This document shows, piece by piece, positions 1 to 64,000 of a stretch of DNA of 64,000 nt. The DNA is from Sipunculus nudus (lineage: Eukaryota > Annelida > Sipuncula > Golfingiida > Sipunculidae). Under the pieces are notes generated by a model. That model ran no database searches, was not told the DNA's origin, and worked only from the letters and a program-made list of their open reading frames with translations. Both the position numbers and the translations under genes were made by a program. Where the stretch lies: NCBI GenBank assembly GCA_026874595.1, contig CM049315.1, positions 71,779,416 to 71,843,415 on the forward strand. The letters are read 5' to 3'. Numbering within the stretch: position 1 is the stretch's first letter; every line of letters begins with the position of its first letter.

Positions 1-415
1 AGACTGCCTAATATCAAAACCACTGATCTGACTTTAATCATAAATAATATACATATTTTTCATTCTCTATGCACATGCCAGAATGATGTCAGTATTGCGT
101 AATTGTTTTAAGTTATGGGCCCAAACATAATGCACTTTGTAAAAAATCAAGAAATATATTTACTCCCTTAACAAGGGGATTGCTGAAGCTAGAGATTTTT
201 TGTCAGGGATGTAACATTATTTAATCAAGATTCAATTGAATACCCGAAATTAGTTATGAATTTTTCAAATTTTATAAGTTATTAGTATAAATGTAAAATT
301 AATAACTTAAATTTTGCCCAACTTTGACCATGGCACATTTGTTTCCTGTGAGCACTGTTGATATAATTTTCATATCATGCACACATAAGGATTTCAGCTT
401 TTAAGTTTAGAAAGC
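1..415 (+). repeat. Dispersed repeat, direct copy of 61143-61560
   Basis: This stretch matches 61143-61560 base for base over long runs in the same orientation, for example the shared blocks CTAATATCAAAACCACT, AAGTTATGGGCCCAAA and CCCAACTTTGACCATGGCAC. Differences are scattered substitutions and small indels, as between old copies of one repeat. The left end is cut by the window edge. At the other copy the repeat follows a CCGTCC-rich stretch resembling the start of the Helitron-like elements here, so it may be the interior of one. Confidence 0.75.
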
Positions 416-1660
416 TGAAAGGAATTGGCCAAAAATTGTAGCTTTTATAAATGTTTTTATGAGACCCTGTCAGACTTTGGCTCTCTCCAGCCCCTCTTGA
501 GTCACCTGTATGTTGACCTTGTTGAACTTTCAGCAAATTATGCTTGCTTGAGGCGAGGCATACAGGGGAATCCAGGCAGCTTATGGCCAGCCACAGTTGA
601 TCCAGGTGTCCAACCCAACTCATCTAGTAGTTTTAAACAACTACATAACAATAAACAATAGATTAATAAATTTTTATTGGTTTTAAATAAAAAATTAAAG
701 AAAAATAGAAAAGGAATTTGTTAGTTTATAATAACAGGAAATTAACTTTCAGTTACTGATGATATAAGAATCTTGTATCGATGGATAGAATGTCACATAT
801 TCCAAATAACACCATGCAGTCACCTATGGTATTTTTCAGTTCAATTTTAATGATAAAGAAGTAAATCATATCATTCATTACTAATCATTAGGGATCATAT
901 GATGGAAATTAATGATAGACAAAGATGCAGTTGATAATATTAATCTAGATTCCTACTGTGTCTAGTGTGTACATTGATGTGAAATTAGTCCAAAATGAAT
1001 TTATTACAGTTATTTTTTAATATAAATAAAAGCCATAAAACCAGGTACTTATGATCATTATTTAAATGTGTGAATTTTGTATATTCTGGATTCTCAACAT
1101 CATTGTTTGGTGAAAACTTAATAAATACCAGTCATGGTGCGAATACTTTGTAATTGTATTTAAATACGAATATGATTATGTACTCCATTATAAAATTTCT
1201 TGCATAAAGAATGGGAATTCAGGTAAAAATGAAAGTATATGAATACCAGTGCAAATACTTTCAAAATGTATTCATGAATGCATTCATGAATATATTCTTT
1301 AATATTATTTTAATAATCATTTCAGTTATATTTCATTTTAAAAAATCATATGATTCTCTTATTATTTAAAAAAAAAAATAATATTTGGGACAATATTTGT
1401 AATTTTTTTTAATTAATAGTTAAACCCTTATATTATATATTCTGCTTATAAGTTATATGGCCAAGTCAAAATCTGTGTGACAATAGCACTCCATTTGTTA
1501 ATAAAATAAATGAAATCAATCCTTTTCCCTGTCTCCAAAGGTACTATCAAAATCATACATAAGCTAAACAACAACAACTCATAATACAGCTTATATTTAT
1601 TACCACACAAAACCAGCATGTGCCTCATTTCTAAATAATATTTTTTTATCATATATAACA
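416..1660. other. Non-coding AT-rich stretch; weak exon-like segment at 532-604
   Basis: No supported gene. Within it, 532-604 has an acceptor-like end (TTGAACTTTCAG) before it, a donor-like CAG/GTGTCC after it, one frame open throughout, and base composition richer in G+C than its flanks. It could be an upstream exon of the plus-strand gene whose last exons start at 6310, but nothing links them and the peptide is not recognised. The rest is AT-rich with no structure seen. Confidence 0.3.
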
Positions 1661-1974
1661 GCTGAGCGTCGTGACCCATAGGTCCCTTGTTTGATACCTT
1701 TAAAGATGTGGTTATCTGTCAACAGGGTACAAATCGCAACATCTGGACCTAGAATCTTCATTCTTGTCATGCAAGAAGGCCCATGAAAAGTGCCTGTTAC
1801 CCATATCCTTCCAGCTATAGGACTCCAAAGTATCCCTCAGAATAATGGACAATTTGATACAAAAGCTGAAGTATCTGAACAACTAATGGGGAGATCACCA
1901 TGATTCTTTGCATGGATATTGATGTTTGTAAGTGTTTTTATTAGTTTCTGCAGACTGGTGGAGCCACCTGTATT
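1661..1974 (+). mobile_element. Helitron-like (HINE/pearl type) 3' end joined to internal repeat unit
   Basis: CAGCTGAGCGTC, a near-palindrome at 1672-1685 and a terminal CTTG at 1686-1689 form the same 3' end as at 3457-3490, 4525-4557 and 48841-48871. Immediately after it begins sequence (GATACCTTTAAAGATGTGG onward) that is normally internal to the element, up to a degenerate copy of the GGTGGCGCCACC motif near 1959. So one element's end abuts another's interior. Confidence 0.6.
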
Positions 1975-3300
1975 TTTGTACCCGCCAAAACGAAGTTTTG
2001 TGGATACTATGTTTTTGACCGGGTTCCTCCGCCGTTGCCGCATTCGTTTCCAGAGAGCTCCTCTGGGACTTGATTTTATCAGCTTTCCAAGCTCATATCT
2101 CGGGAACCGTTTGACTGATCAGGAAATAAAATTTATACTAATGTAGCCTTTGGACAGCTCTATAACATACACAAAAAATGGTGGCGCCACCTGTAACCAT
2201 GTTTGCACAGTGTCCATCTGTTCATCTGCCTTTGGTTAAAACCACTCATATCTCTGCAGTGAATTGACTAATTCACCTGAAATTCGGCATGCGTATACAT
2301 CCTGGATAGCTTTCTTAATTTTATGACAGGTGGCGCCACCTACATTCTCATTCATGCTGATGACATCCAAGCTCATATTTCGGGAACCGTTTGACCGATC
2401 GGGCCAAAATTTTGCATGTATATAGATCTAACATAGCTCTTTATCATACGCTAAACTGGTGGCGCCACCTGCAACCATTTTTGCACAGCGTCTGTCTGTT
2501 TGTCTGCCGTGCAATAAAGTCACTCATATCTCGGCAGTGGTTTGACATATCTGCCTAAAATTTTGCAGTTTTATACATCCTGGATAGCTTTCTTGATTTT
2601 ATGACAGGTGGCACCACCTACATTCTCGTTCACGCTAATGACATCCAAGCTCATATCTCGGGAACCGTTTGACCGATCGGGCCAAAATTTTGCATGTGTA
2701 TAGATCTAACATAGCTCTTTAACATACACAAAACTGGTGGCACCACCTGCAACCATTTTTGCACATTTTGCACAGCGTCTGTCTGTTGGTCTGCTGTGGC
2801 CTAAAATCACTCATTTCTCTGTAGTGGTTTGACATAACTGCCTAAAATTTTGCAGGTTTATACATCCTGGATAGCTTTCTTGATTTTATGACAGGTGGCG
2901 CCACCTACATTCTAGTTAACGCTGCACACATCCAAGCTAATATCTCATGAACCATTTGACCGATTGGGCCAAAATTGTGCTTGTGTTTAGATCTCACATA
3001 GGTCTTTATCATACACAAAACTGCAACCATTTTTGCACAGCGTCTGTCTGTTTGTCTGCCGTGGGCTAAAATCACTCATATCCATGTAGTGGTTTGACTT
3101 TTCTGCCTAAAATTTTGCATATGTATACAACTTGGACAGCTTTCTGGATTTGTGGTAGGTTGCACAACCTACATACACATTTAGGCTGCAGACATCCATG
3201 CTAATATGCAACATACCTCACTCTGTTTCCCCTTGCCACTCAATCCATGCCTCACTTCACTCTGATTTTGGCAGATACACGTAGTCACTTGTCGGCTACC
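1975..3300 (+). mobile_element. Second Helitron-like family, tandem-unit copy
   Basis: The head (GCCAAAACGAAGTTTTGTGG hairpin, then GATACTATGTTTTTGACCGG and CCGCCG) resembles the head of the element at 62063. It is followed by repeated blocks of about 280-290 bp, each with the phrases CTCATATCTCGGGAACCGTTTGACC and CATCCTGGATAGCTTTCTTG. The 12-bp palindrome GGTGGCGCCACC, or one-base variants, sits at 2180, 2329, 2458, 2607, 2736 and 2894. No protein is encoded. Confidence 0.65.
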
Positions 3301-4560
3301 CGTATTCTAGTTTTTAAAGTTTACACATTTTTTCTCTATTTTTCAGATATATAAAAACAGACTAAATCTTGGCCTGTTGGTTAATCTGTTTGATGCTTCA
3401 GTTGAATGGGTATCTACCATTATGATGATAAAATTTCCTTTTGTGAATCTCTTCCCAGTCAGCTGAGCGTCATGACCCATGGGTCACTTGTTTTTCTCTA
3501 TTTTTGAGACCTTTAAAAATGTGGACATCTGTCAACAGGGCACAAATCGTGAAGACTGGACCTAGAATCTTTGTTCTTGACATTCTGAGAGACCTATGAA
3601 AAGTCTCCATGGAAACCAGAAATTAGGTCTCTGTTACCCATATCCTTGGAGCTATGGGGCCCCAAAATACCCCCAGAATAGTCAAAAATTTTATACAAAA
3701 ACTTCAATATCTCATTAACTGCATCACTGATTGTCATGATTTTTGGCATACATGTTGATCATGAGATGTTCCTGCAGACTGGTGGCGCCACCTGTATTTT
3801 TCGATTTTTTACGAATTTTTTTCTCTATTTTTGAGATCTTTAAAAATGTGGACATCTGTTAACAGAGCACAAATCGTAAAGACTGGATCTAGAATCTTCA
3901 TTCTTGACATTCTGAGAGACCTATGAATAGTCTCCATGGAAACCAGAAATTAGGTCTCTGTTACCCATATCCTTCAAGCTATGGGGCCCCATATTGATCA
4001 TGAGATGTTTCATCAGTTTCAGCAGACTGGGTGCACCACCTCTATTTTTTTCAAATTTTTACGAATTATTTTCTCTATTTTTGAGACCTTTATCTGTCAA
4101 CAGGGTACAAATTGTAACAACTGGACCTAGAATCTTTATTCTTGTCATGCAAGGAGGCCCATGAAAAGTGTCTGTGGAAACCTGAAATTAGGTCTCTGTT
4201 ACCCATATCCTAAAAGCTATAGGACTCCAAAGTATCCCTCAAAATAATGGAAAATTTGATACAAAAGCTGAAGTAGCTGAACAACTTATCCAGAGACCAC
4301 CATGCTTTTTTGCATGGATATTGGCCATTAAGTGTTTTTATTAGTTTCTGCAGACTGGTGGAACCACCTGTATTTTTTTAAAGTTTACACATTTTTCCTC
4401 TATTTTTGAGATATATTAATACAGACACAATCTCAGCCTGTTGGTTAATCTGTTTGATGCTTCAGTTCAATGGTTATATACTACCATTCTGATGATAAAA
4501 TTTCCTTTTGCAAATCTCTTCCCAGTCAGCTGAGCGTCATGACGCATGGGTCACTTGTTT
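3301..4560 (+). mobile_element. Helitron-like (HINE/pearl type) family 1, duplicated 3' ends
   Basis: Two copies of a roughly 190-bp 3' segment (3300-3490 and 4370-4560) share the phrase CCTGTTGGTTAATCTGTTTG and end in AGTCAGCTGAGCGTCATGAC with a terminal CTTG. The first carries the perfect palindrome TGACCCATGGGTCA at 3473-3486; the second differs by one base (4540-4553). Between them lie internal units (phrases CAGGGCACAAATCGT, CCTGAAATTAGGTCTCTG; palindrome motif at 3781-3792). No open reading frame of note. Confidence 0.7.
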
Positions 4561-4850
4561 TATGTCCTGGAGTCAACCAGGCCTGGTAACTACTGCACCT
4601 TGGGACCCAGGTTGCGTAAACATCTCCATTGCTGGGTCATACCACCAAGGAACACCCTAAAGGCAAAAATTGATTGTGAGTGACACAAGGTGGTTTTGCA
4701 TGGCCTCCTGATTAAGCCTGCAAAGCGCTCACCCTGAATGGGGGCCGACCATGAAAAATCTCACCGCCTCAGCTGAGATTCAAACTCATGATCTCCTGGC
4801 TTTGAGTCCTTTGCTCTACCCCTGAGCCACAGAAGGCAGTAGTACTGTTA
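4561..4850 (-). mobile_element. tRNA-derived SINE
   Basis: Read on the minus strand, positions 4829-4812 give TGGCTCAGGGGTAGAGCA, a good match to a tRNA A box, and 4787-4775 give GAGTTTGAATCTC, a good B box. Their order and spacing fit a tRNA head used as an internal RNA polymerase III promoter. The remainder (about 4561-4760) is unrelated body sequence. It is not a working tRNA gene: no proper acceptor stem was seen. Probably a SINE of a mollusc tRNA-derived family; exact ends uncertain. Confidence 0.65.
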
Positions 4851-5014
4851 ACTTCTCAATTGTCATGATATCATGATCTGGTACACAAGGTTTGGTACAC
4901 AAACATGCCCTTTTAGGATTATTTTCGTAAGATTATGGCATCACATTGGTCTTTCTAGGGAACAGAAGATAAAATATGGGAAGTATTTCAAATGATAGAG
5001 ACACACACTATTTG

Positions 5015-5321
5015 ACTCCTCCTGGGGGGGGGGGGGTATGCATCCCATTTATGTGTGTTTGTTTGTGTTTGTTCACAATATAATCACATAATCCCATGAA
5101 ATTTCCAGGGCACTTCAGAAATGCATGGGCCAGTGAAGTATCGATCAGATTTTGGTGTAGGTCTGGCTCATAATCTGGATCCAGGAAGGACTTCCAGGAA
5201 TATTCACAAATGTGTGGTCACAGATGTACAATTAAACCTTGGAATATGGGCCAATAAGTGATTGAAAAACTTGACATTAAGGACCACTAGCATGGCTCAG
5301 AATGAGAATGCATATTTCTAG
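5015..5321 (+). mobile_element. Helitron-like family 3, full-length-looking copy
   Basis: Starts near a G-tract (5024-5036), then GTATGCATCCC, TTTGTTCACAATATAATC, CCCATGAAATTTCCAGGG, GATTTTGGTGTAGGTCTGG and ends ATTTCTAGTT with CTAG at 5318-5321. The same order of phrases is found at 21401-21560, 22785-23003 and, reversed, 45167-45492. CTAG before T is the usual 3' end of Helitron-like elements. The 3' hairpin is poorly kept here. Non-coding. Confidence 0.6.
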
Positions 5322-6309
5322 TTGTACCTTTTTTCTGCCTGTGTTACATTAACATCTGGTGTTGAATCATGGTGTTCCTTCAATTTAGAGTATTTGGAAC
5401 ATATATTCCCCTACTTGTTTTGTTAAGGAAAAAACCTCTTCCTGACCTTCACGAATAATGTTGAAGAAAGGTTATGTGTTCACTGATGCTTGTCTGTCAG
5501 TCTGTTTGTTTGTCAGTACAATGTATCTAAGCTTTGCTATGAATTTCAGTGATATTTTATGGAAGGATAGGCAATGAGCCATGGAACAATTAATTAAACC
5601 TTTAGGCATACAGGTTAATTTTTGTGGGGGATGTGGATTAGGATCCACATTTTGGTTGATGTATGTGCTCTCTCTGTGCTTTTCATTTTCTAGTTGTGGT
5701 TGATATGTGTAAGTCTCAGTAAGACAGATTTGATGCTTAACTTAAGCTATGTTTCTATGTGTTCATATATGCATATATATGTGTGAAAAACAGCTGTGGC
5801 TCCATACATGCGTATATGTGTGAACTGGCAGATGTATATTTATATTAATATAGAGGATCTGGCAGGTCTTCCCAAATAAGGAGGGATCCTTGAGTGATGT
5901 TTTGTTAAGGGGTCTTCTAAACTTCATGCAGGCCCTAATCATATGTGTGAAAATCTCTCATGTGATGATGAAAAAAGTTACAAAACTAAAAATCTTCATT
6001 TTCACTAATGCAGGCCTCAGCTATATGGTTGGTTCTTAAATTATGGTACTCAACAACCTGTGTTTTCATTCACCTATCTGCCCTTATTCGCAAGTTTATT
6101 TGTGTATTTGTTCCATAACAGATGTTTCCATCAACTTATTTGGTTTATATTCCCATATTCATTTAGGCATATGTGACTGCACATTTGTGAATATTCCTGG
6201 AAACCCTTCCTTGATCAGGGTCATGAGTTGGACACACACCAAAATTTAATTCAGTTAACTTAAATCTGTTCCAGTGAGTTCTCACAGGATCCTGTTTTAA
6301 ATTTTCCAG
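5322..6309. other. Non-coding stretch upstream of the first visible exon
   Basis: Ordinary AT-rich sequence ending in a polypyrimidine-poor but usable acceptor (TTTTAAATTTTCCAG) at 6309. It is presumably intron of the plus-strand gene that follows. No other feature seen. Confidence 0.4.
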
Positions 6310-6502
6310 TCAGAACAGCACTTGCTGCCCGAGATGTTCAGCCAGTTTAACCGGAGGAGGGAGAGGCAGGAAGAGAGGAGACAGGGAACATCTGTGGATG
6401 AGGTGGATGAGAAAGGATTCAGGGAAAACACAAAGTTCTACCGTGGCATGGGAGCACAGAGGAGCTACAGTCACCAAGATGCTCCACATAGAATGGAAAA
6501 GA
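6310..6502 (+). CDS. Gene 1, antepenultimate visible exon (unknown protein)
   Basis: An internal coding exon of a plus-strand gene. It follows an acceptor ending TTTTCCAG and stops at a strong donor, AAAAGA/GTAAGTCT. The reading frame enters at phase 0 and leaves one base over, which the next exon completes as an arginine codon. The 64 residues include a charged run (MFSQFNRRRERQEERRQ) and then polar sequence, with no domain that I recognise. No start codon context exists here, so the N-terminus lies further upstream, possibly outside the window. Together with 7977-8539 and 9747-9929 it makes a 312-residue C-terminus with an unbroken frame across two introns, which is the main evidence that the gene is real. 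Function unknown; family not recognised. Confidence 0.75.
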
Positions 6503-6566
6503 GTAAGTCTTACCAAGGTCTTACCAATGCTAGTCCATTCCACCAGAGCTTTCAATACATTTTTAG

Positions 6567-7966
6567 CTCAGCTGACTGTAAGTCATCTGGACTACAGTGA
6601 TCACCCTTTGTTTGCCATCTGTCTGGGAATCTGGTTGTCCGTTAACAGGGCATAATTTGTCACCATTGAATCTAGAAACTTCTTACCTAACATAAAGGCA
6701 GGTATTAGGCCAATTTCCTGGGAAACCCGGAATTGGGTCACAGTGGCCTAAATTCTGTAAGCTACAGACTGAAAACTTAATTTTGAGCATCCTGAAAGTC
6801 TGGCAGGCAAAATGTTAAAAATTAGACCTGAAAACTTATACCTTAAAATCCAGGGAGGTCTTTGTAAAGTCTTCTTTGAAACATGAAATTTTGTAACTTT
6901 GACCTACATGCTGGGAGCTATTAAAAAAATCATGATTTGAGCACCCTGAAAGTCAGATGGGCACAAATTGTAACCGTGGGACCAACAATCTTCTAAGAGG
7001 GAGGTCCCAGTAAAATGTTTTTTGTACACTGAAATAATGTCATGGTGCACTATATTCTGTAAACTATGAGCAATAAACAATATTGTAACACTCTTAAAAG
7101 TCAGACATGGCACAAATTGTAACAGTTGAAATTAGAAACTTCATGCCTGAAATCCTAGGGGTTCTGATAGAGGCTCATTTGCTACCTGAAATAAATGGTT
7201 ATCATCTAGCTATATTCTCAAAGCCATGTAAGAAAATATGTTTTGAGTAATGTGAAAGTGAGAACGCAATAAATTGTAATAGTTGGACCTAGGAACTTAA
7301 AATGTTACAATCCTGGTGCGCCTGGATAAATCTCCTGGGAAAATCATAAAGTTAGTCACTGTAACCTATATACTACCAGCTATGAGTAAGAAAAATGATT
7401 TTTAGCATGCTGAAAGTCAGTCATAGCACAAATCAAAACTGTTGGACTTCTTTCTTAGGATCCATAGAGTTACTGGTTAAATATTCTTGAAAATCTTAAA
7501 TTAGGTCAGTCTGACCTATACTATGCAAAATATGAACAATAACAATATTTTAACCACTCCGGAAGTCATTCGACCAAGTCTTTCAAGGTTGCTTAACAGA
7601 TGTTTTGCATTAGATCATAAATTAAAATAATATGCCACACATTTAAATATTTTGGTATGTAGAGTTTGGTCTAATTAAAAAAAAAAACACTTTTAATAAA
7701 ATGTTTAATGTCACAGATGTCATGCACTTTAATATATATACACTGAGAAAAGTGTAAAAGTTGCAGATGCAGATCATTTGTACCATGCTTTTGTTGATCT
7801 CATGTCCTATTTTAAGTAAACTTACCTCCACATTTAAATAAAGGGTCAATAAAAATTTGCATGTTAAAAGATTTTTATTTGAATATGCCATTCAGTTTTA
7901 ACATATATCTTTTGCACATGATGTCATCAGCTGAGCATCATGACCTGTTGGTCAGTAGCATTTGTT
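6567..7966 (+). mobile_element. Helitron-like (HINE/pearl type) family 1 element filling an intron
   Basis: The 5' end AGCTCAGCTGACTGTAAGTC at 6567 equals the 5' end of the copy at 46611, and the 3' end CAGCTGAGCATCATGACC with the stem-loop TGACC-TGTT-GGTCA at 7941-7954 matches the family's 3' end. Between are about six degenerate units of roughly 155 bp, each with a phrase like GGCACAAATTGTAACAGTTG (6650, 6963, 7110, 7265, 7418). The element occupies nearly the whole intron 6503-7976; its 3' end is about ten bases from the splice acceptor. Confidence 0.75.
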
Positions 7967-7976
7967 TTCTTTTCAG

Positions 7977-8539
7977 GGGTAACCCCAACAAGATCTAGTG
8001 TTAGTCCACCATCACAAATGCCCACAAGCAGATCTCAGCAGGAAGACAGGGCAGCAGAAGGGAACCGGGGAATGCAATCACAAAACATCCAGCTTGCATC
8101 AAATAGTACCTCTTTTGGCAATGACACTGAACACTCTCCACTTCAGAAACATAACGCACATCATGGGCACCAGAATACGCCTTCCCATAATTCCAGTTTC
8201 CCCAAAACATCAGAGAGCACAGTCCAAGCTTCCAAAAGAGTAATTAATAATGGTAGTGGAGATCATCTTATTTCCAGTTCTACTGCACCAAGAGAAGAAC
8301 CAGCACCTTCCAGTCAAACCAGTTCTCGTTTAGCAGCCATGGAGGCTGCAGCAACTTGCCATGGTCACTTTGGTTCAAGGTTGAACCATGATACTATGTA
8401 TGATTCAATCAGCATTTCTCGTTCCCCTGAGCTAGGTTTACATGTATTACATGAAGACGGTCTCCACCCTGCACAGCAGTATGAACGGGGCATCGGCAGA
8501 GGAAATCTACTCCCTCCAAGCAACGTTTCTCATGGCTTT
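7977..8539 (+). CDS. Gene 1, penultimate exon (unknown protein)
   Basis: The largest visible exon of gene 1. It follows a strong acceptor (TTTGTTTTCTTTTCAG) and ends at the donor GGCTTT/GTAAGTGTT. Two bases complete the arginine codon from 6502, then 187 codons read to a phase-0 exit. The protein is rich in Ser, Gln, Asn, His, Pro and Thr (for example TPTRSSVSPPSQMPTSRSQQ near its start), with no Cys cluster, no membrane segment and no recognisable fold. This composition is typical of long disordered tails of regulatory or scaffold proteins, which is inference only. The frame remains open upstream to 7940, but those bases are intron and the end of a mobile element. Confidence 0.8.
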
Positions 8540-9746
8540 GTAAGTGTTTAACTCCTCAAGGGACCTCATCACTTACCAGACATGTAAAATACAGTGAACC
8601 CCGTCTTGGGCATCCTCAAGGAAGGGAAACCACCCCCTGTTAATGACTATTTTTCCATAATTGGATAGTTTTCTAGTGAACACCTGCATAATGCGACAAG
8701 CCACCTCCAAATTTCTGTAAAATGTTATATTTTTCACATGTTTGTATGACAAATTTCAAACTCAGTTTTGCTTATGATTAATTTTTTTCTTAGTTCTTTG
8801 TTTTGTTCTCAAATATTTGTCATTACTTTTCTGCATTGTTTAATTTCCTGCATTATTTGGGTAGTACTGCCCATTAAGCTCCCATCATGCATCATCCATG
8901 TTATGACCAGGACCAGTTTTATCAATAGTGAGACAATACTCCAAAGCAACTGACATGAACACTGTAAAATATTGAGTAAGATAATTACATTAACAACACA
9001 GATGATGCAGGAGTTTCTTCTGTTCCAGTTTTGATGAGATAATATGGATCTAAGTGGGGGATAACATGGAACTAAGTAGGACATAACATGGATCTAAGTG
9101 GGAGATAACATGGAACTAAGTGGGGGATAACATGGAACTAAGTGGGGGATAACATGGAACTAAGTGGGGGATAACATGGATCTAAGTGGGGAAACTGTTA
9201 AGAGAAAAAAAATAGAACATGATATAAGGGCAGGTGTTAGTCATTAAAAAAATAATACTTGTTGATCATGGTTATTACTTTTATTACATATATTTAGTGA
9301 TGTGCAAATCAGTTGATTGTATTGGTGATTGGTTGTATTCTTTTATAATCAATTAAATCATATGCATTTTTGCATAATCGATCACAAAAGATTATGTATG
9401 CAAAGAAGTCATATTATCCCAGTCAAATAGTCTTAATCTCCCAGAGAGATCAGAAAGATAGGGCACAAAACGTGGAACAGCATTTAAACTTAACCTTGTG
9501 CAATGAAGGAGTGTAAACAAACCGGCCATTACCTTGATGTTTCAGAGTGATGAACAAGTAAGACTTAATTTAATCAGTCATTATTGTAGTTATTAATTCA
9601 ATACAGCATATTTCATGGTAATTTAGATGGATTAGTAATCTATCATCAGTCATATTGTATCTTTCAGCCATTGAATAAGATTTTACAACAGATTCCTACC
9701 ACTAATATCTAGAATAAAATCAGGCTTTCTTATTTTTTCTTTACAG
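8540..9746 (+). other. Intron of gene 1
   Basis: Bounded by GTAAGTG and a pyrimidine-rich acceptor (TTATTTTTTCTTTACAG). It contains the 22-bp minisatellite at 9039-9192 and otherwise plain AT-rich sequence. Confidence 0.75.
9039..9192 (+). repeat. 22-bp minisatellite, seven copies
   Basis: Seven consecutive 22-bp units of the form ATAACATGGAACTAAGTGGG plus two bases. They alternate between GGAACT and GGATCT at the centre and show a few substitutions (first unit ATAATATGG). The register is exact over 154 bp, so it is a recent array. It lies in an intron of gene 1. Confidence 0.95.
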
Positions 9747-9929
9747 AATCCATTACCTAAAGATTCCAGGGAATCAACAGATGTTAGTTCCAGAGTAGGC
9801 CACCAGATGGCAGGAGTGTCAATAGGACCCACCAGACGAGGGGATAATTCCAACACTGCCACAGGAACTGATCATTGTAATCTTATACCCAGCGGCAGGG
9901 CATCCCTCTTAGCAAAGTACCTATCATAA
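9747..9929 (+). CDS. Gene 1, last coding exon with stop
   Basis: Enters at phase 0 after TTTCTTTACAG and reads 60 codons to TAA at 9927-9929. The peptide is again polar (NPLPKDSRESTDVSS near its start) and ends in a short hydrophobic segment, RASLLAKYLS. That end could be a short binding motif, but this is a guess. Sequence after the stop is AT-rich and carries several AATAAA hexamers (for example near 10834 and 10916), so the 3' untranslated region probably extends for about 1 kb or more. Identity unknown. Confidence 0.75.
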   Translation, partial: NPLPKDSRESTDVSSRVGHQMAGVSIGPTRRGDNSNTATGTDHCNLIPSGRASLLAKYLS

Positions 9930-10552
9930 ACACTGCAGATAAATTAACATATAAAGTCTGTTCCATCAAGGTGCCTCTTATGATAATTTTATGATACACT
10001 TGACACAGAACTTGTAGGTTTAAAACAGGAAGCTGTAATAGTAGATTAATGCTGCATTCGTTACCTCTGGGTTTATTACCAGATACAGTGCAAACAACTT
10101 GCAATCGTTCAGTATGCAGTTAACAGAGTAAAAGGCCCAGTGACTGGATGTTTGGGTTGTCATAGTAACCAAACAGGAGCTGACTTACATTGTGTTTTAT
10201 GTCATATTTTAAAATATTATTTGTCACAAAAACTATTACCTGTATTTTCACTAGTAAAGTCTTGGTTTCATTATTTGCTCCCAGGTTGCTGTTATTGCCG
10301 TAGATAAAGGGGAGACCATGTTTTGAATGCTACCTGCCACTTGTCAACTTGTATTTACCATATTACCCAGAGGTAACGAATGCATAGGCCTGATTGACCC
10401 CAAAACATACCTTGCAAATATTGAGAACTACAATTTATTCAATTTCTATGAAAATAATATTTATTTTAAAGATGGTATTGAAGAATAATCCCTCGCAAGT
10501 TCATTTGTCCACAGAACATTTAGCAGCTGCAGATTGGTTGTGTTCTAAATAT

Positions 10553-10705
10553 TTAAAGGTGCCCATTTACCTACTGTTTGTGTATTTATTAATGATCTGA
10601 AGGTAATTTTGGTTGCGCAAAGTTCTTATAAGGCCTTTGTGAAGGATGTATGAACTTGTTTATCAACAACAGGTTTGTAAACATAATTTGAGTACATAGT
10701 ATGTA
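10553..10705 (+). mobile_element. Partial copy of the TTAA-flanked MITE at 11898-12365
   Basis: Begins TTAAAGGTGCCCATTTACCT and shares with 11975-12060 the phrases GTAATTTTGGTTG, AAGTTCTTATAA and TGTATGAACTTGTTTATCAA. The second inverted end is missing, so the copy is truncated or internally deleted. Confidence 0.7.
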
Positions 10706-10783
10706 CAAGTTTTACCTCTTTTGTTGAATGGACTTTATAAGGTTAAACTTAGAGAGCCATGTATAGGCACAATGTCAAGACAG

Positions 10784-10984
10784 AATCCTGTGAAAGGGAC
10801 ATACTGGTTTTAAAATTTTAAAAGTAGAAGAATAAAATTCTGCCAAATGACATGCTTGATTTAAAGATGAGCAATAAAATTTGTAAAAGGGACATGCTGG
10901 ATTTAAATTAAAAGAATAAAATTATTTGAAACGGGATATTCTGGATTTACATTTTAAATAATAAGATTCTGTAAAAGGGACAGT
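10784..10984 (+). repeat. Degenerate tandem repeat, about four units of 45-65 bp
   Basis: Recurring phrases TGTGAAAGGGACATACTGG, TTTGTAAAAGGGACATGCTGG, TTGAAACGGGATATTCTGG and CTGTAAAAGGGACAGTTTGG, separated by AT-rich pieces with AATAAA. Units differ in length, so this is an old array. Confidence 0.65.
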
Positions 10985-11897
10985 TTGGTTCAATTCAAGG
11001 CAGCGCAGTCCTCTGAAATTCTGTATGTGTAAGTGTCGACTCAGTCTGAAATGGTTTATCCAATTATGGACATCAGGTCTATGAACATATATGAGTATGT
11101 GTGGATGCTAGTTTACCCCATATTTCTCATGATCCATGAGGAATTTCATCTCTCCATGATTTTTCTTTTTCAATTTTTACCACTAGCTGATCATTTTAAG
11201 TGATTCATTTGTTCACTAATGCCATTCTTGCAAGTTGTTGGCAATTTTCAATCTAAATGTAGGTGTTTTTTGTATTAATAAGACGTTTCTCAATTGGTAC
11301 TGTTTTGCCTTTTGCTACTCATAGAACAAATATATGTTTTTTTTATGTGTGCGTGCTCTTTAAATCATACTTGGACATTGACTGAAATTTGTAATAGGAA
11401 ATATCTTCACACAGAGACATTTTTCACACAGAGAAGGTTTTCCCTAAAACTTGGGATTAGCTCAGTGTGTTTATGGAATATATTTGTATTAAGTCCAGTG
11501 TGGGTCTGGGGTTATATTTAATTATGCACACCTGCAAGTGGATTTCTGAAATGAAAGCCCTGTCCTGTACTAAGAATATTTCTTTTTATATATCTTTTTT
11601 ATGTATATTATTCTGTTTTGTAATTCTCAGTTACTAGTGAGATTTGGTAATATAACAACTTCCTCTTTAGCAGTACATTGGAGCATTCTTGCATCAGATC
11701 AAAATTTCCAGGAGTATCAACTTTTTAACTTGCAGTGACACATTGACAAATTAAGCTAAACACGTTTAATTTTTACCGAGCTGTTTTGTTTTTGTTATCA
11801 GATTTAATATTGAAGTTGTTGCATGCTGCAAGATATGTTTCGTATTGGAATGTTTGTTAGGCTGGAGAAGGGTTTTAATAACATGACCTTGAAAACG

Positions 11898-12365
11898 TTA
11901 AAGGTGCCATTCACCTACCTTTTGAACAAGAATTTTCGATTTCTGGCTTCCTCTGTGTATATGTTAATGATCTAAGGGTAATTTTGGTTGTGAAAAGTTC
12001 TTATAACGCCTTCTTGAAGGATGTATGAACTTGTTTATCAACAACATGTTTGTAAACAAAGCAATGTTGACAAATGGGAAAAACATGTAAGCTAAGGTGG
12101 TAGGTTGCATATATGCGGATGTAGAAAGGTCACTTGTTGCAAAACGCCATTTGCAAAGCTCTGGCTTATCTGACTTGCTGCCAGGTGACTTGTTGAATTT
12201 GTTTTTATTTTTTTGACAGGCCCCCATATATTATAAACATGTTGATATAAACAAAACAAGCAAACAATGTGCGGTGATATCCACGTTTTCTGGCCTATTT
12301 TTATAAAAGCTCCAAGGGATTATCTTTAGCCTAAAAAGGTCAGATAGGTGATTGGGCCCCTTTAA
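11898..12365 (+). mobile_element. MITE with TTAA target duplication
   Basis: TTAA at 11898-11901 and at 12362-12365 flank inverted ends AGGTGCCATTCACCTACCT and (read inward from the right) AGGGGCCCAATCACCTATCT. TTAA duplications are the mark of the piggyBac and Kolobok superfamilies. The 460-bp interior encodes no transposase. A truncated relative sits at 10553. Confidence 0.75.
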
Positions 12366-14117
12366 GGTCCTTGTAAATGGTAAAGGTAGCAGTTCAAAGC
12401 ACTATTTTAACATATACAGAGAAGATATGTGTAACAAACACCATTCAGTGTTATTTTCAGGTACACATTAGAGGTCAGAATCTTAGGTTCAGGTTATTTA
12501 AGAAATTATGAGTGAGAAAGGTTGTTCTTTCTTTGAGAAAATGTCATGACTTGACCTTTGGAAGTAGAGTTTATAACAAGCATTATATCTTTAGTTTTGT
12601 ATAAGGTCAGTCTGCAGTTATTGAAAGGACTGTTAAGAGCAGATCAAAGACTTCATATTAGTGTCATTGTTATGTGATAAGTGATGTATTTGAACAAAAA
12701 AAACATTTAAAAATAAATGGTAAAATAATTATTTAAATTTGTGTTCATGTTTCAAAATTGGGATATTTGTATTAATCTGTATTTCCCCCATTAAGGCATG
12801 AAATGCTGAAACATTCCTTGCCTGAAATCATTCAATTATACACAAGATTTACTCTTCAGTGAAGTTTTCTATCTATCGATTATATAAGGTGGTAAATGCA
12901 AATATAGATCATACGTACATTTCCCAAGTTTCAGCACCCAGTCTCACTTTCTATGTTTGAATCTGTTAAACATGTTTCCCTCTATAGGTAAAAAAAAGTA
13001 GCCAATAATAGACTTGTTAAACTGAAAGTTAAGGATACTACTTGTTTCACTTGCAGTGATAGATGAAAGAGTGTAATATGATAAAGGGAAAAACTTCCTG
13101 TTTATTCAAACGAAATGGAACTTTTTGTACCCAATCTCCAATTGTTCTTCAAACAAACTGATTTTCTCCTTAACGACATGAACTTATAGTCAAACAGTGT
13201 GCTTTTTAATTCAGGATTAAACATCTGGTGGACAGATTCTGGCCCAAGAAGAGGGTTTTTTCTCTCTATTTTTTATGATGTCTCTGAATTTAGTTTTTTA
13301 TTCAATGATCTTCTTTTCATCATCTACATCATTAAAAACAAATGGAAGGGTAATGTTACAATTTACAATTATGACTAATTACACAACATAAACATCCATA
13401 TCATAATAACTTATGATGGCTAATGTCTAAGACTCAGACTAAAAGATATGTAAGAAAAAAATTGTCTGTCATTACTTACATAACACCTATTATTCTAAGC
13501 TGTATTTCCACAGATGCACATGAAGTTTGATTGAGTTATGTGGGTACAAAAAAGAACAGCATAAAACTTTATGAAAGCCTTTTTCTCCCCATATAAGGGA
13601 AAATTGGGTTTCCATTTACCTCCCGGAATATATTTATTTGTTATATCTGCAACTTAACGTTCCAGATATTCAATATTAGTTTTTTTTCACAAATTGGTTT
13701 AATGACAGAGGCACCAGTTTTAATCTGTTACTAAAGATGGTGAATTTATTCAACAACAACATATTTACAAGGTTTTCACATTCAGATTTCCCAACACCTA
13801 TGTACATTATTTCTGGGCTTAGAGGTGACATTGTTATTTTTGGTGTTGCACAAGAAAAAGGTTGATAGTTTATTTATCAGCACCTCCATATTTTCAGTTG
13901 AATGGAATATACGTCCACATGGGACCCCCCCCCCCTTCACCAATTTTTTCCTGAAAAGTGTTTTCCATTGCCATTTTGCGTTAGTTCTGCTGTGCTAATA
14001 ACATTGTAGTTCATCGGTTCAGTAATAAAGCTCTTTCAGAATGGCACATACAACACCCTCCCGTATACCAGCCTACACGGTTCACCTCGATTACGTGTAG
14101 ATTTAACACGTACGGTT
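12366..14117. other. Intergenic AT-rich stretch
   Basis: No coding potential or clear repeats seen apart from a C-tract at 13926-13934. It lies between the 3' end of gene 1 and the MITE at 14123. Confidence 0.5.
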
Positions 14118-14500
14118 AAAACCAGGGGCGTAGCCAGGATTAAAGGAGGGAAGGGGGCCTAAATATTTGGCATCTCACATGTTTTAATACTAGTTAGAAA
14201 TATCATTTGTACAAGATGAATAAATATAATAATATCATATAAACAGGACCAAACCTAATGAAATGTAGAATTCTCAAAAAACAATTCGTTAAATACTGCT
14301 TGTGCAATGCTTTATATTGAAATAAGTCCCAAATCTGCGGTTACCGGTGACAGGGATTTCATGATTGTGTTTCAGAAAAGGTAAATATTATAAGACTTTT
14401 ATTGAGATTCCTGATGAACGGGGAGTACTGGATGCAAGGGGTGGGGGAGGGGCATGGCCCCCTGCGCCCCCCCCCCCCCCTTATCTACGCCCTTGAAAAC
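14118..14500. mobile_element. MITE with GGGCGTAG inverted ends
   Basis: Left end CAGGGGCGTAGCCAGGA starts at 14123; the right end, read inward, is CAAGGGCGTAGATAA, ending at 14495. AAAAC occurs directly on both sides (14118-14122 and 14496-14500), a candidate 5-bp target duplication. The interior (373 bp in all) has no open frame. The superfamily is not certain: the ends look hAT-like, but hAT duplications are normally 8 bp. Confidence 0.7.
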
Positions 14501-15085
14501 AGTAAACTCCAGGATTCCCATACGCTTAAATTTCCTCCAAAATTATTTAATTTATATTTTTAAGGCATTGAAATTGCTCGAGTGTAGGTACTTTAAAAAA
14601 TATGTACTTACAAGACCAAGAATTTAATTCTAATGCCTATGCCTGGCTATAGCCTATAGCTGATTAAATAAACCGAGACATGCTGTATAAACTTGCCGCG
14701 TCCTTGCATGTGAAGTGTTAGCGTAATAGTTTTGGTATGTTTTGGATTAGGTTTTCAATGTACCTCTGTAACTGTTGTGCACGTATTAAACATGCTAATA
14801 AATGTTTAATAAAAAAGATAATGTTATAGGACGGGACAGTTGAAGGTTTAGCATTGGAGGCCATTAAATCCTTTCAATTCCAAGGTCTTCTGAAACCAAT
14901 AGAGACAGATTTTTAACACATCCAGATATTTGTGGAAAATATAGATTTAGGTTCTGAGTGAGTAACTGGAAGGAACTTGCAAAGACTTGGAAAATTATAT
15001 ACGGGTTCAAATGAGGCGGCTGGCGGGTAGGGTATCCGGTATGTATCTTGTGCCATACTCAGTTCTATTGCGTCGCATTATTAAT

Positions 15086-15158
<73 letters not shown>

Positions 15159-15570
15159 TATCGGTACCAACTTTTTGTTGATAAATCTTGCATGTACGTT
15201 TTAAATGTCAATCACAAGTAACCCGGCGGGCCTTTTCTTTGTCAAACTTATGGAGAGTGGGCGAGGAATACGATAACCATGATAAATGAGAATATCTAAA
15301 GAAAGCATGTATCCTTGTGAAATGAATATACCCCAGACATGCCTTTAACCCCGTGGACCCATCACTACAATTTGTAATAGATGCAGATTCCTTTTCCATT
15401 GTGAATTGAATGCTTCACTAACTGACTGAAAATGAAATCGGCGCTCGAGCCAGTCACTGGCACTGGCTCCCTCAGCAACGACAAATTTTGACATATTGAG
15501 TCGGTATACAGTTTGATATTTAAGGCGAAAATAGGAGATAGTCATACTGATAGATTTGAAGATCGTAGTG
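14501..15570. other. Intergenic stretch with an (AT)n tract
   Basis: Unremarkable AT-rich DNA with an AT dinucleotide tract at 15079-15158. No gene supported; short open frames here are on sequence with no coding signature. Confidence 0.5.
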
Positions 15571-15574
15571 AGAG

Positions 15575-15715
15575 AGCTAGGTGGAGGAAGCCGGAAAGAA
15601 CCACCGACCTTGGACGGGCCACTACGGCCAACTCTCATGGCAGTACCTGGGATCGACCCGGGTCGCCAGCGGAGAAGGCCGAGCGTTTGACCGCTCATCT
15701 GTCCAGGACCCATTT
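15575..15715 (-). mobile_element. tRNA-like SINE fragment
   Basis: A GC-rich island in AT-rich DNA. On the minus strand it reads TGGACAGATGAGCGG (A-box-like), then GGGTCGATCCC (B box, plus-strand 15649-15659), then CCGGCTTCCTCCAC, a tail style common in mollusc and other invertebrate SINEs. Open frames of 70-120 codons across it on both strands come from this composition and are not taken as genes. Confidence 0.5.
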
Positions 15716-16168
15716 AATGCTTTAGATCAAGATAATTTCAAATTATGTGATGTATTTTTAACGACTTTTCTAAAGGTAACTTCCAAATCTGACCTTGATT
15801 ACGCTCTCTCCTTGATATGTACGAGACTGGTTACAGATGGAGTGTTAAATACAACGGAGATATCCGAGTACAGCGATACCTTGGCACCTTAATACCAAGC
15901 ACATTTTAAATATATTCATAGCTCGTCGTGGATTTAATTATAATGTAAATTTGTTTATAAATAGCCGAGACTTTAAAAAGCAACTTGACCTAATTATTTT
16001 TCATTATACTTTTGTTATGGATGATTTGTACTGAACTATCACAAAATAATACCAAAATGTCTTGCGCATCACAGTATACGAGCGAAGCCTTAGGTAAATC
16101 GAATATTGCTTTATTAAATAAACGATATGAGAAAAATAACAGCACCAATAAGTTTAAATAATGTTTTG

Positions 16169-16178
16169 TTTATTTATT
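16169..16178 (-). terminator. Poly(A) signals at the end of gene 2
   Basis: Two overlapping AATAAA hexamers on the minus strand, at 16178-16173 and 16174-16169. One overlaps the stop codon of the coiled-coil gene. A further candidate lies near 16111-16125. Confidence 0.5.
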
Positions 16179-17580
16179 CCTCCTTCTTCCTCTTATTAAT
16201 ATTTCTTAATTTCCGTCTTTTCATTATCTTTTCTTTCAGTGAAGGCGCCAGTTTAACAGGAGCAGTTTCTTGTTCAAATAAATCCTCTACATTTTCCTGA
16301 CTGGTTTTAATGGCTTGGATGACCTCAAGTTGAGACAATGACTCGGACAAACTATTCACTTCGTTTTGCAGTTTCTCGACATTTTCAGTGAATTTCTCAA
16401 GTTCTGTTTTTAAATGCTCATAGGATTGCTCACATGTTTCTGTCTTCTCCTGCTGGATGGTTTTCTGCTTGTTTTTTTCTTTAATCTCTGACTTGATTGT
16501 GCTTATATCTTTCTCAAGCTCAAACAGATTTTCTTCCAATTCCCGCAGCTGCCTCAAAAGACGTGAACGCTTCAATTGTAAACCACAGTTTTTCTTAGTT
16601 TGTGTGATGCTAATGTCTAAAAAACCAACCATGCCTTCCTTTTGGCGTTTTTCTTCTGATTTGCTCTTTTGGCTTATCACACAAAGTTGTTCTTTTTCTT
16701 CCAAGTCTTGGAGATTGGTTTCTAGTTCTATTAATATGGCTTTACTTGAACAACACACCTCGTATGCCTCGTCTACAGATTTGACCAGCTCGTTCCGCTG
16801 TGTATATGTTTCGTCGAGCACTTTTGTTTTGCGGAACGCTTCGTTTCTGGCATTTAAAATGTTTTCATTGATCTGAATGATATAAGTTTCATCTTTATCG
16901 ATCCACTGCCTCGAGGTTCGAAACAAACTCTCAAGTTTCTCAGTCAAATCTGGTACGAGTCTTAACAGAGGAAAAGCCTTCAAGTCACAATACATTAAGA
17001 CTCTATCTGAAAACGCAGAGTTTGTAAACTGTTCTTGCCGTATACCACTTTGTAGCCCTGAAATTAACGTGTCAGTTTTCTTCAGGGTTGATTCCATCAG
17101 CCGTTCATATTCAGTGATGGTGTCTGAATATCTCCTAGCAACGGCAGGTGCATTTTTGCCATTCTTATAACTGACGCAACTGGTCTTTAGCCGTTTGAAA
17201 ATTCTCTCCACGAATAGATTTCTTTGATTCCGTATGCTGCCTACACACAGCTCCAAATGCTGCCAGAACTGGAGAAGAAAGTCCATTGTTCCCTGGTCCG
17301 GTTCCTCCATTACCTCTCTCATACTGTTCAGCATACTAATCAGCGCCACCTCACTGTCAATCACCTGTAGTGTGACGTCATGCTTCCGGAGCTGGTTATT
17401 ACAGTACAAGAAATTTTTATTACACTCCTTTAGGTACGTTTCATAGTGTTCCTCCTCGTTTTGTTCACAACAATAAAAGTCACGCTTGAGTTGTTCCAAC
17501 CCGACCTCCATATCTACCACCATTTGACGCAGATTATCTAAACCCTCCACGTATTCCTTGTGTGCCCCTTTTACCTCCAT
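16174..17580 (-). CDS. Gene 2: 468-residue coiled-coil protein, intronless coding region
   Basis: One open frame from ATG at 17580-17578 to TAA at 16176-16174. The start has a good context (AAAATGG), and no in-frame upstream ATG is close. Residues 1-215 look mostly helical and acidic, with several cysteines (a CC pair near residue 38). From about 230 to 440 the protein is dominated by Glu, Lys and Leu in heptad-like spacing (for example LRELEENLFELEKDI), so a long coiled coil is likely. The last 20 residues, beginning KEKIMKRRKLRNINK, are strongly basic and could be a nuclear or nucleic-acid-binding signal. There is no signal peptide or membrane segment. The length and uniform codon pattern make this a real gene and not a chance frame. 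Family not recognised; a retrocopy is possible because there is no intron, though it is not obviously decayed. Confidence 0.85.
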   Translation of the reverse strand: MEVKGAHKEYVEGLDNLRQMVVDMEVGLEQLKRDFYCCEQNEEEHYETYLKECNKNFLYCNNQLRKHDVTLQVIDSEVALISMLNSMREVMEEPDQGTMDFLLQFWQHLELCVGSIRNQRNLFVERIFKRLKTSCVSYKNGKNAPAVARRYSDTITEYERLMESTLKKTDTLISGLQSGIRQEQFTNSAFSDRVLMYCDLKAFPLLRLVPDLTEKLESLFRTSRQWIDKDETYIIQINENILNARNEAFRKTKVLDETYTQRNELVKSVDEAYEVCCSSKAILIELETNLQDLEEKEQLCVISQKSKSEEKRQKEGMVGFLDISITQTKKNCGLQLKRSRLLRQLRELEENLFELEKDISTIKSEIKEKNKQKTIQQEKTETCEQSYEHLKTELEKFTENVEKLQNEVNSLSESLSQLEVIQAIKTSQENVEDLFEQETAPVKLAPSLKEKIMKRRKLRNINKRKKEE

Positions 17581-17996
17581 TTTAATCCATGAACAAAGGT
17601 GTACTAATTTTCGCTGTTAATATTATACATGTATTGTACATGTATTTAGACCTCCCATTACCGATAGGGTATTTAAGGCTATAATTATATTATACATGTA
17701 ATTATTTATTATTTACTCCAATGATAGGCCTATTTAGGGTTTGAAACCTTGATTGTTTCTAAATAAGATTCCAGAGCAACAAGAAGTACCCCACTGTATT
17801 ATTAATTCACCTGACCACTCTCGCGGTTATCACGACCAGGAATGAAGTATTACAAGACTCCCGTTAAGTCCTGTCCGTTTTATATTCCTTGGTAACTTCA
17901 CACGCTCTGTCTTTCTTTTCTGTTAACATGTATAATTATACCAAGTTCGCCTCATCTGATTGTAGGAATTATAACATGTAAGTAGTTTTCTCACAC

Positions 17997-18124
17997 CTGG
18001 GCCGACACCTGATACAACTCATTTGTCAATTCACTATCAGGATCGGTAAATCCGGAGTGACAGGTGACCAGTTGTGGCCTTTCTGTATTAGTCTTGTCTG
18101 CACTTCACCACTGCCGTCGCCAGC
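17997..18124 (-). other. Candidate untranslated 5' exon of gene 2
   Basis: On the minus strand a good acceptor (GTTCATTTGTTTTCAG) ends at 18125, and a donor CCCAG/GTGTGAG follows at 17996. The 128-bp segment between has stops in its frames, so it would be non-coding. Acceptor-like ends about 30-40 bases before the gene 2 start codon (ATATTAACAG at about 17616) would allow splicing to the coding exon. Inference from splice signals only. Confidence 0.35.
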
Positions 18125-18129
18125 CTGAA

Positions 18130-19860
18130 AACAAATGAACAAAAACGCATGTAAAAAGATAACCCCTTGTACAGCTGTACACAGATGTTCAAGGGTCTTG
18201 CGCATAATCATCCCTCGTGAAAGATCTATACTCTTCCTCAACTGATATAAATTGTTCCTCGAGGTCTAAATATTAATTGCTCTAATGCGGCTTCAAACCT
18301 TTACATATGATATGACTTTGTATATAATACTTCCAAGTAGAATCAATATAAATTGTCTCTATAGGATTAGTTTGTAAATATTAATTCCACTCGTTTGGTT
18401 TAAACTCTTTGTATCTACTTTTTCTTTAATGTATGCTAGTAACTGCCACTTTAAATAAACGAGGTCATTGGCTGTTTCTTAACTTGAACGAGTACAAATA
18501 ATCTGTGCTTGATTCAACAGATTAGTTTTCAACCTTTGTATCTATTTCTATTGATAATACTACTAACAAGAAAGTTTAACATATTTATTAATGTTAAGCC
18601 TTCTTCCAACCAATAATTGGCCCTTGTTGTGCTGACCATACCCGGAACTGCAATATTGCATGGTTATCTCTACATGTTATATGGGTCTGTTCACTAAGGC
18701 CACCACGTTTTCATGTGATGGTAATAAAACATTAAAAGCTGTCATTTATTAGAGATAATGAATCATTTGCCATTTACCTGGTGAGCAGAGCTGAATGCCG
18801 ATGATTACTTCAAGGTGTCGTCTTTAGCTTTAATCATATAATGACTATTTTCCCTCATGTCTTTGTTGGTTCAAGGTATACACCAGTGTGTCACCGTGCA
18901 TCAATTTGTGTTTCCAATGCAATAGTGAATATTCCAGACCCTTGTGGATAAATAGTCTCACCGGTTTATCTCAAGCCGTGTATATCTGCAGAGGTTTCAT
19001 CTGAATTCTCAATGTATTTGCCTCAAACTCGCATTTGTTTGAGCATTGGCTTCGCCTTATTTCATCCACATATATATATACATATATACATTTTTTTATT
19101 TCCTCAAGACGAATGCCTCGATAGTAACATGATCAATATTCTTTCACTTTCTGTGTAAACACCCCACGTTCCTTGAGCGTAACACACGGTTCTAAGAATA
19201 CATATCGATACCAGGTGGTATTATAATTGCTTCCAAGATCTTCAACGCCGAGGTGTAGACAGACCGTGTAAACTGGATACTATTACCCTGGCTCGCGCTC
19301 TGCAGTGCTGGTTGTTTGGGCAGATCGAACGTTCCAGGAGCCCCGCTGCCGCTGCGATCTCTTCCTCATTACCTAAGTATTGACGCCATCCGTTGCCATC
19401 TGGAACCTTGGGGAAAACAAGAAAAAAACACATAGGTGGTGTGACCTATAATTGGTTCCCATGGTTACTTCATACGTAAAACGGATGATGTAAAAAAAGT
19501 TTATATGGCCCCTTGTTACTTCCTAATGCTCCGAATAAATATACCTATTAAGTATTTTTATGCGCGTTGTTTGCCATTCTAACATTAGGCATGTATGGTT
19601 ACAGTTATATTTATACCACCCCCGCTTTTTATGGCATGGAGCGTTTCACTGACCTGTAAATGGGGATTTGATTAGGCAGCTACTTGCTTGGTATATTTAA
19701 TTTTCTGCGGTTTCTGCTATCACGACTCTCGGATCATAAACCTGCGTCACTTGTAATCTTGTTGTCGTATATGTGACTCCTTTCAGCTGTTGTCGTTAGT
19801 AATAAAACACGTAATGTTGAATAGAAAACTAGACTTGTAGTATAAAAAGAAGTTCTATTA
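18130..19860. other. Non-coding stretch, weak minus-strand exon-like segment near 19.3 kb
   Basis: Mostly AT-rich sequence without repeats recognised elsewhere in the window. Between 19260 and 19410 the minus strand has one open frame of GC-richer sequence after a CCCCAAG acceptor-like end. Its peptide is not recognised and no good donor decides an exon end, so it is only noted. Confidence 0.3.

Positions 19861-19862
<2 letters not shown>

Positions 19863-19923
<61 letters not shown>
19863..19923. repeat. (AT)n microsatellite
   Basis: Pure AT dinucleotide run of about 60 bp. Confidence 0.95.
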
Positions 19924-19928
<5 letters not shown>

Positions 19929-20261
19929 CAAAGTAATTTTAAATTCATTCTGAATACACAATTTTTATTTCGACTTCAACACTTAAAACTTCAACACATA
20001 CAGATTTGTTTTAACTTTTTTTAAAAACAAACGATGAAAATTTGGACAAAACAATACTTGTCCATCTATAACTACAACCATATGTATACGAATCACGGAT
20101 GTAGACTCCAGTCTCCAGAACAACAATAATGTACCTTACATTCAATCAATGAACGAAAGTGTAAACAATTTAGCCAACCACTTATGATATCTATATCTAA
20201 GCCAGCAGATTTAATTGATAGGATGAGTGTATGTGTGACGTTTCAACGTGATATTTTTTTC

Positions 20262-20425
20262 AACCTCGCATAACGACCACCTCAGTTTTGCGACCACCTC
20301 AAAATAACTACTTGTTGACCGTCCCGATTCTTTTTTGTTCTTTATATAAGACCTCGCTTAGATGACCACCTCGAAATAGCGGCCACTCTATCGAGGTCTT
20401 GTTGCTGGTTGCAATTTTGAGGTTT

Positions 20426-20499
<74 letters not shown>

Positions 20500-20500
20500 C
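20262..20500. mobile_element. pogo/Tigger-like end fragments with (AT)n
   Basis: Phrases AACGACCACCTCAG, GACCTCGCTTAGATGACCACC and GCGGCCACTCTATCGAGG are the GACCACC/CCTCG wording typical of pogo/Tigger-type terminal inverted repeats, present in both orientations. An (AT)n tract (20429-20497) follows directly. Ends cannot be set exactly and there is no transposase. Confidence 0.45.
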
Positions 20501-20574
20501 GTTATCCTTGGCTTTATACCCTTGTCTTAAGTTCACTTTCAGTGAGTAATTACGCGGTATTTCAACCTGAGTCT

Positions 20575-20762
20575 GCAGAAGCGGATCCGGGCGGGGGGGG
20601 GGGGGGGGGTCCGGACACCCCCCCCCCCCTCCCTTTTCATCACAAACAACGTTTTTTTAAGGGCTTCAGACAAAATTTTGCCGCCTGGAACCCCCCCCCC
20701 CCCCCTTTCAGACCTGAGGACCCTTTTTTAGGGTTTTCATTTGTCCCCCTGCGTTTTTTTAA
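20575..20762. repeat. G- and C-tract rich repeat fragment
   Basis: Begins GCGGATCCGGGCGGGG and contains runs of 10 or more G or C near 20592, 20618 and 20692. GGATCCGGG or GGATCCAAGGG followed by a G-run also starts a fragment at 44652, so it is probably a dispersed repeat. The open frame over it is proline/glycine low complexity and is not a gene. Confidence 0.5.
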
Positions 20763-21400
20763 ATATAAAAATTAAACCTACTTGTAACTCGGTAGACATC
20801 TTCAACGTTTCCATATATCACCTCATTATCTCTGATACTTCTGATTGCGTCAATTTGAGTGTAATTGCTTCTTGGTTCAAGTAAACTTATTTATAGGTGT
20901 CTTCCCAGTGACTTCCCCTGATCTTCTGATGTTTACACACGATTAAGGTTATCTTCAACGTAAAAATAGTGTAATTTAAAGACAGGTGTGCCTTTTTCTT
21001 GTGTATTGGGCGCCAACAGGTCGTTCCTAATCAATCAGTTAGTCGCCTTTTTATGCAGTGTGTAACACGAATAGCAGAGAACCGTCGAAGCTTTTTTTGC
21101 AGGTGTCTCATACAGATAAATATCTATGACCTACATTCAAATCTAATAAAGCTGTATGCCGTGGTACAAATGGATCAAGAGGACGTAGTTTTCGGGGGTG
21201 GGGTGGTATCTTCCTGTTGTAATAATCGACAATAACTGAATAATATATTCATTAATCTTTGCATTAATTACTACTAATTATGATACCCATTTGATATCTT
21301 ATTTAATTTATATTGACTAGAGCTGTTGCATACTATCTAACGATACGATATCTTTATACTTAGCTCACGGTGCGGTACACTATACATGTGTAATTTATAG
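20763..21400. other. Intergenic stretch
   Basis: No gene, RNA or repeat recognised. Confidence 0.4.
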
Positions 21401-21560
21401 TTGCCTCTATCAGGAGGGTATGCGTCCATTCCCGTTTGTGTGTTTGTGTGTTTGTTCATAACATCTCATGAACGGAATCCCATTAAATTTTCAGGGCATT
21501 TCCTGATTGGGCCAATGAAGAATTGATTTGATTTTGGTGTGAGTCCGGCACAGTTTAACT
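21401..21560 (+). mobile_element. Helitron-like family 3, truncated copy
   Basis: Starts GTTGCCTCTATCAGGAGGG and continues with GTATGCGTCCATTCCCG, CTCATGAACGGAATCCC, GGGCCAATGAAGAATTGATT and GATTTTGGTGTGAGTCCGG, the same order as in the copies at 5015 and 45492. The 3' half is missing. Confidence 0.6.
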
Positions 21561-22784
21561 GATCATTATTTTTGTTTTTGTTCTTAAACTTAAGACAACC
21601 GGCGGGAAATCGTTTACATGATATTTAAACACTGAATTGAAATATAGTACTCTTATCTTTATTGTAAAAAATAAAAATGCAAACAACATCCTGAAATCCG
21701 GTCATTACAACGGTCCAAACAACTATTAGACGGATCAAGAGGGTATAGTGACGTAAATTTCCTAAAAGTTTATTCATAAATTGGCCAAAAAAAATATATA
21801 GACAAAAAGTAAACATAAATATGCTAAAACTTATTCTTAAATTTGCCATATAGAGTATTGAAAAAATAAACAAACCTGCAATTGGATGTCGCACCACAGC
21901 CATCACTGATATGTAGAATTACATTCATATAAAATCTATATTTAGAATTTATTTTTTAACTCTTATACGGCACTAGGTATCTTGGCCCGTGTTTCCAAAA
22001 TAACCAAGATAAACTATATGTACACTAGCACACGCTAATAGCTCTGTCGTGTAACGAAGTAACAAGGTATTTCTGGTAAACATTCTAAATGCGCTTGGCA
22101 AAAGTCTTAGTCATGGTTACAACGGGAAATAAACAGTTAAGCACGTGACCGCTAATCTGTATATGTTTATATACCTAGTGGTTATTCTGTAATACATTCC
22201 GTATAAATACAGGTATAATTGACCGCCATTGCCACATGCTTGGGTTAGCTTGATACATAATACAATGTGTCTGAGCCGGCTTTGTGGATTTTGTATATAT
22301 TTGCACCGAATGCACCCCTGACTTATTGTACCAATTACATAGACCGCCGAGTTCAGCATAAACATGTACAACTATGTACAAGGCGCAAGTATCAGGGCAT
22401 GTAGCGATCTTGTGACATATAACAGATAATTAGGCTCACCTGTAGAGGTGATTATGTTTTAGGAGGGGGGGGGGGGGAGGCTGATGGACCGCAAGTTGAA
22501 CAACAACATTCTAACCTGTATATTTAGTCTATACATTTTATATACATTGATTAAATACATTTTCATTCTTTTCTATAAAATATTATACTGAATTTATGAT
22601 GATTTGACATTTATGTTTTTTTTAGAATATATATAGTTAGGAATAGAACTTCTGAAAATAAGCATTGAGACATAACAGTAGAGTATGGCCTGTGTTTAAA
22701 TGAAAATATGAAGCCACCATGCCCTCTTATTTCAGATCACTAATAAACGCTTCCGCGCGTTCATTCCAGTCCATGTGATGATGC
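21561..22784. other. Intergenic stretch
   Basis: AT-rich, with a G-tract at about 22465. No gene or mobile element recognised; short open frames lack any supporting feature. Confidence 0.4.
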
Positions 22785-23003
22785 GTTTGTTCGAACATAA
22801 CTTCCGCAATCATGAACAGAACCTCATGCATGAATGGGAATTAGGATTGAAATCGATTAGATTTTGGTGTGGATCAGGCTCACGATCCAGAGTCAGGAAT
22901 TCCATAAGGAATATTCAGATATATACAGTCAATTAGGCACGACAGATTTTGTACGGAATAAGTGAATGGCGGGGCATTGGATTTGTACGAATGCGATTTC
23001 TAG
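22785..23003 (+). mobile_element. Helitron-like family 3, 3' portion
   Basis: Contains GAACATAACTTCCGCAATC, CATGAATGGGAATTAGG and AGATTTTGGTGTGGATCAGG, and ends GCGATTTCTAGTT with CTAG at 23000-23003, the same terminus as the copies at 5321 and 45167. Confidence 0.6.
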
Positions 23004-23049
23004 TTACTTAATTATCATTACAATCCCCAAATTTTAATCAGCATCAGTA

Positions 23050-23052
<3 letters not shown>

Positions 23053-23138
<86 letters not shown>
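23053..23138. repeat. (AT)n microsatellite
   Basis: AT dinucleotide run of about 85 bp with one AA interruption. A shorter tract lies at 23533-23565. Confidence 0.95.
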
Positions 23139-23140
<2 letters not shown>

Positions 23141-23531
23141 TTGATTGTAAATAATAATGTTACTTAGATAACTGGAAGAAAAAAAGACCGGATATTTATC
23201 GATTATTAAAGGATTATTTTGTGTGCCTTCCATACTACCGAGACATTTGCTGTATACATTTATACTTAAAACTTTTGTAGGAATAAATTCAGAAGGGCGC
23301 GTTCATCATCCTGAAAGGGTACGGTGACGGCCGCGTCGTTAACACTTGTTCGCTGGTTCATTTAAAATGTTGTTCGCTTCTTTGTGTCCCGTCTTTCTGG
23401 TATCTCTGACAGGATAAGAATACTTCTTTTCTGGATTATATGACTCAAGTGTATGTACATACACAATAGTTTTTGATCGATTAAGAAAGAAAACCAACAA
23501 CTATGGATATAATTGATTAACTGGCACACCA

Positions 23532-23565
<34 letters not shown>

Positions 23566-23567
<2 letters not shown>

Positions 23568-25200
23568 AAACTCTTTTATATGTTCATTGGTGGTACAAAT
23601 AATTTAATATTTTGCATGAAAAATGATTTAACAGCCATTTTTTTCTTTTGATGGTTTCCATCGAGGCAAAATAGATGAATAATTTGCTGGAATTACTTTT
23701 ATAACGATCGGGTGTCATTAGCCACCCTCTTGTGAATAAGCTGATAAGTCACGCATTATTATACCCGGTAGAGGAATAAAGTCTGCTTTATAACAAGCGT
23801 CAGATCTGGTACCGACCAAATTACACAATAAACTAAGCCCCTTAAATCTATTTCCAATATATACAATTACCAAAGTAAGCAAACAGTCTAAACAATATAA
23901 AAACACAATTTGTAATGTTAATAACGTACTTACTCATATATAAGTACTAATCCCATTAGATACACGCGCTGTCATGTACATGTACTAGCTCCTTTGCCCA
24001 GCTGCTATATCTGAGTTGTGTACACGAAAACTACTTACTTGACAGTAGCCAGTGGCGTTGTTGTACAAACCCTATATAACCATTTACTGTTGGATCGGCA
24101 TGACAGGGATTAAGTGTGTGCAAACATGTTCTGCGCGCCGTGTGTTATGTACCTGGGCCGTTGGTAATGTGCTGGCCTCCATTAAGTTCGACCTTTGGTT
24201 TGACTGCGTTGTTTGGTCCTCGCCGTTACCTTTAGTGATATATGATAACTTGAATAGGGGTTTGTATTGGGGCGCGGGTTATACACATAGAGTGTGTCCC
24301 AACCAAAATATTTTCCCAATAAACTAGACAAATGTCCACAGAACTAATAGGTCATTTCATAATTCTCTTAATTAGGTATTCTATTTAATTAAACCTCGCC
24401 CAATAGGAAGGATAGGCTAATATGGGTTAATGAGTATATGTCTATATCGATACCTGACTCATTCTATTTTGTGTGAACGGCCTTTCCTTGCCCCCCCCCC
24501 CAGTTCTAGTGTAAAATGATCAATTTCAATTTTTTCTTTTTTATTTTTATTTCTTCTACCCCTAGTTGCTCAAGATCTCCGAAATGACTGATATTCCAAA
24601 ACTGACCTTTAAGTACACTATTAGTCCAAGGTGACAGATTTGCACCTGATATTTATTTTTGACCTAGACCTGTTTTCCGAGGTCGTGCGCTCCATAGACG
24701 GTTCCCCATTTTCGCTCAGTTGCGGGCGTCGGGGAAGGCGTTCAGTGATCGCTCTGCAATTTCAAACATCTAGTTTTATTTCTATACATTGTCAGTAAGC
24801 TATTGTAGTTGTGGTAACATTAAAGCCATTTAGCATAAGAAAAAATCTAAATGTGATGAGCAGTCCACTTTCCAGCTGATGTGTCACCTAAATTGACAAA
24901 GAGGGTAAATGAAAACTGTATATGGACATTAAAGTAGAAACTTGCTGGAGAACTAGTTTTTTCTTTTTATTTTAATGAGGATAATAAAAGCACTTCTGTA
25001 ACGTTATAGACCTTTATGTATAAAGATCTTTAACTTATTTATATAAATAAAATTATAAAATGAAATGTAATCTTAATCAAATCCCTTTTTCAGTAATAGA
25101 ACATTAAGACTCACAAACAGCGATCAGACACACACTGTTGACGTCTTGCATGTAATGGTCAGTCTTCACGTTATAATATACATGAACTTTCTATCAGTGA
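23566..25200. other. Intergenic stretch
   Basis: No supported gene. Minus-strand GTAAGT donors occur near 23934 and 24036 and could be splice sites of a long minus-strand transcript, but no matching exons were established. A C-tract sits at about 24490. Confidence 0.35.
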
Positions 25201-25205
25201 TACAG

Positions 25206-25680
25206 GCCACAAGTCCGGACTTTGGGAACTCGGACTTGGACCGAGGGTACTGGACTCGGACTTGGACTCGGAATATCAGGCCAAGTCCATCTGGAGTCCA
25301 ATGGAAATAAACTCTGTTACATATTATAAAGACTTATACACGTGTGTGAACCAGAGTTAATAACATAATACAAAATAATAACACTATATATACCTAGCAT
25401 TTCTGAGTATCGGTAACTATAAATGTAATTAACTATTATAGTAAAAGCATACATTTCTGAACTAACTTAAAAATGTACATGAATATTTGAAACATCCATT
25501 TTATGTTGTTTTTCACGGGTATTTGTAATGGTATCGGACTCGGACTTCGATTCAGGTTCCAAATAACTCGGAGGAAGGTGGACTTGCACTCGAACCTCAG
25601 GGTTTCGGACTTGGACCTGAACTCAAATGGCCTGGACTCGGAACTGCCCTCAGACTCGGATGGGGTGGACGCGACAGCAT
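25206..25680. repeat. GGACTCGGACTT-type degenerate repeat
   Basis: Two clusters (25206-25300 and 25528-25675) are built from loosely repeated GGACTCGGACTTGGAC-like words, separated by unique AT-rich DNA. The open frames on both strands (82 and 118 codons) derive from this Ser/Asp/Leu-coding repetition and are not supported as genes. Confidence 0.6.
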
Positions 25681-26699
25681 CCATGGATAGAACTCATGAT
25701 ATCCATGGACAGAACTCCATGCAGCTGTTCTTTGAAGGGATGTTATACTTCCGGATGGAACTGAATCTATCACCTCATTCTTATGGTCGGGTGAGAGTGT
25801 GTTATTATAAACTGATGGGTTTTAATGAAATTTTAAAACTGCGCAGACGTGTTATTTAGCGTTCCCCGTCAGCATGAAAGAAGGCCTACATAATACCCCT
25901 GTAAAGAAGGTGATGGCAAAGAAAGGCGACTCTTCCAGGTCAGAGGCCTCAAGTTTGTATATATATAACTTATTTGTATAACATGAATATTATTAATGGA
26001 CTATGAATGAATATATAACCAAATATATATAATTATTACAAAAAATGTTAAAAAGATGATTGTTCATACCAATACCAAGAACATATAAAGTAGAGCCTTC
26101 ATATGCAAGATCGATCAAATTTAATTATTCGCTTAATGGCATAAAGTGAATTTTTTAGTCTATGACGGACAAAAATAAATTTTTTTACAAATGCTCAAAT
26201 CCAGAATTATAAGTGCACATTGTACATTTACATTGTCCATGCACAAATAGGGGTCAACTGCACATGTTAAAATACCCGAATTGGTTTTAACAACAGTTGT
26301 ACTATACAAAGTATTATGTACAAAGACTGGCGACACTCAAACATCATAAACGTTTTTATTGCACCGACTTGTTTTCTATTGACGTCTCCTTCTGTCAATA
26401 AATCTATCCAGCACCTTGCACAAGTTATAAAAAGAAAGGTCGTCTCCTTGCTTTATTTATTTCCGTAGAATGACAAAGTCCATATCGGTTTGCGCACCTG
26501 TTGTCAATTAAGCACTTATGTTTTCAGATTGTACACAGGTGCTAGGGTGGAAATGTCCATTTAAAACAAAGACGAACAACTGGTACATGTATCATTCAGC
26601 ATAAGCTGCTAGGGGTATATATGCTCACTGAATAAAGATAAGATATGCAAATAAGGAAAAGATTTCACGAGTTGCTATGTACGATTGCTGGTCTGAACT
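25681..26699. other. Intergenic stretch
   Basis: No gene or repeat recognised. Confidence 0.4.
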
Positions 26700-26990
26700 C
26701 CATGTTGACTGGGCGCAGTTAGGTGGGTCACAGGGGGCAGGTCCCCCTCCACATTAACAACAGGGGGGACATACCATGTTATGCCCCCTTCAATTCTGCT
26801 AAGTAAATGAGTGTACTTTTGTTATAACATAGAGTCTTTAACTAGAATTAGTAAAAAATTAAAGTTGTTAACAACTATTTTTCACAGTGTCGCAAATTTC
26901 CTGAAATACCAATGAAATGCAGTATTTCAGAAATGAATAAAACAGCAGAATGACTGACAATATGATATGATTCCCCCCGTTTCCCCGACA
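26700..26990. repeat. Dispersed repeat shared with 44320-44580
   Basis: The order GCAGTTAGGTGGG, C/G runs, GGACATACCATGTTATG, a TTTTTCACAGTGTCGCAAA phrase, CTTTCAGAAAT-like text and a closing GACACTGTGG is mirrored at 44320-44580 (GCAGTTGGGTGGGG, GGACATACTATATTA, TGTGTCACAGTTTCCTCAAA, CTTTCAGAAATACC). Similarity is moderate, so the two are old copies of one family. Confidence 0.45.
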
Positions 26991-27970
26991 CTGTGGTAAT
27001 CAAGCATTAAACGCTAAAATTAAAATAATAGATTAGATTTTAAAAAAAGCATAATAAGTTATTGTTGGTTTGTGAATCAATAGTCTTTCCTCTAATTTTA
27101 TTCTCAGATTGCTTTTATATTGCGTAAATATTGTTTGAACATTTCAGAAATTCCTATACCGCAGAAGGGGTACTCCGCCCCCTCCCCTACTGCGATTGGA
27201 AATTGCGCCCCTATGATGTTATGCTCTTAGTTATAGTCGCCGGAGGTCGGTCTTACTGCTTGTTACTCGGGCAGCAGAAATCAAAGCAAGTGCCTTCCTC
27301 AGACAGCGCTTCAAGTGCATGGCACGTCACTCAAAGAACACCTTAGAACGCTGGAAATAATGCACAGGTGATCCAGATAAATGAGCGCTCTGGTGGTGTG
27401 CTCGTTGTGATTACGTAGACATTAACTAGGGAGGTTGCTAGGAGAGAAAGGCGGAACACAGCTCGGAAACAGTGGACCTATAATACATGAAGATCTGTGA
27501 CTGACATACTGAGGTGCAATCGTTTATAAAGTAATACATCAAATGCAGTAGAGCCAAGATCATCGTCTCAGCATCACTACAGACAAACAGCATGCTGGGA
27601 TTTTCGATCTTTTGAATAAATATCCATAAGTTACCCTTAAGAATATAAAATATTTTAAATTTAATTCGGATTACCAGAGGTGTAATGTAGTAAATTTTAT
27701 AATGGCCACAAGGTTCCCTGGTACTAGTATTATATTGAATGAACATTGGAGGAACGGAACATATTATCTTCAGCACAGCATGACAGTTCTGCGTAATGGC
27801 CGGTTTCAAGAAGGCCCTAGTTTAAAAGAGTTCGCTGCATCCCAGAAATTCCCGTCAGTTAGATGCTATTACTTTTTTTTAAAAGCCAAATATGTTATTT
27901 TAAAACACAGCTCCTCAGGATGTCAAAAACATGGAATCAGCAATTTTATCATATAACCTTAAATGCCACA
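26991..27970. other. Intergenic stretch
   Basis: No supported gene. A moderately GC-rich island at 27160-27340 has a 71-codon open frame, but there are no splice or start signals that argue for it. Confidence 0.35.
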
Positions 27971-27973
27971 ATA

Positions 27974-28582
27974 TTAAGGTAGCGCATGCAACTGTAAAAA
28001 AACTCTCTACATTTAAAATCAAAGCAAAAGTTGTTTAAATTCTAGATTAGACCAATAAGGTATACATTATTTTAAATCTGGTATAGTGTTCTTTCTTATG
28101 TTGTAAATATTTTTAAGAAATTCCTCTTTTCCTATGATATTTTAACATTTTATATATATTTTTAAAAAAATTAGACAGTACTCTATTTTAAGCACCCAGT
28201 AGGAGAACCCATTTTTGTGGGCTAATTTTAATTTACATGGCAATATCTCAAAAGTGTATTTTTCCTCTATAATGTCTCTATCAAACTTAATCTGAAATTT
28301 TAAATTTCATGTTTCTAAATGAAAGACACAGCTGAGGGGAAAATATTTTGAGATTCTGTCATGCAGTGTACTATTAGTCCACTAATAAATTGAAATAATG
28401 TACTTTTAATAATTTTTTTTAAATGTTACAAATGCATATTAACATGAATGGAAACTATGTATAGTTTTAGAAAGAACTCTGTATTAGGCTTAAATAATGT
28501 ATACTTTATAATGACTTTAAAATTACTTTTTGATTGATTTCAGATATAGGGGTATATATGTTTACCAATCGTGCTACCTTAA
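27974..28582. mobile_element. MITE with TTAA target duplication
   Basis: TTAA at 27974-27977 and 28579-28582 flank inverted ends: GGTAGCGC on the left and, read inward from the right, GGTAGCAC. The 601-bp interior is AT-rich and non-coding. It is a different family from the TTAA element at 11898, because neither ends nor interior match. Confidence 0.65.
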
Positions 28583-28765
28583 AATAAACGGAGTCTGTTA
28601 AGAGCAAGGTCAATAGCAAAACTTACCTAACTGTATATATACAAAAACACACTGTATCAAAACTGACTATAGCTATCAGTTTAACAACGAAGAACTGAAA
28701 ATAATTGTCAACGAGGAAAACAAGATATTCAATTAACAATATTGCGAAAAAACAAGCTTACTTAC

Positions 28766-28960
28766 CTAAAGTCAGATCTTCAAATTACACACACGGATGC
28801 TCACAGTCATATAATATGTTGTCTTCTGGAATGAGAGCTTGAAACTGCCGGCTTGGATGTTAGGGGTGTGTTTTGGCTGTTTGGTTCTCCGAGTAACGCT
28901 GCTATGTTTCCCCGGTCTCTAATAAACCACGCGCCGGTATTACAACCCGGTCCACGGGGA
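28766..28960 (-). promoter_or_regulatory. Candidate minus-strand first exon and promoter area
   Basis: A very strong donor, CTTTAG/GTAAGTAAG, lies on the minus strand with its last exon base at 28766. Upstream of it (28800-28960 on the plus axis) the sequence becomes richer in G+C and CpG than its surroundings. No open frame begins here, so it would be an untranslated exon; a second GTAAGT donor sits near 28625. It could belong to the coiled-coil gene at 17580, 11 kb away, but this is only inference. Confidence 0.3.
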
Positions 28961-29959
28961 ATTAGCAAACCCCTGCTTTCGTCATAGAGGGATAATGAAA
29001 CAGAATCATTGCATGCTTAGTACCATTGCGCAGCATCGAGTACAGCACATGAATAATTAATCTGTGACAGCGTTGAGAGCTGTTATCAGTATTGTGGCTT
29101 GCCAGGTGGGAGCAATGAGTCAGCATTTTCATTAATGGTGCCTATATTTGAATTATCACATACGGAATGGTGGTATTTTATGTTTAATCAATACAGAATT
29201 AATAGGGCTCTTACATGATATTGATTCTCTCGGGAAATTGTTCCGGGGACAAATTTACATACCATAATGATTATTTATTTAAGCTGTTGTAACACCGTGT
29301 ACCTTACATTTGAAATACTTAATATTCTACCTGCGGATAGCGTGATGGAGGGGTTATATCTGTCAGCTATTAGGTCTAGTGTTCGTGAATGTCAAGGAAG
29401 TTGGTGACAGCGGCTATCCATGCATCCTTCTTTCATAATTCAGGTTTACCAATATGTACACAGATGCATGGTCAACTTCACCCTTCCGCCAGAGGTCATT
29501 TCTACTCATAAGTATCAAGGGCGTGCGTAGGATTTTAGCATAGGGGGGCTCACAACGGCAAAAAGTGGATAAGCCTACAGATTTTCCACACCTCCGAGAG
29601 GTGACCCCCCACCCTGCGGCCTCAACAGTCGCGCTATAATCTATATACGCTTCCCCTCCCTCCCCTTTTGGATTCTGGATCCACCACAGATGGCATTATT
29701 CATATTGAGAAATTGTGTGTGTGTGCGTGCGTGTGTGTGTGTGTGGGTGATTGGCTGGATGTGTGATTGGCTCCCCCCCCCCCACACACACACACATTGC
29801 AACTGAAAATTTTGCCCCTGCTATACTATGAATCAACTTTGCCTATAAACCAGGTAAAAAAACTTACCCTCTCTGAGACTGTGTGAACAAGACTGTTATC
29901 TTGTTTTTTTTGACAGTCTATACTTCTCAATCAATACATATATTAGGCTGTAAACAGGA

Positions 29960-29960
<1 letters not shown>
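28961..29960. other. Intergenic stretch with repeat fragments
   Basis: AGGGCGTGCGTAGGATTTTAG at 29519 resembles the end of GGGCGTAG-type MITEs (compare 14123), followed by C-rich text and a GT-rich run (29710-29748) and CA run (29780-29797). No second inverted end was found. Confidence 0.4.

Positions 29961-29961
<1 letters not shown>

Positions 29962-30015
<54 letters not shown>
29962..30015. repeat. (AT)n microsatellite
   Basis: AT dinucleotide run of about 54 bp. Confidence 0.95.
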
Positions 30016-30019
<4 letters not shown>

Positions 30020-31600
30020 ACTTAATCCCCTATGCTAAACTGAAAAAAATCATATGGAGGTCCTAGCAGGGTTCCCTAAAACCTCAAGGCACGCAGCCTA
30101 CAAGAGGTAACACACACTACAGTCTGTGCCTCCCATGCTATATGCACTATCAACAACAACACTACCACAACAACGACAAAACCAATTGAAACCTGGAAGA
30201 ATAAAAAGATAGTTACTGGAATATAATAAGGGGTTAAAAGAGTTAAAATAGTGGGGCCGCAGTCAAGGCGAGTGCAGATGTGTCATATTGTTACATACTC
30301 TGACAGGTGTTAGATCAGCTGTGGAAGCTGTATCCATGACTACTGTGAAGCTATATGAGTTCGTGATAAGTTGATAATCGACAATATTTATATAGCATGC
30401 ATGTATAGAGAGCACGGGATTTATAAACAAAGTGAGGCGACCCCCGACCCATCCACGTGCACACAAAGAAAAGCACCCAGATAAATTAAAAAAAAAAATA
30501 AAATGTAAAATGTAAAATTAATGCAAATAAATATTGATTTTGATATATTTATTCCATTCTCAGAATTGTTGTACTTAATATAAGATTTACCATTCTGTTA
30601 TATATGTATACGGTATCTTATACCCTAACTATTGTGTGCCATCACTCAGGAATTTCTACATGTATTCTAATGGGCCTTAAGAACTCCTGGCCCGTCCAGT
30701 TAAAACCTATATTAACTAGCTATTGCTATTTAAGACAAATTAGAGACTTAAATTTGAGATTTTATCGGCAAGCCTGTTCTTGTGCCCTTGGAAACTCCTG
30801 GGCCCCGAGTCCCCATAGGCCCTTCCTATAACTTATAATTAAAACTATAGCTAACACCAAAGAGAAAAAGGAAAGTTCTGCATTAACAAACATTTAACTG
30901 GGCGGGCCTTATAGGAGACAAAGCCTGAGCCGGGCCCCTTTGAGTCGTCCTGATGACAGCTATATAAACGAAAAGTTAGTATAACAGCCAAAAGAGATTT
31001 TCTAAATTTCAAGTATTTTGTAGTGTTCTTCACCTAAGGAACTCCAGGCCCCATTGGATTACTATTAGAAACTCTATTATGTTTCGTTAGACACGTGACA
31101 TTAATCATTCCTAGGCTAAACTAAAATAAAGTGAGACTTCTACATTTTCCAACATTTCATTGGGGCTTATAGGTCATTCCTGGCCGTTACGGGTCCCTTA
31201 ATTTAGATCCTCAATTTTGATTAAAAATTCCATATACATGCTTCTCAAATGACAAACGGGATGCGTATATTACTCTTGCCCTATAAATAGGACACCCCTG
31301 ACGGCCCGGACCCTCGCGGGATCTCCTAACTAAAATTTGTATAAGCTAAAATAAAAACTAACTAGGACTTCTACATTTTCATATGTTATCCGATATACAT
31401 TTACTAAATTGAAACAGATGTATCTAGAGCCTTATGAATACAACTTAATTTGTGAGCTTATTTTGCAATAAGTTTAGGCACGCCCTGACAATTTACGGGG
31501 GGGGGGGGGGGGGGGTTCCTATGGGCATTGACGCTCAACTGAATTAAACGGACCTTGAACAATGGGTTAAATGACTCGGAAAAAGTGCTCAGAATCATGC
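30016..31600. other. Intergenic stretch, possible degenerate tandem repeat at 30660-31400
   Basis: Phrases such as AACTCCTGG(GC)CC, GGGCCTTATAGG and GACTTCTACATTTTC recur at irregular intervals of roughly 200-300 bp (30680, 30790, 31030; 31135, 31365). This suggests an old, decayed tandem array. A G-tract of about 18 lies at 31497-31515. Confidence 0.3.
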
Positions 31601-31619
31601 ATTTTGCCGTTATTCCTTA

Positions 31620-32431
31620 TACAAATAGGTTGCAGTGGCCTTATTTAGGCTTTCCAAGAAGATGCAAAGTTAGAAGTTTCTTCGTCCAGCTGCTACGATT
31701 TGTGCCCCTCTGACTAATAGTGCGCTAAAATCATGTTCTTTCGCATAGCTCACAGAATATAGGTCACCATGACCTAGTATCAGGTTTCCAAATAGATTTG
31801 ACCAGGAAACCCCCCCCCCCCCCCCTGAATGCCATATTAGAAGATTCCAGGCGAAATGGATACAATTTGCGACCCGTCGACTCACTTGGTGCTCAAAATA
31901 ATGTTTTCTTCCCGTAGTTCGAAAAATATTGGTCAACATGACCTTCAGGTTTCCAGGGAAATTTGTTTAACAAATCTCTAGATATGCAGTTATAAGTATC
32001 TAGGTCAAAAGGTTATGATTTGTGCCCTGTTAACGGACGAACTGCTTCATCTGAAAGTCTCAAAATAGGGAAAATAATGTGTAAAAATTAGTAAAAATAC
32101 AGGTTGCAGCCCTCAGGAAATGATGAAACACTCCATGATCAATATACTTGGAAAGAACCATGGCGATAAATGCATTAGTTATTCAGATATCTGAGCTTTT
32201 GTATAAATTTCCAGTTATCCTGGCGGGTACTTTCGAGCCCCATAGCTCGAAGGATATAGGTTACAGTAACCTAATTTCAAGTTTCTAAGGAGATTTTCAA
32301 GGACCTCCATGGATCAAGGTGTTCAGTTAGTAGTTTCTAGGTCCAGCGGTTACGATTTGTGCCCTTTTAACGGACGACTGCACGCCCAGTGATCACAAAG
32401 AGTGATCGCTAGAGCTAGACGACTTTCAGGT
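31620..32431 (-). mobile_element. Helitron-like family 1, reverse-oriented 5' portion
   Basis: Read on the minus strand from 32431: CTGAAAGTCGTCTAGCTCTA, GCGATCACTCTTTG, then GGGCACAAATCGTAACCGCT and several units with phrases such as TAGGTCACTGTAACC-like text and GGGCACAAATCGTAGC (near 31700, 31880, 32020, 32350). This is the 5' end and internal units of the family seen at 46611. The 3' terminus was not found. Confidence 0.65.
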
Positions 32432-32998
32432 TGCTATGTTAAAAATGAACCTTTTCCAGTTAGACTCTGTGGGACGGTCGGGACTTCTTGTCTCAACTGT
32501 CAAACATTAAATTCAAAATTTGTTACATTTCAAGGAAATATCTGTTTACATTTCTCATGCGCTTGTTACGGAATATTACTTGTTCCTTGAAGTCATTACC
32601 ATAAAACACCCATGCTTATGTAATTTGCCTGGAAATAATTCTTATCCAATATATATAAATTCACTACCTCCTTCACTGCAGTTATACCTATACGCCACTG
32701 GTATTTTTAGAAGCCCCAGTGCCATTTGGGCTACAGATTTTTAACCCCACAAACAATAACCAGCAGAGTCGTACTCGTATGAGTCCGATTATGCGCACTG
32801 TGGACCAACTTTAAAATAAAATCCTACTCTTGTTGATGTATGCGGCCCGAGAACACATGCCACATGCTTTCTGTCACGTGATGGGGGCAGTGAGCCGAGA
32901 ACAGAGACAGGACCTTATTTCATCTTTGATTATATTTTAAAATGACAGAACTTATTTATTATCGCATTAATAAAATTCTGTTTCTGCCGTTGCAGAAA
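32432..32998. other. Intergenic stretch
   Basis: No gene or repeat recognised. Confidence 0.4.
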
Positions 32999-33117
32999 TA
33001 CAATGCAATCTCGCTAACAAGACCACCAGCATTAGTCATGCCGGGTATAAAAAAGTGATCGTCTTAAAGCAGGGTGGTCGTGTTAGTGGGTTGGTCGTCA
33101 AGCGATATTTCACTGTA
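32999..33117. mobile_element. pogo/Tigger-like MITE with TA duplication
   Basis: A 115-bp element, 33001-33115, has inverted ends CAATGCAATCTCGCTAACAA and, inward from the right, CAGTGAAATATCGCTTGACG. TA flanks both sides (32999-33000 and 33116-33117). GACCACC/GGTGGTCG wording and the TA duplication point to the pogo/Tigger branch of Tc1/mariner elements. Confidence 0.8.
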
Positions 33118-33798
33118 TAATATTTATATATATATAGATACGGATAAATAATTCCTTCTTAGAGTTTCTTTTCTGTGAATGGCCTCTCTGCAGAGTGATA
33201 ATAAACTCTTAAGTGTCACAAAGTGCTTTTTGGTCCACAATAAATCACACAACTTCTGGAATATAGTTGTTTTAAATGATACATAGTAGCTGCATATGTA
33301 ACGGGAACGGCCTAACAGCGCCATCTGCACGGGTTTCATTCAAAGATATAAAATGAATCTAATGAATCTCAGGTATAGACGCTTAAAATTTCATTGTCCA
33401 TAATTATAGATGAGTGTTTATTTAAAATTAAAGTAAAACAAATTCAAACATTTGAATTCTCAGCTTAATTACTCGATTGGTGATTTTGAGACACAGAGGA
33501 CCTAGAAATGCAGACGTTGTCATGGGAACACGGTAGGCGACGTTTGTCATGAAGATTACCCTTAGGCGATAACTTTATAATTTAGTTAGAGTATCACATG
33601 ATTTGTAGAATTAAATTGAGCGGTTAAATAGAATTAACGTGTACATTGAGCGGTTAAATAGAATTTACGTGCAAAAAAATGTATAATTAAAAAATAATTA
33701 TAACTTAAATGTCCGAATGATCGTATGCGTTTTATATGCCGTTTATAAAGCATAAGGGGGACCAGTGGCGTATCCATGATTTGAAAATATATATATAT
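33118..33798. other. Intergenic stretch
   Basis: No gene seen. A 24-bp direct duplication of the text GAGCGGTTAAATAGAATT occurs at 33619 and 33646. ACCAGTGGCGTATCCATGA at 33761 resembles a GGGCGTAG-type MITE end. Confidence 0.4.
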
Positions 33799-34982
33799 AC
33801 TAACTTGATATTTCTTTGCACCCGCCGTATCCCCAGACAATTAATCCCCCTTTAAGAATAGCCCCCCCCCCCATCTTCAACAGCAAATAATTTCAGACCA
33901 ATACCTTGAACCACTCCAGATACATGAGTAATTTTCACCCAAAGCACATGTACAGATGGACGCCATGGCAAAACGATTGCAGATAGCGCCACCAGTCTTG
34001 AATACAAGATGGATGAGTCCTGGATCTATAAATTTGCACAATTTCAGGCCAATAGCGCTATCACCCCTCAGAAAAGGACATAAATTTATTCTACAAAAAA
34101 GGGAAGGTAGGTGGCGCCACTGGTCTAGTTTATGAAAAAAATTTCCAAGATGGATGGACATGCTAAATTTAAGACCAATATCTTGAACCACTCCGGCGAT
34201 ATACGCATTTTTCACCCAAAGCACATTTACAGATGGACGCTACGGCAAAACGATTGCAGATGGCACCACCAGTCTTGAATTCAAGATGGAGGTATCCAAA
34301 ATAAATGGATATGCACAATTTCAGCCCAATCTGTGTATTAGTTTTAGCCTTATAATGCTCACAGTCCTGTCAAGTGGCAATGATGGGGTATTTAAAGGTG
34401 AAAAAAAACCCAAGAAAATGACAGGTGGCGCCACCTTTCTTCCGCAGAAGACAAATCGATCCAATATCTTCGATCAATTTTATTTTTTGGACCAATCCTT
34501 GCATCCCTTATTGAGATATTATTGATTTTGTGTGATTTTCACCATATATGGCAATATTCAAGGTCAAGGCCACTCTCATAGGAAAGATCATGACCCCAAT
34601 TTAAATATACATCATCCCATTACCCATGTGTATGTATATGCATTTAATTACAATGCTCACAGTACTGTTAAGTGGCAATGATTGAGGTATTAAACAGCAC
34701 AATAACAAGAATAGGATAATAGGTGGCGCCACCAGTTTCCGGTAAATGACAACACTATCCAAGATATTCGGTCAACTTGATTTTTGGATCAATCCATGGA
34801 AGATTTCTTAAGTAATTTAAGAATTTGTGTGATTTTTCCCCATAATAAACCTATTTAAGGTCAAGGTTACTCTCCTATTAAAGGTCATCACCCCAATTAA
34901 AAGAGGCTTCGTCCTCTCATCCATATCTATGCACATGTCAGGTTTGGTAAAGATCTGTAAAATATTTTTTTTGAGAAATCGC
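33799..34982 (-). mobile_element. Helitron-like family 2, reverse-oriented copy
   Basis: Reverse complement of the element at 62063-63371: on the minus strand, AAATATTTTACAGATCTTTA starts it near 34960, and GTCTGGGGATACGGCGGGTG with AAAGAAATATCAAG ends it near 33800. Tandem units of about 300 bp carry GGTGGCGCCACC or a one-base variant at 34110, 34424 and 34722. The hairpin and CCG head of the family are missing, so it is 5' truncated. Non-coding. Confidence 0.75.
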
Positions 34983-35760
34983 GTCCAAACGAAATCTCAG
35001 CGGCAGCTTCAGATTCTACTGATCTTCCTTAAAGCCCTAATAGGAAGCAAGCATATTTAAACTTGTTTGAACACGCTGCTAGGCGGTAAAATTGTCTCCA
35101 ATTAAACGTATTAAATATTGTTAGTTCGTGCATTATTATTATGATATTATTATGATTTGTGTATATATGATTTGTATCCAATTCAAGTTGTTAATTATGT
35201 TAACCGTGGGGCCCACATCTGTATTTAATGCATTATTTGAACATCCGGCCCGTTATCCGAATACAACTGACCATTGCATTTCTAACATTACCACATCCAC
35301 GTAAAGAGAAGCATGCAAGTATTTATTTACTTTACACACCATTTTTTATAGTCATATTAGTCAAACATTAAATAAAAGCAATTTTACAACCATAACACTT
35401 GCCAGTAGTTGACCAGCATAAGTGGTAGCAGAATAAAAGTGAGCGCGCCCTTTTGCGCCCCCTTGTGAATATACCCCTGGGGACAAGCAATAAGGAAAAA
35501 TTATTCCGAATAAACCATCAGGGGTTTGGTGGCAATTTCGAACTACATGTTACTCGCGGAATACCGTATTTCTTTTCGAGCTACGTAATGGACGATCGGG
35601 ACGTATTATTAAATTTATTGGTTTAATACATGTAACCTGTTTTTTAGGAAATGTGCGTGCTTTTTTTAAATTAATTTACTGGAGGGAAAGGTCAAATGAC
35701 ATCGGCATTAGTGACGACCGAATAGTTTCATTAAGAGCCCACAGGCGGCGCTAGGATAAA
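34983..35760. other. Intergenic stretch
   Basis: No gene recognised. It probably includes decayed 3' sequence of the transposase remnant just downstream. Confidence 0.3.
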
Positions 35761-35767
35761 CGAGGTG

Positions 35768-36031
35768 TGAACAGCTGAGGTCCGCTTCTCGTTTCTTTGA
35801 GTCAATGTTATCTGGCAACTTCTTTTCATATTCGACAAGTTTCTCTCTAATATTCTTGATATCGGTAATTGTGGATCTGCCGATGTTGAAATCCCTTATA
35901 TAAAGTATATTGAATACTTTGCATTTGTTTTAGAATTTTGCAGGTTAATTGTCACCAGGGTCGAGCTACTCAAGGATTGTCAGTTTTTCATAAAAGCGTA
36001 ACGCCGTCAATTTTCTCTTCTTTGATTCCAT
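35768..36031 (-). pseudogene. Decayed pogo/Tigger/jerky-type transposase, N-terminal part
   Basis: On the minus strand, from ATG at 36031-36029, the frame reads MESKKRKLTALRFYEKLTIL, then after three stop codons (the first a TAG at 35968-35966) it resumes without a frame change as DFNIGRSTITDIKNIREKL and on to about 35768. This is the pattern of the N-terminal helix-turn-helix of CENP-B/pogo/Tigger/jerky transposases, which commonly have a KRK-rich start, an EKL..I..L helix, and an F.(I/V)G(R/K)ST(I/V).DI recognition helix. The catalytic DDE part was not found. Stops make it a dead copy; constant frame shows decay mainly by substitution. Confidence 0.6.
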
Positions 36032-36485
36032 ATCTCTGCCATATGACAGCCAGGTGATCTAGTTGGAGTAGAGTTTTTCTTGAAACTAATAGTGAAATGA
36101 TGACTAAGCTGAATGAAGGTGAGTTAAGAAGATGACACAATTTCTCTTGGGAGGGAAGTGATCCTTCTCGAACACAAGCGACCTATGATTCATACGTCAC
36201 TGACGCCTATGGGTGTAAACGGCTCCGTTGTTTGGCCTGACATACTAGGCCAAGTCGACGAACCAACTATACCAGCTGAGTACAGACGAGATATGGCTGA
36301 AAACACACAAATGCTCTTGGATTAACTACTCATGGCAAGCGTTATGGGGCCAGCTGTTGTTTTCACATCTTTGCCCCGGCGACATCGGCCCATGCAGAAT
36401 TAAATAATGATTTGACAACTCGGCTTCAACACCTGAATTTTAGGCACTGGTGACCCCTTACAAAAATTATTTATAATTTATAAAT

Positions 36486-36640
36486 AAACAGTAGTATATT
36501 TCGTTGTTACGAAATATTTTCAAAGAATATAAACTGTTTGTAAATCATTTTTCGTTTTTCGTAACAACGAATACATTTTCAGTTCACCACGAATTATCGG
36601 GAAAACGCTGTTCGCAAAAACGGCGGTCTACTGTACAAAT
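36486..36640. mobile_element. Possible pogo-like terminal sequences
   Basis: ACAGTAGTATATTTCGTTGT on the left and, read inward from the right, ACAGTAGACCGCCGTTTTTG form short inverted ends. A second hairpin-like pair (TTCGTTGTTACGAA, TTCGTAACAACGAA) lies within. They sit 450-600 bp upstream of the dead transposase start and may be one end of that element or a separate MITE. Confidence 0.4.
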
Positions 36641-37523
36641 TTTATACGGTCGTGCAGTACAATACATTACATTGATAAACTGGGTGTTGCAGTACCACTG
36701 TTCTCATGGGTTAAAATAATCTTCTCATTCTATGACCATTATTGACCTCTTCTTTTTTATATTACGCCGTAACTTGAACAATTGTACCCATGAAATAGTC
36801 AAAGCATTCATACACTTACTTTAATATATATCTTTATTCCTAAAATTAATGGAGATTGCTCTCTCTGATATGTTGGATTGCCTCCAGATGGCGCACTCTG
36901 GCGCATCCCGTGTAAAACTGGAGATTTCCTTTCTTATTGAGGTCTAATGATCGTCAAACAACCTTGGTTTAATTTAGCTTTAGAATTCGTATTAAAATGA
37001 ATTTTAGCCACAATGATATATACATATTTGGAATCCTTAGAATATCTGCTGTTTCACAAGGTGCCGTATTTACAGCGCAAAATGTTAACGATTTCAGTGA
37101 TAGTCGACGCTGTTAGCTGGCTTTCACAGAAACATACACGGAGCAACGTTTACAGGACAACCAGTACAGCGTAATAATTATACATAAGAAGCGGCGAGTG
37201 CCAAGCAATGCACTATTTTATCGGTTTGTAGTATTCGGCTACGTCATGAAACGTAAATATTCTTGAAACAAGCTTTTGAATATATTCAAAATACATAGAC
37301 ATATTGAGCATAAAATAAGACAAGATAATAGCATGGGTGAAATAGTTATAAGCCCTTGCAAGTACGCAAAGTTTACTGAAATAACAAGCGGCTATTTCAT
37401 ATTTCATGACATATTCTTGCTAAACTACGACGTTAACCCGTTAAGGATGGCCCTGACATAATTTTGGGCAGTGACACAGACCTAAACAAAATTCAACGAT
37501 CTGCATAAAAGACAGGGGTTCAG
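36641..37523. other. Intergenic stretch
   Basis: No gene or repeat recognised. Confidence 0.4.
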
Positions 37524-38139
37524 GCCCGGCTATCCGCTTCCCAGTTATCCGCTTCCCAAATATCTGCTCACCAAATATCCGGGTGCCCATATAACCGTGT
37601 GTGAGCATTAACGGTTGAAAATGACCCTGCATGGTTTATATATGCAACGGTCATGGAAAAAGAAGATGAAGGAAGACATCAAGGAACATTTAAATACAGG
37701 AGCTCGGGTAATTGAAGCATTTTTTACCAGATCGTGACATCGCTTTTGTGTCAGCTTTATATTCATTTTTGCAGGTTCTTATTAAGTTACCCCGAGCGAT
37801 TGTTTTTGCATCATTCATGACACATATATGTTGACGGACGGACAAAAAAAAACTGGTGTTGCATTTGTTGCCATAAAGGTGATTATAAGAGATTATACAT
37901 ATTCCTTAACAATATTTTTTTACCTTAAAATGTTAGCTTGGATGTTTTCATCACGTGAACCTTGGGAAACCCCGTTTGCATGATATAAATAAGCTGTTTC
38001 CTGTAGTCGAAAACCGCTCCGCCGTGAGAGGGTTCTCTTTAAGTGTAATACAAACGTTAATGCATCCTTGATCATGTAACCTCGATTGAATCATTAAGGC
38101 AAGTACACCCTTAATTATCTAAATAAACATAACAACATC
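37524..38139 (+). repeat. Fold-back element, left outer arm
   Basis: Starts GCCCGGC, then five 15-bp units, then sequence such as CATGGAAAAAGAAGATGAAG, CATTCATGACACATATATG and AAAACCGCTCCGCCG, all found in reverse complement at 41343-42114. Compared with the right arm it lacks about 147 bp, present there at 41747-41893. Confidence 0.85.
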
Positions 38140-38140
38140 T

Positions 38141-38184
<44 letters not shown>

Positions 38185-38941
38185 TGTGAATATGAAATGA
38201 ATTATACAATACTACACTTCTTACATATAACTTAATCGGACAAAATAATGTAATTAAGTGAGACAAGTCTGGGATCCATTATAATTAATTTAACTCTCTA
38301 TCCGTCTCTCTCTTTTTATGTCTCTCATTCTATCTCTCATTTCCCCCCCCCCCTTATATTCATTCATTCTTTCTTTCTTTCTCTCGTCATTTACATCGTT
38401 ATCGGACAAAATAAAGTTATTAAATGAGACAAGTCTGGGATTTATGAAAATAAAACTCATTTATTAATTAATAAATTAATTCATTCATTTAGTCTTTCTT
38501 CTTCCCTTATTTTATTTCTCCTTTATCTTCTCTCTCCATCTCTGTTTATGAGTCTAATAATGCAATATTAAACGACTTACATATACCGTTATCGGACAAA
38601 GCAAAGTTGTTAAATGAAACAGGTCATTGGAACTATAAAAATTTAATTAACGATCTCTTTCCTTCTCTCTCTCATCCTTATTTTCATTATTTCTTTCTAT
38701 CTCTCTCATTCCATCTCTCATCCCTTCATTATTCATCCTTTCTTTCTCTTTTTCTCTCTGATTCATCCATTTATTCTTTGTCTCCAGATATATCGTTATC
38801 GGAAAAAATTATTGAATAAGAATCCATCGAAATTGAATTAACTCTCTCTCTCTCTCTCTCATTCTTTCTTTCTCCTTCTCATTCATTCATTCAACCATTA
38901 ATTCATTCTTCCCTTCTCTCTCTTTCGCCATCCCTCTCTCT

Positions 38942-38942
<1 letters not shown>
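38140..38942 (+). repeat. Fold-back element, left inner tandem array (first part)
   Basis: A TC microsatellite (38139-38184), then units that each contain ATCGGACAAAATAAAGTTAT, a GAGACAAGTCTGGGAT phrase, AATTTAACTCTC and CATTCATTC or TTTCTTTCTC simple repeats. Unit starts near 38238, 38400, 38590 and 38798, so length is about 160-200 bp. Confidence 0.8.
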
Positions 38943-38994
<52 letters not shown>

Positions 38995-38997
<3 letters not shown>

Positions 38998-39557
38998 TAC
39001 GGAACCTAATATCAACAGGTCACGTATGCGTAATGAACACAAACTTTGTCAATAGGATGAAAAAAAAATCAGATTCTGTAACACTAGGCAGCGTGAAATG
39101 TCTAGGGGAACGAATAAAGAAGTCAGTGGTTTTATGTTAACAAATAACTATAATTTATTATTAAAACAACCCTTGTAAACAGCTCTTGTAACAATCCAGA
39201 AAGTAAACTTGAGGCAGGCAGCACTTAATTGTAAAGTGTTAGTAATAGTAGAATTCCTGAAATTACTGGATAATTGGATAGGTCCCACACTCTCATCTCT
39301 CTTTCCGCTTTAAAACACAGCCCCCTATTTATAACTTCTCGCCCCAAGCCGAGAATTTTAAACTTCTCGAACAATCTAAAGAATCTAAAACAGTACACAC
39401 GTTCAAAGAACATACCAGGCCAGGCGAGAAAGCCCCAAGCCAGCATGACAACGAGAGTTCAACCAGTACAGTTAAAACTGAGAGTGCAACACGCGGCCAG
39501 ACACGGGCGCTACAACACGAGTTACGCCCGTGTCACACAATAAAAAGGGCACCTGTA

Positions 39558-39560
<3 letters not shown>
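38995..39560 (-). mobile_element. Solo LTR, copy A
   Basis: On the minus strand it begins TGTTACAGGTGCCCTTTTTA at 39560 and ends GGTTCCGTAACA at 38995, the TG...CA form of a long terminal repeat. It carries a TATAAATA box (about 39334-39327) in the middle and AATAAATTATAG-type poly(A) text further on, in the U3-R order. A second copy, 808 bp, lies in the opposite orientation at 43351-44158. No internal retrotransposon genes adjoin either, so both are solo LTRs. It sits inside an AT/TG microsatellite, so a target duplication cannot be seen. Confidence 0.7.
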
Positions 39561-39601
<41 letters not shown>

Positions 39602-39608
<7 letters not shown>

Positions 39609-39732
39609 TTACAACGAAAATGTGCAGTTACACATTAACACGTGTTTTCATGCTGCCGCAAACATCTGATGATTGCGGCAGCATGAAAACACGTGTTAAT
39701 GTGTAACTGAACATTTTCGTTGTAAATTCTGT
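39602..39732. repeat. 131-bp near-perfect hairpin
   Basis: Arms 39602-39660 and 39674-39732 are 59 bases each with one mismatch, around a 13-base loop (39661-39673). It lies between two long AT tracts within the left arm of the fold-back element. The following sequence (TATCAGCTCTTAGCATCAGG onward to about 39795) may be more of the same inserted element, plausibly a fragment of a Penelope-like retroelement given the ribozyme-like core. Confidence 0.9.
39662..39702 (+). ncRNA. Hammerhead-ribozyme-like core
   Basis: In RNA terms: stem I 5' strand ACAU (39662-39665), CUGAUGA (39666-39672), a short stem II with UGC/GCA around a GGCA loop (39674-39683), GAAA (39685-39688), a short palindromic stem III ACACGUGU (39689-39696), the cleavage triplet UUA (39696-39698), then stem I 3' strand AUGU (39699-39702). 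All conserved core bases are present in order. Very small type I hammerheads of this kind are known from Penelope-like retroelements. Stem II has a U-U mismatch at its base and stem III is tiny, so a single copy may be weak or inactive. Confidence 0.45.
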
Positions 39733-39797
39733 GTATCAGCTCTTAGCATCAGGCTAATGGAGCACTGTTAGATTCGTTCTGCACCTATATACTTCTA

Positions 39798-39798
<1 letters not shown>

Positions 39799-39877
<79 letters not shown>
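39799..39877. repeat. (AT)n microsatellite
   Basis: AT run of about 78 bp inside the left arm of the fold-back element. Its partner tract lies at 39567-39601. Confidence 0.95.
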
Positions 39878-39879
<2 letters not shown>

Positions 39880-40275
39880 TGATCGGACAAAATAATGTTA
39901 TTAATGAGACAAGTCTGGGACAAATTAAAAATTAAAATTAACTCTCTTTTTCCTTCTCTCTCATTATTTCTCTTTTCTCTTTCTATCTCTCATTCATTCA
40001 TTCATTCTTTCTTTCTCTCTCGTCATATATATCATTATCGGACAAAATAAATTTCTTAAATAAGACAACTCTGGGATTAATGAAAATTGAAATATCACTC
40101 TTTCCGTGTCATATTTTCCCTTTCTCTCTATCTTTCATTCATTCATTCATTCTTTCTCTCTCGTCATTTACATCGTTATCTGAGAAAATAAAGTTATTAA
40201 ATGAGACAATTCTGAATAAATGAAAAAAAAATAAAATAAAATTTACCCACCCCCTTCTCCCTCTCTCCTTATGCT
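39878..40275 (+). repeat. Fold-back element, left inner tandem array (second part)
   Basis: Resumes the units interrupted at 38943: ATCGGACAAAATAATGTTAT at 39882, ATCGGACAAAATAAATTTCT near 40036 and a decayed unit near 40180, each followed by GAGACAA(G/C)TCTGGGA-type text and TC/CATT runs. Confidence 0.8.
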
Positions 40276-40440
40276 AAAAAAATAAAGAAAATACCACAGA
40301 AGAAATCAAAAGATATCACTCTTTACTTGACCTTTTGAGCCAGCATGCAGAAACATTAAATATTTGCAACATAGGCCTTAATACACTTGCGTAAAATAAT
40401 ATTTTCATTTGCAACATATAAAGACAAAGCTACCTTGCTA
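40276..40440. other. Fold-back element, unique central core
   Basis: The only stretch of the element with no inverted partner. No gene or known motif was recognised. It would be the loop of the folded structure. Confidence 0.6.
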
Positions 40441-40657
40441 TCCCAACTCAGAGAAGGAAGAATGAATGAATAAATGAATGAATGAATGAATGAATGAATG
40501 AATGAATGAATGAATGAATGAATGAATGAATGAGATAGAGAAGGAGAAAGAATGAGAGATAGAATGAGAGAAAGACGGAAAGAGAGTTAAATTAATTATA
40601 ATGGATCCCAGACTTGTCTCATTTAATAACTTTATTTTGTCCGATGATATATATTTG

Positions 40658-40710
<53 letters not shown>

Positions 40711-41281
40711 GGGAGAAAGAGAGAGAGCCTGAGAGAGTAAAATTAATTTTAATGGTTCCCGAACTTGTCTCATTTAATAACTTTATTTTGTCTGATAACG
40801 ATATATTTAGCGAGAAAGACAGAAAGAAAGATTGGAAGAATGAATTAATGAGAGAGAGAGAATGAAATAATAATAGAAAGAATGAGAGAGAGAGAGTTAA
40901 TGGAATTTTCATGGATCCTAGAATTTTCTAATTAATCAACAATTTTGTCCCATATCGATATATGTAAGGCGTCTAATATTGCATTATCAATTGCATATAC
41001 AGAGAGGGAGAGATAGAAAGAATGAATGAGAGAAAGAAAGAAAAGAAAAGAAAAGAAAAGAAAAGAAAAAGAGAAAGAAATAAAGGATGAAGGAATGAGA
41101 GAGATTGAATAAGGAGATAGAAAGAAAAAAATGAGACTCAGAATAAGAGAGAAAAGACGGAAAGAGAGAGTTAATTTAATTTTCATGGATCCTATGTCTT
41201 GTTTCATTTAATAACATTATTTTGTCCGATAATGATATATGTAAGGCGTGTAATATTGTATAATGCATTTCTTATTCACAA

Positions 41282-41342
<61 letters not shown>
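40441..41342 (-). repeat. Fold-back element, right inner tandem array
   Basis: Reverse-oriented units: CCCAGACTTGTCTCATTTAA at 40607, further copies near 40763, 40925 and 41193, with GAATGAATG (40462-40531), GA (40660-40700, 41291-41340) and GAAAA (41037-41068) simple repeats. These are the reverse complements of the CATT, TC and TTTTC runs on the left side. Confidence 0.8.
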
Positions 41343-41343
<1 letters not shown>

Positions 41344-42114
41344 GCAGATGTTGTAATGTTTATTTAGATAATTGCGGGTATACTTGTCTTTATGATTAAA
41401 TCGAGGTTACATGCATGATCAAGGGTGCATTAATGTTTGTATTACACTTAAAGAGAACCCTTTCGCGGCGGAGCGGTTTTCGACTGCACGAAACAGCTTA
41501 ATTATATCACGCAAGCGGTGTTTCCCCAGGTTAACGTGATGAAAACATTCAAGCTAACTTTTTAAGGTAAAAAATATTGTTAAGGAATATGTATTTATAA
41601 TCTCTTATAATCAACTTTATGACACTAAATTTAGAACCAGTTTGTTTGTCCGTCCGTCACCATATATGTGTCATGAATGATGCAAAAACAATCGCTCGGG
41701 TAAACTTAATAAGAACCTGCAAAAATGAATATAAAGCTGACACAAAAAGTAAAATTAATAATAATTTAATAAAAGCAGTGTTTTAACTAAGGCCGGGATG
41801 GCCTCACACGCACAAGTTTGCTTGGAGCGTCGCGGTTCAGTGATCGCACACATGCGGTAATCCGTTGACCCAATTCAGGACACCAGCCTCGACAGCGATG
41901 TCGCGATCTGGTAAAAAATGCTCCAAAAACCGGTAGCACCTGTATTTAAATGTTCTTAGTGTCTTTCTTCATCTTCTTTTTCCATGACCGTTGCATATAT
42001 GAACCGTGCAGGGTCATTTTCGACCGTTAACGCTCACGCACGGATATCTGGGCACGCGGTTACTTGGTGAGCAGATATTTGGGAAGCGGATAACTGGGAA
42101 GCGGATAGCCGGGC
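41343..42114 (-). repeat. Fold-back element, right outer arm
   Basis: Reverse complement of 37524-38139, including CGGCGGAGCGGTTTTCGACT near 41465 and the five 15-bp units at 42033-42107. It has an extra 147 bp at 41747-41893, which is either an insertion here or a deletion in the left arm. Confidence 0.85.
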
Positions 42115-42650
42115 GGACACCCGGCCTCCGCACGCCTGTCAATCAAAAATGGGTCGTGCACCGCCAGGAAATAGTTAACCAATAAGCAATTGAATACCCT
42201 GTTGCCTCTCGCCGAGCTGACAGTGGTCCTGTATACAACCCACGTGGGGTTGACATCTGAATTAAAATGCTTATTTTTCCAATGGATACAATATAAAGCC
42301 AGAAAAGGGTTTTTGTGATAAGATAGATATAACAAGCAACTATAAGGTCACGGTTTTAAAATATGTCAATTTTACGATTTTTGACGATCATGAGACCTTA
42401 ACGTTAATTAAATCTAGAAATATGTATCAAGGGCGTGTTATAATCCAACAGAATATATAAAGTGTAAATTTCGTAATCCTGCCGTTTATAGGAGCGCTTT
42501 CTACCCGCGATGAAAAACTGCATTTCCGTAGAATATCTTTAAAAGCGAAACGTAGGAATCATGGAGGAAAACCTTTCACATAACATTTAAAATATAAAAA
42601 ATATTACACAATTAATGTTCTTAATCTATTTATCGTAAATTCTTTTTAAA
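42115..42650. other. Intergenic stretch
   Basis: No gene or repeat recognised. Confidence 0.4.
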
Positions 42651-42658
42651 ATGTATAC

Positions 42659-42661
<3 letters not shown>

Positions 42662-42736
<75 letters not shown>
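42662..42736. repeat. (AT)n microsatellite
   Basis: AT run of about 75 bp directly before the long-TIR element. Confidence 0.95.
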
Positions 42737-42738
<2 letters not shown>

Positions 42739-43350
42739 AATTACAGTCAATGTGTAAGATATATATATATAAATTACAGTCAATGTGTAAGATCAGTCAA
42801 TTTGTAAATTGCTTGAAATTTTCAGTCAATTTACAAATTGCCTGATTCACTCAGGCACTTTATAAAATGGCTGAAATTTTCAGGCATTTTACAAATTAAC
42901 TGAAAATTCAGTCGGTTTATTTGACACATTGACTGAATCAATTTGCAATATAGTCTGTTGTTTCACATATTTCATTATTGTGAAAGTATATAACTAGCTA
43001 CTTTTAAGTAAACTTATGCCCGTTTTTTCTCTAGGCTATTTATGAAGAATACTGATCACGTAATTAGACTAAAATACGCAGACTGGTTGGGGGTAACCAG
43101 AATCATATAGTTTAAATATGCAGCTATTATAACATAATAAAATACTGCATATACTAAATTTTACAAACTCAAATGGCTACATCTTTGCATATGAAAAAAC
43201 AAGAATCAAGTCAAATGGAAGCTTTTGATTGAATAAAACATTAAAAACATTAAAATTTGCTATAATTTGTGAAATGAATGATGTAGATTGTAGAAAGTTG
43301 AGGGATAGCCGCAGTTACATTGTTGTTATAATCAAATACATGATTAATAT

Positions 43351-44158
43351 TGTTATAGGTGCTCTTTTTATTATGTGACACGGGCGTAACTCCTGTTGTG
43401 GCACTCGCGTCTGCCCACGTGTTACATTCTGTGTTTAATCCGTACTGGTTGAACTCTCGTTGTCATGTAAGCCTTGGGTTTTCACGCCTGGTCGTGGGTC
43501 ACGTGATGACCCTGGTGTGTGGGGATAAACACGGCTATAATCTTCTCGATAATTCTTGAAACGTGTGTTGTGCAAGATCTTATGGACTGTTCGAGAAGTA
43601 GAAAATTCTCGGCTTGGGGTGTGAAGGTATGTAAAGGGGTTGTGTTTTAGAACGGAAGGGCAAAGAGCAGAGAAGATTCCAGCGGACGCAGAAGCGTGTG
43701 TCAGATTCTAGGACCTTATCCGAAGAATGCGGCAATTATACATTTTCAAAGTCTCTCTCCTGGATTTTTAAGCATTTGGACTTCAGTTTACTTTCTGGGT
43801 AGTTGCAAGAACTTTCCATTGGACTGTCATTCTCCGGGAGTTTACATTTAAAGGACTTATCGTTGTGATGGTCTTGGTATCCAGGTACTGTGCGCATGGT
43901 TTTTCTACGTGATTGTATTGACTTGTTGTTATACCGCTGTTTTACTGTAAAATTGTATTGATTGAGTGTATTGTATTGTCAGGGTTGTTTTAAGGATAAA
44001 TTATAGTTATTTGTTAACAAAAAAACCACTGACTGCTTTTTTCATTCTCCTAGGCATTTCCAGCTGCCTAGTGTTACAGAATCTGATTTTTTAAATCTCC
44101 GTTACAGAATTTGTGTTCATCACGCATACGTGATCTGTTTGTATTAGGTTCCGTAACA
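43351..44158 (+). mobile_element. Solo LTR, copy B
   Basis: Begins TGTTATAGGTGCTC and ends GGTTCCGTAACA. It shares with copy A (38995-39560, reverse) the blocks GACACGGGCGTAACTC, GTACTGGTTGAACTCTCG, GTTCGAGAAGT, AAAATTCTCGGCTTGGGG, TTATAGTTATTTGTTAACA and GCCTAGTGTTACAGAATCTG. It is longer by about 240 bp through extra text in the middle. No internal coding region adjoins. Confidence 0.7.
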
Positions 44159-44319
44159 AGATATACTTTAGTGAGTTACTAAGGGTATTGTTTAATCACA
44201 ATAATATCAACTGTATTTGTTACTTTTAATGAGTTTGCCATCCACATTTTTGATTGGAGCCAAAATGTGATGGCTGGTAGTGTTATGTAGTCATTTGTTA
44301 ATAAGACAGTACAGAAGTG

Positions 44320-44700
44320 CAGTTGGGTGGGGAACTGGGGGGGGGGGGGGGGGGGGGGGGCTGGACATACTATATTACCCGCTCCCCCCCCCCGTATTGA
44401 CAAATAAAAGAATATCATAATGCCATAAAATAGTTATTTACAAAAATGTGTCACAGTTTCCTCAAATATTAAAAGAGTGTAATCTTTCAGAAATACCTAA
44501 TAACTAACTTAACAAAATGACTGGTTATATGGCATTATTCACTCTTTTCCGTGACATTGTGCATTGGATCCATTCATTATATCACAAATTAAATAATCCA
44601 TGCAGATTTCAAGAATTTAAACAAGAACTTGAAGTTTTATTGTGAAATAACCAGAGGCGGATCCAAGGGTTGGGGGGGGGAGTTCAAGAGATGTTTGTTG
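44320..44700. repeat. G-tract repeat fragments
   Basis: 44320-44580 resembles 26700-26990. A run of over 20 G lies at 44337-44360, and CCAGAGGCGGATCCAAGGG with another G-run at 44652-44680 resembles the fragment at 20575. Confidence 0.45.
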
Positions 44701-45166
44701 CCCTAAGTAATTTAAGGTCAAACAATTTAATATATTGTTGGTTTCTGAAGCGCGATTTTCCCAGTTTTTTTCCATCATGTGTGCTTCAAAATTGCTGAAA
44801 ACTTGAAAGACATTTGTGTCAAATAAACTTACTGATAAATCAGTCAATTTGTAAAATGCCTGAAAATTTGAGTCGTTTTATATAGTGCCTGAGCGAATCA
44901 GCCAATTTGTAAATTGACTGAAAATTTCAGACAATTTACAAATTGACTGATTTGACACATTGACTGTAACATTTATATAAATAAAGGTGACATGCATGAG
45001 AAAATGTGAATGTGCCTGTTTATGGATTAGTTGGAGTGATGTATATAAACCATGATATAATTACTAATCATTCATTTACATGTACTTTATTCTCCTGTGA
45101 GCAGTTATTGATCCTGCATGTGTAACATTCTAGCCTCAGGGTTTTAAATGTATGTTACTTGTATAA

Positions 45167-45492
45167 CTAGAAATCTGCATTCTAAGGAGTGCAAGCCTCC
45201 GCGATGCTAAAAAAACCATGTTTGCCTTCAGTTATTCGGCCCATATTCCAGGTTCATGCGTGCTTGAATGACTGCATTTTTTAATAATCCTTGACGATGT
45301 TCCTGATCTGGATTTCGGGATTCACACTAATATCTAATCGATTCTTCATTGGCCCATTCCCGAAATTCCCTGAACATTTTATGAGATTCCGTTCATGATT
45401 ATGTGAGTTATGTTGTGAACAAACTCATACGCACGAATGAACACACACACGAACAGGGATGAACGCATACCCCCCCCCCCGGCGGAGGCAAT
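45167..45492 (-). mobile_element. Helitron-like family 3, complete-looking reverse copy
   Basis: On the minus strand it starts TTGCCTCCGCCGGGGG at 45492, runs through GTATGCGTTCATCCCTG, TTTGTTCACAACATAAC, GAATCGATTAGATATTAGTG, and ends with the hairpin GGAGGCTTGCACTCC (45200-45186) and CTAG at 45170-45167. The beginning CCTCCGC and the 3' GCGGAGG are inverted repeats placed at the start and just inside the end. That is the asymmetric terminal repeat arrangement of Helentron-type elements. Confidence 0.65.
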
Positions 45493-46483
45493 TATATGGA
45501 CATGAAATTTAAATATATTAAAAATTGTAGCTGTAGCAGTTACACGTCAACAGAAGGGAGTGACACTTGTGGAAATACATATACAGAAAAGTAATTTTGA
45601 CAATGACCTCCGTATATATAATGGCAATGCAACCATCGGTGAACGACTATTAAGTCAATATACATGATAAGATCTTTATACAGATTTTAATTGTTACATT
45701 ATAACAGGTGCTCAATGTTATCTTGGATATTTTGACACTTTGGCCGTAACACTGGCCCAGTTTCAATGTTGTGGGCCTACTTATTGTCTCTTAAACTATA
45801 AACCCATGTGTTCAAGTGCAGAATTGAAAACTCACGTGTAAGGCGCCAGACCTTGGACTTTAATCCCAGAGGCCTTACGGAGGAACTAATTAGATTAAAC
45901 ATTAGATGTTTAAACATGAGGAGACTGAATTTGATAATTATACATATTGATCTATTCAGACAGAGAGAAGGAAATTTAAGTTTTTTGTTGATAATTTTTT
46001 AAAATCTTTTTATTGAACTTCGCTTCTTTCCCATGACCGCATAAGTTTATTATATATATATATATATATTAACGCAGCAACGATACATTAATCAACAATA
46101 TAAAAAGTATCGGGATAATTCACTCTTGGTTCAATATACGATGCGATTCATGTAAGCAGCGGTAAAGCGGTCAAACTGCTTCCGGAGTTAAATCACGTTT
46201 CTAATTAACATCACTTAAATTCACTTTATCAGAAAAGTATATATCTAGATCTCAAACAGACCACATTATCAAAAACAAAAATTATTTGATATATTAATAA
46301 AACGTATATATTCACATAGCGGCCTATAGCCATAATAATTTTGAAGGGGTACGTATAATTACAAGCTTGTGTAAATAAAATTTCCTTAAAATATACCCCG
46401 ACATTGACTTGATATATTACAGAGAATGCTATTGTGCCCTTGTTGTGTATGCTGTTCATAAACGGCTATATATGGTAAATTCT

Positions 46484-46488
<5 letters not shown>
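45493..46488. other. Intergenic stretch
   Basis: AT-rich with a short (AT)n tract at 46051-46070. No gene or repeat recognised. Confidence 0.4.

Positions 46489-46544
<56 letters not shown>
46489..46544. repeat. (AT)n microsatellite
   Basis: AT run of about 55 bp. Confidence 0.95.
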
Positions 46545-46546
<2 letters not shown>

Positions 46547-46610
46547 TAAATTTAAGCCCAATACTGACAAATCATATTTGAAGAAATGGGTAGCAGCTCA
46601 TTAGGTTTAT

Positions 46611-48871
46611 AGCTCAGCTGACTGAAAGTCATCTGAGCTATAGCGATCACCCTTTGTCCGTCGTCCGGCCGTCCGTTAACAGGTCACAAATCGTAACCGC
46701 TGGACCTGGAATCTTCTCACTTGACATCCAGGGAGGTCCATGAAAAATCTCCTTGAAAACCTGAAATTAGGTCTCTGTTACCCATATCCTTTGAGCTATG
46801 GCGCTTCAAAGTACCCCCAGAATAATGCAAAATTTGATACAAAAGCTCAAGTATCTGAATAACCACTGCATTGATCACCATGATCCTTTGCATGAATATT
46901 GATCATGGGATGTTCCATCACTTCCTGCAGACTGGTGGCGCCACCTGTATTTTTCAAATTTTTACAAATTTTTTTCTCTTTTTTTTCAGACCTGCAATGA
47001 AACTGTCATCTGTTAACAGGGCACAAATCGTAACCACTGGACCTGGAATCTTCAAACTTAATATCCAGTGAGGTCCATGAAAAATCTCCTTGAAAACCTG
47101 AAATTAGGTCTCTCTTACCCATATCCTTGGAGCTATGGGGCTCCAAATTACCCCCCAGAATAATGCAAAATTTGATACAAAAGCTCAAGTATCTGAATAA
47201 CCACTGCATTGATCACCATGATTCATTGCATGAATATTGATCATGGGATGTTTCATCACTTCTTGCAGACTGGTGTCGCCACCTGTATTTTTCAAATTTT
47301 TACAATTTTTTTTCTCTTTTTTTAAACCTTTATGAAACTGTCATCTGTTAACAGGGCACAAATCGTAACCACTGGACCTGGATTCTTCAAAAATTAATAT
47401 CCAGGGAGGTCCATAAAAATTCTCCTTGAAAACCTGAAATTAGGTCTCTGTTACCCATATCCTTGGAGCTATGGGGCTCGGAATACCCCCCCCCCCCCCC
47501 CCCCCCCCCCCAGAATAATGCAAAATTTGATACATAAGCTCAAGTATCTGAATAACCACTGCATTGATCACCATGATTCTTTGCATGAATATTGATCATG
47601 GGATGTTCCATCACTTCCTGCAGACTGATGGTGCCACCTGTATTTTTTCGAATTTTTACAAATTTTTTTTTCTCTCTTTTTTTCAGACCTTAATGAAACT
47701 GTCATCTGTTAACAGGGCACAAATCGTAACCACTGGACCTGGAATCTTCAAACTTAATATCCAGGGAGGTCCATGAAAATTCTCCTTGAAAACCTGAAAT
47801 TAGGTCTCTGTTTCCTATATCCTTGGAGCTATGGAGCTCGGAAGTACCTCCCAGAATAATACAAAATTCATACAAAAGCTCAAGTATCTGAATAACCACT
47901 GCATTGATCACCATGATTCTTTGCATGAATATTGATCATGGGATGTTCCATCACTTTCTGCAGACTGGTGGTGCCATCTCTATTTTTTCGAATTTTTACA
48001 AATTTTTTTCCCTTTTTTTTCAGACCTTAATGAAACTGTCATCTGTTAACAGGGCACAAAGCGTAACCACTGGACCTGGAATCTTCAATCCTAATATCCA
48101 GGGAGGTCCATGAAAATTCTCCTTGTAAACCTGAAATTAGGTCTCTGTTACCCATACCCTTGGAGCTATGGGGCTCCAAAGTACCCCCCCCCCCCCAGAA
48201 TAATGCAAAATTTGATACAAAAGCTCAAGTATCTGAATAACTACTGCTTTGATCACCATGATTCTTTGCATGAATATTGATCATGGGATGTTCCATCATT
48301 TCCTGCAGACTGGTGGCGCCACCTATATTTTTTCGAATTTTTACCAATTTTTTTCTCTTTTTTTTTTCAAACCTTAATGAAACTGTCATCTGTTAACAGG
48401 GCACAAATCGTAACCACTGGACCTGGAATCTTCAAACTTAATATCCAGTGAGGTCCATGAAAAATCTCCTTGAAAACCTGAAATTAGGTCTCTGTTACCC
48501 ATATTTTCCGAGCTATAGGGCTCATTTATATAAATACCCCCAAGAATAATTAAAAATTTTAAACAAACAAAAGCTCAAGTATCTGAATAACCACTGCATT
48601 GATAGCCATGATTCTTTGGAAATATATATTGATCATGGAGTGTTTCATCAGTTCTGGTGGCACTATCTGTATTTTTTTTTTCAAATTTTTACTCATTTTT
48701 TTTTTATTTATGAGACCTTCAAATAAGTTGTCATCTGTCCAAAAGCCCACTCAAACCCATTTCTAAGGACTCTTCACAAAATTCATGATTTGTTTGCACT
48801 CTGGCAGTCATTTTGCTCATTGTTCAACATGACTTGAATTCAGCTGAGCGTCATGGCCCATGGGCCACTTG
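46611..48871 (+). mobile_element. Helitron-like (HINE/pearl type) family 1, complete copy
   Basis: 5' end: AGCTCAGCTGACTGAAAGTC then ATCTGAGCTATAGCGATCAC. 3' end: CAGCTGAGCGTC, the palindrome TGGCCCATGGGCCA (48854-48867) and CTTG (48868-48871). The 5' GCTCAGCTG and the 3' CAGCTGAGC are inverted copies set at the start and about 25 bases inside the end. Between are six to seven tandem units of about 340 bp, each with GGGCACAAATCGTAACCACT, GAAATTAGGTCTCTGTTACC, TTTGATACAAAAGCTCAAGT and the 12-bp motif (perfect at 46934 and 48312, mutated at 47272, 47628 and 47967). The repeated 65-75 codon open frames inside are by-products of the units. Confidence 0.8.
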
Positions 48872-49186
48872 TTATATTAGGCCCTATACATGGTGTTTTC
48901 AAGTTAATAACATGTTCTCCGTTAAGTGCATCTTTGATCACATTATTAAAAACAATTCTTTTTTTTTAAATAAACTTACATAATATCTGGATCTCATTTA
49001 AAATAAAGTCCCCCCCCCCCCCCCCCCTTTTCCGAAAATAATAAATCATCGGCCAGTGAATCACAATTTTTTATATATGCAGCTTGAGAAGTCGATCGTG
49101 CCTTCCCTGACAGAAGGAAGCATGACGCAATCGGCCAGAATGAATATGTAAATGAGAGCATGATGCGATCAGCTGACTGTAATCCA
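48872..49186. other. Intergenic stretch with a C-tract
   Basis: Plain sequence with a run of about 17 C at 49011-49027. Becomes more GC-balanced towards 49100. Confidence 0.4.
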
Positions 49187-49593
49187 CCAATGGAAAGTGC
49201 TGTGTGTATAAATAACAGCACATGGGTCTGGAAAACGACCACATGTCTAATGATAAGGGATTTCCTGTGGCTGGCGTGAAAACAAGACACGTAGGCTACA
49301 CAGCCGGAAAAATAGATTCACATTTCTCTCCAACTGAAACAACTCGCTGGCTTTCATGCCAACATACCTGCCATTTGTAAATCTGGATATGACACTGGCC
49401 GAGCTAAGTCACTTTCAGCGTCCCTCATGGTCACATATAAGCTTTCTTTGTGCTGACCAAATTGCAAATGCTCTTAGGTGATTTGACTGAGATGCACTGT
49501 TACTGGTTGTCTCATGGGGTAACTGTCCTATCGGTCAAAACATACTTGAAACCGGCCTCAGCGATCCGATTATATAGCAGTGTTCTTGTCGCG
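49187..49593 (+). promoter_or_regulatory. Candidate promoter and first exon
   Basis: CCAAT at 49187-49191 and TATAAATA at 49207-49214 are well placed for a start of transcription near 49240. A strong donor, GCG/GTGAGTAC, follows at 49594. The segment is more GC-balanced than its surroundings and is not part of any repeat seen here. No downstream plus-strand exon could be identified, so the gene, if any, continues beyond or is missed. Confidence 0.3.
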
Positions 49594-49685
49594 GTGAGTA
49601 CATTTTCACATTTTCAGAGTAAATAGCTATAGTGTATATTTTCAATTCCTTTTTAAAAGTTGTGCCATTTACTCATAAATTATCA

Positions 49686-49880
49686 ATGGCTTACACCACA
49701 GTTTTATTTCCTATTCCTGTTACGATGTTCAATATTCGCCCCGGCCACTATATCTGTCCCCCGAGTAGCCGCCGACAGTCACTTAAAAGAACGACTGTGA
49801 AGTTCGACTTAAAAGAGCAATGGAGGAGTCCATTCTCATGGGCTATCCCCCGAGGGGGCGTGGTCGTGCACCTAGTCTTT
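49686..49880 (+). other. Exon-like open frame
   Basis: ATG at 49686 opens a 65-codon frame that stays open to a donor-like GTGTGAG at 49881; the first stop is TGA at 49884-49886. The second half is richer in G+C (for example PRGGVVVHLVFV at the end). It could be a first coding exon, or chance. It conflicts with reading 49594 as the donor of the same transcript, because the intron to the next AG would be too short. Confidence 0.2.
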
Positions 49881-50094
49881 GTGTGAGCTGGGTATAATCA
49901 GATATATATGTACGCTGCATGATAATTCACATTCAAGCTGCTTGATGGTTTTGCTGAACTAGTGTTCTCATATTGGCTGCATGTACACTGTTAGTTTCTG
50001 ATCACAAATTATCTTTTTATTGTGATTACATAGTGCAATAGGTGGAAGAGTAATCAAAAGACATGCCTATCCCAGTCAAGACGTGAGCTAACCT

Positions 50095-53000
50095 CGAGAT
50101 CACTGTGATATCATTACAGAGTCACGGGTGTGAGTTCATAACTATGAACCAACTGTGAACTCATGGTTAGGTCACTGCTGTGAGTTCATGTCTGTTACAC
50201 AACATTGAGTTCACAGTGATATCACAGGATGACGTCAAAAATGTGACACCACGGTGAATTCACAACCGTGAGCTCACAGTGATATCATGGCATGAGTTCA
50301 TGTCTGTTACACAACAGAGAGTTCACAGTGATATCACAGGATGACATCAAAAATGTGACACCACGGTGAATTCAGAACCGTGAGCTCACAGCAATATCAT
50401 GGCATGAGTTCATGTTTGTTACACAACAGCGAGTTCACAGTGATATCACAGGATGACATAATTAATGTGACACCACGGTGAATTCACAACCGTTTGCTCA
50501 CAGTGATATCATGGGATGAGTTCATGTCTGTTACCCAACAGTGAGTTCACAATGATATCTCAGGATGACGCTATAAATGTAACACCACAGTGAATTCATA
50601 ACCATGAGTTCACAATGATGGCATTGCTTGAGTTCATTTCTGTTACACAACATTGGGTTCACAGTGATATCCCAGGATGAGGTAAAAAATGTGACACCAC
50701 TGTCAATTCACAAGAGTGAGCTCAAAATGATATCATAGCACGAGTTCATGTATGTTACTCATCAGCGAGCCCACCGTGATATCACAGGATGACGTCAAAA
50801 TGTGACACCACGGTGAATTCACAAGCCTGAGCTCACAGTAATATCATGGCATGAGTTCATGTCTGTTACACAACAGCGAGTTCACAGTGATATCACTGGA
50901 TGAAATCAAAAATGTGACACCACGCTGAATTCACAACCGCGAGCTCACAGTGATATCATGGGATGAGTTCATGTCTGTTACACAAAAGTGAGTTCACAGT
51001 GATGTCTCAGGATGACGTTATAATTGTAACACCACAGTGAATTCATAACCATGAGTTCACAATGATGGCATTGCTTGAGTTCATTTCTGTTAGACAACAT
51101 TGGGTTCACAGTGATAACCCAGGATGAGGTAAAAAATGTGACACCACGGTGAATTCACAACCGTTTGCTCACAGTGATATCATGAGATGATTTAAAGTCT
51201 GTTACACAAAAGTGAGTTCACAGTGATATCTCAGGGTGACGTTATAAATGTAACACCACAGTGAATTCATAACCATGACTTCACAATGATGGCATTGCTT
51301 GAGTTCATTTCTGTTACACAACATTGAGTTCACAGTGATTTCCAAGGATGAGGCAAAAAATGTGACACAACGGTGAATTCACAACAGTGAACTCAAAATG
51401 ATATAATAGCATGTGAGCTCACGTCTCAAAATCAGACTCCGCGGTGAATTCACAACCGTGAGCTCACAGTAATAGCATAGCAGTGAGCTCATGTCTGTTA
51501 CACAACAGTGAGCTCACAGTGATATCACAGGATGACATCAAAAATGTGACACCACGGTGAATTCATAACCGTGAGCTCACAGTAAAATCATGGCATGAGT
51601 TCATGTCTGTAACACAACAGTGAGTTCACAGTAATATCATAGGATGACGTCAAAATGAGACGCCGCGGTGAATTCACAACCGTGAGCTCACAGAGATAGC
51701 ATAGCAGTGAGCTCATGTATGTTATCCAACAGTGAGTTCACAATGATATAACAGGATGACATAAAAAATGTGATACCACAATGAATTCACAACTGTGAGC
51801 TCACAGTGAAAGCATGACATGAGGTCATGTGTAATTCACAACAGTTGGTTCAGAGTGATATCTCAGGATGACTTCAACATGTGACAGCACGGTGAATTTA
51901 CGGCTGTGAACTCACAGTGATATCATGGCATGAGTTCATGTCTGGTACACAACAGTGAGTTCACTTTTATATCACAGGATGAATTCAAAAATGTGACACC
52001 ACGGTGAATTCACAACCGAGTTCACAGTGATATCATGGCATGAGTTCATGTCTGTTACACAACAGTGAGTTCACAGTGATATCAAAGGATGACGTCAAAT
52101 TTTGACACCCCGGTGAATTCACAACCATGAGCTCACAGTGATAGCATAGAAATGAGCTCATGTATGATATACAACAATCAGTTCACAATGATATCACAGG
52201 AAAACGTAAAAAATGTGACACCACAATGAATTCACAACAGTTAGGTCACAGTGATAGCATGACATGAGGTCATGTCTGTTACACAACAGTTAGGTCAGAG
52301 TGATATCCCAGGATGACGTTAAAATGTGACACCGCGGTGAATTCACAATATGAGCTCACAGTAATATCATGGCATGAGTTCATGTCTGTTACACAACAGC
52401 AAGTTCACAATGATATCATGGGATGACATCAAAAATGAGCTCACAGTGATATCAGGGCATGAGTTCATGTTTGTTACTCATCAGCGAGCCCACCGTGATA
52501 TCACAGGATGACGTCAAAATGTGAAAACAACAGTGAGCATAACAGTGAGCTCATGTATGTTATACCAGAGTGAATTCACAATGATATCACAGGATGACGT
52601 CAAAATGTGACACCATGGTTAATTCACAACCGGGAGCTTACAGTGATATCTTTGCATGAGCTCATGTCTGTTGCACATCAGCGAGCTCACACTGATATTA
52701 CAGGATGACGTCAAAAATGTGCCATCATCTTGAATTCACAACCGTGAGCTCACAGTGATGACATGGCATGGAGTTCATGTAAATTACACAATAGTGAGTC
52801 CATAATGATATCTCAGGATGATATACAAATATGACACCGCGGAGAATTCACAACTGTGAGCGCACAGTGACGGTATAGCAGTGAGCTCATGTATGTTACA
52901 CAACGATGAGGTCACAGTGATGTCGTGGCATGAGTTCATGTATGTTACACAACAGTGAGATTACAGTGATATCTCAGGATGACGTTAAAATGTGACACCG

Positions 53001-53610
53001 TGATGAAAACACAACCGTGAGTTCACAGTGATGGCATTGCTTGAGTTGATGTCCGTTACAAAAGAGTGTGTTCACAGTAATAGCAGAGAATGACGTCATA
53101 ATGTGACACCTCAGAGAATTCACAACCTAGAGTTCTGTGTGATATCAAGGCATGAGTTTCTTTCTGTTACACAAAAGTGAGTTCACAGTGTTATCACAGG
53201 ATGACGTCAAAAATGTGACATCGTGGTAAAATCAGAACCGTGAGCTCACAGTGATGACATGGCATGAGTTCATGTCTGTAACACAACAGTGAGTTCACAA
53301 TGATATCACAGGATGACATAAAAAATGTGATACCACATCGAATTCACAATTGTGAGCTCACAGTGAAAGCATGACATTAGGTCATGTCTGTTACACAACA
53401 GTTAGTTCAGAGTGATATCTCAGGATGACGTCAAAATGTGACACTGCGGTTAATTCACGGCCGTAGACTAATAGTGATAGTATATAGCAGTGAGCTCAAG
53501 CATGTTACACAACAGTGAGTTCACGGTTATATCACTGGATGAAATGGCACCGCAGTGAATTCACACTGTGAGCTCACAGTGATAGCATGGAATGAGTTCG
53601 TGCATTTCAA
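50095..53610 (+). repeat. 112-bp satellite, about 31 copies, built of palindromes
   Basis: The word TGAGTTCATG recurs at 50181, 50293, 50405, 50517, then (slightly changed) 50629, 50741 and 50852, so the period is 112 with rare single-base indels. Each unit contains perfect or near-perfect 10-bp palindromes GTGAATTCAC, GTGAGCTCAC, GTGATATCAC, GTGAGTTCAC, and usually GATGACGTCA. Unit halves align with each other: 49 + 49 + a 14-bp joint (GTGAATTCACAACC), so the unit is an old dimer. Open frames are absent. The first about 90 bp and last about 40 bp are diverged edges. Confidence 0.95.
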
Positions 53611-53698
53611 TGTCATTTCAGATTTTATTTGATGGTATTTTCTCTAGAAGTAGAATAAGAAAATTAGGAAATCGATTTTAAAAGGAAATATGATGTAC

Positions 53699-55549
53699 AT
53701 GTTACACTCCAAACGTGAAATTGCCCACATCATGAAACGGGCAGTTATTTTACCCATTTCGTGAAATGGGCAACCACTTTGCCGAATGAAATGGGCAAAT
53801 TCACTAAATGCTGCTTGCCCAGTTAATGAAATGAGCAAGAAAACTGTTGCCCATTTCATGAAATGCGCACCTTTTAAACCTTTACATCTCTAATGGATTC
53901 TGATTACCCATTCTAGCTAATATTAGATAAGGCATATATGTAATAAAAGACCTGTTTTGTGTCAGATGAAAACAAAACATTTGAATAATTCTCTACCTTT
54001 TATTTTTATTATAAACACGTATTATATCATACAAATCAGCTTGACCGTATAAGTAAATATAATAATATTTAGCTCCAATGACAATGATACATTTCACTAT
54101 ATTTCAGTAAATATGTTTTGATATTTTTAGTAGTAATCGTGGGGTTCACAATCTAATGTTAATCATCATATGAAACATTTAAATATTTCAGGTTCTTCAA
54201 TGGCTGTTTGATGATCAAAGTAAATTGTTAACGTAGCACAAGTGAAAATATGGTTTCCTTTCAGGGTTTTCAATATTTGATGTATTAAAATACTTGAATG
54301 GGTTTCAGCAGGAATGTTAAGGTTTTTAATTTGAAACTTTTAAGATCTATATATACTTATATATTATACTTTACCAGTTTATACTATAATATTGTTTATT
54401 TTCTCACATCTCAGAGAAAACATATTGAAACACTTATTTAACGGCAGGTTTCAATAATTATTTCATCTTAATAATGTTTAAATGATTGCTTTATGAAATA
54501 ATTGGTTCATGCACTTTAATTGAGTTTGATCTGTTGCTTTATGGAAAACATTAAGTCTGATTTCTAGTACAGGTATTCATAATCATGTAAATGAGATGCT
54601 GTTTTCAGTAGTGTCTTTAACATTTTCAGATTATGAGTGCTATAAAAATCAAAATCAAATATAGCTCAGTTACATGTTTAATTTGATAATTTACAAGTTG
54701 AGGAAATATATATTCTCTCAATATGTAATATTTATCTAAGCTCATCATGTAATATATGTTCAAACAGCTTTTAGGTCTGAAATTCACAAATGTGCATCTA
54801 CACACTTTTCTGGAATTTTAATAATATATTAATATATGCTTTGAATGTACCCAAAATACCAATTGGCTAATCATTTGAAAATAACTGGGCAAGCAAAGTA
54901 TACTTCTGACTCAGATGTCACTATATAGACCAACAGTTAGTAACAATCCTATGATTCACCAAGACCATTTTTAATTTAGCAGTTGAAACAAACAACCTAC
55001 AAATAATGAACTCAGTACCAACTCAGTGTGGTCAGTTAATGAGTACATACAAGTACTTTGAAGGTTTCATTAGTTAAGTGATTATCAGGCCATAGAGCTA
55101 TGAGATTGATGAAACTTACCAATATCAGTTACTCATATTTCTTGTTTCTAAAATAATTTAATGTAATTGGTAATAAATAAATAATGTAAAATATAGCTTA
55201 TTAATAATTATGTACATTAATATATTAATAATTGAAAACTAGATTTATATCAATATATACATATAACTATATACCTATAAAATGTTAGCTGCAAATATGT
55301 CTTTTTTCACTTTATCAATTACGATTAACTCAATCAAAATAGGGAAAGGTGTTCCATGCACATTATACATTCAATTATAGTATTCCTTAATACTTATAGA
55401 ACTGAGAAATATATTGCCGATTGTTAAGTTGCTCATTTCATGAAATGGCCAAGCAGAATTTAGTGATTTTGCCCATTTCACGTAATGGGCAAAATAAATG
55501 CCCGTTTCATGCATGGCCCATTTAATGTGCAATATCACATCTGGGGCGT

Positions 55550-55554
<5 letters not shown>
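53699..55554. mobile_element. Long-TIR element B (non-autonomous)
   Basis: Left end ATGTTACACTCCAAACGTG (53699) and right end, read inward, ATGTTACGCCCCAGATGTG (55554) begin inverted repeats of roughly 160-180 bp (53699-53880, 55395-55554). Each arm contains several copies of the palindromic word GCCCATTTCATGAAATGGGC with variants. The 1.5-kb interior is AT-rich and has no open frame. It resembles element A at 42741 in size, in palindromic arms, in starting ATGTTACA-like, and in touching an (AT)n tract. Confidence 0.75.

Positions 55555-55606
<52 letters not shown>
55553..55606. repeat. (AT)n microsatellite
   Basis: AT run of about 54 bp directly after the long-TIR element B. Confidence 0.95.
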
Positions 55607-55611
<5 letters not shown>

Positions 55612-57781
55612 TTCGTCAATCTAATTGATGTTCATATGACATCGAATCGGTCGAGTTTTAGATGTCAAATTGACGTCAAACTGGCATCAATATTTTTTAG
55701 GTATAAGATTGCATGCATGCTTTTTAGGGGAATCATTTTTATTTGGCCTTTAATATATTTTAATGATACAAGGGCATGAAGTGTGTTTCAAATGATATGC
55801 AATACATATAATGTCAGAAATCATTGTGAAGGTCAAATACTTGTGTATTGCTGTTATTAAATTGCTTAAATTAAAGACGTACTATATCAACATTTTCATG
55901 AAGTGACGGCATCATTATACCCAGCAATAAAATACATTAAAAAATTTAGAAGCTTTGTTTTCCTGGCAGAAGTTTATGTAAATTCAGGGAACAAAATAAA
56001 AATGTCAATAGTGCATTTTATTGTACTTTTATTAATTCAGACCCATATATATATGAGAAGGGGGAAACCAACCGAGCCGGCTTAGTTCCAATTTTAATCA
56101 GAAATAATTGGGTATAAACCATTAGGAGTTTTGGCGGGTTGGTTTACGCATGACTATATAAAACTGCATGGGCATAAGATATGGGATCAACAAATGAGGC
56201 TGAGAACAAACTTTGGGTAGCTAACATCGGGAAATGCATGATGGAAACATGTAAAAAAAAACAGGATATAATTTCTAAAAGGCACAGACATGGAGACAGA
56301 CCGAGGTCATGTTTGCATACAGGTTATAACAAATGCATTATTAAGTTGTCTCATGAAATTCGTAATTTGAGTTTTAATAAAACCTTAAAACACAAAAAAA
56401 ATAAAAAGTGTAAACAGATATTATTATTTTAAAATATCATCATTTTTATTATTATTTTATTTTAGACAATCATACATTACATTATAATCATGTCCGTAGT
56501 TAGTCACATAAAAACATAAAAATATATGCTTAAAAGATTATAAAAATAATAGTAAAAAAACTAATGCAGATTTAAAAAAAAATGCATGCAATGTTTGTTT
56601 TAATATGTGTGATCATCACAGTGGTAATGTCCATGCATATAATCATGTAAATTATCTGCATGGTTGTAAGAAAGTATTATAATAATAAATTTCTGCAATA
56701 TGAAAGTAGATATATTTGTAAGAGTATAACAACGGGCCTTGAAATAAATGGCAGCTAGAGGCAGCATGCAGTTACCGCTATAAACATCAAAACTCGGTAA
56801 AATATTTGGTATATATCGGTGGGATATGAATTTGTTCCCTCTTACCCTATTACACCAACGTTATGCTTAAGTATGGCGTTGTTGATTTTGTCTTGTTGTA
56901 GGTGTTGACTATGTAGCACATCAAATACTTTTAAAACATTTCAACAAAAGACTTTCGTAATATATTAAAAAAATAAGAATGTTTTACAGGAAACAAATGA
57001 TGTAACCCTTTCAGAATTATGCCCTAAACAGTTTTTAATATAAAAATGGCTTTAATGGGAAAATGTTTGAATCATAAAAGTTACATTCTATATACAACCA
57101 GCAAAATTGAATATAAATTTTCTTATATATGGTAATGAATATATATTGTCTTTAAAGGTAGAAATTAAAATTTAATCAAATAGAATATTTCTATATGATG
57201 CTTTTAAAATGTTTTAAGGTTATTATGATGAAATGTTCCTTCTTATATATGAAATTAATTCATCCATATTATACCTTTCTCTATATCATTAAGCCCCCCC
57301 CCCAACCTATACACACATATAGTGAAAAATTTATATCATATATATAGCAACCATAGTAAACAGTACTATTCAACATTTTATATTTAATTTATATTACGAT
57401 TGTCAATGTGGATGTTCTTAACCCTGCACATCACCTTTGAATATGCTTGTAATTTTATTGCTCTACATGAATTTTACAGTCATAGAAGCAGCTGTTAATA
57501 TTTGTTTATGGTAATACAATTGTCAATAAATCATAATTCACTTTCAGTGAAAGTACAATTGCGCTAAAAATTACTATACCCAGACCCTTAATTGCTTGTT
57601 TAAATGAGACCACCAGTCCTGCAATGGACGTGTTCTCAAACAACAAAGAAATTGCTGAGTGTTCCAAAAAATAGTGTATTCAAGACAGAATGATATACGT
57701 TAAAGGGGGGGGGGGGGGGGGGAGGGATTAGTTTAGCTGCTTGCAGTACTGATCAGCAATGACCTAACAACCCGTTGCCCT

Positions 57782-57783
<2 letters not shown>
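55607..57783. other. Intergenic AT-rich stretch
   Basis: No supported gene, RNA or mobile element. It holds a C-tract at about 57295-57302 and a G-run of about 20 at 57703-57722. An 83-codon lysine-rich frame at 56181-56432 has no other support. Confidence 0.45.

Positions 57784-57858
<75 letters not shown>
57784..57858. repeat. Compound (TA)n(ATT)n microsatellite
   Basis: TA run to about 57823 followed by ATT triplets to about 57858. The tyrosine/isoleucine/asparagine open frame over it is spurious. A further AT tract lies at 57979-58018. Confidence 0.95.
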
Positions 57859-57988
57859 GTATGACCGTACATTGTGCTTATTTTTCTGATGAATATTAAA
57901 CCTGCCATAAATATATTGTTAATATTTATTAACATTTCAATATCTGATACATACAAGGAGAGACAATATTTAATTGAAATATATATAT

Positions 57989-58018
<30 letters not shown>

Positions 58019-58019
<1 letters not shown>

Positions 58020-58280
58020 ATCCTGTATAATAGATTAAGCTGAAAGGGGAATAAAGATATGTTATATAATGTTATATACATGCATCAACAAATGCACATA
58101 CATTCCTTTTTGATGTATATATAAACTGCTATCAATCAATAATCTGGTATAGACTGCTATCATTTCCAAACTTGCAATTTAACCAGGAACCATTAATTGT
58201 TGGACTGTACATGATAGCAAGCTCATTCTGTGAGCACTGCGGCCCTCTCACATCAACCGTCATATGTCACTTGTCAAATG
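58019..58280. other. Intergenic stretch
   Basis: No feature recognised. Confidence 0.4.
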
Positions 58281-58289
58281 ATCCGCTTG

Positions 58290-58413
58290 TACCGGTAACC
58301 CCTCGCCCCCTGGCACTGGGGTCGTCTTTATTTTCTGTGTCCTTGTGATGCCAACATTCTGGCGGGAAACTAGGCATTGCAGCCGAAACCACCGAGACAC
58401 CTGTTCAAGCATT
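58290..58413 (+). promoter_or_regulatory. Candidate non-coding first exon
   Basis: A GC-richer segment (CCCTCGCCCCCTGGCACTGG onward) ending at a strong donor, GCATT/GTGAGTATATC, at 58414. No TATA box is evident and no linked exon was found, so this rests on composition and one splice signal. Confidence 0.2.
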
Positions 58414-58673
58414 GTGAGTATATCTTTGTTCTTCATTCCTTCCTGCTTTAATACCTACAAAGCTATATGATAAAAAAATGGTACATAATTTTAACAAGAC
58501 TAATTGTGCGGGTTGCATAAAAATCAGCCGTTTCCTTGGTAAAAGTAAACGGGGAGGTTTCCTGGCCAGCTAGCCAGTCAGATTCAATAGTATCTTGACC
58601 TACTGTATATACAAAAAAGATGGTCTGAAATGTAGTTATAAGGTTAATTTAATAAATCCATATATATTTATAT

Positions 58674-58677
<4 letters not shown>

Positions 58678-58719
<42 letters not shown>

Positions 58720-58800
58720 TGTGTGTAAGTGTTTTGTAATAACCGGTATTTGTGTATATATGTATTCCAATGTGTGTGTGTGTGTCTGTGTGTGAGATTA
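58678..58800. repeat. (AT)n and GT-rich microsatellites
   Basis: AT run at 58678-58716 followed by short GT runs to about 58793. Confidence 0.9.
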
Positions 58801-59425
58801 TATACTAAGTTTTCCATACAAGTAGTTGATCATAATAGTGTGACATATCAATGTGACTGGATCCTAAGGAGCTGCATGTCAGGGGGCATTACGCGAACTC
58901 CACAAGCAAGGAAGCCAAAGCCATAATTGTCTGACCTAGACTGAACCTACTGCATTCCTTAGATTAACATGCCCTATACACAGACCATATTACCCCACCT
59001 CCTCCCTCTCTCTTTCTTCCTAACTTCATTTATAAACTTGAGCCATTACAATGCTTAGGCTGTCTTCTAATGCCCTTATTCACTGAAGCCTTACTATATC
59101 CTGACAAATAGCATGTTGCCCTCCCCCCTTATTTCGTCTTCATTATCTACTTTATAATGACATTAATGACGCACACGAACATAATATTTTAATCACATTC
59201 ATATAGGCCTATTTCTAAATAACATTGAACTTGAGTAAAAAAACCAAAAATGGCAAAATTGAATATTAAAATAAAATGAATAAATAAAGTTTTAGGTCTA
59301 ATTTTGATGTACTGAACGTACTGCATGTATTACATTAAGGTGCAGTCACTTGTGAACGACAAATTTTAAACGATATGGTCCTTATTTAAAAATCAAATTT
59401 AACATGTATCAATTCTTCAATATCA
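58801..59425. other. Intergenic stretch
   Basis: No gene or repeat recognised. Confidence 0.4.

Positions 59426-59427
<2 letters not shown>

Positions 59428-59500
<73 letters not shown>
59428..59500. repeat. Compound (CA)n(TA)n microsatellite
   Basis: CA run at 59428-59460 followed by TA run to 59500. Confidence 0.95.
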
Positions 59501-59503
<3 letters not shown>

Positions 59504-59984
59504 TCCTTTATACAGGCCGCCACTGGGACTAAAAAATGTGATAAAAAAGGGGAAAAAGGGAGAGGCCTTATAATACAGCAGTGAGCATGCAGGGTTAGGA
59601 ATCAAATGGGGCCGGGAAATCTAGCCTTGATATAGGATATTGTTGCATTTAAGTGTGGCTGTACGCGGGAGTTGTATTGTATATATAGATACTTTTATAA
59701 ATATATTTGTAAAACAATCTTAAGATACCATTTGTAAAAATAAGAGTAAGCAGTTTTAAGTGAAAAAAAAAAATCGGACCAATGTAAAAAGAAAAATTTG
59801 GGGAAATGTGTTTGGAAACTGTTTCAATAATTTTATGTAAATTACAGTTAGTGATTTAAAGGGGTATGAATTAATTAATAAAATATAAATGATAAAAAAA
59901 TTATTATTTAACAAATCATAATTTTCACTGTGCATTTTACAAAAATAACAGAAAATACTTAAGGATGTGATTCATTGCTACTCA

Positions 59985-60505
59985 GCTCTCATTAAAGTGG
60001 TCAGCTAGATCCAGGGAAGTCAATAAAAAGTCGCGTTGGAACCTGAAATTAGGTCACTCCGAGCTATGGGACTGGTAAATACGCCCCCCCCCCCCCCGGC
60101 CGAATAATCGAAAATTTGATTCAAAACCTTGATAACTATTACATGAATTGCCCTGAATCTTGCCTTGAAGATGACCATGACAAGGTTTGTCAGTTCCCGA
60201 AAACTGGTGGCGCCACTTTTACGATTTTTTTACTGTTTTTGAGACCGTTAAATGACAGCAATTATGACTTTTTCTCAACTGTGGTTTCATCTAGTGTCCA
60301 AAAACCTGGTGTGTTTATTGATTATGACTGGTTTCTAGAGTTCCTGAAGACCGGTGCCACCACCTGTATTTTTTTCTTTTTTTTTATGATTTTTATTTTG
60401 AGACTACCACATTATATTGAAACTATCAGATTTGCAAATGTGATTTTATCTAGTGTCATGAAACCATGTGTTATTTGGGACCCAATAGAACAAGTGGATG
60501 CCCTA
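59985..60505 (+). mobile_element. Helitron-like family 1, decayed copy
   Basis: Contains GAACCTGAAATTAGGTCACT, AAAATTTGATTCAAAACC and the 12-bp motif as GGTGGCGCCACT at 60206, then a second unit with CGGTGCCACCACCTGTATTT near 60351. Both terminal sequences are lost or unrecognisable. The 130-codon open frame crossing it is repeat-derived. Confidence 0.55.
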
Positions 60506-61142
60506 TAGTAATCACCTTGTCCATCCGTCCGTCTGTCCATTTGTTCGTTTTTCTGTATGTCCGTTTAAATTTGTTTCGTGATGATAACTCAAGTTTTGAC
60601 ATGTCAATTTCAAACTTAGTAATATATGGCCCACCTCTATAGCAAGAACTCTGTTGATTTTTGGGTCACGAGGTCAAAGATTAAACACAAAGGACCCACC
60701 TATTTATAAAGATTTTGGGTGCATTTTAAGCAAAACATTTCACCCCAAACCTTCCATCTAGCAAATATAGGTGACGTGCAAATAGAAAATCAATCTGATT
60801 GATTTTGGGGTCATGAGATCAAAGGACTGAAATATTGGTTTCAAACTTGACTATTATGTGGCCCATCACTAAAGTAAGAACCCTTTTGATTTAGGGGTCA
60901 TGAGGCCAAAAGCCAAGGTCATAGAATCCGTGCCGTGGTTTCTTTGTTTAACATTCTTGTAACTCATCTGCATGAACTATACCGTGGTCCATTGTCCGTC
61001 GTTCGTCCGTCCCTCCGTAGATCTGGCACGTTTAGACCTAGGAATCCAAAATTCGGCATAATGTTAGATGTCCCCAAGATCTCCTACCAAGCCGAAAACT
61101 GTGTCTTTGCGACTTCATTCCTTTGAGAAATTAAGAAAAAAA
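60506..61142 (+). repeat. CCGTCC-rich repeat sequence, probably Helitron-like interior
   Basis: Two CATCCGTCCGTCTGTCC- and CGTTCGTCCGTCCCTCC-type stretches (60520, 60997) and repeated phrases such as GATTTTGGGGTCATGAGATC and GATTTAGGGGTCATGAGGCC. They resemble the lead-in of Helitron-like elements in this window, but ends were not found. Confidence 0.4.
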
Positions 61143-61560
61143 GGCCTAATATCAAAACCACTCATCTGTTTTTCCTCATATTTAACATGAATATTCCTCT
61201 ATATAGTTCCTGTGTACATGCAAGAAATTAAGTCTATTAAGTATATTTTTTTTTAAAGTTATGGGCCCAAAAATAATAGACTTTATAAAAAATCAGGAAA
61301 AATATTTACTCACTTAACATGAAAAATTTTGAAACTAGAGTCTATTTTCCCAAGTATATTACTATGTTTAATTAAGATTTAATTGTTTACCAAAAATTAG
61401 ATCTGAATTTTGTATTTTTTTTAAGTTATTAGCATAAAAATAAAATGAGTGACTTAAATTTTGCCCAACTTTGACCATGGCACTTTTTTCCTGTTAGTAC
61501 CATTGATTTAATTTTCACAGCATGTTAACATAAGTATTTAGTTTGTTTGAATCTGAAATT
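61143..61560 (+). repeat. Dispersed repeat, direct copy of 1-415
   Basis: Same order of phrases as at the window start: CTAATATCAAAACCACT, AAGTTATGGGCCCAAA, TTTACTCACTTAACA, TAAATTTTGCCCAACTTTGA and CATGGCAC, in the same orientation with moderate divergence. Confidence 0.75.
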
Positions 61561-62060
61561 TGAAAAAAGCTGATTTTTGTTTGAGGCTCTATTGTAGTCA
61601 TTTGCTTTGATAACAGATTAAAGATGCAGGGTCCCACTCCAGGTCACTGGAATTCAGCTATGCAAGGGTTTCTGATTTGTTACAGGCACTGGGGGAGATC
61701 CCCTGCTGTGACAGGTGTACTGTTATTTTCATATCACCACCCAAATCCCCCCCCCCCCCCCGTAAACCCAACCCACCAAGTGTTATGCAGTAATTGTTAT
61801 TGTTTTCACTGTATCTCCTAAATTGTAATGCTGTTTCCACTCCAATATACAAAAACTTTCCTTAAAAAGATGTATTCCAGAAGATGCCATGTTGTGTTTA
61901 TGTAGCATTTTTAAAGAAATCAATTTTCTTTTAAATGATTATAACAAATATAATTTAACCCATCAGTATGCTTAAATTTATAAAAATGAAGCACATTATG
62001 GATAAATAAAGACACAATCTAAAATTGTGAAATATAAATCAAGTATTTTTTTTTTATATA
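61561..62060. other. Intergenic stretch
   Basis: A C-tract of about 14 at 61748. Otherwise no feature recognised. Confidence 0.4.
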
Positions 62061-62062
62061 TT

Positions 62063-62111
62063 TATTGTATCCCCAGACAAAGTCGGGGGATACTATGTTT
62101 TCATACCGGTC

Positions 62112-62142
<31 letters not shown>

Positions 62143-63371
62143 ATATAAATCTTGTTGGCGTGATAACTCAAAAAATATTCCACGGATCTTTACCAAACTT
62201 TATATATGTATAGATATGGGTGAGAGGACGACACCTATTTAAAAAGAGGTCATGACCTTGACTAGGAGAGTGTCCTTGACCTTGAATATGTCTAATTTTG
62301 GGGAAAATCACACAAATTCTTAAATATCTCAAGAAATCTTGCATGGATTGATCCCAAAATCAAGTTGATGGAAGATCATGAATAGGGTTGTCATGTTCGA
62401 GAAACTGGTGGCGTCACCTATTATTCTTTACTTGTTGTCATGCCGTTTAATACCCCCAAAATTGGTACTTGACAGTACTGTGAGCATTATAAGTAAAAAA
62501 ATAATGGACAGATTTCTTTTATATTATGCATATACATAAATATGGGTTATGGGATGATGTTTATTTAAATTGGGGTCATGACCTTTCCTATGAGTGGCCT
62601 TGACCTTGAATATTGCCATATATGGTGAAAATCACACAAAATCATTAATATCTCAATAAGGGATGCATGGATTGGCCCAAAAATCAACTTGACCGAAGAT
62701 CAAGGATAGTAATGTCATGTACCGGAAACAGGTGGCGCCACCTATTATTCGTTTACTTGTTTTCGTGCCGTTTAATACTCTCATAATTGCCACTTAACAG
62801 TACTGTGGGCATTATAAGTCAAAAACTATCAGACAGATTTCTTTCATATTATGCATGTACATAGACATGGGTTATGGGATGATGTATATATAAATTGGGG
62901 TTATGACCTTTCCTATAAGAGTGGCCTTGACCTTGAATATTACCATATATGGTGAAAATTACACAAAATCCATTAATATCTCAATAATGGATGCATGGAT
63001 TGGTCCAAAAATCAACTTGATCGAAGGTCTTGGATAGTATTGTCATGTACCGGAAACAGGCGGCGCCACCTTTTATTCTTTTACTTGTTTTCGTGCCGTT
63101 TAATACCCCATCATTGCCACTTAACAGTACTGTGAGCATTACAAGTCAAAAACTAATGGACAAATTTCTTTCATATTATGCATATACAGAGACATGGGTT
63201 TGGGATGATGTATATTGAAATTTGGGTCATGACCTTTTCTATGAGAGTGACCTTTTCTATGAGTGTGGTCTGATATTAATTGTTGCTGAAGATGGGGGGC
63301 CTATTCATAAAGAGGGGGGGGGGGGATTGTCTGGGGATCCTATGACACCTGCGGTGCCAAGAAATATCTAG
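62063..63371 (+). mobile_element. Helitron-like family 2, complete copy
   Basis: Starts TATTGTATCCCCAGAC with a strong hairpin at 62067-62093 (GTATCCCC / GACAAAGTC / GGGGATAC), then a CCG run. Four tandem units of about 320-340 bp follow, with phrases TGGTGAAAATCACACAAA, ATCTCAATAAGGGATGCATG, ATTGCCACTTAACAGTACTG and the 12-bp motif at 62407 (one change), 62731 (perfect) and 63059 (one change). The end has GTCTGGGGATCC (63329), which is inverse to the start, and terminates AAATATCTAG (CTAG 63368-63371) before TT. A reverse copy lies at 33799-34982. Non-coding. Confidence 0.8.
62112..62142 (+). repeat. (CCG)n trinucleotide run
   Basis: About ten CCG/GCC triplets in the head of the Helitron-like element. 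The related copy at 2025 has only a short CCGCCGTTGCCGC, so the run has expanded here. The poly-alanine open frame is spurious. Confidence 0.95.
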
Positions 63372-64000
63372 TTGTTTTGCAGATTTAAAGATTTATTTTT
63401 GTGGTAAAAAATAAATAAACATTTGTATGCATGATGTGGTGTTAACTGACAAGATTGAGATTTATGAAAATGCAATTGAAAATTATGAATCAACTTTTAT
63501 ATTCAGTTATATATGTTATATTGGAAATGTATAGACATGTAAACTTATAATAAAAAAATTTGATGTGATAAAAAAATGAGGATCTAATACAAACATTTGT
63601 TCATTATTTTCCTGCCTCAGCAGAATTGGAGATCAGCCATTATTTACCCTGTATTTATGTTGTTAATTAGATATATTTCAACTGTATACATTTCATAAAA
63701 TAAAAAAATACATATATATTAAATAATATATATTATGCAAAAAAATAGATTCAATTAAACAAATGTGTACACTACTGAAATGGCAACAGTTAATCAAAAG
63801 TCCAACTTATGATCATGGTAATAGTACAGATCATTTGTTCACAAACTGCTCACGCTTCAGTTTCAACATTAGGAAACTCATGGTTAGGTCACATAATATT
63901 ATTTGCAACAATTTCTTGCTCATCAGTATTAACAAATCATATAAACCAACCATAGCCTATATTACCTCTTCCTCTTACACTTTATCTCCATTTGATATTA
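63372..64000. other. Intergenic AT-rich stretch to the window end
   Basis: No gene, RNA or repeat recognised. Confidence 0.4.

Follow-up and report, generated by a model that had tools for sequence, protein, structure and literature searches.

The TU elements of sea urchin and the FB elements of Drosophila carry layered inverted arms with short tandem repeats, which in TU are 15 bp long. The Tm1 Mutator/Foldback elements of root-knot nematodes end in 7-bp motifs that differ from each other and lie outside the inverted repeat; they have tandem repeats of 13–15 bp within the terminal inverted repeats (TIRs) and a likeness of ca. 93% between the TIRs of one element (Gross and Williamson, 2011; PMC3169594). 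Their target-site duplications (TSDs) are 8–10 bp, mostly 9 bp, the transposase is that of a MULE and the copies are mostly non-autonomous (PMC3169594). Tetris, a foldback element of Drosophila virilis, has multi-layer TIRs, TSDs of 8–10 bp and, internally, a tandem array whose copy number varies; it is assigned by its authors to Mutator and contains units that seed satellite arrays (PMC4079207). Phantom MULEs combine TSDs of 8–10 bp with TIRs of 18–613 bp and in aphids bear a minisatellite after the transposase ORF, and the same source lists MULE-Mollusca as a transposase group without TIRs and with the TSD not indicated (PMC6446971).

The window, a stretch of 64,000 nucleotides from Sipunculus nudus, contains a fold-back element at positions 37517–42121. 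The element is 7 bp longer at each side than the 37524–42114 given in the preliminary description, its limits being set there because the unlike 7-bp tips sit outside the inverted repeat. Its features are listed below, L052 being one of 20 other loci fetched from the genome.

37517–37523, plus strand: tip A, GGTTCAG, outside the inverted repeat
37524–38139, plus strand: left (A) arm, composed of an outer 221 bp and an inner 396 bp, without the 146-bp middle
37531–37590, plus strand: four 15-bp units (TATCCGCTTCCCAAA type) at the outer end of the left arm
38140–40258, plus strand: left array of inward-pointing units with TC and CATT tracts, broken by later insertions
38227, 38392, 38582, 39873, 40028 and 40169, plus strand: unit starts of the left array
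38997–39565, no strand: insertion that entered the left array later and is foreign to the family, perhaps a solo LTR (by eye, TGTTAC...GTAACA)
39598–39736, no strand: near-perfect hairpin of 139 bp flanked by TA runs, likewise foreign to the family
40259–40450, minus strand: core of ca. 190 bp, which matches the trailer that follows a MULE transposase frame (L052 4454–4647)
40451–41346, minus strand: right array of inward-pointing units with GA and AATG tracts
40581, 40732, 40891 and 41165, minus strand: lower ends of the right array units
41347–42114, minus strand: right (B) arm, composed of an inner 401 bp, the 146-bp middle (41748–41893) and an outer 221 bp
41834–41884, plus strand: 51-bp tip-to-tip micro-copy in the right arm, GGTTCAG ... 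GGACACC
42041–42107, minus strand: 15-bp units at the outer end of the right arm
42115–42121, minus strand: tip B, GGTGTCC read inward (GGACACC on the plus strand)

By structure the element is a fold-back transposon, with long inverted arms, internal tandem repeats and a short middle, dispersed as a unit. The earlier reading of 37524–38139 and 41343–42114 as reverse complements is borne out, the outer arm parts (37524–37744 and 41894–42114) being 90.5% complementary and the inner ones (37744–38139 and 41347–41747) 89%. The arrays, which had been described as mirrored about a core at 40276–40440, are indeed inverted, the left one being interrupted by later insertions at ca. 38997–39736. The left arm of the window copy lacks the 146-bp middle, which the right arm has (41748–41893), as do most arms of the other copies fetched. 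Beyond the element, nothing in the window matches the left arm at an E value better than 0.009. Five exact-length 15-bp units at each outer end was too strong a claim. Four units per side keep register, with 13, 15, 12 and 10 of 15 letters agreeing on the left and 13, 15, 11 and 10 on the right, whereas the fifth does not (3 of 15 on the left and 4 of 15 on the right). The left 15-bp array scores 53 of 75 letters, against a maximum of 36 in 200 letter shuffles.

Genome-wide, 101 tip matches were obtained, against none with a reversed control. Among the 100 tips listed there are 28 inward pairs of less than 10 kb and no outward ones, with three further tip neighbours on the same strand. Exactly one A end is found in all 28 pairs, two of them with damaged heptamers, and wherever both ends were read (12 copies) the opposite end is a B tip, three times with one mismatch; the arrangement of one A and one B is thus defined by the A-tip search for the pairs and by both-end reading for the 12 copies. 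Arms and core occur together in 18 of the 20 loci fetched, with the core alone in L052 and the arms alone in L055. The outcomes named beforehand as contrary to a fold-back family, namely arms present only as independent, unlinked repeats or at unrelated distances without a common core, did not occur, and the inward pairing together with the arm tree rules out arms as independent repeats.

One of the 28 pairs, C13:43814096/43822280, may combine the tips of two elements, because the second tip is also the end of L037, a locus with a truncated far arm.

Exact TSDs of 8–9 bp, within the 8–11 bp expected of Mutator/MULE elements, flank seven of the 12 copies read at both tips. They measure 8 bp in L036, L040, L044, L045 and L050 and 9 bp in L043 and in a copy on C15 (GATATGACA in the latter), while imperfect duplications are seen in L048 and L053 (7 of 8 letters) and in L042 (6 of 8). 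Neither the window copy nor L049 has a TSD at its tips.

In six pairs of sister copies picked from the arm tree, same-side arms are 0.921–0.976 alike and the two arms within one copy 0.902–0.947. Since the same-side arms of sisters are closer than the two arms of one copy, whole elements multiply, and the lasting difference between arms in most copies means that long inverted arms need not homogenise on moving. Relative to the A end, the core is in plus orientation in 10 copies and in minus orientation in 8 (both tips read in 11; one readable tip in L037, L038, L041, L046, L047 and L051; a damaged tip in L039). Frequent flipping of the core is unsupported, since two changes suffice on the core tree, where shuffling gives a mean of 6.2. 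Both heptamers of the 51-bp micro-copy, within one mismatch each, recur in 30 of the 33 arm middles scored, a set without the C2 arms and without those arms in which the middle is short or missing (the left arm of the window copy, the right arms of L047 and L053, the left arm of L048, and L051).

The element is very probably a cut-and-paste transposon of the non-autonomous kind, derived by deletion from a fold-back member of the Mutator superfamily (a MULE). The core aligns to the stretch after the L052 MULE frame (Pfam MULE E 2.3e-14) in the window, in 18 fetched loci and in the C15 copy, although the link between core and trailer is partly by construction because the core itself was the query that retrieved L052; in the window the source gene would read on the minus strand. 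No arm can be recognised in L052 within ca. 4.5 kb, its upstream frames are broken and six pieces of its upstream sequence, all degraded, gave no match to a FLYWCH domain. The C15 copy (4.1 kb, of which ca. 1.8 kb lie outside the sequence read) has the same tips, arms and array units as the window family and encloses the 3′ part of a transposase gene (Pfam MULE E 7.7e-15), cut at the 5′ side. Its arms are 85.6–87.2% like the window arm, its TIRs are 97% alike over the 400 bp compared, and a unit is joined to the transposase 3′ part, followed by the trailer and a unit of the other array. A MULE transposase is thus encoded between the same ends as a partial gene only, and the partner between similar arms sought in the preliminary description exists as a transposase-bearing relative, but a truncated one.

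The element would have been mobilised by a MULE transposase that acted in trans and recognised its tips and arms, and internal deletions would have cut the transposase gene down to its trailer. Slippage and unequal exchange may have varied the arrays and their TC/CATT tracts, and each transposition would have planted a polarised microsatellite set.

It is unlikely that the arms belong to another DNA transposon that picked up the 3′ part of a MULE gene in the style of a Pack-MULE, with a different transposase as the mover. The transposase of L052 without arms speaks for capture, as does the finding that among 115 transposase matches (150 of 185 candidates scored) there is no intact transposase between arms and no intact armed autonomous copy; only two of these matches reach at least 80%, both broken, and 43 (hand count) belong to another MULE with 607-aa frames, abundant in the genome, which could cross-mobilise the element. 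Against this, the core is the same gene trailer at the same position in the window, the 18 loci and C15, a boundary at L052 4639–4648 is common to 18 of these 20 cores and suits descent from one armed MULE, and the duplication length, long TIRs and unlike 7-bp tips fit MULEs of the Tm1 kind.

Duplications of 8 bp are made by KDZ elements and also by the hAT, P and Merlin superfamilies. A KDZ transposase was rejected as the mover, none of its nine genome matches lying inside a tip pair. An 8.4-kb C2 copy was likewise rejected as an autonomous element, as by eye none of its open frames resembles a transposase and one looks like that of a retroelement.

The simple repeats had been supposed to form part of the inner units and perhaps to be spread by the element, and the evidence supports this. 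TC/GA or CATT/AATG tracts run in one polarity in 20 of 20 interiors examined, and all 149 TC/CATT tracts in them conform to inward-pointing units (a set without L052 and L055, which have no arrays, and with a hand-set divider in C2, which has no core match); the remainder of the window holds zero such tracts at the same thresholds. That the arrays are independent satellites, flanked by arms through accident, is very improbable: seven of the 96 genome-wide unit matches, at five places, do lie away from any listed tip or arm, but 89 are within 8 kb of one, against a chance expectation of ca. 0.1%, and a scan of 20 array-bearing elements showed their units to point inward.

It is scarcely credible that the family owes its spread to recombination or to the segmental duplication of an inverted repeat instead of transposition. 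Such a route may hold for a minority, given the C13 copies at 43.70–43.82 Mb duplicated with their flanks (L037 and L039; L041 on one side), three successive arm matches on C1 at 102.42–102.44 Mb and the lack of a TSD in the window copy and L049, but it is already contradicted for copies with TSDs, where exact duplications of 8–9 bp stand directly outside the tips (7 of 12) and the flanks differ by eye.

For fold-back elements without a transposase, such as Tetris, the movers are guessed from duplication length; here the truncated C15 sister links the arms to a MULE gene, of which the core is the trailer. In the examined copies the TC/CATT tracts keep a strict strand polarity, which offers a direct and testable way for a transposon to seed microsatellites; these serve as markers and are difficult to assemble.

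The nearest published match found for the window family is Tm1. Unlike 7-bp terminal motifs and outer TIR repeats of 13–15 bp are encountered in both, and the Tm1 repeat consensus CGATTCAGTATCCGC has TATCCGC in common with the 15-bp unit here, the second C being missing from a second consensus in the same paper, CGATTCAGTATCGC (PMC3169594). In contrast to Tm1, the TSDs here are mostly 8 bp, the arms are long (ca. 760 bp) with a unique inner part, FLYWCH was not found in what is degraded upstream sequence only, and the inner arrays bear microsatellites, which are not seen for Tm1 in the available text (PMC3169594). Tetris shares layered fold-back TIRs with an internal tandem array, but its units are of 220 bp, whereas those here are microsatellite-bearing, and its authors found no transposase-bearing copy, unlike C15 here (PMC4079207). 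The likeness to Phantom lies in TSD and TIR features, by description, MULE-Mollusca differs in being listed without TIRs, and the likeness to TU and FB is one of general description, not of sequence. It is possible, though doubtful, that the window family, Tm1 and perhaps TU belong to a single ancient lineage of fold-back MULEs, spread across the animals and marked by unlike heptamer tips and by end repeats of 14/15 bp of the TATCCGC type, represented here by a microsatellite carrier with a 51-bp micro-copy in its arms; within such a lineage the micro-copy would be either a relic of minimal transposition or a second usable set of ends.

Self-comparison of the window reveals a 4.6-kb inverted structure, the arms of which are mirror images of one another, as proposed in the preliminary description. 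Its main parts are listed below.

37524-37744 and 41894-42114: outer arm pieces, 90.5% complementary
37744-38139 and 41347-41747: inner arm pieces, 89% complementary
41748-41893: 146-bp middle of the right arm, lacking in the left arm
40276-40440: core, around which the array units are inverted
38997-39565: insertion of ~569 bp in the left array (TGTTAC...GTAACA), with reverse-copy pieces at 43351-44158
39598-39736: hairpin of 139 bp, nearly perfect and flanked by two TA runs, with arms of 69 bp that are 96% complementary

The mirrored arrangement of the inner arrays is borne out, their inverted units sharing a conserved part of ~45-75 bp. The five exact-length 15-bp units described at each outer end are found only in part, with four repeats in register on each side and decay after the fourth. 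Because most other fetched arms carry the 146-bp middle, the left arm of the window copy has probably lost it. Judged by eye, the insertion at 38997-39565 is perhaps a solo LTR. Long tandem arrays also lie elsewhere in the window, at 50181-53599 (~112-bp unit), 46675-48654 (~337-bp unit), 2156-3207 (~278-bp unit) and 62236-63254 (~325-bp unit).

Alignment of the fetched ends places the true element ends 7 bp beyond the inverted repeat, with GGTTCAG at one end (A tip) and GGTGTCC at the other (B tip). The arm-tip pattern has 101 genome matches and none with the reversed control; among 100 listed tips there are 28 inward pairs less than 10 kb apart, three further neighbours on the same strand and no outward pairs. 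The A-tip search returned 53 genome matches (0 in the control) and, counted from this search, an A tip is present at exactly one end in all 28 pairs, the heptamer being damaged in two. Flanking duplications, sought outside the tips of 12 copies with both tips, are exact in seven (8 bp in five, 9 bp in two) and imperfect in others, with 7 of 8 letters agreeing in two copies and 6 of 8 in L042; they are absent at the window copy and at L049, both checked at both tips. The family therefore transposes, as evidenced by these 8-9 bp duplications, and recombination after insertion may account for the absence at the window copy.

The 146-bp middle itself contains both heptamers, arranged as in the element and spanning 51 bp from tip to tip (41834-41884), the only such pair in the window. 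The heptamers of this micro-copy are exact in 17 of 33 arm middles and carry at most one mismatch each in 30 of 33, while its flanks, TCGAGGCT and GCGACGCT, agree in 6 of 8 letters. It may be an old minimal insertion, or it may be functional.

Across the 1.43-Gb genome, in which the window occupies C10:71779416-71843415, the left-arm query gave at least 82 matches (40 of 174 candidates scored) and the core query 25. Arms are linked to a common core, both being present in 18 of 20 fetched loci; L052 carries only the core and L055 only arms. The latter (G000:C10:1150379-1151656, G000 being the genome) is a 1.28-kb copy with nearly touching arms, in which the core was not found. Three copies at G000:C13 43.70-43.82 Mb (L037, L039 and L041) have an identically truncated far arm with an identical flank there, the A flank of L041 being unlike that of L037 and L039. 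Three tandem arm matches are spaced ~7.83-7.87 kb apart on G000:C1 (102420614, 102428485 and 102436314). Gypsy-like polyprotein frames, recognised by eye, lie either side of the L053 copy (2292-3197 and 7197-7583 of L053), which seems to have inserted into a retrotransposon.

When 37 arms are placed on a tree, related copies cluster A arm with A arm and B with B (for example L049/L050, L040/L042, L048/L053); both arms of L045 cluster together. Same-side arms of sister copies are 92.1-97.6% alike and the two arms within a copy 90.2-94.7%, in six pairs picked from this tree that are not all independent; one sister element, on C15 (the C15 copy), has ends that agree by 97% over a 400-bp comparison. 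These comparisons indicate that whole elements multiplied, with arm homogenisation confined to some copies. Relative to the A end, the core is in + orientation in 10 copies and - in 8, with only two changes on the core tree; inversion of the interior is therefore rare, presumably occurring by recombination between the inverted arrays.

In all 20 interiors examined, the simple repeats are polarised: TC runs (at least 6 units) number 55 left of the core and 0 right, GA runs 54 right and 0 left, while CATT runs (at least 4 units) lie left (n = 18) and AATG runs right (n = 22). By the same thresholds, neither repeat kind occurs in the remaining 59.4 kb of the window. The 39-bp unit pattern has 96 genome matches (0 in the control), of which 89 are no more than 8 kb from a tip or arm and the other seven, at five places, are farther away. 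This single polarity and proximity show that the unit, including the TC and CATT repeats previously assigned to it, is part of the transposon. A lone unit at G000:C4:20500922, which has none of the listed tips or arms in its vicinity, lies ~400 bp from diverged MULE matches (20501315-20501726).

L052 holds a 176-aa open frame with a MULE transposase domain (Pfam, E 2.3e-14), upstream of the core and on the same strand. The family core aligns downstream of this frame, at ~4454-4643 of L052 for the window copy and most others; two further groups of copies align at 4183-4643 or 4203-4648. With 150 of 185 candidates scored, the L052 protein gave 115 genome matches, the best other one (81%) lying on C15 within the tip pair 39990174/39994249. 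The parts of this copy that were read have one A and one B tip; it is flanked by a 9-bp duplication, GATATGACA, and its TIRs are 85.6-87.2% alike to the window arm. Here the 3' portion of the transposase adjoins an array unit; this portion is 92.7% identical to L052 in DNA (695 bp) and matches Pfam MULE at E 7.7e-15. The trailer abuts a unit of the opposite array. The partner sought between similar arms exists here in truncated form: the copy carries MULE gene sequence but is cut at its 5' side. The 115 matches (150 of 185 candidates scored) include no intact transposase of this family, as those following C15 reach 44% identity across almost the full query, or 55% across a portion of it. An intact copy may be located in another tip pair without a core match, such as C3:14112101-14117107; no listed protein match falls within that pair. 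By hand count, 43 matches are 607-aa open frames of ~37% identity, belonging to a separate MULE family that looks young.

Among known systems, Tm1 of root-knot nematodes shares its plan with the window family: two 7-bp ends that differ from each other, repeats of 13-15 bp, duplications of 8-10 bp and a transposase of the MULE type (PMC3169594). Excerpts on Tetris describe a fold-back element that has tandem arrays and duplications of 8-10 bp, and whose mover is not known (PMC4079207), and those on Phantom give TSDs of 8-10 bp, the MULE-Mollusca group having no known TIRs (PMC6446971). None of the titles and abstract openings listed for bivalve or microsatellite-associated fold-back elements describes this family. 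Set against the published passages on Tm1, we judge the novelty to lie in a Tm1-like plan to which long arms of unique sequence and units with polarised microsatellites are added.
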